Shown here: positions 1 to 24,041 of the stretch, piece after piece
Position numbering within the stretch: position 1 is the stretch's first letter
Layout: each line of letters starts with the position of its first letter
IMG/VR virus record: IMGVR_UViG_3300042470_000189
Location: 1 to 24,041 of that record
Length of the DNA: 24,041 nucleotides
Direction: 5' to 3' (one strand)
From: a virus
The notes under the pieces: model-generated
Told to the model about the DNA's origin: nothing
What the model saw: the letters and a program-made list of their open reading frames with translations, nothing else
Database searches by the model: none
Made by a program: the position numbers and the translations under genes

Positions 1-318
1 CTTATATCTCCAGCGGCCTTTAACCGGACTGTTCAGAACCTAGATAAGTCTGGGAAGCTCGATTACGTCTTTGGCAAGAAAGGCGCAGAGCAGATTCGGA
101 CATTAAACGATGTTGTTTCTGTGTTATTTACTGCTCCACCAGGAACGGTGAACACTTCGAATACAGCATCGGTACTTTTAACCGCACTCGATACGATGAC
201 AACCTATGGAACCACAGGGATTCCTGTACCAGCTGTACAGGCTCTTCGAGCGGCTGCGAAACAAATTAAAGATCGCAAGGTCAGAAAGCAAGTCGAAGAC
301 GCACTTCGAAAGGGATAG
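1..318 (+). CDS. C-terminal end of a probable phage ejection/internal virion protein (partial)
   Basis: The reading frame is open from the first base of the window and stops with TAG at 316-318, so only the last 105 residues are present and the real start lies upstream. The piece contains the stretch FNRTVQNLDKSGKLDYVFGK and a basic C-terminus (KQIKDRKVRKQVEDALRKG). I recognise this style of ending from large internal or ejection proteins of podoviruses, which leave the capsid with the DNA. The neighbour downstream is a tailspike, one base after the stop, which fits a virion gene at the end of the late block. The family assignment is inferred from memory of similar tails and not from a catalytic motif; a different large virion protein is possible. 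Confidence 0.55.
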   Translation, partial: LISPAAFNRTVQNLDKSGKLDYVFGKKGAEQIRTLNDVVSVLFTAPPGTVNTSNTASVLLTALDTMTTYGTTGIPVPAVQALRAAAKQIKDRKVRKQVEDALRKG

Positions 319-319
319 C

Positions 320-2146
320 ATGAGCGCATTATCGGTTACACCTTCATACCCAACTTTCAACGATCTTAATGGCGATCCGTTGGATGCTGGGTATATCTGG
401 ATTGGTACGGCTGGCTTAGCTGCTCAGACTAATCCGATTGCTACTTACTGGGATGCTGCGCTGACAGAGCCTGCTGTGCAACCTATTCGGACGATTGGAG
501 GATACCCTTCAAAGTCTGGTTCTCCGGCAATGGTCTATGTGAACTCTGATTACTCAATCATGGTTCAAGACTCGAAGTTCAATCTAATTTACTCAGCACC
601 AAATGCTACTGAGCGTGTATCGCTAAGCGTTATATCGGGCTCTATTCCATCATCGTCGATTACCTATACGCCAGCCGGTACGGGAGCAGTTGCAACAACC
701 GTTCAAGCTAACCTGCGTCAGATCATTTCGGTCAAAGACTTTGGCGCAACGGGTAACGGAAGCACAGACGATACGTTAGCCATTCAAAAGACGATTGATT
801 ACTTGTCCTCGATTGGTGGCGGCACTGCTCAGTTTCCTACGGGAACCTATAAGATTTCCGCCAAACTAACGATTTCGTCTAACTCTATCTTCCTTTCTGG
901 CGATGGCAGGCAATCAAGCGTTATTGCTCCGGTTGCAATGGCTCAAGACTTTATTTTGTTTGATACCTGCTCGCAGGGTGGCGTGAACAACCTCGGCATT
1001 ATCCCGACAGGTGCTCAGACAGGAGCAACTGCTGGCATCAGGATTAAGAACTGCCATAACGTAGTTGTCGACCAGTTTCTACTCTACGCAAACACGAGAA
1101 ACGGCATCATTGTCGAAGGCGGTGGTGCGTCTTATCTCTGCACTATTTCTAACTTTGAGATTAGCAACTGCTCGCTTTCAGGTATCGAGGTTGGAGCAGG
1201 ATCATTAGCTCAGGGAGTATGGATTCTTGATGGAATCATAGCGAGTTGCTATGACGGAATCCTTCTTAACTATGCAAGCGGCGTATATGTCAACACAGTA
1301 GATATTATTTCGTCTGGTAACTCTGCTTTCGCAACCTATCCTGGCGTTGGGCAATACGTCACAGCCGTTTTTGCTGAAGGTGTAACGGCAGACACTTCAG
1401 TAGGGCATGGCATCGCACTGATTGATAATGGCGGCAAGACAACCGATGTGAACCTTGTTAACTGTTGGGCTGCGACGAATGGTCTTAGCGGCCTTCGCTG
1501 TGCAGCTAATACAGATGGTGTGCTTGTTAGCGGGTCGAGATTTATCAATAACGATCAGCGTGGCATCCTGCTTGAGAATGGCAGGAACTACACCATTAGC
1601 GGCTGTCAGATTGGCATGAACTCAATGGATGGGTCGGCACTCTACGATGGCGTTGCTATCGGAGCAGGTGTTACCCACGTCACGATTGAAAACTGTTTTT
1701 CTGGTGGACCATTGGGGCGCATTGGGGTGCTTGCATCGAACTTACAACGATACGGTGTTTGGGTTGGTGCTGGTGCTGATTACTTGGTGATCTCTGGCAA
1801 CAACCTAACGGGTAACGTCACAGGTGCTTTGCTAAACAATAGCACTGCGTCGAACATCTTTATCTCAGAGAATCTCGGAGATAGTAGAAAGACCACATCG
1901 AACATTGAGACGGTTACGACAGATGCTGGTGGCGTTGGAACGATTACGCATAATCTAGGAACGACACCGAGCGCAGTTTGTGTCACCGCCGCTGACACCG
2001 CTAAGAGTCTTATGGTCGGTTTGTACAATGTTGGACCGACAACATTTTCGTTTTACACTCGCATCGTCGAAGCAGGAAACCCAGCTAATGGACAAGTTCT
2101 CGCGAGTCACCCAATTATTGTTTCTTGGATCGCAACAAAAACGTAG
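320..2146 (+). CDS. Tailspike with P22-like head-binding domain and pectate-lyase-type beta-helix
   Basis: A 608-residue receptor-binding tail protein. Residues about 1-95 form an adaptor resembling the P22 tailspike head-binding domain (LDAGYIWIG, then PIRTIGGYP). Residues about 126-150 carry the phage pectate-lyase superfamily entry motif (VKDFGATGNGSTDDT). A long stretch rich in G, N, S, I and V, typical of a right-handed parallel beta-helix, follows to about residue 500. The C-terminal 85 residues (VGTITHNLGTTPSAV) look like a small beta-sandwich trimerisation or receptor domain. The ATG at 320 is chosen because the Shine-Dalgarno AAAGGGA (309-315) sits just upstream; the frame is open back to 206 but that part overlaps the previous gene. 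It probably binds or cleaves a host surface polysaccharide. Catalytic residues cannot be named from sequence alone. Confidence 0.85.
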   Translation: MSALSVTPSYPTFNDLNGDPLDAGYIWIGTAGLAAQTNPIATYWDAALTEPAVQPIRTIGGYPSKSGSPAMVYVNSDYSIMVQDSKFNLIYSAPNATERVSLSVISGSIPSSSITYTPAGTGAVATTVQANLRQIISVKDFGATGNGSTDDTLAIQKTIDYLSSIGGGTAQFPTGTYKISAKLTISSNSIFLSGDGRQSSVIAPVAMAQDFILFDTCSQGGVNNLGIIPTGAQTGATAGIRIKNCHNVVVDQFLLYANTRNGIIVEGGGASYLCTISNFEISNCSLSGIEVGAGSLAQGVWILDGIIASCYDGILLNYASGVYVNTVDIISSGNSAFATYPGVGQYVTAVFAEGVTADTSVGHGIALIDNGGKTTDVNLVNCWAATNGLSGLRCAANTDGVLVSGSRFINNDQRGILLENGRNYTISGCQIGMNSMDGSALYDGVAIGAGVTHVTIENCFSGGPLGRIGVLASNLQRYGVWVGAGADYLVISGNNLTGNVTGALLNNSTASNIFISENLGDSRKTTSNIETVTTDAGGVGTITHNLGTTPSAVCVTAADTAKSLMVGLYNVGPTTFSFYTRIVEAGNPANGQVLASHPIIVSWIATKT

Positions 2147-2155
2147 GAGCCTGTT

Positions 2156-2506
2156 ATGGCAGCAGCATCAACATTTGCATTTAATCCATTAGGCCCAACG
2201 AGTCTTTTGGTTGCAAACAATCCAGCTCCGACTCCGGTGCAAGTCAAGGTTAACGACGAGCAACAAGGGTTCGGTCAATACCGCATCATTAACAATTCGA
2301 CGACCGTAACGGCATTTCTAGGCGTTGGTTCTACAGCTGCACAAGCAACTGCAAGAGCTGCAACGATTGTTGCCGGTACGCCAGCTCAGACTATTGTGCT
2401 GGTCCCAGGTGCTGTTGAGGTGCTAAGACTACCTAACAATGCTTACTTCACGGCTTACGCAGCAGCTGCGGCCAACATCTACATCATGCCAGGACAGGGC
2501 CTGTAA
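2156..2506 (+). CDS. Small Ala/Thr/Val-rich protein of unknown function, possible virion component
   Basis: The product has 116 residues, low charge, and is rich in Ala, Thr, Val and Asn, with no signal peptide and no obvious membrane segment. It looks like an all-beta structural protein. The ribosome-binding site TAGGAG (2144-2149) overlaps the tailspike stop codon and sits six bases before the ATG, so it is translated directly after the tailspike. Its position between tailspike and lysis genes and its composition suggest a head-decoration or tail-associated protein, but I do not recognise a named family. It could equally be a non-structural late protein. Confidence 0.6.
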   Translation: MAAASTFAFNPLGPTSLLVANNPAPTPVQVKVNDEQQGFGQYRIINNSTTVTAFLGVGSTAAQATARAATIVAGTPAQTIVLVPGAVEVLRLPNNAYFTAYAAAAANIYIMPGQGL

Positions 2507-2508
2507 TC

Positions 2509-2712
2509 ATGGAAGTCGATCCAGTTAAATACGGTGTGCTCTGGGAGCGAGTGCAATCAATGGATAAAAAGATCGACAAACTAGAATCACAGGTTGAGCA
2601 ACTTCTTGAGCTTGCCAATAAAGGCAAGGGTGGTTTCTGGATGGGTATGACAATCGCATCTTTTGTAGGTGCTGCTGCAAGCTGGATTGCAAGTCACTTT
2701 AGGCATGTTTGA
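2509..2712 (+). CDS. XhlA-like small membrane protein of the lysis cassette
   Basis: A 67-residue protein with two parts. Residues about 8-38 form an amphipathic heptad-rich helix (MDKKIDKLESQVEQLLELA), and residues about 43-63 form one hydrophobic transmembrane helix rich in Gly and Ala, with a short basic tail. This coiled-coil plus single C-terminal membrane helix is the plan of haemolysin XhlA-type proteins found beside phage holins. It begins three bases after the previous stop and overlaps the holin gene by eight bases, so the three lysis genes are translated together. It could be an accessory holin or an antiholin; the sequence does not decide. Confidence 0.65.
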   Translation: MEVDPVKYGVLWERVQSMDKKIDKLESQVEQLLELANKGKGGFWMGMTIASFVGAAASWIASHFRHV

Positions 2713-3184
2713 TATTTTGTCGGGTGGTTTGCTTGGTAGCATCTTCGGAGGCTTGTTTAGGCTTGCCCCAGAGGTGCTAAAGCTTTTAGACAAGAAGAAC
2801 GAACGCCAGCATGAACTAAGTATGTTCCAGTTACAGACTGATCTTGAGAAGTTAAGAGGTCAGTTCAAGGTCGAGGAGAAATACGTTGATTACTCGATTC
2901 AGCAATTGGACACGATTAAGTCTGCGTTTCAGGAGCAGTCTGAGACGGCTAAGGCTGCTGGCTGGTTTGTGGCTGGCGTATCTGCCCTGGTACGGCCTGG
3001 AATTACCTGGGCACTATTCTTTATGTATGCGACAGTTAAGGCGGCTGCGCTTGTTCTTGCGTTTCAGAGCGATGCGGCATGGCACGAAGTGATTCTCAAG
3101 GTATGGGATGACGATGACTTTGCACTCTTTATGATGTGCATTTCGTTTTACTTTGTTGGTAGGCCCATAGAGAAGTACAAGTGA
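2705..3184 (+). CDS. Holin of the 3TM type (GTA_holin_3TM-like)
   Basis: A 159-residue protein with a short hydrophobic N-terminus (MFDILSGGLLGSIFGGLF), a charged helical middle section (about 25-75), two hydrophobic segments (about 80-120) and a final one around 140-155. This layout matches the holin family with three membrane segments first described for gene-transfer-agent release. It sits between an XhlA-like gene and the endolysin, the classic lysis order, and overlaps both (8 bases upstream, 4 bases downstream). The ATG at 2705 is preferred over an upstream start at 2669, which would overlap the previous gene much more. Its role would be to permeabilise the inner membrane so the endolysin reaches the wall. 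Confidence 0.75.
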   Translation: MFDILSGGLLGSIFGGLFRLAPEVLKLLDKKNERQHELSMFQLQTDLEKLRGQFKVEEKYVDYSIQQLDTIKSAFQEQSETAKAAGWFVAGVSALVRPGITWALFFMYATVKAAALVLAFQSDAAWHEVILKVWDDDDFALFMMCISFYFVGRPIEKYK

Positions 3185-3666
3185 ATGAAGCCATTGAGCT
3201 TTCCAAAAATGTACTTATCAAACCGTTCGAGGGTTATGCTCGACGATTGCCTGACGGTGGTTGCTGCGCTTATCCTGACCCCGCTTCTGGCGGTGATCCT
3301 TGGACTATTGGTTACGGTAGCACTGGTCCCGATATTGGCAGAGAAACTATTTGGACTAAAGATCAGGCTGAGAAGGCTTTACAGGACCATCTAGTCTATT
3401 TTGCTAATGGCTTGATACGAAGATCGCCATCGGTTGTAAAAGCCTCTCCAACTCGCTTTGCAGCCGTTCTAAGCTGGGTCTACAACTTAGGCTTTGGCAA
3501 CTACCATATCTCAACATTCAAAAAACGTGTAGAGGCTCAAGACTGGTCTGGTGCTGCTATCGAGTGCTTGAAATGGAACAAGGCAAGAGGAAGAGTCTTG
3601 TCTGGGCTCACGAGAAGAAGGCAAGCAGAGGCGTTAATGCTTGACCCTGCTGTCAAACTCAAATAG
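3181..3666 (+). CDS. Endolysin, T4/P21-type lysozyme (glycoside hydrolase 24)
   Basis: A 161-residue muramidase that cleaves the N-acetylmuramic acid to N-acetylglucosamine bond of peptidoglycan. The catalytic glutamate is E17 in KPFEGY. The other active-site positions are D33 (YPDP) and T42 of WTIGYG. Spacing between them is longer than in T4 lysozyme, with an extra loop containing GGDP, a variant seen in other phage endolysins. No signal peptide or SAR helix is visible, so release should depend on the holin. Translation starts at GTG 3181, which overlaps the holin stop as GTGA. The C-terminal RRRQAEALML stretch is typical of this family. A terminator follows the gene. Confidence 0.9.
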   Translation: MNEAIELSKNVLIKPFEGYARRLPDGGCCAYPDPASGGDPWTIGYGSTGPDIGRETIWTKDQAEKALQDHLVYFANGLIRRSPSVVKASPTRFAAVLSWVYNLGFGNYHISTFKKRVEAQDWSGAAIECLKWNKARGRVLSGLTRRRQAEALMLDPAVKLK

Positions 3667-3691
3667 TATGACTTATCAACTCCCCGTGTTT

Positions 3692-3716
3692 AACCCGCGC
3701 CATGCGGGTTTTTTTT
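3692..3716 (+). terminator. Intrinsic terminator closing the lysis/late operon
   Basis: A perfect 7-bp stem (3692-3698 with 3704-3710, AACCCGC/GCGGGTT) with a 5-base loop is followed by a T-run that ends at 3716 (eight T counting the stem end). It lies 26 bases after the endolysin stop and between two convergent operons, so it should end rightward late transcription. The stop codon of the leftward transporter gene lies inside the T-run. Confidence 0.9.
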
Positions 3717-4191
3717 ACTTGCTTGTCTTGGTGTTCAAAACAAAAGACCACAAGAAACCACCTAATACTTTTGCCAAAAATTGCATTGCAATGATATGAG
3801 GAATTAGTGAACCAAATGCAATCGTTGGGAATATTAAAGAATCAACTAAAGCTCCGGCAGCATTGCTTAAGTTCGCACGTATTTTCCAAGAACTATTAAG
3901 CCTTGCAAATACCAACCAATCAACTATTGATGCCGCAGTGAAAGCAATAGCTGAAGCTAATGCAATTTTCCCAGTTGCAGGATTTAAGAGTAATGTTAGC
4001 AATCCTGAAACAAGAATTAAACACCCCATTTGCCAGATTCTTAAGCGTACATGCAACCAATCTCTAAGAGTCAAATCAAGCCCTATGAACAAGAAAGCAT
4101 TAAGTGGGCTAATTGCCGGACCAAATGCTGCCACTAAAAGATTGGCAAGCGTCATGGCAACTGCGTAAATGCCTATAGCTATATAAAGCAT
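3715..4191 (-). CDS. VUT/YhhQ-family transporter, likely for a 7-deazaguanine precursor
   Basis: A 158-residue integral membrane protein with about five or six hydrophobic helices. It carries family signatures: GLDLTLRD (37-44), RANLSNAAGALVDS (105-118) followed by FPTIAFG, and KVLGGFLWS (141-149). E. coli YhhQ of this family imports preQ0 and preQ1 for queuosine synthesis; the phage copy is shorter than the roughly 220-residue YhhQ. It has a strong Shine-Dalgarno (AGGAG, five bases before ATG) and overlaps the upstream dpdA-like gene by 13 bases, so the pair is co-translated. GC in two hand-counted 60-base lines is 33-37 percent, against about 45 percent in the ssb line counted, suggesting separate acquisition. 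Substrate is inferred from the family and from its partner. It is the last gene of the leftward operon. Confidence 0.85.
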   Translation of the reverse strand: MLYIAIGIYAVAMTLANLLVAAFGPAISPLNAFLFIGLDLTLRDWLHVRLRIWQMGCLILVSGLLTLLLNPATGKIALASAIAFTAASIVDWLVFARLNSSWKIRANLSNAAGALVDSLIFPTIAFGSLIPHIIAMQFLAKVLGGFLWSFVLNTKTSK

Positions 4192-4862
4192 AAGTTCTCC
4201 TGTATAGGTCTAGTTTTCCATTTATTAGGTGGGTTTTTTGAATCAATACGCTTTGCCATGCAATAAGCGCACTCTTCTTTTTCTTTGTGATTCAAAGCAA
4301 CATTTGTGGAGTCCGCACTTGATAAAGGCCAACGTTCTAGACCTTGTCCTAACATCCGCATTCCATGCGTCCACGGTAGTCGACCGAATGTTTTTGCAAG
4401 CTGGTTGAATGTCTCATCCATTCTGCCCTGCCACTTTGCATCACCAACATTCCAGTATTTACCAGATGAGCCAAGACAAACTCGACCCCAATCGTCTACA
4501 AGCTCGCAAAGGTAATTTAACGACAATCCAAGATGCCAAACCGGTATACCTAAAGACTTTGGATATGGCCATGTTGCAACCATACTGCGCTGCTGTTCTT
4601 CTGGTCCATCAATAACATCAGGGACAACACCCCAATGTGGATGGCCTAGAATTGGGTCTAGCCATTTATAAAATCCTTCCGCATCAAACGGCAAACCCCT
4701 GGTCTTTGCACTGTATGCGCCATTGTCAAGCATTAAAGATTGCCCAATTGCTAAGCAAACCTTTAAGTCTCTTGGATCAGCGTAAGAAATGCAGAAATGC
4801 TCTCCAGCTAATGTCTCCAATACTGACTTTGGAGTAATTGGTGTGCCGTGATAATGAATCAT
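4179..4862 (-). CDS. dpdA: DpdA-like DNA guanine transglycosylase (TGT superfamily)
   Basis: A 227-residue protein that I identify as a phage DpdA, which exchanges guanine in DNA for a 7-deazaguanine base. Motifs parallel tRNA-guanine transglycosylase: DNGAYS (46-51) in the place of the TGT DSGGFQ; VVPDVIDG (79-86) at the nucleophile-aspartate position; WHLG (109-112); GSSG (131-134); and THGMRM...SADST (165-186), a His plus SxDST pattern seen in phage and archaeal relatives. It starts at an ATG overlapping the ssb stop as TAATG, with no good Shine-Dalgarno, so translation is probably coupled. Its partner downstream is a VUT transporter. No preQ0 synthesis genes (folE, queD, queE, queC) are in the window. 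Which D is nucleophile and which base is inserted are inference. Confidence 0.8.
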   Translation of the reverse strand: MIHYHGTPITPKSVLETLAGEHFCISYADPRDLKVCLAIGQSLMLDNGAYSAKTRGLPFDAEGFYKWLDPILGHPHWGVVPDVIDGPEEQQRSMVATWPYPKSLGIPVWHLGLSLNYLCELVDDWGRVCLGSSGKYWNVGDAKWQGRMDETFNQLAKTFGRLPWTHGMRMLGQGLERWPLSSADSTNVALNHKEKEECAYCMAKRIDSKNPPNKWKTRPIQENLCFI

Positions 4863-5257
4863 TAGAACGGTATGTCATCTTCAAAGTCGGTCATATCTCT
4901 ACCAGATGCTTTCGCATAAGCTTTAGCAGATGTAGAAGAATCTTCATCGCGCTTACCTAGCATTGTCAGTCTGCCGACAATAACTTCGGTGGTGTACTGG
5001 TCAATACCATCTTTAGACCACTTACGAGTTCTCAGAGAGCCCTCGATAAAGACTTGAGAGCCCTTCTTAAGGTATTTACCAGCCACCTCAGCGGCTGAGT
5101 TGAAAGCGGAGCAACGATGCCACTCGGTATGCTCTGTGCCATCTTTACCCTTTTGTGAGGTTGCTAGACTAAAGTTGCATATCGGTGTTTCTGTCTTCGC
5201 AAACGATGGGTCATTGCCAAGTCTGCCAAGCAAAAACACTTTATTGACACTACTCAT
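4862..5257 (-). CDS. ssb: Single-stranded DNA-binding protein
   Basis: A 131-residue SSB with one OB-fold (about 1-105): the family start SSVNKVFLLGRLGNDP, then TEWHRCSAFN and KGSQVFIEGSLRTRKW. A short variable linker leads to the acidic tail DFEDDIPF, the conserved tip that binds partner proteins. The start has a good Shine-Dalgarno (GGAG, five to six bases upstream). The gene overlaps the exonuclease gene upstream by 8 bases and the dpdA-like gene downstream by one. It would coat single-stranded DNA during phage replication and recombination, working with the neighbouring YqaJ nuclease and the annealing protein encoded on the other strand. Confidence 0.97.
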   Translation of the reverse strand: MSSVNKVFLLGRLGNDPSFAKTETPICNFSLATSQKGKDGTEHTEWHRCSAFNSAAEVAGKYLKKGSQVFIEGSLRTRKWSKDGIDQYTTEVIVGRLTMLGKRDEDSSTSAKAYAKASGRDMTDFEDDIPF

Positions 5258-5870
5258 GATTTCTCCGTTTATTGATAACGTCTAACTGCATATCAACCTC
5301 TGATAAAAACCGCTTTACTTCAGACTCAATTTTCTCGATCTCTTCTCTGGCTGGCTCAAACCGGATAACCAGAAGCATCATGTCCTCTGGCATACGATTA
5401 TCGAAACTAACGAAATCGCACCACTTGCGCTGCGTACAAGCTAGCTGTGCAAGCATCTGCGCTTGGTACTTACCTGGGATTTTCTGATCGCACCAATACT
5501 GAATGTGTTGCTGAGAGTTCGGGCATTTAATCTCGATAAGCCCATCATCCCCGATAAGGCCATCAGGAGATGCTCCAAACCACTTTATAGACGGGTGTTG
5601 AACGAAACCACATTCTTCAACGTCAACGCCTCTATAAGCCTCATAGACCGATCTAGCAACGGGTTCTAAGTCGATACCGCGCTGCATAGCAGAAGAAACA
5701 AAAGCATCTTCAGTAGGCGCACCTACAAGACGTTCGGTGATGACTTGGATTCTGTAGTTGGCTCTGCTTGCTGCTTCGCCACTTTTGATGGTAGCCAGTA
5801 CGTTAGACATCTGGCTTGCGGTGACATGGCCGAGTCTGGCCTGATACCAATCTTCCGTTCTTTGTTCCAT
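5250..5870 (-). CDS. YqaJ/lambda-exonuclease-family recombinase nuclease
   Basis: A 206-residue 5'-3' double-strand DNA exonuclease of the PD-(D/E)XK class. The N-terminal EDWYQARLGHVTASQ is the family start. Active-site residues appear in ASPDG (D103) and IEIKCP (E113, K115), and MQRGIDLEP (62-70) supplies the conserved Arg-Gly-Glu region. The C-terminus is a long charged helix. The start has a strong Shine-Dalgarno (GGAGG). It would resect DNA ends to give 3' tails for the DUF1071 annealing protein at 9751-10323, as lambda Exo does with Beta. It overlaps ssb by 8 bases. Absence of a Gam-type inhibitor in view is notable but the window is incomplete. Confidence 0.93.
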   Translation of the reverse strand: MEQRTEDWYQARLGHVTASQMSNVLATIKSGEAASRANYRIQVITERLVGAPTEDAFVSSAMQRGIDLEPVARSVYEAYRGVDVEECGFVQHPSIKWFGASPDGLIGDDGLIEIKCPNSQQHIQYWCDQKIPGKYQAQMLAQLACTQRKWCDFVSFDNRMPEDMMLLVIRFEPAREEIEKIESEVKRFLSEVDMQLDVINKRRNHE

Positions 5871-5874
5871 TTTA

Positions 5875-6177
5875 TTACCTCCAATATTTGCTAACTTCTA
5901 ATATACCACGTTTGAACATTTGATCTAATGTTTTCTCATGGGCTTCGTTCCATAGTTCTCTTCTTTCGTCTTTCGTTAGATTCTTCCCTTGGTCGATATG
6001 AGCATGACACTTATGACAGAGAGCTGCTACACGCCAATCATCAGCCTTGATTCCGGTTCCTTTGCCGTGTTTCTGTTGGTTGCTATGTGCTGCAACAACG
6101 GTCCCATCTTCAGCACCACACATGGCACAGCAAAGGTATCTAACGACCCTTAGAAGATGTTCGTTACGGTAGTTCAT
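5875..6177 (-). CDS. YbcO/DUF1364-like putative nuclease
   Basis: A 100-residue zinc-binding protein resembling lambda-region YbcO (DUF1364). Seen: a CCAMCG pair, an AAHSNQ motif, GKGTGIKADDW (the family's GxGTGxK..D signature) and CHKCHAHID near the middle, consistent with an HNH-like metal site. It probably acts on branched or nicked DNA in recombination. The ATG at 6177 is preferred over a TTG at 6195; it overlaps the upstream gene by 14 bases, in keeping with the operon. It ends four bases before the exonuclease gene, which supports a recombination role. Activity is inferred from the family. Confidence 0.75.
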   Translation of the reverse strand: MNYRNEHLLRVVRYLCCAMCGAEDGTVVAAHSNQQKHGKGTGIKADDWRVAALCHKCHAHIDQGKNLTKDERRELWNEAHEKTLDQMFKRGILEVSKYWR

Positions 6178-6349
6178 TCTTAAACCGCTGTGCAATCTCT
6201 TCGGCCATCAGTCTTAGCTCCATAGCCTGTACAGCTATCTCATGAGCTTGCTCGGCTAGCAGATCCATCTGGATCAGGATTTCTTGATGGTCTGTGAGCT
6301 CAAGCATGTTTTTCACCTGGGCTTTCATCGCAAGTATCTTTAAGTTCAT
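6164..6349 (-). CDS. Small helical protein of unknown function
   Basis: A 61-residue product that looks almost entirely alpha-helical, with heptad-like spacing of Leu, Ile and Met (MNLKILAMKAQVKNMLEL and onward) and frequent Glu and Gln, so a coiled coil or helical bundle is likely. The ATG at 6349 overlaps the upstream stop as ATGA and has AAAGGG upstream, which beats the longer frame starting at 6433 that lies wholly inside the previous gene. No enzymatic motif is seen. Its place in the replication/recombination operon suggests a DNA-metabolism accessory role, but that is only context. Confidence 0.65.
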   Translation of the reverse strand: MNLKILAMKAQVKNMLELTDHQEILIQMDLLAEQAHEIAVQAMELRLMAEEIAQRFKNELP

Positions 6350-6672
6350 AGGGTTGCCCTTTCTATGTTTCGGTTGTTCACGGATTCTGTTCTCCATATT
6401 TCGATCCTGGTTTGAGCGGCTATAAGTTTCCATCTCAAACTTTCTTCAGTCTCTATTGCTTTTCTAAGGTCTGAAAGCAGCTCAATGTACTCTTGGTTAG
6501 CGTACGCATCCCTTTCTTGTGCGCCAATTGTGTCAACGCCACTACCTTGCATTAAAAGACTTTTCTTCGATTTCCTGAATTCTTCCAGGTAGACGCGAGT
6601 TGCTTTTGCCTGAGCGTAAAGCGAACTCCACTTGTAGATAAATTCAATAGCCTCGTGTGGATCATGATTCAT
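6346..6672 (-). CDS. Conserved phage protein of unknown function, helical
   Basis: A 108-residue, charged, helix-rich protein with the stretches AKATRVYLEEFRKSKKSLLM and LRWKLIAAQTRIEIWR. I recall similar proteins in replication regions of other phages, where they lack an assigned function. The ATG at 6672 is preceded by GAGG eight bases away and overlaps the upstream gene by 11 bases; a GTG at 6681 is the alternative. Between a P-like replication gene and recombination genes, it may help replication or recombination. No metal site or nucleotide-binding motif is visible. Confidence 0.7.
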   Translation of the reverse strand: MNHDPHEAIEFIYKWSSLYAQAKATRVYLEEFRKSKKSLLMQGSGVDTIGAQERDAYANQEYIELLSDLRKAIETEESLRWKLIAAQTRIEIWRTESVNNRNIERATL

Positions 6673-6991
6673 GTTGTACACCTCGTTTCATCATTGACCG
6701 AAGTTTGTTGATTTCCATCTGCCCACGCTCTTTATCAATAGGTCTGTCAAGCATTTTGACTATCGGCGGTGGAGCCATGCGGCAAACGGCGCGAAACTGA
6801 ATGACATTCGGTGGTCTCTCTGGCAGACATTCGAGGCCATATGCAATTTCGTGAGGTCTAAAGCCTTGCAGTTCTTTAGCCCAGTTTTGCATGACTTCGA
6901 TCATCTTTACATCCTTGTACTGGTCGAGAAATGCCTTTCCGTACGTTAATGCCATCTTCTTAAAAACGGTCTCAATGATGTGAATGTCCAT
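6662..6991 (-). CDS. Putative replication protein, lambda P-like position
   Basis: A 109-residue protein starting MDIHIIETVFKKMALTYG, with the later segment LQGFRPHEIAYGLECLPERP and a PPNVIQFRAVCRMAP motif. Small proteins with this 'PPNxxxFRxxCR' ending are common directly downstream of O-like initiators in phage genomes. The position matches lambda P, which hands the host DnaB helicase to the origin. It has a strong Shine-Dalgarno (GGAGGG) and its ATG overlaps the upstream stop as TAATG. A helicase-loading role is inferred from order and general resemblance; it is shorter than lambda P. Confidence 0.6.
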   Translation of the reverse strand: MDIHIIETVFKKMALTYGKAFLDQYKDVKMIEVMQNWAKELQGFRPHEIAYGLECLPERPPNVIQFRAVCRMAPPPIVKMLDRPIDKERGQMEINKLRSMMKRGVQHES

Positions 6992-7737
6992 TAGCCCTCC
7001 AATAGGTTTTGGTCAGGGGTAATGTCAATTTCTCGCCTACGGCCAAAAATCACATCAATGCTTTCTTTGTAGTTGTCCTCCTTTTTAATGTCGTCTGTAA
7101 CCCAATCAGCTTTGAAACCTTGCCAGCCTCTAGCGCAGCAGAGCTGAAGAACTTTCTCCAAAGACATACCAGCATTGCTAGCCTCTCGCTTTATGCCTTT
7201 CAGGGCAGTCTCGGTGAGTGGAGACTTCTTCGCCCGCCTGATTGCTAAGAAGTCATTCCAAACACTTTCACTGACATCAATAGGCTTAAGCGAGCTTGCC
7301 GAGCTTGTCTTTATAGTTGGTTGTTGGTTACTGGTTATTGGTTGTTGGTTATTGGTTGGTTGCACGGTCGTCGAACGGTCGTTTAACGGTCGTTGAACTG
7401 ATGTTGAACGCTTGTTCATCGCTCGTTTAGCGGCTGATGCTTTTCCAGCCTTTGAAGCAGCTTCAAGTTGCTGCCTGTAGTGGCTTATTTCCTTGTCGCA
7501 ACGCTTGTGATGCCATTTGTCTTCTTCAAGAACAAAAAACATCTCTAGCAAGCCAGAGATAAGGTCTTCCTTATCACGTCCATTTACTTTCATTGAAAGT
7601 TCAAACATTGAGTTTGGAAGCGGCTTTTCTGTATCGTAGTAAAGCCACAATAGCTTCAAATAAATACCAACTTCTTCGTTGGTAAGAAATGAAGTGTCCT
7701 TGATGAAGTCACCGATATGGTGCTGATAGTAGTGCAT
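6991..7737 (-). CDS. DUF1376 (YdaU-like) replication initiator, O-like
   Basis: A 248-residue protein. Residues 1-90 match the DUF1376 start (YYQHHIGDFIKDTSFLTNEE, GIYLKLLWLYYDTEKPLP), a winged-helix-type domain common in phage replication initiators. Residues about 95-145 are a low-complexity linker rich in Ser, Thr, Gln, Asn and Arg. A C-terminal domain follows (SVWNDFLAIRRAKKSPLTET...GWQGFKADWV). The linker DNA carries tandem 11-bp and 21-bp repeats, as lambda O carries the origin within its gene. The start has the Shine-Dalgarno GAGGG. It is the first gene after the leftward promoter at 7834-7863. Origin binding is inferred from this arrangement. Confidence 0.82.
   Translation of the reverse strand: MHYYQHHIGDFIKDTSFLTNEEVGIYLKLLWLYYDTEKPLPNSMFELSMKVNGRDKEDLISGLLEMFFVLEEDKWHHKRCDKEISHYRQQLEAASKAGKASAAKRAMNKRSTSVQRPLNDRSTTVQPTNNQQPITSNQQPTIKTSSASSLKPIDVSESVWNDFLAIRRAKKSPLTETALKGIKREASNAGMSLEKVLQLCCARGWQGFKADWVTDDIKKEDNYKESIDVIFGRRREIDITPDQNLLEG
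7317..7358. repeat. Two 21-bp direct repeats beside the iteron array
   Basis: Units 7317-7337 and 7338-7358 match at 19 of 21 positions and begin with the identical 14-mer TTGGTTGTTGGTTA. On the coding strand they encode a Gln/Asn/Thr-rich linker. The period is seven codons, so protein-level repetition could explain it, but it directly adjoins the 11-bp array and could belong to the origin as an unwinding or binding element. Confidence 0.75.
7364..7429. repeat. Tandem 11-bp iterons, probable replication origin
   Basis: Six contiguous 11-bp units start at 7364, 7375, 7386, 7397, 7408 and 7419. With the consensus ACGGTCGTTGA, the units match at 10, 10, 11, 8, 8 and 8 of 11 positions. C at position 2, G at 7, T at 8 and A at 11 are present in all six. 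Because 11 is not a multiple of three, the repetition cannot come from a repeated peptide and must be kept at DNA level. Eleven bases is about one helical turn, so bound proteins would line up on one face. The array lies in the linker of the DUF1376 initiator gene, as in lambdoid origins. Confidence 0.75.
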
Positions 7738-7756
7738 ACAAACCCTCGTCTAAGGT

Positions 7757-7794
7757 TTCGTCACTGGAGGTGCATTTGGCAGGCGGGTGACGAA
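7757..7794. promoter_or_regulatory. Inverted repeat in the leader of the replication operon
   Basis: The arms TTCGTCAC (7757-7764) and GTGACGAA (7787-7794) are perfect 8-bp inverted copies separated by 22 bases. They lie between the leftward promoter and the initiator start codon, so they are in the transcribed leader. They could be an operator bound as two half-sites or an RNA stem. No T-run follows, so it is not a simple terminator. Confidence 0.55.
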
Positions 7795-7833
7795 TCCGCT
7801 TTTCGGGAGCTAACCTAGCCAATGCGACGTTCT

Positions 7834-7863
7834 ATTATAGCCTAACTATCTTTGGTGTGGAAA
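7834..7863 (-). promoter_or_regulatory. Leftward sigma70-type promoter for the replication operon
   Basis: Reading leftward, a perfect TATAAT (complement of 7834-7839) lies 18 bases from TTTCCA (complement of 7858-7863), a four-of-six -35 box. Transcription would start near 7827, giving a leader of about 90 bases before the initiator ATG at 7737. It overlaps the end of the upstream small gene, so it drives the operon independently of that gene. Confidence 0.65.
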
Positions 7864-8134
7864 GACCTTTTTTCCATCCGTGTACTTCAAGTACCCATCC
7901 TGCTCGTAAAAGAGCGGGTAAGTGCGGTGAGTCAGCGATCTTTTTTACCCTGGCTGACACATTCGTCCAGCTGGTTGTCTGAACGCCAAGGGTCTGTTGT
8001 TCGTCAAGAGCAACGATGTCGATAATTCCGAAAAGGTCTTGGCGTATGCGAGCGAAAGCATTCCAACGCTCAACAACCTCACAGGTCATGCCTTGTTCTC
8101 GAAGGTAAGCAAGCGATTTTTGTGTTGGTGACAT
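7835..8134 (-). CDS. Small PD-(D/E)XK-like nuclease-type protein
   Basis: A 99-residue protein: MSPTQKSLAYLREQGMTCEVVERWN, then RQDLFGIIDIVALDEQQTLGVQTTS, NVSARVKKIA and GWVLEVHGWKK. The order helix, strand with Asp (DLFGIIDIVAL), strand ending QTTS and a basic helix matches minimal resolvase or VRR-NUC-like folds seen in phages; the usual Lys of the ExK pair appears replaced by Gln-Thr-Thr. It may process branched DNA. It starts at ATG 8134 with a weak GGA site. It is the first leftward gene from the divergent region, ahead of the replication operon. The catalytic assignment is tentative. Confidence 0.65.
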   Translation of the reverse strand: MSPTQKSLAYLREQGMTCEVVERWNAFARIRQDLFGIIDIVALDEQQTLGVQTTSWTNVSARVKKIADSPHLPALLRAGWVLEVHGWKKGLSTPKIVRL

Positions 8135-8204
8135 AGCAATCCAGATAAACGGTAGGTCTAGGCTGATAAGTGGTAGCCAAAAATCGGCAAATCACAATAG
8201 AACT

Positions 8205-8232
8205 ATTTTAAGATTCCATTACCGAAACACAA
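8205..8232 (-). promoter_or_regulatory. Candidate leftward promoter in the divergent early region
   Basis: Reading leftward, TAAAAT (complement of 8205-8210, five of six matches) lies 16 bases from TTGTGT (complement of 8227-8232, three of six matches). It would start transcription near 8198, about 65 bases before the gene at 8134. I see no convincing rightward partner promoter between 8135 and 8242, although the gene at 8243 must be transcribed from somewhere nearby. Confidence 0.4.
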
Positions 8233-8242
8233 GGAAATAAAG

Positions 8243-8437
8243 ATGGAAATCAACGAAATAACAAGCTGGAGACTACACAAAGCCATAGAGGTGTTGTCTA
8301 AGATTTCAGAGTTATCGCCTATAGACCATTTCGATCATGAGATAGGTTTCTGGCAAAAACTTGGGTCAATCCAAGGTCAGGCAGATGTAGCGAGGATTCT
8401 TTTAGAAGGTATGACTAATGACAAACGAGGAGCATGA
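8243..8437 (+). CDS. Small protein of unknown function, first gene of the rightward early operon
   Basis: A 64-residue acidic, helix-rich product (MEINEITSWRLHKAIEVLSK, then DHFDHEIGFWQKLGSIQGQA). No recognised motif. The Shine-Dalgarno AAGGA (8231-8235) is correctly spaced for the ATG. It overlaps the next gene by 20 bases. As the first gene rightward of the divergent promoter region it is likely expressed early, so a host-takeover or regulatory role is possible, but that is context only. Confidence 0.6.
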   Translation: MEINEITSWRLHKAIEVLSKISELSPIDHFDHEIGFWQKLGSIQGQADVARILLEGMTNDKRGA

Positions 8438-8678
8438 GCAATGGTTAAGCTTGCAGACTATAGACTTGGATTACATAGCGCATCTGGCAAAGAAGGGTCT
8501 GAAGATGGACCCAGAAAAAAAACTTCGTTGGGTGGGTCCGGTGAACTGGGCATACACGGCAGCGGAGAATCCAGAGCTTCAGAGACGCATATCGTCAAAA
8601 ACAATCCTGGTGCAGGACGACCAAAAGAACGAGTACGAGATACTGATCCAGCTACGCGCGAGTGGGTTCAAGTCTTAA
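8418..8678 (+). CDS. Small protein of unknown function
   Basis: An 86-residue protein with ordinary amino-acid composition (EEHEQWLSLQTIDLDYIAHL, then LRWVGPVNWAYTAAENPELQ). It competes with another frame starting at 8441; that frame is Ser, Gly and Arg rich over the shared part and looks like a shadow, so this frame is preferred. It starts inside the end of the previous gene, and no strong ribosome-binding site is evident, so coupling is likely. No family is recognised. Confidence 0.6.
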   Translation: MTNEEHEQWLSLQTIDLDYIAHLAKKGLKMDPEKKLRWVGPVNWAYTAAENPELQRRISSKTILVQDDQKNEYEILIQLRASGFKS

Positions 8679-8692
8679 CGCTTGGCAACGTG

Positions 8693-8821
8693 ATGTTAGT
8701 CCCTCATTACACTAAGCGAGGAATTTACGTTCTTCCAGGCGGTAAAGAAGCAGAGCCAAGTCAGCTTCTCAATGCCAAACCATCAACTTCTTATTTGTGG
8801 CCGAGATCATGGACAAAGTAA
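8693..8821 (+). CDS. Possible very small protein filling a gap
   Basis: The 130 bases between the genes at 8418-8678 and 8809-9003 would otherwise be empty in an almost gap-free operon. From ATG 8693 a 42-codon frame reads MLVPHYTKRGIYVLPGGKEA and ends at 8821, overlapping the next start by 13 bases. Its composition is protein-like, but the ribosome-binding site is weak (a GTG at 8690 is an alternative). The same frame runs back to 8441; the true product might be longer. Low certainty. Confidence 0.3.
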   Translation: MLVPHYTKRGIYVLPGGKEAEPSQLLNAKPSTSYLWPRSWTK

Positions 8822-9003
8822 AAATCAGAGTTATTTACGACCCAACAGACCTTAATAGTCGGGCATATGACTATAGAGCCATAGAAAGCACTTATGAGGT
8901 TGGCGACAGGATTGGATGGGGTGCAAGCGAACAAGAAGCTATTGATGACTTGATCGACCAGCTAGAGGTTAGGTCAATCTCAAAGGTAGAGGTAATGAAG
9001 TGA
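8809..9003 (+). CDS. Small acidic protein of unknown function
   Basis: A 64-residue product: MDKVKIRVIYDPTDLNSRAY, then YEVGDRIGWGASEQEAIDDL and a closing strand. The pattern of beta-strand, loop, then a helix beginning ASEQEAIDDLIDQ resembles small antitoxin-like or HicB-like beta-alpha folds, but no partner toxin is visible, so I do not assign that function. ATG 8809 is chosen over GTG 8797, which has no ribosome-binding site. Its stop overlaps the next gene as GTGA. Confidence 0.6.
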   Translation: MDKVKIRVIYDPTDLNSRAYDYRAIESTYEVGDRIGWGASEQEAIDDLIDQLEVRSISKVEVMK

Positions 9004-9314
9004 AACGCATAAAGCCTGACCGTGACTTTGTTGAGCTGCAAGCAGAAAGAATGCGCCAGCTTTTACAAGAACGGTCAGCTTTATCACGCGATGATCTTGA
9101 ATACATCATGAGCGCAGTATCCAAGCTAAAAGACGAAAGGCTTAAGCAATGCGTGGCTGATCTTGTTGGCTGGGGTGACGACGAGAGAGCAGAGATCGAG
9201 ACCTTTGTGGCTATTGCAATCGAGGTCATGAAGCGAACTACGGTCTCAAAACTGCGCGAATGTTCAAGGATCGTAGAGATGCGTTACTTAGTAAATCAGT
9301 CGGAGAAAATATGA
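9000..9314 (+). CDS. Helical protein of unknown function
   Basis: A 104-residue charged, helix-rich protein (ERMRQLLQERSALSRDDLEY, then LKDERLKQCVADLVGWGDDE). Translation starts at GTG 9000, which overlaps the previous stop as GTGA, and ends overlapping the next gene as ATGA. No membrane segment, metal site or nucleotide-binding motif is visible. It belongs to the chain of tightly coupled small genes between the divergent early region and the annealing protein. Confidence 0.6.
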   Translation: MKRIKPDRDFVELQAERMRQLLQERSALSRDDLEYIMSAVSKLKDERLKQCVADLVGWGDDERAEIETFVAIAIEVMKRTTVSKLRECSRIVEMRYLVNQSEKI

Positions 9315-9511
9315 CAAGCGAGCAAATCTTACGAATGGCGGAAGAAGCAGGGTTTAGCCCTTTTCACCGCAGCCAGTTATTGCGGCTCTTAAACAAGTTT
9401 GCTGATGGCGTTGAGTTCGAAGCAAGCGAAGCAAGGCTAGACAACTGTATCGCGGTGCTAGAGAAACACGGCCTTAAAGACGCAGCAGACATTCTTAGGG
9501 GTGAGGGATGA
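9311..9511 (+). CDS. Small helical protein of unknown function
   Basis: A 66-residue product beginning MTSEQILRMAEEAGFSPFHR, which resembles small phage proteins that start with this 'ILRMAEEAGF' pattern, followed by LLRLLNKFADGVEFEASEAR. It is mostly helical. The ATG at 9311 overlaps the previous stop as ATGA, which makes it more likely than the longer frame from 9260 that lies inside the previous gene. The stop overlaps the next ATG in the same way. Confidence 0.65.
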   Translation: MTSEQILRMAEEAGFSPFHRSQLLRLLNKFADGVEFEASEARLDNCIAVLEKHGLKDAADILRGEG

Positions 9512-9705
9512 CACAGAACGAATGGATATTTAACAGGATGAAAAAGAGCAAGAAGCTACTAACACCTATGGAAGCCCTTAACGGGTGCGGGTGTCTTAGG
9601 CTTGCAGCAAGGATCAACGAACTAAAAAACCAAGGCCACAAAATCAAAAAATACTGGGTGCAAAAAGGTGAAAAAAAGTTCGCCGGATACATGCTCATGA
9701 CGTAA
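9508..9705 (+). CDS. Small helix-turn-helix protein (HTH_39-like)
   Basis: A 65-residue protein whose segment LLTPMEALNGCGCLRLAARI matches the helix-turn-helix family often found in phage replication regions (LTxxEAL..GCxRLAARI.DL...G). A short basic tail follows (KIKKYWVQKGEKK). It would bind DNA, probably as a small regulator or replication accessory. It starts at ATG 9508, overlapping the previous stop as ATGA. A candidate extended -10 promoter lies just past its stop, so the next gene may have its own transcript. Confidence 0.75.
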   Translation: MTQNEWIFNRMKKSKKLLTPMEALNGCGCLRLAARINELKNQGHKIKKYWVQKGEKKFAGYMLMT

Positions 9706-9711
9706 TAGTTG

Positions 9712-9720
9712 TGTTATAGT
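9712..9720 (+). promoter_or_regulatory. Candidate extended -10 promoter before the annealing-protein gene
   Basis: TGTTATAGT at 9712-9720 is an extended -10 element (TGn plus TATAGT, five of six matches). No good -35 is present, as is common for extended -10 promoters. It lies 30 bases before the ATG at 9751, in one of the few gaps in this operon. Confidence 0.5.
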
Positions 9721-9750
9721 AGAACTTCATCAAATACAGGAGTGAAGGAA

Positions 9751-10323
9751 ATGTACGAAAAACTTAGATCAATCAATGTCAAGCCAATGGTAGAGCACAA
9801 GGATGGCTTGTCATACTTAAGTTGGGCTTATGCCTGGGATACGTTTGCAAGCAATATCCCTGATGCAACTTACGAAATCATCAAGCACGAGAATGGCTTA
9901 CCAGTATTCGAGTCTGCTGCTGGCGCAATGGTTTACACGAAAGTCACTGCAAACGGCGTGACTCATGAGATGTGGTTACCTGTGATGGATCACAGAAACC
10001 GAGCGATGAAGTCTGAGCCCTACACCTACAAAACATCCAAAGGCGAGCAAACCGTTCAGGCTTACACGATGATGGACGTTAACAAGGCCGTGATGCGGTG
10101 CTTGGTCAAGAACCTTGCCATGTTTGGTTTAGGGATTGCGATCTACGCAGGAGAAGACCTTCCAGACGATGACGATCCAGTGATTGACAGGATCAAGTCA
10201 GCGCAGACAGAAGAAGAGCTCACAGAGGTGTTTAAGAGTGCTGTAAAAGAGTTTATGAGCAACAACGCAATGATGATTAAGTTGGCAGCAGCTAAAGAAG
10301 CTCGCAAGAAGGAACTCAAATGA
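9751..10323 (+). CDS. Single-strand annealing protein, DUF1071/Sak-like
   Basis: A 190-residue recombinase-type protein. The N-terminal MVEHKDGLSYLSWAYAWDTF is the DUF1071 signature, and the middle contains AMVYTKVTANGVTHEMWLPV, MMDVNKAVMRCLVKNLAMFG and GLGIAIYAGEDLP, all typical of this annealing-protein family. The C-terminal 45 residues are charged and helical. It would anneal resected strands together with the YqaJ exonuclease and SSB, which are encoded leftward in the other early operon. The ATG at 9751 has AAGGA right before it; an upstream in-frame start at 9709 would include the promoter-like element and is rejected. Confidence 0.88.
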   Translation: MYEKLRSINVKPMVEHKDGLSYLSWAYAWDTFASNIPDATYEIIKHENGLPVFESAAGAMVYTKVTANGVTHEMWLPVMDHRNRAMKSEPYTYKTSKGEQTVQAYTMMDVNKAVMRCLVKNLAMFGLGIAIYAGEDLPDDDDPVIDRIKSAQTEEELTEVFKSAVKEFMSNNAMMIKLAAAKEARKKELK

Positions 10324-10403
10324 AATCCAGCGACATAACTTTAATACTTGGCGGTGCTGCCTTTGGTTTTATCTTTGCTGTTTTAGCCTGGGGGATGCTA
10401 TGA
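10320..10403 (+). CDS. 27-residue single-pass membrane peptide
   Basis: The frame reads MKSSDITLILGGAAFGFIFA followed by VLAWGML and stop. Nearly the whole peptide is one hydrophobic helix with a short polar N-terminus. It is linked at both ends by ATGA overlaps, with the annealing-protein stop upstream and the next ATG downstream, which is good evidence that it is translated despite its size. Function is unknown; small membrane peptides in early phage operons can act on host membrane proteins or block superinfection, but nothing here shows that. Confidence 0.7.
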   Translation: MKSSDITLILGGAAFGFIFAVLAWGML

Positions 10404-10738
10404 ATCAAGTGAAAAAAATGGCAATCAAACATGCTCTTAAATTATTGGATGCGTCTGGTTGCAAATACTATGTTATTGACGAGGACGGTGATTCTTATGG
10501 GGAAGTGCCAAAACAAAATAAAAGTAAAAGAAAATATAAGACTGGAGAGATGGCGAACTATTTCAAGCCCTATTTGAGTGAAATTAAAGTTGGTGATGTC
10601 GCTGTTATACCGTCAGGAGAGTTCGATATAAGGTCTCTTTCAGGAGCTATAACTGCTTATTTATCACATGAGTGGGGGAAGCAGTCTTATAAGTCTTTCA
10701 CAAATAAAAACACAGTTGAAATTTTGAGGTGCTTATGA
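10400..10738 (+). CDS. Protein of unknown function in an AT-rich segment
   Basis: A 112-residue basic protein (MNQVKKMAIKHALKLLDASG, then VAVIPSGEFDIRSLSGAITA and SHEWGKQSYKSF). The second half resembles a small DNA-binding fold (FDIRSLSGAITAYLSHEWG) but I cannot name a family. Two 60-base lines in it have 33 and 40 percent GC by hand count, against 47 percent in a line of the annealing-protein gene, and Lys codons are mostly AAA, so it may be a recent arrival. It is joined to its neighbours by ATGA overlaps. Confidence 0.6.
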   Translation: MNQVKKMAIKHALKLLDASGCKYYVIDEDGDSYGEVPKQNKSKRKYKTGEMANYFKPYLSEIKVGDVAVIPSGEFDIRSLSGAITAYLSHEWGKQSYKSFTNKNTVEILRCL

Positions 10739-10905
10739 ACGAAAACTTTAGAGACGCTTGGCTAAGGTTCAAATTCAAGAATAGCCACAAGATGCTTAAC
10801 AAGGTTGCTGAGCAGAACATGTTCGATGCTTTTCTAGCAGGATGGCGAGAAGCAGGCATGGTTGCTGAGAAGGAATTTGTTTGGTTCGAAGGCGATAGAG
10901 CATGA
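10735..10905 (+). CDS. Small protein of unknown function
   Basis: A 56-residue product, MNENFRDAWLRFKFKNSHKM then FDAFLAGWREAGMVAEKEF. The 'xxxAFLAGWREA' segment resembles the C-terminal motif of many small phage proteins of unknown role. Its ATG overlaps the stop of the previous gene and its stop overlaps the next ATG as ATGA, so it is part of the coupled chain. Confidence 0.65.
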   Translation: MNENFRDAWLRFKFKNSHKMLNKVAEQNMFDAFLAGWREAGMVAEKEFVWFEGDRA

Positions 10906-11153
10906 CTTGGTTAATTAGAAACGGCGAAATTGTGCAGATAAAGCCCAAGAACAAAGTAAGGATCGGGGCTAATTACCAACCAAAGCCAACAAATTACGTG
11001 GAATACGACCAGTTGTGGGTGCAAGACGTATTTTTCGTCGGAAAGACACCTTGGTCATGGATCAGATGGAAGACGCCACAGTGGATATTTGGGCTAGTCA
11101 TTTGGTTTGCTGTGTGCGTAATCCTAAACCTAATTGCAAGAAGGATGATGTAA
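10902..11153 (+). CDS. Small protein with a C-terminal membrane anchor
   Basis: An 83-residue protein with a basic, Trp- and Tyr-containing N-terminal part (MTWLIRNGEIVQIKPKNKVR) and one hydrophobic helix near the end (WIFGLVIWFAVCVILNLIA) followed by RRMM. The layout, soluble N-terminus and C-terminal anchor with a positive tail, suggests the bulk stays in the cytoplasm. No family is recognised. It starts at an ATGA overlap and ends directly against the next ATG with no spacer. Confidence 0.6.
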   Translation: MTWLIRNGEIVQIKPKNKVRIGANYQPKPTNYVEYDQLWVQDVFFVGKTPWSWIRWKTPQWIFGLVIWFAVCVILNLIARRMM

Positions 11154-11462
11154 ATGACTGCCGAACAAGAGAAAATACTGAAGTATCTATCAAAGAGACG
11201 TACACCAGCGATTCTTAAAGAGGTAAGGCTACAGACGAAGATTGATAAACAAACGGCTTACAACTCGCTTAGACAATTGGTAAAGAGCGGTTACATCACA
11301 AGCAAGCCTGTGATTGTTGACTTTGCCAAGGACAGTGCTTACGAGTTCCTTACGTTCGAGCCAGCGAAGAAAGAGCCCAATAGGAATCCAGTTCGCTTTA
11401 GTAAAGCAAGACTGACGTTGGATAAGAGGTTTTACAACGATCCTTTTGGCCTACGCACATGA
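11154..11462 (+). CDS. Winged-helix DNA-binding protein
   Basis: A 102-residue protein with a clear winged helix in residues about 4-55 (EKILKYLSKRRTPAILKEVR, then KIDKQTAYNSLRQLVKSGYI), the MarR/IclR-like arrangement of helix, recognition helix and wing. The C-terminal half is basic (FSKARLTLDKRF). It is likely a small transcription or replication regulator. It begins immediately after the previous stop and overlaps the next gene as ATGA. Confidence 0.7.
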   Translation: MTAEQEKILKYLSKRRTPAILKEVRLQTKIDKQTAYNSLRQLVKSGYITSKPVIVDFAKDSAYEFLTFEPAKKEPNRNPVRFSKARLTLDKRFYNDPFGLRT

Positions 11463-11836
11463 GTGGCGATCACAACATGTACCAAGCTGCGAGGCAAGAA
11501 CGAGACCCTTTAGGGTTAGATCAGCACGAGCGAGGCGCAAAGTTAGACGCTGGGAAGATTAGGCCAACGTTAATTTTCTGCTCTATGCACCGAGCTTTGC
11601 GAGCGGTTATTGACGTTGGTGAGTATGGAGCAAGAAAGTACACGGTTGATGGCTGGCAGTTCGTTGATGAAGGGTTCTCTCGGTACACAGAGGCAATGTA
11701 CCGTCATTTGCTAGCAGAAAACGAAAGCATGCACGACGAAGCAACGAATCTTCTCCACGCAGCACATGCAGCATGGAATGCCTTAGCTCGGCTCGAATTG
11801 CTTTTAAGAGAAACTGAGTCGGGGGAAAAGAAATGA
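11459..11836 (+). CDS. dATP/dGTP diphosphohydrolase-type protein (DUF5664-like)
   Basis: A 125-residue helical protein. It shows the pattern of the DUF5664 family: GAKLDAGKIRPTLIF, then YGARKYTVDGWQFV, RYTEAMYRHLLAE and LLHAAHAAWNALARLELLL. Families named dATP/dGTP diphosphohydrolase N-terminal domains share this form and are thought to remove pyrophosphate from dNTPs, shaping the nucleotide pool. Candidate metal ligands are the Glu, Asp and His residues around 78-102. A role in cleaning dGTP or other pools during replication is inferred; no purZ or other Z-genome genes are in the window. It overlaps both neighbours by four bases. Confidence 0.7.
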   Translation: MSGDHNMYQAARQERDPLGLDQHERGAKLDAGKIRPTLIFCSMHRALRAVIDVGEYGARKYTVDGWQFVDEGFSRYTEAMYRHLLAENESMHDEATNLLHAAHAAWNALARLELLLRETESGEKK

Positions 11837-12270
11837 ATTTAGAAGCCAATAAGCCTGAAATTGAATTCGTCGTTTCTTATGACGTAAAAGCAGGTAAGAC
11901 AAATCGCCGTGACAACCGATTTGATGCGGTCAGAGAGCTAGTCAAAGACCCGTCGTTGCGAGTCACAGAAATTGCATGGAAGACTGGTTATAACAAGGGC
12001 CATGTCAGCAGACTACGCAAGGAAGCCATGCGCCAAGAACTATGTAGAGGGGAAATTATGAGCGAGAACAAGAACGCAAAGACACCTACGGATGGTGGGG
12101 CAGAGTTTCCCATTACACACTCGTACCTAATCCAATCAGGTATGTCCCTGCGTGATTACTTTGCAGGGAAGGCGATACAAGCACTGGCTCGGCCTGGGAA
12201 TTATTTTGATGCAACCGCGAGGCAGGCTTACATGATTGCAGACGCGATGCTGAAAGCGAGGGATCGATGA
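11833..12270 (+). CDS. HTH protein fused to a conserved small phage domain
   Basis: The 145-residue product has two parts. Residues about 25-68 form a helix-turn-helix (VRELVKDPSLRVTEIAWKTG, then HVSRLRKEAM). Residues 76-145 are a separate phage domain that usually stands alone (GMSLRDYFAGKAIQALARPG, then AYMIADAML). An in-frame ATG at 12058 begins that second part and has its own Shine-Dalgarno, so a short form of 70 residues is likely made too. The gene overlaps its neighbours by four bases at both ends. Function of the C-terminal domain is unknown. Confidence 0.65.
   Translation: MNLEANKPEIEFVVSYDVKAGKTNRRDNRFDAVRELVKDPSLRVTEIAWKTGYNKGHVSRLRKEAMRQELCRGEIMSENKNAKTPTDGGAEFPITHSYLIQSGMSLRDYFAGKAIQALARPGNYFDATARQAYMIADAMLKARDR
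12046..12060 (+). promoter_or_regulatory. Internal ribosome-binding site and start codon
   Basis: AGAGGGGA at 12046-12053 lies five bases before an in-frame ATG at 12058, within the gene at 11833-12270. The spacing is ideal, and the site sits exactly at the boundary between the helix-turn-helix and the second domain, so a second, shorter protein is probably translated from here. Confidence 0.6.
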
Positions 12271-12638
12271 GCAGAAAAGCTATGCAGGTGGCGCTTGAGG
12301 CGCTGGAGAGTGATCCAATAAGTCATGCTGGGCTTGTGACCGTATTATCGCCAGGTAAAGGTACAGGCCTTAATTACGCCCGTGCTAGCCAAAAGACCGT
12401 AGTGTCGCCAGATGGAGGCACAGGTTTTATCGACGGTGTGTGGCATGAGCCGGGGCCTACGGCATGGCAGTGCCAATGCGGCAAACTTTATACGGTTACT
12501 TGTATTTCAAGCAAACCGTTAAAGCGTGAATGGGTTGGGCTGACACTAAATGAAGCAGAAGATTTTTACGACAAATACACTGACAGAGCGGAGCTTATAA
12601 ACGCCATAGACAAGTTCCTTGAGGAGAAGAACACATGA
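12267..12638 (+). CDS. Small phage protein with a WVGLT module
   Basis: A 123-residue protein. The start MSRKAMQVALEALESD is a common opening of small phage proteins. A segment with two cysteines (WQCQCGKLY) follows, and the end contains EWVGLTLNEAEDFYDKY, a module repeated in the next gene. Function is unknown; metal binding by the CxC plus a further Cys is possible. It is joined by ATGA overlaps on both sides. Confidence 0.65.
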   Translation: MSRKAMQVALEALESDPISHAGLVTVLSPGKGTGLNYARASQKTVVSPDGGTGFIDGVWHEPGPTAWQCQCGKLYTVTCISSKPLKREWVGLTLNEAEDFYDKYTDRAELINAIDKFLEEKNT

Positions 12639-12883
12639 ACACACAACCCGAAGCCTTGCGACTAGCTGATGCGCTGGACGCTGAGTTTGTGCAAGGACGA
12701 ATAAGCAATAGCACGGGCAGGGAATCAGCCGTCGAATTGCGCCGATTGGCACTGAAGCAATGGGTTGGGCTGACGGATGATGAGATTAACATACTGTCGT
12801 GCGAGATGGTTAAAGGTGATAAATCAGTCAACTGGCTATGCAAAGTCCTTGAAGCCAAGCTGCGGGAGAAGAATCATGGATAA
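12635..12883 (+). CDS. Small phage protein with a WVGLT module (relative of previous gene)
   Basis: An 82-residue protein. It opens with EALRLADALDAEF and VELRRLALKQ, typical of a widespread small phage family, and then carries QWVGLTDDEINILSCEMV and a helical end (WLCKVLEAKLREKNHG). The WVGLT stretch shares an identical 16-base DNA word with the previous gene, so the two C-terminal parts probably arose by duplication or recombination. Function is unknown. Confidence 0.65.
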   Translation: MNTQPEALRLADALDAEFVQGRISNSTGRESAVELRRLALKQWVGLTDDEINILSCEMVKGDKSVNWLCKVLEAKLREKNHG

Positions 12884-13205
12884 ACAAGAGGTTCTTTCGC
12901 TTGCAAGAAGTAGTGGCGTGATGATCTCTGGAAGACCTGAGTTCGAGGAGTCAGTAAAGAAGTTTGGCAGGATGATTATCAAGCGACTGCAGCCGCTTAC
13001 TAAGACTCAGCGAACCTATTTGGAAGCACTGACCGAGCCAAAGTCATTGCAAGACCTAGCAAAGCAGTTCGGCTGTACACCTCAAAACGCTTTGAAGATG
13101 ATTCGAGCACTAGAGGCTAGAAAGCTCATCAAGAAAGAACCACTGTTCAAGAAACACATAGGAGCCTGGGCTTACTACTATGTCAAAGGAGACACCCATG
13201 TTTGA
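12876..13205 (+). CDS. Winged-helix protein
   Basis: A 109-residue basic protein. Residues about 45-85 form a winged helix (LTKTQRTYLEALTEPKSLQD, then QFGCTPQNALKMIRALEARK), with a basic wing (LIKKEPLFKKH). It probably binds DNA as a regulator or replication accessory. ATG 12876 is preceded by GGGAGA and overlaps the previous gene by eight bases; the open frame upstream to 12777 lies inside the previous gene and is rejected. Confidence 0.65.
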   Translation: MDKQEVLSLARSSGVMISGRPEFEESVKKFGRMIIKRLQPLTKTQRTYLEALTEPKSLQDLAKQFGCTPQNALKMIRALEARKLIKKEPLFKKHIGAWAYYYVKGDTHV

Positions 13206-13461
13206 AACACTCTGGTTAAACTACTGTAAAGATCATGGTATGGATTCGTTCAACCGTCATAACTACGGTATTTTTGTGGCCGGAGCAAAAGCAGAGCGGG
13301 AAATCATCGAGATCCTGCTAAAGAAGCAGCTGGTCGACTTAGATCAGCGGTATATCGATGGTGTGCTTAACTCGATCAACACCATCAAAGCAAGAACAAC
13401 CTTAAATTCTTACATCTATGAAAAGCAAAGCAGTTACGACAATCAGAAGCATTCTTCTTGA
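13198..13461 (+). CDS. Small protein of unknown function
   Basis: An 87-residue product, MFETLWLNYCKDHGMDSFNR, then YGIFVAGAKAEREIIEILLK. The 'xxFVAGAxAE' segment resembles small phage proteins of unknown role. The start at 13198 has a strong Shine-Dalgarno (AAGGAG at 13186-13191, six bases upstream); a start at 13180 would place that site inside the protein. The gene overlaps the next by 44 bases. Confidence 0.65.
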   Translation: MFETLWLNYCKDHGMDSFNRHNYGIFVAGAKAEREIIEILLKKQLVDLDQRYIDGVLNSINTIKARTTLNSYIYEKQSSYDNQKHSS

Positions 13462-13624
13462 AAAGCTAACTCACGCCGAAATCAAAGAAAAGACAGGGCT
13501 AACGCACGAGCAAATAGGCATGGCGTTGTCCTATCTCTTCAAAAAAGGCGAGATAAAGCGCGAGAAGCAGCCAGCATCTAAGGCACTAGGAAGGCGAGAA
13601 GTCTATGTCTACTTTCCAGCCTAG
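13418..13624 (+). CDS. Small HTH/winged-helix protein
   Basis: A 68-residue basic protein with a helix-turn-helix in residues about 10-45 (LEKLTHAEIKEKTGLTHEQI, then ALSYLFKKGEIKRE) and a beta-hairpin wing ending REVYVYFPA. Likely DNA binding. It starts within the last 44 bases of the previous gene without an obvious ribosome-binding site, so it probably relies on coupling, and it overlaps the next gene by 20 bases. Confidence 0.6.
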   Translation: MKSKAVTTIRSILLEKLTHAEIKEKTGLTHEQIGMALSYLFKKGEIKREKQPASKALGRREVYVYFPA

Positions 13625-13814
13625 CTGCGAGTCATGCAGGCATAGCGTTGGCTGTGGCGAGATGAGGCTAGGCAATGAGGTTATTCGCAAGATGCTGATT
13701 TGCAAGCTAACGAATGTATTCGCAGTGGACCCTTGTAGGAAATACGAGTATGAGCCAGGAACAGATTCAGAAACTACCAATCGACACACTAATACCGTAC
13801 GCCAACAACGCTAG
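13605..13814 (+). CDS. Small cysteine-rich protein, probable zinc binder
   Basis: A 69-residue protein with cysteines spaced CESC, then GCG, LICK and DPCRKYE, a pattern seen in small phage zinc-ribbon-like proteins. The N-terminal 50 residues look folded; the last 20 are polar and Thr/Arg rich and lie in the 65-base overlap with the ParB-methyltransferase gene, so that tail may be tolerated read-through. The ribosome-binding site AAGGCGAG precedes the ATG. Function is unknown. Confidence 0.55.
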   Translation: MSTFQPSCESCRHSVGCGEMRLGNEVIRKMLICKLTNVFAVDPCRKYEYEPGTDSETTNRHTNTVRQQR

Positions 13815-15078
13815 AGTGCATTCGGACAAGCAGATATTGCAAATTGCATCAAGTATTAAGGAGTTTGGCTTTACTAACCCTGTACTGATTGACAAAGACA
13901 ACGGCATCATTGCAGGCCACGGAAGGGTTGAGGCTGCAAGAAAGCTAGGGCATAAAGAGGTTCCGGTTATCAGACTTGAGCACCTGAGCGAAGCTCAGAA
14001 GAAGGCTTACATCCTTGCAGACAACAAGATAGCGATGAACTCGACCTGGGACGATCAGCTACTTGCGTTAGAGCTGCAAACGATAGGCGATCTAGGTATC
14101 AACTTAGACTTCACTGGCTTTGACGAGTCAGAAATTTCTGAGCTTACTCCACAAGAAATAACAGAAGGTCTAACAGATGAGGACGCCGTACCAGAACCAC
14201 CTCCTGAGCCTATTACCAAACCTGGGGATATTTGGATACTAGGAAATCATAGGCTTATGTGCGGTGATTGCAGGGATTTCGATGATGTTCAAAAAGTGTT
14301 AAATGGAGCAAAAATCAATCTTGTGATTACTTCACCGCCTTACGCATCTCAAAGAACTTATGACGAAAAATCTAAGTTCAAACCTATTGCTCCAGATGAG
14401 TATGTAGATTGGTATAGAGATGTTGCATCTAACATTTATGCAAATCTTGATGAAAATGGATCTTATTTCTGCAACATAAAGCCAAATGCAGAGGGGTTAT
14501 CTCGTGAACTTTATGTATTTGATCTTGTTTTAGCTCATGTGAGAGATTGGGGCTGGAATTATGCAGATGAATTTTGTTGGGAAAGAAATGGAATCCCGCA
14601 ACAAGTAATTCGTAGATTCAAAAATCAATTTGAGCCTATTTATCATTTCACTAAAGGAGAATGGAAGTTTAGGCCAGACGAAGTAAAACATCAGTCAAAG
14701 TCGGTCCCAAAAGCTAGAGGGAAAGGATCTGGAAATACAAATGCTGCTCTTAGGCAAGGATTTGCATCTGCGGTTGATGGTAACGAAATTGTTGAGGGTA
14801 TGGCTTATCCAGGGAACAGATTACCAACGTTTCAATCAGAAGCTTTAGGACATCCAGCCGCTTATCCAGTTGGACTTCCAGAGTTTTTTATAAAGGCATA
14901 CACGGATATTAAAGATGTTGTATTCGATCCTTTTATGGGGAGTGGGTCAACCATAATTGCAGCAGAAAAGAATGGAAGGAAATCAATAGGAACGGAAATA
15001 AGTCCGCTTTACATTGATCTTATTGTTAAACGATGGGAAGAATTTACAGGAAAGAAAGCAGTGCTAGAGACTAACTAA
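13750..15078 (+). CDS. ParB-domain fused beta-class DNA methyltransferase
   Basis: A 442-residue two-domain protein. Residues about 8-135 are a ParB/sulfiredoxin-type domain (LIPYANNARVHSDKQI, NGIIAGHGRVEAARKLG). A Pro-rich linker (147-157) leads to an N4/N6-type methyltransferase with TSPPY (194-198) as motif IV and DPFMGSG (393-399) as the AdoMet-binding motif; motif IV coming first marks the beta class. It would methylate adenine N6 or cytosine N4 in a short target, most likely to shield phage DNA from host restriction. No restriction enzyme gene is adjacent. ATG 13750 has TAGGA nine bases upstream. GC falls from about 50 percent in the ParB part to 30-40 percent in the methyltransferase part, by hand count of single lines. 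Confidence 0.9.
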   Translation: MSQEQIQKLPIDTLIPYANNARVHSDKQILQIASSIKEFGFTNPVLIDKDNGIIAGHGRVEAARKLGHKEVPVIRLEHLSEAQKKAYILADNKIAMNSTWDDQLLALELQTIGDLGINLDFTGFDESEISELTPQEITEGLTDEDAVPEPPPEPITKPGDIWILGNHRLMCGDCRDFDDVQKVLNGAKINLVITSPPYASQRTYDEKSKFKPIAPDEYVDWYRDVASNIYANLDENGSYFCNIKPNAEGLSRELYVFDLVLAHVRDWGWNYADEFCWERNGIPQQVIRRFKNQFEPIYHFTKGEWKFRPDEVKHQSKSVPKARGKGSGNTNAALRQGFASAVDGNEIVEGMAYPGNRLPTFQSEALGHPAAYPVGLPEFFIKAYTDIKDVVFDPFMGSGSTIIAAEKNGRKSIGTEISPLYIDLIVKRWEEFTGKKAVLETN

Positions 15079-16033
15079 CAATTGCCCCACGGAAATAAGC
15101 ATTGCTGTCGATGACTTCGCAGAGCTCAGGTGGAAGCAACATGCCTTCATTAGTAAAGGTAAGGACAGCAAATCCTGAGCACCAGGGTCTAGGGTTATCT
15201 TCCATGTAGCTGAAGGCATTGCTATCAGGACAAGCAAGCATTCCTGTAGATACGCCATACCTACGACCCGTGTAGTCACCCCAAGGTTTAACCTCAAGCA
15301 AGTGCGTATGGCCGGTGACACTGTTAACGCCAGACTTAAGGGTGTTGTTGTAGCCTGAATGGATACCGCCATGTTGCATTCGGTGCTTAATCATCGTATT
15401 CGCATTGACCATCACTGACCAGCTAACGCTCCATTCTGGGATATGGTCAACAAGCGTTGTTCCTTTTATGCCCTTGAACTCTGGAGCAGCGTTAGCAAGC
15501 CTCTTATCAAACCTGATGTCATGGTTACCAATGGTGCGGTGCAAGATCGTCCCAAGGCCTTTACAAGCTTTATGAATGGCATCCATGTGAACCTGAACGG
15601 CTTCTAGCTCTTGCTGAAGCGTAGGCTTAATAGACCAATCCTCAGCACCGAAACGAGAGATAACCGCGCCATCAAGAATATCCCCGTTAGCAACAATCAG
15701 TGCTGGCTTTAGACGCTTGATGAGCTTTAAGAGCGCGTAAAAAGCAGTCGTTGACTCATTAGGTTGAAAGTGCGCGTCAGAGAATACAAAAACAGTGCCG
15801 GTTATATCCGCAATGCTGCGAACCTTGTCATAAGAGTGCCTAATAGTAGGCGATGCTGTATACCGCTGGTCATTATGGGTAGGCAATTCAATACCAAGCT
15901 TTGCGGCTAACCGCTTTCTACGGTCACAGATATTGCGGACAGATACGCCTAACTCATTACTTATTAGCTGGGGAGAACCAAACTTATGCCAAAGGGCAAT
16001 AAACTCTTCATCCGTTGTCGATGGCTTAGTCAT
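15071..16033 (-). CDS. HTH-fused calcineurin-like metallophosphoesterase
   Basis: A 320-residue protein. Residues about 8-45 look like a helix-turn-helix (LISNELGVSVRNICDRRKRL). The rest is a calcineurin-like phosphoesterase with SDAHF (85-89), NGDILD (116-121), GNHD (169-172), QHGG (220-223) and GHTH (241-244), so the two-metal site appears complete. Substrate is unknown: phosphoesters, cyclic nucleotides or nucleic acid ends are all possible in this family. ATG 16033 has AGGGG six bases upstream. It is alone on the minus strand between two rightward operons and overlaps the methyltransferase end by 8 bases tail to tail. An extended -10 element stands upstream. Confidence 0.85.
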   Translation of the reverse strand: MTKPSTTDEEFIALWHKFGSPQLISNELGVSVRNICDRRKRLAAKLGIELPTHNDQRYTASPTIRHSYDKVRSIADITGTVFVFSDAHFQPNESTTAFYALLKLIKRLKPALIVANGDILDGAVISRFGAEDWSIKPTLQQELEAVQVHMDAIHKACKGLGTILHRTIGNHDIRFDKRLANAAPEFKGIKGTTLVDHIPEWSVSWSVMVNANTMIKHRMQHGGIHSGYNNTLKSGVNSVTGHTHLLEVKPWGDYTGRRYGVSTGMLACPDSNAFSYMEDNPRPWCSGFAVLTFTNEGMLLPPELCEVIDSNAYFRGAIVS

Positions 16034-16055
16034 AAGCAACCCCTAAAGTTTGCCG

Positions 16056-16064
16056 CTTATACCA
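16056..16064 (-). promoter_or_regulatory. Candidate extended -10 promoter for the phosphoesterase gene
   Basis: Reading leftward, TGGTATAAG (complement of 16056-16064) is an extended -10 element with five of six matches to TATAAT. No good -35 is seen. It is 23 bases before the gene's ATG, so the lone minus-strand gene could be transcribed on its own. Confidence 0.5.
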
Positions 16065-16117
16065 TAAAAGCTATGACATTAGATAGCGATCTTAAAGTAA
16101 AGTGTGAGCAAAGGGCA

Positions 16118-16146
16118 TTGTGAGCGACAAAATCATAGATTAAAAT
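16118..16146 (+). promoter_or_regulatory. Rightward promoter for the late (packaging and virion) operon
   Basis: TTGTGA (16118-16123, four of six) and TAAAAT (16141-16146, five of six) are separated by exactly 17 bases, 30 bases before the terminase small-subunit ATG. The -35 region lies in an inverted repeat (TTGT, five bases, ACAA at 16118-16130), and the word TGTGAGC occurs twice (16103-16109 and 16119-16125), which suggests a control site. Confidence 0.65.
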
Positions 16147-16176
16147 GGAGACTTGTAAATTTGTTCGGAGTTAAAA

Positions 16177-16551
16177 ATGGCTACCCGAGGCCAGAAGCCA
16201 CACGTCCCAGACGATAAAGATCGTCTATTAGTTAAGTCGCTCTCAGCGGTTGGAATGCCTTACGAGGACATATCCAGAAAACTCAAGATCACATCCGATA
16301 CGCTTGTTAAGTATTACAAGGATGAGCTTGAGTTAGGACGAGCAGATGCGAATGCAGAGATAGCGAGAACGCTTTATCAGCAAGCAAAGAACGGTAATGT
16401 CGCTGCGATGATGTTCTGGCTCAAGACTAGAGCCCGATGGACAGAGAAGCATCAGCACGAAATATCAGGCATTGACGGACAGCCCATCGTTACGCGCATC
16501 GAGAGAGTAATCATTGACCACACTGAAAATACAAACGCCACGGTGGGCTAA
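16177..16551 (+). CDS. Terminase small subunit
   Basis: A 124-residue protein with an N-terminal helix-turn-helix (SAVGMPYEDISRKLKITSDT) and the stretch ARTLYQQAKNGNVAAMMFWL, TRARWTEKH, a signature of small terminase subunits. It would recognise the packaging start on concatemeric DNA and hand it to the large subunit. The start has CGGAG upstream. It overlaps the large-subunit gene by 38 bases. It is the first gene after the late promoter. Confidence 0.85.
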   Translation: MATRGQKPHVPDDKDRLLVKSLSAVGMPYEDISRKLKITSDTLVKYYKDELELGRADANAEIARTLYQQAKNGNVAAMMFWLKTRARWTEKHQHEISGIDGQPIVTRIERVIIDHTENTNATVG

Positions 16552-17734
16552 AGACTTAGTAAGCAAGCCAGCAAGGTATCGAGGTGCTTATGGTGGTCGA
16601 GGCTCAGGCAAAAGTAATCTCTTTGCTGAGTACGTTATCGAACGGCACTTAATGGCTAAGACAGATACTGTCTGTGTGCGAGAGGTGCAAAAGTCGCTGA
16701 ACCAGTCTGTGAAGAAGCTGCTTGAGGAAAAGATCCAAGCATTACAGGTTGGCAAGTGGTTCGAGATACTGCACGACAGAATTAACACGCCTGGAGGGGG
16801 AAGGATCATCTTCCAAGGTATGGCGAATCACACAGCAGAGTCGATTAAGTCGCTTGAAGGCTACGATATAGCCTGGGTAGAAGAGGCGCAGTCGTTATCG
16901 CAGAGAAGCCTAGACTTATTGAGACCAACAATAAGAAAGCCAAACTCTGAGCTGTTATTTAGTTGGAACCCACGATACGCACACGATCCGGTCGATAGGC
17001 TATTAAGAACTGATACGCCACCACCGGATGCGATTGTCGTTAAGGTTAACTGGTCGGACAATCCTTGGTTTCCCGATACGCTCAGAAAAGAGCTTGAGTA
17101 CGATAGAGCGCGTGATATTGATAAGTACGCGCATGTCTGGCAAGGCGATTACGTTACCAATTCAGAGCGCAGAGTGTTTAAGAACTGGCGTGTCGAGGAG
17201 TTTGAAACACCAGCTGATGCGGTTCACAGGTTCGGTGCTGACTGGGGGTTTGCAGTAGACCCAACTGTATTAGTGAGATGTCACATTATCGGCAGAACGC
17301 TTTATGTGGATTACGAAGCTTATATGGTGGGCTGCGAGATTATCAACACGCCAGAGTTATTTTTGACAATCCCTGAGTCTGAGAAATGGCCCATCGTTGC
17401 TGACTCTGCTAGACCAGAGACTATTTCTCACATGCGAAAGAGCGGTTTCCCTAAGATCATGCCGGCGGTAAAAGGTCCGAAGTCTGTAGAGGATGGCGTT
17501 GAGTGGCTTAAGAGCTACGATATTGTTGTTCATCCGAGGTGCAAGCATACGATTGATGAGCTTACGCTTTACTCTTACAAATCAGACCCTTTGACGGGTA
17601 AAATACTTCCCATCTTGGAAGATAAGTCAAATCATGTTATAGACGCTTTGCGATACGCTTGTGAGGGTGTCCGTAGAGTTCAGAAGGTTCAGCCAAAAGC
17701 CTTTGAAGCAATCCCCGTTGAAAGCAGGTGGTAG
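16514..17734 (+). CDS. Terminase large subunit
   Basis: A 406-residue packaging motor. Walker A is GGRGSGKS (27-34), Walker B with the catalytic Glu is YDIAWVEEA (about 117-125), and FSWNP (149-153) fits the coupling motif. The nuclease domain begins at FGADWGFAVDP (240-250) and its last acidic residue is in SNHVIDALRYA near 377. The family (PBSX/Terminase_3-like) often starts with KIQTPRW as here. The start is taken as TTG 16514, with GAGAG upstream; no ATG is available before the motif. Headful packaging is likely, given the P22-like portal, but is inferred. Confidence 0.95.
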   Translation: MTTLKIQTPRWAKDLVSKPARYRGAYGGRGSGKSNLFAEYVIERHLMAKTDTVCVREVQKSLNQSVKKLLEEKIQALQVGKWFEILHDRINTPGGGRIIFQGMANHTAESIKSLEGYDIAWVEEAQSLSQRSLDLLRPTIRKPNSELLFSWNPRYAHDPVDRLLRTDTPPPDAIVVKVNWSDNPWFPDTLRKELEYDRARDIDKYAHVWQGDYVTNSERRVFKNWRVEEFETPADAVHRFGADWGFAVDPTVLVRCHIIGRTLYVDYEAYMVGCEIINTPELFLTIPESEKWPIVADSARPETISHMRKSGFPKIMPAVKGPKSVEDGVEWLKSYDIVVHPRCKHTIDELTLYSYKSDPLTGKILPILEDKSNHVIDALRYACEGVRRVQKVQPKAFEAIPVESRW

Positions 17735-17736
17735 AG

Positions 17737-19794
17737 ATGGCGCGAGAGACCAACGATCAAAGACTCTTCCGAATCCATTCGGAGGCTATAAAAGAGTTTG
17801 ATGAGATACAGACTGCGCTGCGCGACGAACGCCTTCAGTGCTTGCAGGATCGACGTTTCTATTCTATCTCTGGTGCTCAGTGGGAAGGTCCGCTCAGAGA
17901 GCAGTACGCAAATAAACCAAAGTTTGAGGTAAACAAGATCCACTTGTCGGTTATGCGGATCATTTCAGAGTATCGAAATAACCGAATTACTGTTGACTTT
18001 GTAAGCAAGGACGGCAGCAAAGATGACAAGCTAGCTGATACTTGCGACAAACTTTACCGAGCAGACGAACAAGACTCTGGTGCTGAAGAGGCCTACGATA
18101 ATGCTTTCGAGGAAGCTGTAGGTGGTGGCTTTGGTGCTTGGCGATTAAAGACAACATATGTCAATGAAGAGGACAATGAGGACGAGCGGCAGCGCATAGC
18201 GATTGAACCTATCTTCGATGCAGACTCTTCCGTATTCTTCGACCTAAACTCTAAACGGCAGGATAAGGCTGACGCTAAACGGTGCTTTGTACTAACGGCG
18301 ATGTCAAGAAATGCTTACATCGACATGTACAAGGACGATCCTGCAAGCTGGGATAAAGAGATCCACCAGTATGAGTTTGACTGGGCAACACCCGATGTCG
18401 TTTATGTCGCTGAGTATTATCGCGTCGAGGATAAAACCGAGACGGTTAGGATATTTCAGACAATTGCAGGCGAAGAAGAGCGTTACACGCAGGATGACTT
18501 CGCTAGAGATGAAGAGCTAGAAACAAAGTTAATTGCCATTGGTAGCAGAGAGATAAGGCAAAAGCGCGTTAAGCGTAAAGCTGTCTACGCTTACATTATG
18601 AGCGGATCAAGGGTGCTTGAAGACTTGGGAAAGATTCCTGGTCGCTGTATTCCCGTGGTTCCTGTTTACGGCAAGCGATGGTTTATTGATAACGTCGAGC
18701 GATGCATGGGCCATGTCAGACTGGCTAAAGATGCCCAGCGTCTGAAGAATATGCAACTCTCAAAACTGGGTGAGATTTCGGCTTACTCAGTTGTCGAGAA
18801 GCCCATCATGACACCAGAGCAAGTCGCCGGTCATCAAATGATGTGGTCACAGGATAACTTGCGAAACTTCCCGTATTTGCTTATTAATCCAGTCACTGAC
18901 GCTAACGGGCAAGTATCACCTCTGGGCCCGCTTGATTACACGAGAAGCGCACAGATTCCACCTGCTTTAGCTGGGCTGATTCAAGTTACCGAATCAGATA
19001 TGCAAGAAATACTCGGTAATCAACAAAACGGTGACAAGATCGTAAGTAATATCTCCGGCAAAGCTGTCGAGATGATCCAGCAGCGGTTGGACATGCAGAC
19101 ATTTATTTATATGTCGAACATGGCAAAAGCTGTGAGACGTTGCGGTGAGGTCTGGCTTTCTATGGCGAAAGATGTTTATGTCGAGGAAGGCCGGAAGATG
19201 AAAGGTATCGGCGTTTCTGGAGAGCTAGAAACAATCCAGTTATCAAAGCCTATGCTTACCGCTGAAGGCGAGATGGTAGTTGAGAATGATTTATCGGAAG
19301 CACAGTTTGATGTTGCTGTAGATGTCGGGCCATCATCGAGTTCCCGAAGGTCGGCTACAGTTCGTGCGCTAACGGGCATGATGGCCATTACTAACGACCC
19401 AGAGACGCAGCAAGTATTACAAGCAATGGCGATGATGAACCTAGAGGGCGAAGGTGTTGCCGATGTGCGCGAGTTCTTTAGGAAGAAACTAATTCGCATG
19501 GGTGTAGTTAAACCCACTCAGCAAGAGCTCGATGAGTTAATGGCTGAGCTCGAAGGGAAGGGTCAAGACCCGAATGCAATCTTCTTAGCGGCAGCAGCCG
19601 AAGAGGCTCAAGCAAAAGCAGCTAAAGCAAGAGCAGACGTAGTTAAGACATTAGCGGATGCTGATTTAGCGCAAGCAAGAACGATTGAAACGCTAAATAA
19701 AACTGACGCTGAGACGGTCGGTAAAGATATTGACAATATTAGGGCGATGCAAGGTATTATAATGCCCGAAACGGCAACCACGCAGCCGATTTAA
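17737..19794 (+). CDS. Portal protein, P22 type
   Basis: A 685-residue portal of the P22 family: LRDERLQCLQDRRFYSISGA near the start, MRIISEYRNNRITVDFV, DADSSVFFDL, and KRWFIDNVERCMGHVRLAKD. A central stem and wing region is followed by a C-terminal Ala-, Lys- and Glu-rich helix (about 625-660), matching the helical barrel that extends into the head in P22. It forms the dodecameric ring through which DNA enters and leaves. The ATG at 17737 lies two bases after the terminase stop and has AGGTGG upstream; a GTG at 17728 is the alternative. Confidence 0.93.
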   Translation: MARETNDQRLFRIHSEAIKEFDEIQTALRDERLQCLQDRRFYSISGAQWEGPLREQYANKPKFEVNKIHLSVMRIISEYRNNRITVDFVSKDGSKDDKLADTCDKLYRADEQDSGAEEAYDNAFEEAVGGGFGAWRLKTTYVNEEDNEDERQRIAIEPIFDADSSVFFDLNSKRQDKADAKRCFVLTAMSRNAYIDMYKDDPASWDKEIHQYEFDWATPDVVYVAEYYRVEDKTETVRIFQTIAGEEERYTQDDFARDEELETKLIAIGSREIRQKRVKRKAVYAYIMSGSRVLEDLGKIPGRCIPVVPVYGKRWFIDNVERCMGHVRLAKDAQRLKNMQLSKLGEISAYSVVEKPIMTPEQVAGHQMMWSQDNLRNFPYLLINPVTDANGQVSPLGPLDYTRSAQIPPALAGLIQVTESDMQEILGNQQNGDKIVSNISGKAVEMIQQRLDMQTFIYMSNMAKAVRRCGEVWLSMAKDVYVEEGRKMKGIGVSGELETIQLSKPMLTAEGEMVVENDLSEAQFDVAVDVGPSSSSRRSATVRALTGMMAITNDPETQQVLQAMAMMNLEGEGVADVREFFRKKLIRMGVVKPTQQELDELMAELEGKGQDPNAIFLAAAAEEAQAKAAKARADVVKTLADADLAQARTIETLNKTDAETVGKDIDNIRAMQGIIMPETATTQPI

Positions 19795-19818
19795 TTGCGT
19801 GAGTTAAAAGGGTGATGT

Positions 19819-20613
19819 ATGGAAGAAGAGGCAGTAGCGTCAGTCGAGGAAGAACAACCAGTTGCTGAAGTTCAAGAAGAGGTTCAGCAAGAAGAAGCAG
19901 AGGTTGTTATCACGATTGGGGAGGAGTCGCCACCTCCAGAGGAAAATCGAGCGCCAGATTGGGTACGAGAGTTAAGGAAATCACATCGGGAATTGCAGCG
20001 CAAGAACCGAGAGTTGGAAGAGCGGTTAAAGACAACTGAGCCAAAACCAGTATCTTTAGGTCCGAAACCAACACTGAATGATTTCGATTACGATGCAGAT
20101 AAGTTTGAGAATGCGCTAGAGGATTGGTATCGAAAGCGAGATGAAGTAGAGCGTGTCAATGCAGCGCGTAGGTCTGAAGAAGAAATTCAACAGAAAGCCT
20201 GGAGCGACAAACTCAAGTCTTACGAAGAATCTAAATCCGTTTTGCGCGTCAACGATTACGAAGACGCAGAGTCAATAGCGCAAGAGATGCTTTCGGTTAC
20301 GCAGCAAGGTGTTTTAATTGCTGGCTGTGAAAACCCTGCACTAGTCGTATACGCTCTTGGAAAGAACCCGAAAAAGGCGAAGGAACTTTCGCAGATTACA
20401 GACCCTGTGAAATTTGCTTTCGCGGTTGCCAAATTGGAGAGCCAATTGAAAGTTAACCGCAAAACGCCACCGCCAGTAATGAAGACTGTTAGTGGTTCAG
20501 GACCAGTTAGTGGTTCGGTGGATTCGACATTAGAACGGCTGCGCGAAGATGCTCTTAGGACAGGCGATATATCAAAGGTTCTCGCCTATAAGAAGCAGAA
20601 ACGCGCAAAGTAA
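19819..20613 (+). CDS. Scaffolding protein
   Basis: A 264-residue protein with an extremely acidic first 40 residues (EEEQPVAEVQEEVQQEEAEV), a coiled-coil (ELRKSHRELQRKNRELEERL), and a basic C-terminus (LAYKKQKRAK). Acidic start, helical middle and basic tail that binds coat protein is the plan of P22-type scaffolds. Position between portal and coat genes fits exactly. The start has AAAGGGTG upstream. It directs procapsid assembly and then leaves the shell. No protease domain is seen. Confidence 0.88.
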   Translation: MEEEAVASVEEEQPVAEVQEEVQQEEAEVVITIGEESPPPEENRAPDWVRELRKSHRELQRKNRELEERLKTTEPKPVSLGPKPTLNDFDYDADKFENALEDWYRKRDEVERVNAARRSEEEIQQKAWSDKLKSYEESKSVLRVNDYEDAESIAQEMLSVTQQGVLIAGCENPALVVYALGKNPKKAKELSQITDPVKFAFAVAKLESQLKVNRKTPPPVMKTVSGSGPVSGSVDSTLERLREDALRTGDISKVLAYKKQKRAK

Positions 20614-20627
20614 CTTAAGGAATTATC

Positions 20628-21917
20628 ATGGCTAATGCTTTTTCAAAAGAAGAGATTGTCGCGTTTGAAGACATTCTCGAAGGCTTTAACGATGCGCTAG
20701 TGCTATCGCGTAACGTCAGCGTCTACAACACTGACCAAACGACGATGGAGCGCACCAACAACGTTATCTGGCGTCCACAACCTTACATTTCTCAGTCTTT
20801 CGGTGGTTCGTTCAACCTCGATATGACTGCGAACTTTAAGGATTACACGCAGTTATCGGTTCCTTCGACCATTGGATTTAACCGCTCGGTTCCTTGGATC
20901 ATGAACGCTCTTGAGCTTCGTGATGCACTGCAAGAGAATCGCCTCGGTGAGTCTGCCAAGCAGAAACTTGCGTCTGACATCAACATCCAGATTATGAATG
21001 TTGCAGCTGCACAAGGTACGCTTGTTGTTACTCGCACTGGTTCGGCAACAGGTTTTGATGATATTGCCCAGGCTGACGCAATCATGAACGAGCAGGGCGT
21101 TCAGATGTTTGATCGCTACGCTGCTATTTCTTCACGCGATTACAACAACATGGCTAGCAACCTTCAGGGTGGTGGTGCTAACCGTTCGTTTAGTAACGAT
21201 AAGTCTAGCGTTGCTTACGAACGTGCTTATGTTGGTCAGGTTGCAGGCTTCTCGACCTACAAGCTTGATTATGCAAATCGCATCACTGCTGCTGCTGGAA
21301 CAGGCGACACAATTGATACCCGCACTTCTGCTGGTAACTACTATGTCCCACGCGCTACATCCACAGCTGGTACGGGCGAAGTGCAAAACGTCGACAACCG
21401 CTTCCAGACTGTCACGGTTAGCGACACGACTGGTGTAGTTGCAGGCGATTGCTTCCAGATCACTGGTGTTGAAGCTGTACATCACATCACGAAGCAGGGA
21501 ACTGGTGCGCTTAAGACATTCCGTGTTATCTCGGTAACGAATAGCACGACAATGGTTATCAGCCCACCGATCATTTCTGCTCAGGGTGGTTCGGATGCAG
21601 AGCAACAGTACAAGAACGTGATTGTTACGCCTTCAGCAACGGCTCCCATCACGTACATCAACACTGCTGCTGCTGCGATTAACCCGTTCTGGCAGAAAGA
21701 CGCTCTTGAAATCCTTCCTGGTCGCTTTGCAGTACCTACTGATGCTGGAACCGCAGTTATGCGCGGAACCACCGATCAGGGTATCGAGTTGGTGATGCAG
21801 AAGTGGTATGACATCAACACCATGAAGATCAAGTTCCGTCTTGATACGCTGTTCGGTGTGGTCAATAAGCAGCCTGAGATGTCAGGAATTATCCTGTTCA
21901 ATCAGCCAGCACCATAA
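20628..21917 (+). CDS. Major capsid (coat) protein, P22 gp5-like
   Basis: A 429-residue coat protein of the P22 gp5 family, about the same length as gp5 (430). Typical features: MANAFSKEEIVAFEDILEGF, an early strand-rich arm (ISQSFGGSFNLDMT), a spine helix (LRDALQENRLGESAKQKLAS) and an insertion-domain-like beta region (about 225-330) rich in Thr, Val and Gly. HK97-type fold is inferred from the family. The Shine-Dalgarno AAGGA is correctly spaced. A strong RNA hairpin follows the gene. Codon use is the most regular in the window, consistent with high expression. Confidence 0.95.
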   Translation: MANAFSKEEIVAFEDILEGFNDALVLSRNVSVYNTDQTTMERTNNVIWRPQPYISQSFGGSFNLDMTANFKDYTQLSVPSTIGFNRSVPWIMNALELRDALQENRLGESAKQKLASDINIQIMNVAAAQGTLVVTRTGSATGFDDIAQADAIMNEQGVQMFDRYAAISSRDYNNMASNLQGGGANRSFSNDKSSVAYERAYVGQVAGFSTYKLDYANRITAAAGTGDTIDTRTSAGNYYVPRATSTAGTGEVQNVDNRFQTVTVSDTTGVVAGDCFQITGVEAVHHITKQGTGALKTFRVISVTNSTTMVISPPIISAQGGSDAEQQYKNVIVTPSATAPITYINTAAAAINPFWQKDALEILPGRFAVPTDAGTAVMRGTTDQGIELVMQKWYDINTMKIKFRLDTLFGVVNKQPEMSGIILFNQPAP

Positions 21918-21924
21918 GTAGTAA

Positions 21925-21950
21925 GGAGGCCTGGGGAGACCCAGGTCTCT
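21925..21950 (+). promoter_or_regulatory. Strong RNA hairpin with GNRA loop after the coat gene
   Basis: Bases 21925-21935 pair with 21940-21950 to give an 11-bp stem including two G-U pairs, closed by the tetraloop GAGA, a GNRA type. The core CCTGGG/CCCAGG is perfect. Only a weak T-rich stretch follows (TCCTTT at 21952-21957), so it is more likely an attenuator or 3'-end stabiliser of coat mRNA than a full terminator; virion genes continue downstream. Confidence 0.7.
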
Positions 21951-21968
21951 GTCCTTTAGGGGTTAGCA

Positions 21969-22133
21969 ATGCCGCTGAAAAAAGGTTACTCGAAGGAAAC
22001 CATCTCGAAGAATATCTCCAAAGAGATGAAGTCCGGTAAGCCACAAAAGCAAGCTGTAGCCATTGCGCTTTCCACTGCTCGCACAGCAGCGATGAAAGCA
22101 GGTAAACCAAGTAAAGCACCGAAGAAGAAATGA
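21969..22133 (+). CDS. Small basic protein, DUF6496-like
   Basis: A 54-residue, very basic protein ([20 protein letters not shown], then [17 protein letters not shown] and a Lys-rich tail). The pattern 'PLKKGxSxxTISxNIxxE...[12 protein letters not shown]' is a widespread small phage family of unknown function (DUF6496). It may be a minor head protein or DNA-binding peptide. Ribosome-binding site TAGGGG is six to seven bases upstream. It overlaps the next ATG by four bases. Confidence 0.8.
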
Positions 22134-22288
22134 AAGGTCTTTACGCAAACATTGCCGCTAAGCGTGAGCGGATAAAGAAACAGAAGGCTTCAGGCGCAAA
22201 GGTTGAGCGCATGAGGTCTCCAGGTAGTCCTGGCGCACCTACGGCCAAGGCTTTCAAAGAATCAGCAAAGACAGCAAAGAAGAAATGA
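22130..22288 (+). CDS. Small basic phage protein (MKGLYANI family)
   Basis: A 52-residue product starting [20 protein letters not shown] and ending [18 protein letters not shown]. The start and the 'KRERI...[15 protein letters not shown]' pattern are common in phages, next to coat or tail genes, with no known function. High Lys and Arg content suggests contact with nucleic acid. ATGA overlaps join it to both neighbours. Confidence 0.8.
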
Positions 22289-22584
22289 GAGAATATCCCG
22301 CATTCGTTTATAAGACTCCTGGTAGGTTTTCTCATGGAAAGCAGACATGGGATTACAAGGACGTGCATAACGATGCAGAGTGGAACGCTCATTTAGCTGC
22401 TGGATGGTATGCAACCCGCGAGGAAGCGTTAAACCCTCGCACTATTCCTGTTGACACGGCTCCACCGACTCGAAAAGAACTTGAAGAGAAGGCTTTATCG
22501 CTTAAAATCAAGTTTGATGGCAGGACTTCAGACAAGAAGCTCTTGCAGATGATTACAGAGGGGTTGGAGCATGGGATGGACTAA
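22285..22584 (+). CDS. Virion-region protein with C-terminal HeH/LEM domain
   Basis: A 99-residue protein. The first half (YPAFVYKTPGRFSHGKQTWD, then AEWNAHLAAGWYATREEAL) is a small phage domain, and the last 35 residues (TRKELEEKALSLKIKFDGRT, SDKKLLQMI) form a helix-extension-helix/LEM-like fold known for DNA binding. It precedes the tail accessory factor gene and overlaps it by 14 bases. It might help in head completion or DNA contact; that is inference from context. Confidence 0.75.
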   Translation: MREYPAFVYKTPGRFSHGKQTWDYKDVHNDAEWNAHLAAGWYATREEALNPRTIPVDTAPPTRKELEEKALSLKIKFDGRTSDKKLLQMITEGLEHGMD

Positions 22585-23071
22585 ACGCCAGTTTGTCAAT
22601 CAAGCATTCGACGAGATTGGTCTGGCTAGTTATATCTTTGATCTAACGCCAGAACAGTTGCTTTCTGCACTACGCCGTTTAGATGCGATGATGGCCACAT
22701 GGAACGGATTGGGCCTTCGATTAAGCTATCCATTACCAAGCTCACCTCAAGACTCGGACCTTGACCAACAAACGGATGTACCTGATTCGGCAATCGAGGC
22801 GATCTATACGAATCTTGGTTTAAGGCTTGCGCCAGCGTTTGGCAAGACGGTTTCACCAGAAACACGGGCTGCTGCAAAGGCAGCGTATGACGTATTGCTT
22901 CAGAGAGCTACGGCTCCGATTGACTTACAGCTTCCAGCGACAATGCCTGCTGGTGCTGGTAACAAACCGTGGCGAGTGGACAATCCTTTTGTTGCGCCAC
23001 CTGTTGATCCCGTACAGACTGGGCCAGAGGGTCCACTGAATCCGATCAACGTGAACGATTATTACTACTGA
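22571..23071 (+). CDS. Tail accessory factor, P22 gp4-like
   Basis: A 166-residue protein of the P22 gp4 family, the first protein to attach to the portal after DNA packaging and to provide a platform for the tail needle and spikes. Signatures: KRQFVNQAFDEIGLASYIFD, LRRLDAMMATWNGLGLRL, YPLPSSPQDSDLD and VPDSAIEAIYTNLGLRLAPA. The C-terminal Pro-rich tail (about 125-166) is extended. P22 gp4 also has muralytic activity; whether this one does cannot be seen. The ATG lies inside the previous gene. Confidence 0.93.
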   Translation: MGWTKRQFVNQAFDEIGLASYIFDLTPEQLLSALRRLDAMMATWNGLGLRLSYPLPSSPQDSDLDQQTDVPDSAIEAIYTNLGLRLAPAFGKTVSPETRAAAKAAYDVLLQRATAPIDLQLPATMPAGAGNKPWRVDNPFVAPPVDPVQTGPEGPLNPINVNDYYY

Positions 23072-23078
23072 GGTTGCT

Positions 23079-23537
23079 ATGCCTTACATCAATCAACTAC
23101 CGCTGGTCTCTCAAGTCAATCCTGGAGATCAGTTTGTTGTCTGGACACCTAATAACGGCGACTCTAGGCGATTGCCTGTATCTGAGCTGCTTGCTTACTT
23201 TCAAGAGCATATTAGTCCACCAGAGACAGGAACTACGCTATTAGCACCGCTGACAGGCTTTACTCACGCTTTCCCGATTACCCTTAGCCAAAACCAGTGG
23301 CTGATTCTTGCTCCTGGTGTAACGCTAGCCACTGGTACGCTAGTGTTACCACTAAATACAAATACGTCTAACGGCGTTGAGATTCTGGTAACAACGACTC
23401 AGCAAATTACCGCGCTGACGATTACGCTTAATGGTGCGTCTGCGATTTATGGTAACGGGTTGACTTCGTTAGCCGCTGGAGACGCATTCAGGATTAAGTT
23501 CTATCAGCCGACGAATTCCTGGTATAGGATCGCGTAA
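23079..23537 (+). CDS. Virion/tail protein of unknown function, beta-rich
   Basis: A 152-residue product: MPYINQLPLVSQVNPGDQFV, a helix-like segment (RRLPVSELLAYFQEHI), then a Thr- and Leu-rich beta part (LVLPLNTNTSNGVEILVTTT) ending in a short strand. The opening 'INQLPxxxxxxxGDQxxVW' is common to phage tail-fibre-associated proteins. It precedes the second tail-fibre gene, whose ATG overlaps its stop as TAATG. The function, perhaps a tail adaptor or fibre cap, is inferred only from position. Confidence 0.7.
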   Translation: MPYINQLPLVSQVNPGDQFVVWTPNNGDSRRLPVSELLAYFQEHISPPETGTTLLAPLTGFTHAFPITLSQNQWLILAPGVTLATGTLVLPLNTNTSNGVEILVTTTQQITALTITLNGASAIYGNGLTSLAAGDAFRIKFYQPTNSWYRIA

Positions 23538-24041
23538 TGAGCAATAAGGTTCAGTTTCCGATCTCAATCTTTTATGACGTTGATGGGCTACCGCTTGACG
23601 GTGGCTTTATTTACATTGGAGTCATCAATCAGAACCCGATTACTAACCCGTTAACGGTTTACTGGGATGAGGCTGGAACGCAACCTGTAACGCAGCCAAT
23701 CTCAACCGTTGCAGGCTACCCTGTTAACGCTGGCGTAAGGTCATCGTTTTATGTTACTGGGCCTTTTTCGATTCTCTGCAAAAACCGAAATGGCGGAGAG
23801 ACGATACCAACTCAAAATGTTCCGCTTGTTGTTAGCCCTGTTTCTGAGGGTGGCACAGGTAGAAATACGCTTACTCAGAATGCGTTACTTGCAGGCAATG
23901 GAACTTCGCCGGTTAATTTAATATCTCCAGGCACATCTGGAGAGGTTCTTACGTCAACCGGAACGAGTTGGGTTTCAGCTGTATTGCCATCTGCTGGTGA
24001 TGTATACGGTCCTGCTAGCGCAACTGATAACGCACTGGTTG
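23537..24041 (+). CDS. Tail fibre/tailspike start with P22-like adaptor domain (partial, runs off the window)
   Basis: The frame opens at ATG 23537 and stays open for 168 codons to the window end. Residues about 1-95 are a P22-tailspike-like adaptor (LDGGFIYIG, TVYWDEAGTQPVTQPI, STVAGYPVNAG) clearly related to the start of the tailspike at 320. After that comes a tail-fibre-type repeat (VSEGGTGRNTLTQNALLAGN, then PGTSGEVLTSTGTSW) and the motif GDVYGPASATDNAL. So a different shaft follows the same attachment module. The start overlaps the previous stop as TAATG. It must continue past the window. Confidence 0.9.
   Translation, partial: MSNKVQFPISIFYDVDGLPLDGGFIYIGVINQNPITNPLTVYWDEAGTQPVTQPISTVAGYPVNAGVRSSFYVTGPFSILCKNRNGGETIPTQNVPLVVSPVSEGGTGRNTLTQNALLAGNGTSPVNLISPGTSGEVLTSTGTSWVSAVLPSAGDVYGPASATDNALV

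Follow-up and report, generated by a model that had tools for sequence, protein, structure and literature searches.

Organization of the locus

The window (the whole stretch of DNA analysed here) is a viral fragment of 24,041 bases, which also encodes terminase, portal, major head protein, head-tail adaptor, tail-spike-like and endolysin genes. Two genes on its minus strand are the subject of this report. The first encodes a DpdA-like base-exchange enzyme of the TGT superfamily (4179-4862, 227 aa) and the second a compact membrane transporter of the Vut_1 family (PF02592, QPTR/YhhQ superfamily; 3715-4191, 158 aa), hereafter VUT. According to the coordinates, the stop region of the DpdA-like gene and the start of the VUT gene overlap by 13 nt (4179-4191, minus strand), and translational coupling is probable. 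In most relatives, too, the genes either overlap slightly or are separated by a short gap, on a scale of a few to a few tens of nucleotides. An SSB gene (4862-5257, minus strand; Pfam SSB, E-value 1.1e-28) lies directly upstream of the DpdA-like gene, with one base common to both at the junction (TAATG). The pair stands at the 3' end of a run of minus-strand genes, among them those for a primosomal-type protein, a YqaJ nuclease and SSB. The preliminary description of this DNA had reported a TGT-superfamily gene with the motifs DNGAYS, VVPDVIDG and SADST that overlaps a VUT gene, with both at the end of a replication/recombination operon, and both statements were borne out. A conserved SSB-DpdA-VUT operon was also considered and was ruled out, as SSB was directly upstream of DpdA in none of the relatives showing both.

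A terminator-like hairpin (3692-3710, plus strand; pattern match only) is located between the VUT gene and the convergent endolysin gene and consists of AACCCGCGCCATGCGGGTT followed by TTTTTTACTT, with the T-run on the plus strand. Since it was scored on this strand, it may belong to the endolysin gene rather than to VUT.

Two other features of the window were recorded. A ParB-N domain fused to an N6/N4 DNA methylase (13714-15078, plus strand; PF01555, E-value 4.7e-41) is a second possible DNA-modification gene of the same phage. A Sak single-strand annealing protein (9709-10323, plus strand) and the YqaJ nuclease (5250-5870, minus strand) are encoded on opposite strands, so that Sak, YqaJ and SSB form a divided recombination module on one fragment.

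Sequence analysis of the DpdA-like enzyme

The 227-aa ORF matched PHROG 887 ('queuine tRNA-ribosyltransferase') with an E-value of 1.4e-41. It shared 40% identity over 197 residues, and the same motifs, with the DpdA of Pantoea phage MED16, and 29% identity (E-value 4e-27) with the DpdA (gp032) of Salmonella phage 7-11. By homology it therefore belongs with the phage singleton DpdA class (PHROG 887; MED16, 7-11). No match to the enzyme was found in Pfam, NCBIfam or PDB sequences. The Pfam model of bacterial TGT (PF01702) was matched by none of the 34 family members, and the Pfam DpdA model (PF23859) by neither the enzyme nor its 34-member family. When the family alignment was compared using hhalign, there was no alignment with bacterial TGTs or with PF23859-type DpdA, and the alignment with PHROG 15826 covered 45 columns only, around DNG-FS and PDV (probability 75%). 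PDB sequence searches with the single sequence and with a profile returned no TGT, and their RNase H matches were rejected as chance. Because a Pfam or PDB sequence match is lacking, the enzyme was assigned to the superfamily from PHROGs, from its homology to published DpdA proteins and from its fold.

The motifs DNGAYS, VVPDVIDG and SADST were all found in the ORF. Invariant residues in the 34-member alignment (down to 32% identity) are D46-N47-G48-A49, P81-D82, H110 and G131, together with H166-G167, R169-M170-L171 and S182-A183-D184-S185. They fall in a collinear, mostly invariant motif series (DNGA, PD-I-G, HLG, GSSG, HG-RML and SADS). The active-site motifs of TGT occur in the order DSGGFQ, DE, VQGG, GGLxVGE, RYLMGVG and DMFDCV, and they were visible in the two bacterial TGT sequences compared. 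Judged by sequence, the enzyme motifs follow the same order. Asp46 and Asp184 were thus assigned by motif order as the putative catalytic pair and Asp82 as a putative base-pocket residue; the correspondence to TGT residues was taken from motif order and the strand ends of the model, not from residue-level superposition. The conserved zinc site of bacterial TGT (three Cys, one His) is absent from the enzyme, which has only C195 and C198 near the C-terminus, and these are not kept among relatives.

Predicted structure of the enzyme

The AlphaFold2 model of the enzyme had a pLDDT of 85 and a pTM of 0.83. Foldseek alone returned generic barrels only. When the Foldseek chains were aligned using VIA-align, all 50 rows listed were Cap10 or TGT (Z 13.0-13.9; rmsd 3.1-4.0 A over 197-214 residues). 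Rank 1 was Cap10 (9ntn, Z 13.9), and TGTs, including archaeal 1iq8, had Z of 13.0-13.4; these ranks were considered tied because Z differs by under 1. The modelled fold is a beta/alpha barrel that is closer to solved TGTs than to unrelated barrels. The superfamily named in the preliminary description thus agreed with the AlphaFold comparison, in which Cap10 and TGTs were the best matches. We concluded that the enzyme has the TGT fold and is DpdA-like, but falls outside both the DpdA and the TGT family of Pfam.

The VUT transporter

The transporter matched Pfam PF02592 (E-value 1e-12; 49.1 bits, cutoff 27.2), which places it in Vut_1/QPTR. It missed the cutoffs of NCBIfam TIGR00697 (27.2 against 50.95 bits) and PRK11212 (26.1 against 252). 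In profile searches, as proposed in the preliminary description, VUT fell in its named family, and the enzyme matched PHROG 887 and neither the TGT nor the DpdA model of Pfam.

The AlphaFold2 model of VUT (pLDDT 90) was all-helical, and Foldseek gave no significant match for it. Its best structural neighbours were ECF S-components (RibU, CbiM-type, BioY and ThiT; Z 9-11), a match that is only suggestive because helical proteins reach Z of about 13 by common arrangement. As a side observation, this likeness of the models hints at a fold common to QPTR and S-components. The substrates of QPTR proteins vary by member, with preQ0/preQ1 in E. coli and queuine in Chlamydia (PMC11130926). Because of this variation and the missed NCBIfam cutoffs, the substrate of VUT has to be deduced from its partner enzyme. 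On this basis, VUT probably imports a 7-deazaguanine base, for example preQ0 or preQ1.

Selection and linkage of the two genes

Both genes are under purifying selection among close relatives, with dN/dS of about 0.05-0.07 for the enzyme (dN 0.07-0.09, dS 1.0-1.9) and about 0.07-0.13 for the transporter, taken only where dS was unsaturated. Both genes are thus maintained. Scanning IMG/VR with the enzyme found at least 588 relatives, of which the closest 80 were kept, and a further 63 loci came from a scan with the transporter. Both genes were detected by tblastn in 122 of the loci compared (143 viral loci and the window's own).

Of the two scans, that with the transporter tests linkage more fairly, because the enzyme played no part in the selection. 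It yielded 26 non-redundant clusters (90% identity), and a DpdA-like gene adjoins VUT in all 26. In 23 of them a window-type enzyme (31-89% identity to the window enzyme) is within 260 nt, with a median gap of 12; the order is DpdA-then-VUT in 19 and reversed in four. The transporter was also present in 13 phage records. Six of these were read directly (PEAT2, Opt-719, RCIP0319, LHE71, AB3P2 and Lg3), and a PHROG 887-type enzyme adjoins VUT in each. For ECO111 5-P and Flyfo Tbat1_6 the adjacency was deduced from coordinates, and the other records are second entries or apparent close relatives of these eight, judged by equal size and match. VUT was undetected in about one fifth of the closest DpdA relatives, including records of 32 and 35 kb, by tblastn over the loci and a second search run without a positive control. 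The pair is not due to chance, as it has at least 588 relatives, the adjacency is conserved and each gene is under purifying selection. A linkage of this strength implies that the two genes function together.

Exchange of partners

One VUT type was found with three DpdA-like families, namely the window type, PF23859/PHROG 1279 and PHROG 15826. At locus L089 VUT is beside a DpdA of PF23859 (E-value 1.9e-36)/PHROG 1279, and at loci L142 and L144 it is beside a PHROG 15826 protein. The reverse exchange was seen in contigs of Rhizobium subbaraonis and Devosia, where a window-type enzyme (51% and 41% identity to the window enzyme, respectively) overlaps or abuts a divergent Vut_1. In Ideonella (63% identity), a window-type transporter adjoins the enzyme. 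The pairing persists though either partner is replaced by its own kind, which argues strongly for a metabolite common to both.

The PHROG 15826 proteins (L142, 3333-3923; L144, 2716-3426), whose function is unannotated, carry DNG-F, PDV-G and a late Asp in DpdA order, and from these motifs PHROG 15826 is probably an unannotated DpdA-like family. Two loci with VUT-less DpdA-like genes had other neighbours. A PAPS-reductase/PP-loop gene (L039, 4938-5786; PF01507, E-value 2e-8) is located shortly downstream in one, and ORFs judged by eye from the sequence to be apparent cytosine-type DNA methylases are located upstream in both (L039, 2730-3551; L044, 2751-3575).

Source of the base

No QueC was found in the window's record. 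Since this record is a 24-kb fragment, the search for precursor genes was widened to 20 larger relatives (28-39 kb, perhaps incomplete), in which QueC, QueD and FolE were all absent. The earlier claim that the phage has no pathway of its own agrees with these searches.

A window-type enzyme was present in 20 bacterial genomes, 17 without a neighbouring VUT and three with the pair. Strong QueC was found in all 17 of the former. Of the pair-bearing genomes, those of Rhizobium and Devosia (L146 and L149) had no true QueC (short PP-loop matches only) and no QueD, and had a strong TGT and a second Vut_1 locus; they are therefore predicted to be salvagers. The third, Ideonella, is the closest to the window. 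It has QueC, by which it makes its own preQ0, and the Vut_1 of the pair is its only one. The difference in QueC between pair and DpdA-only genomes (Fisher p 0.016; three pair cases, kinship ignored, MAGs included) is a lead, not proof. Among 399 genomes of the order to which Ideonella belongs, a profile search recovered Ideonella alone, so the host comparison stays small.

Proposed function of the pair

The fold, the motifs, the selection on both genes, their conserved linkage and the lack of biosynthesis genes in relatives were directly observed. In our best reading, which we regard as fairly probable, the two genes are a salvage-type 7-deazaguanine module. As the same pair is found in many different viruses, the virus probably obtains the modified base by scavenging rather than by its own synthesis. 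VUT would import a 7-deazaguanine base (preQ0 or preQ1) and raise its level in the infected cell. The TGT-fold enzyme would exchange guanine in phage DNA for the imported base by the TGT mechanism, with a covalent deoxyribosyl intermediate on Asp184 and with Asp46 as acid/base. That DNA, rather than tRNA or protein, is the substrate we infer, and the same holds for the identity of the base, for the direction in which VUT transports it and for protection from restriction, if there is any.

This reading is favoured by the genomes of MED16 (DpdA, gp38; no preQ0 genes reported) and Salmonella phage 7-11 (no biosynthesis genes), which carry dADG without a preQ0 pathway, at 0.13% of G (PMC8306585) and 0.02% of G (PMC6884629), respectively. 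Against it, these nearest published phages have a trace and not broadly protective modification. CAjan, which has its own pathway, reaches 32%. Most G-site enzymes tried still cut MED16 DNA (PMC8306585). Phages with DpdA and no biosynthesis genes are the largest group in PMC6884629, and the members measured had trace 7-deazaguanine or none; Orion had no dADG (PMC6884629, PMC8306585). The trace levels of lone-DpdA phages could be due either to a supply limit, curable by a transporter, or to few sites or another substrate. Given these levels and the cutting of MED16 DNA, protection from restriction, as claimed in the preliminary description, is unsupported by the evidence on this class. The lack of sequence-level Pfam TGT/DpdA matches and of an hhalign TGT alignment, the preQ0 synthesis of Ideonella, the VUT-less fifth of the closest DpdA relatives and the missed equivalog cutoffs also count against the module.

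Other functions were weighed. The pair may serve host tRNA, boosting queuosine-type modification and helping translation during infection. In fold, tRNA-guanine transglycosylases match the enzyme as well as anything does, and tRNA is the presumed target in phages that have preQ0 genes and lack DpdA (PMC6884629). We consider this unlikely, as the enzyme is 227 aa long and does not have the cysteines of the bacterial TGT zinc site, its nearest characterised homologues sit in phages with modified DNA, and the hosts tested already possess a strong TGT. It is slightly less probable still that the enzyme uses a host-made precursor and that VUT acts as an exporter, or takes up a different compound, its linkage to the enzyme having some other cause. 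The relatives without VUT, even at 32 and 35 kb, would fit such an arrangement, as would the member-to-member variation of Vut_1 substrates (PMC11130926) and the NCBIfam scores below equivalog cutoffs, but the persistence of the pairing when both partners swap with their own kind points to a shared metabolite.

A protein target seems very improbable. Here the enzyme would bind or transfer 7-deazaguanine on a protein in the manner of Cap10, for instance to counter an immunity that is based on 7-deazaguanine; Cap10 ranks first among the structural neighbours, and deazaguanylation is a real protein modification (PMC11996544). Yet the lead of Cap10 over TGT is a tie, a QueC-like Cap9 partner is absent from the record and the 20 relatives, and the residues expected for base exchange are kept.

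If the salvage module is taken further, phages may possess a widespread mix-and-match module, in which several DpdA-like families (including PHROG 15826) combine with several VUT types. This would lift the precursor limit to which the near-absence of modification in lone-DpdA phages would be due, and the phages would depend on 7-deazaguanines around the host; we put this forward tentatively, at somewhat less than even chances. If true, the linkage would explain the source of the base for DpdA phages without biosynthesis genes. Pair-bearing phages would be predicted to carry much more modified base, dependent on external precursor, and their restriction phenotype would be conditional on the medium and could be missed by routine tests. 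The DpdA/VUT linkage also suggests a function for PHROG 15826.

Comparison with known systems

The enzyme of MED16 is homologous to that of the window, with no VUT beside it. Phage 7-11 and the window share a homologous DpdA and the lack of biosynthesis genes; the difference is that no VUT was detected in the first 50 kb of the 90-kb genome of 7-11. Cap10 of type IV CBASS (9ntn) is a TGT-family protein and the best structural match to the window enzyme, but it binds a deazaguanylated protein N-terminus and has the QueC-like partner Cap9 (PMC11996544). Pantoea phage Vid5 has, as the window does, a VUT-family protein; described as a preQ0/preQ1 transporter, it was proposed as a preQ0 importer for DNA modification. 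Vid5 differs in that the larger part of the biosynthesis cluster is also present, and bacterial proteins were reported as the closest relatives of its VUT (PMC6266253). YhhQ homologues have been seen in DpdA-only phages and import was considered, with no correlation of YhhQ with any group (PMC6884629).

In Pectobacterium phage PEAT2, the same two families are adjacent in the reverse order (VUT first) and already publicly annotated. We found no description of its VUT and queuine TGT as a system, nor of a DpdA and VUT pair as a module, in the literature searched, which excluded most subscription papers. From the preliminary interpretation, the TGT-fold enzyme, the VUT family, the missing pathway and the linkage stand, and the import idea is not new: the pair is annotated in PEAT2, and import by phage VUT was proposed earlier (PMC6266253, PMC6884629). 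What is new is how tight the DpdA/VUT pairing is, with the partners swapping.

Follow-up and report, generated by a model that had tools for sequence, protein, structure and literature searches.

Several known replication systems bear on the locus analyzed here. In lambda and Stx phages, the origin lies in the middle of gene O, with 19-bp imperfect inverted-repeat iterons located beside an A+T-rich tract (PMC7466680). RepA_N plasmids, such as pSK41, likewise carry the origin inside the rep gene, and the N-terminal winged helix of the initiator reads the Rep boxes (PMC5703833). The PLE satellites of Vibrio cholerae swap RepA and ori together; their origin is intergenic and contains iterons of ~30 bp (PMC8263062). 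At the RK2-type plasmid origins, Rep binds repeated single-stranded 13-mers that are positioned beside the iterons (PMC4081077). Finally, an active origin, oriJ, is carried by the Rac prophage of E. coli K-12 (PMC3945230). Lambdoid phages and RepA_N plasmids thus already show that an origin can lie inside an initiator gene.

The window, i.e., the whole stretch of DNA analyzed here, is a 24-kb fragment of a virus record (IMGVR_UViG_3300042470_000189; 24,041 nt). The original prediction proposed a probable, lambda-like origin built from iterons inside an initiator gene. An origin is still the best-supported reading, given the DUF1376 domain, the O-like match over residues 92-216, the conserved arrays and the replication genes beside the initiator gene in some isolates; the repeat units differ from those of lambda. 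Judging from sequence, we put the probability at about three in four that this is a tailed-phage replication origin located inside its own initiator gene, in which the iterons would be bound as duplex DNA and an adjoining array of 7-mers would be opened.

The putative initiator gene and its two arrays

The putative initiator gene occupies 6991-7737 on the minus strand and encodes a 248-residue protein: a winged-helix-like DUF1376 N domain is followed by a long helix, a linker and a C-terminal helical domain. DUF1376 (PF07120; residues 2-84; 4.5e-23, 81.9 bits against a curated cut-off of 30.1) is the sole Pfam match, and residues 92-216 match phrog_678, annotated as “replication initiation O-like” (3.2e-20). 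The neighboring gene (6662-6991) has no recognized helicase or loader match. The GC-skew minimum of the window falls at 6-8 kb; because it coincides with a switch in gene direction, it is not decisive for the location of the origin.

Other parts of the window have features of their own. At 3715-4862, a queuine tRNA-ribosyltransferase-like gene (phrog_887) lies beside a Vut_1/queuosine-precursor-transporter-like gene, a pair that possibly mediates deazaguanine modification of the phage DNA. A YqaJ/lambda-exonuclease-type gene with SSB (4862-5870) and, on the other side, the gene of a Sak-like annealing protein (9709-10323) make up a recombination module divided between divergent operons. At 13714-15078, a ParB-like domain and a DNA methyltransferase are fused in a single frame.

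Six contiguous 11-bp units had been predicted at 7364-7429, with 8 to 11 positions of each matching a consensus, and this part of the prediction stands: a period-11 array is recovered by Tandem Repeats Finder and by a second repeat search, and the units counted by eye from 7364 match ACGGTCGTTGA at 10, 10, 11, 8, 8 and 8 positions. In the register GTTGAACGGTC, the array spans 7359-7435 and its units match at 10, 10, 10, 8, 9, 8 and 7 of 11 positions; it consists of six iterons (7359-7424, minus strand), which have the class-A consensus RRnYGTT(C/G)AAC on the coding strand, and a weak seventh unit (7 of 11; 7425-7435, minus strand) that overlaps the motif codons described below. The period-11 self-match at 7362, with 42 of 55 positions, is the best in the window (maximum of 32 in 200 dinucleotide-preserving shuffles of the whole window), and GTTSAAC-N4-GTTSAAC with up to two mismatches occurs five times in the window, always within the array, against 0.31 expected. 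The units contain a 7-bp pseudo-palindromic core. The central base of GTTNAAC in the arrays is C in 93 cases, G in 40, A in 14 and T in 4; the pseudo-palindrome is only moderately supported, since the control, taken over the whole locus, includes the arrays and is contaminated by them.

What the original array call overlooked is that these iterons directly abut a second array: about six 7-bp units, AACCAAT/C, at 7316-7358 on the minus strand (TTGGTTR 7-mers on the given strand), proposed to be the DNA unwinding region. With up to two mismatches, AACCAATAACCAA is found five times in the window against 0.67 expected. The coding strand of the second array is almost all A and C; the 43-bp segment is 60% A+T and only moderately unstable, with ~6% of 50-bp windows being less stable.

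For the window protein, AlphaFold2 predicts (pLDDT 85) a winged-helix-like domain, a long helix (residues 78-110; 7408-7506) with AGKASAAKR in its C-terminal half (residues 97-105; codons at 7423-7449), a linker and a helical C-terminal domain (residues 147-231; 7045-7299), all encoded on the minus strand. The linker encoded by the arrays is predicted to be disordered (pLDDT 53-63). A Lin1244 class-A protein has the same predicted layout, with the helix at residues 89-120 and the motif at 108-116 (pLDDT 72). Foldseek produced no match at E up to 0.001, the best being the DnaD N domain at E 0.98; weak winged-helix fold matches are led by the Zb domain of ADAR1 (Z 6.0, VIA), and the RepA_N folds 4pta and 5kbj, with Z 4.3 and 4.1, are two of the many winged helices matched.

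Conservation of the arrays as DNA

Are the repeats kept for the DNA or for the peptide that they encode? The original argument, that a period which is not a multiple of three precludes a peptide repeat, is unsound: three 11-bp units make 33 bp, which encode an 11-residue repeat, DRSTTVQRPFN. Three units traverse all three frames anyway, and reading-frame phase was dropped as a test. The claim that selection acts on the DNA is nevertheless upheld by the relatives, which keep the GTT-AAC core even at wobble positions. Across the 241 units of 56 protein-found class-A clusters, the GTT and AAC columns that fall at third codon positions hold the consensus base in 0.83-0.99 of units, as compared with 0.38-0.76 in synonymous shuffles; the flanks (four columns) and the C/G at the center of the iteron are variable in these same clusters. 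On this wobble-position test, an explanation based on the peptide only is rejected.

Periodicity was scored as above synonymous shuffles when no more than 3 of 300 were as high. Of the 58 genome clusters, 18 pass for period 11 and 29 for period 7; of the 45 viral clusters, 34 and 38 do, respectively. Protein-found clusters whose period-11 signal does not rise above the shuffles are many and come mostly from genomes (40 of the 58 genome clusters). The junction between the arrays is fixed as well: in 42 of 56 class-A arrays, the last 11-mer stops exactly 1 bp ahead of the first AACCA. Taken together, the wobble-position conservation of the core, the two periods and the 1-bp junction argue for selection at the DNA level. 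The comparison with relatives that the original prediction called for points the same way: many relatives found by protein alone keep the 11-bp array at the same place, across all codon positions, with the second array next to it. The two arrays, the way they are conserved as DNA, their constant order and the way they join are thus seen directly in the sequences.

A short motif, the iteron class and the second array

Relatives were sought with an N-domain alignment of residues 1-102, which is array-free and ends at AGKASA, and the peptide patterns for the scans were drawn from the first ten residues. The 278 loci with an N-domain match form 131 clusters at 75% identity, of which 129 entered the tree and the tables (two with weak N-domain matches were left out); 108 of these are protein-found, clusters found by iteron DNA being excluded from the protein-found table. 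The iterons fall into classes, each paired with a motif: AGKxSAxxR goes with GTT(C/G)AAC (class A), SAxxRW with GCAATGC (B), GGRPK with AACCCA/TGGGTT (C) and an Arg-rich RER with CCTG(T/C)AACG (E). Among the 108 protein-found DUF1376 clusters, those with AGxxS are A in 54 cases, another class in none and untyped in 2 (L255, with GGRPSG, is not counted as AGxxS); those with xRW are B in 14 cases, another class in none and untyped in 5; 16 GGRP clusters are C and 7 RER clusters are E; and clusters lacking a motif comprise 3 E, 1 C and 6 untyped. No mismatch between motif and iteron class occurs among the 91 typed protein-found clusters with a motif, 11 A, 2 B, 2 C and 1 E clusters being typed by a single core. 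Exceptions are L273 and L250, which carry AGKASA yet are not typed A, and L208, L312, L340, L342 and L343, which carry RW yet are not typed B. The last three share the motif NQIRW and have, in place of a B core, GATC-containing repeats ahead of the same AACCAAT array; they perhaps represent a further motif-iteron class.

The protein-found table is not blind, because the B, C and E cores were picked after inspecting the sequences; searches that start from DNA come nearer to blind. A class-A 22-mer retrieved 116 loci, with AGxxS[AG]xxR in 112 of 115 reading frames, and a class-B 22-mer retrieved 55, with xRW in 53 of 54; in background windows, the A-type motif occurs in 33 of 1382 and the B-type in 92 of 1382. 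After clustering 161 of the 169 frames at 75% (the 8 omitted ones were short or placed the site no more than 60 residues from their first residue), the expected motif is present in 49 of 50 A and 33 of 34 B clusters. The exceptions are L010 (AGVASAAAKQAR), L051 (a cut contig), L066 (a 74-residue frame that is probably not the initiator gene) and L369; two further DNA-found loci, L098 and L394, have no long reading frame.

How far does the association extend beyond common descent? The A and B pairings are both present in DUF1376 proteins, in Lin1244_N proteins and in proteins that fit neither pattern; when Lin1244 proteins are aligned, the A form of the motif falls on the B form, with S and R invariant. 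When classes are set from the DNA alone, the 12 protein columns that carry the most information all lie within residues 91-108. On the DUF1376 tree, which is built on 88 N-domain residues from 129 clusters and is poorly resolved, the motif and iteron labels change 22 and 21 times; independent pairs number 3 on well-supported branches (sign test p 0.25) and 12 on all branches, so that the tree lends limited support. Fisher tests of motif against iteron (1.3e-13, 2.7e-9 and 1.4e-12) ignore kinship and are not relied on.

The second array obeys a different rule. In DNA-found DUF1376-HYY clusters, it is AACCA in 30 of 45 and AAAG in 0 of 45, while in DNA-found Lin1244 clusters it is AAAG in 20 of 21 and AACCA in 0 of 21; the split is seen with both A and B iterons, only 3 of the Lin1244 clusters being B. 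The second array therefore tracks the N domain, or a fellow traveler such as host group, and not the iteron. Statistically, then, motif class predicts iteron class and the N-terminal family predicts the second array. The N domain and the second array flank the motif-iteron stretch on either side, a pattern suggestive of exchange of that stretch inside the gene.

Of 30 new genome loci, 23 were examined, each having an open frame that matches the N domain; the other 7 had none. B cores are present in L498 and L502 (both RW; 3 and 1, respectively), L501 (GGRP) has 6 C cores and L513 (AGKRSAESR) has 4 A cores plus one B; no matching core was found in L500 (GGRP) and L503 (RW). L515 (KGIKSALAR) has 2 A cores even though the pattern missed its motif, and L499 is the known L243 locus. 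The other 15 examined loci have no motif, and cores appear only in L522 (one A), L524 (one B), L512 and L516 (one C each). Among viral Lin1244 loci, 79 of 80 have AGxxS with A cores, many of these loci duplicating earlier contigs. Two Bacteroidota Lin1244 loci from which the motif is absent, L510 and L511, carry different repeats ahead of a AAAGTAAAG array. A Lin1244_N search in the 12 genomes behind the loci found nothing.

Twelve isolate records, picked by hand, extend the comparison to named phages. Moraxella phage Mcat18, Bordetella phage IFTN2 and Methylophilaceae phage P19250A have at least two A cores together with AGKASA or AGRVSA, and Pseudomonas phage AH02 has AGKASA and one A core; Rb1, BA3, Ab105-1phi, zth2-2 and fThrA combine a GGR motif with C cores. 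Vibrio 1.137.O has GGRP and no clear array, and in the two Rac-type phages AGKASV is accompanied by a degenerate array. In 5 of these 12 isolates, the gene that follows carries a helicase, helicase loader, DnaC-like or replication protein annotation. In E. coli K-12, YdaU (L417:4120-4977) is a DUF1376 protein with AAGKASVQAR and degenerate GTTCAAA-like units, and ydaV follows it.

A proposed modular origin and its relation to known systems

The available data suggest the following model. The DUF1376 protein probably binds the array in its own gene, recognizing the 11-bp iterons in double-stranded form, with one unit for each helical turn; the contact would be made by the short motif, at the C-terminal end of the long helix that follows the winged-helix domain. 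The complex would then open the adjoining AACCAAT 7-mers, keep one strand single-stranded and allow the helicase to be loaded at the opened array. Binding, the DNA-touching residues, melting, loading of the helicase and initiation of replication are inferred from sequence comparisons; a motif-iteron recognition code is strongly suggested, and these phages seem to possess modular origins with two separate repeat codes.

Could the winged-helix core read the iterons instead, with the motif traveling along by descent, so that the link would reflect shared ancestry and not a recognition code? The predicted core is winged-helix-like and weakly matches the folds of the DnaD N domain and of pSK41 RepA_N, a protein that reads its Rep boxes through a winged helix (PMC5703833), and the poor resolution of the N-domain tree leaves room for descent. 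Yet the same motif-iteron pairs recur in two Pfam N-domain families and in proteins fitting neither pattern, both labels change repeatedly within DUF1376 (the 22 and 21 changes noted above), and the informative columns, at 91-108, lie outside the core; we consider core reading unlikely.

The remaining alternatives question what the array is for. Iteron arrays are known to serve control as well as initiation, and this array could be an operator through which the DUF1376 protein or a repressor controls its own expression or copy number, with no part in the start of replication. Against this stand the two arrays in a fixed order and in contact, the second of them A/C-rich, the O-like match of the protein and the replication genes next to the gene in 5 of 12 isolates; this explanation appears improbable. 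Even less credit is due to the idea that the repeats are by-products of a low-complexity linker, which spread by slippage and were kept for the peptide: the linker is indeed predicted to be disordered (pLDDT 53-63) and the array does encode an 11-residue repeat, but the core bases are conserved at wobble positions, period 11 stands above synonymous shuffles (18 of the 58 genome clusters, 34 of the 45 viral ones) and exact cores recur in two protein families.

A phage origin with iterons and a melting array thus remains the preferred reading, and a more ambitious version of it can be offered tentatively, as a conjecture that we would not bet on: many tailed phages may share one kind of modular origin with two independent codes, in which a ten-residue motif reads a 7-9 bp pseudo-palindrome per helical turn, perhaps as a bZIP-like dimer with the reading end reversed, the winged-helix family sets the melting array, and the motif-iteron cassette is swapped while its flanks are kept. 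bZIP proteins are dimers of long helices that grip a short palindrome; the analogy is prompted by the long helix, its hydrophobic spacing (I84, Y87, L91, A94; read by eye) and the 7-bp pseudo-palindromes.

No published account of phage-shared 11-bp iterons tied to a ten-residue motif, together with a second array linked to the N domain, was found among titles and abstract openings in the open literature. The apparently new elements are an 11-bp iteron class common to phage initiators that follows this motif, and a further array that follows the N domain. PF07120 is listed as a family of “unknown function,” and DUF1376 and Lin1244 are phage families with no established role in Pfam. If the motif-iteron link holds, sequence would be enough to tell the origin specificity of many uncultured phages and to find their origins, with no experiment needed, and the short helix motif would serve as a test case for changes in the DNA specificity of initiators; a two-part, swappable origin could be tested in ordinary laboratory plasmids.

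Among the known systems, lambda is similar in having tandem repeats midway through the initiator gene, and residues 92-216 of the window protein match an O-like PHROG. The lambda iterons, however, are 19-bp imperfect inverted repeats, against units of 11 bp around a 7-bp pseudo-palindromic core at this locus, where the adjoining tract also forms a regular array and the initiator has a DUF1376 N domain. The Rac prophage offers another parallel, a DUF1376 protein with AAGKASVQAR followed by ydaV, but its array is degenerate. With pSK41, the locus shares a (proposed) origin within the initiator gene, a (predicted) N-terminal winged helix and an origin-coded linker; the differences are that the protein has no RepA_N Pfam match, the fold likeness is weak (Z 4.1-4.3) and the repeats are of another type. 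RK2, which combines iterons with a second repeated array in the unwinding region, provides a model for what the 7-mers might do, putative single-strand binding included; the units here are 7-mers that differ between N-domain families. In PLE satellites, as here, the DNA-binding region of the initiator (a putative one here) and the iterons change jointly while the C-terminal region is kept; however, it is the whole RepA_N domain that covaries there, whereas about ten residues track the iteron across N-domain families here.
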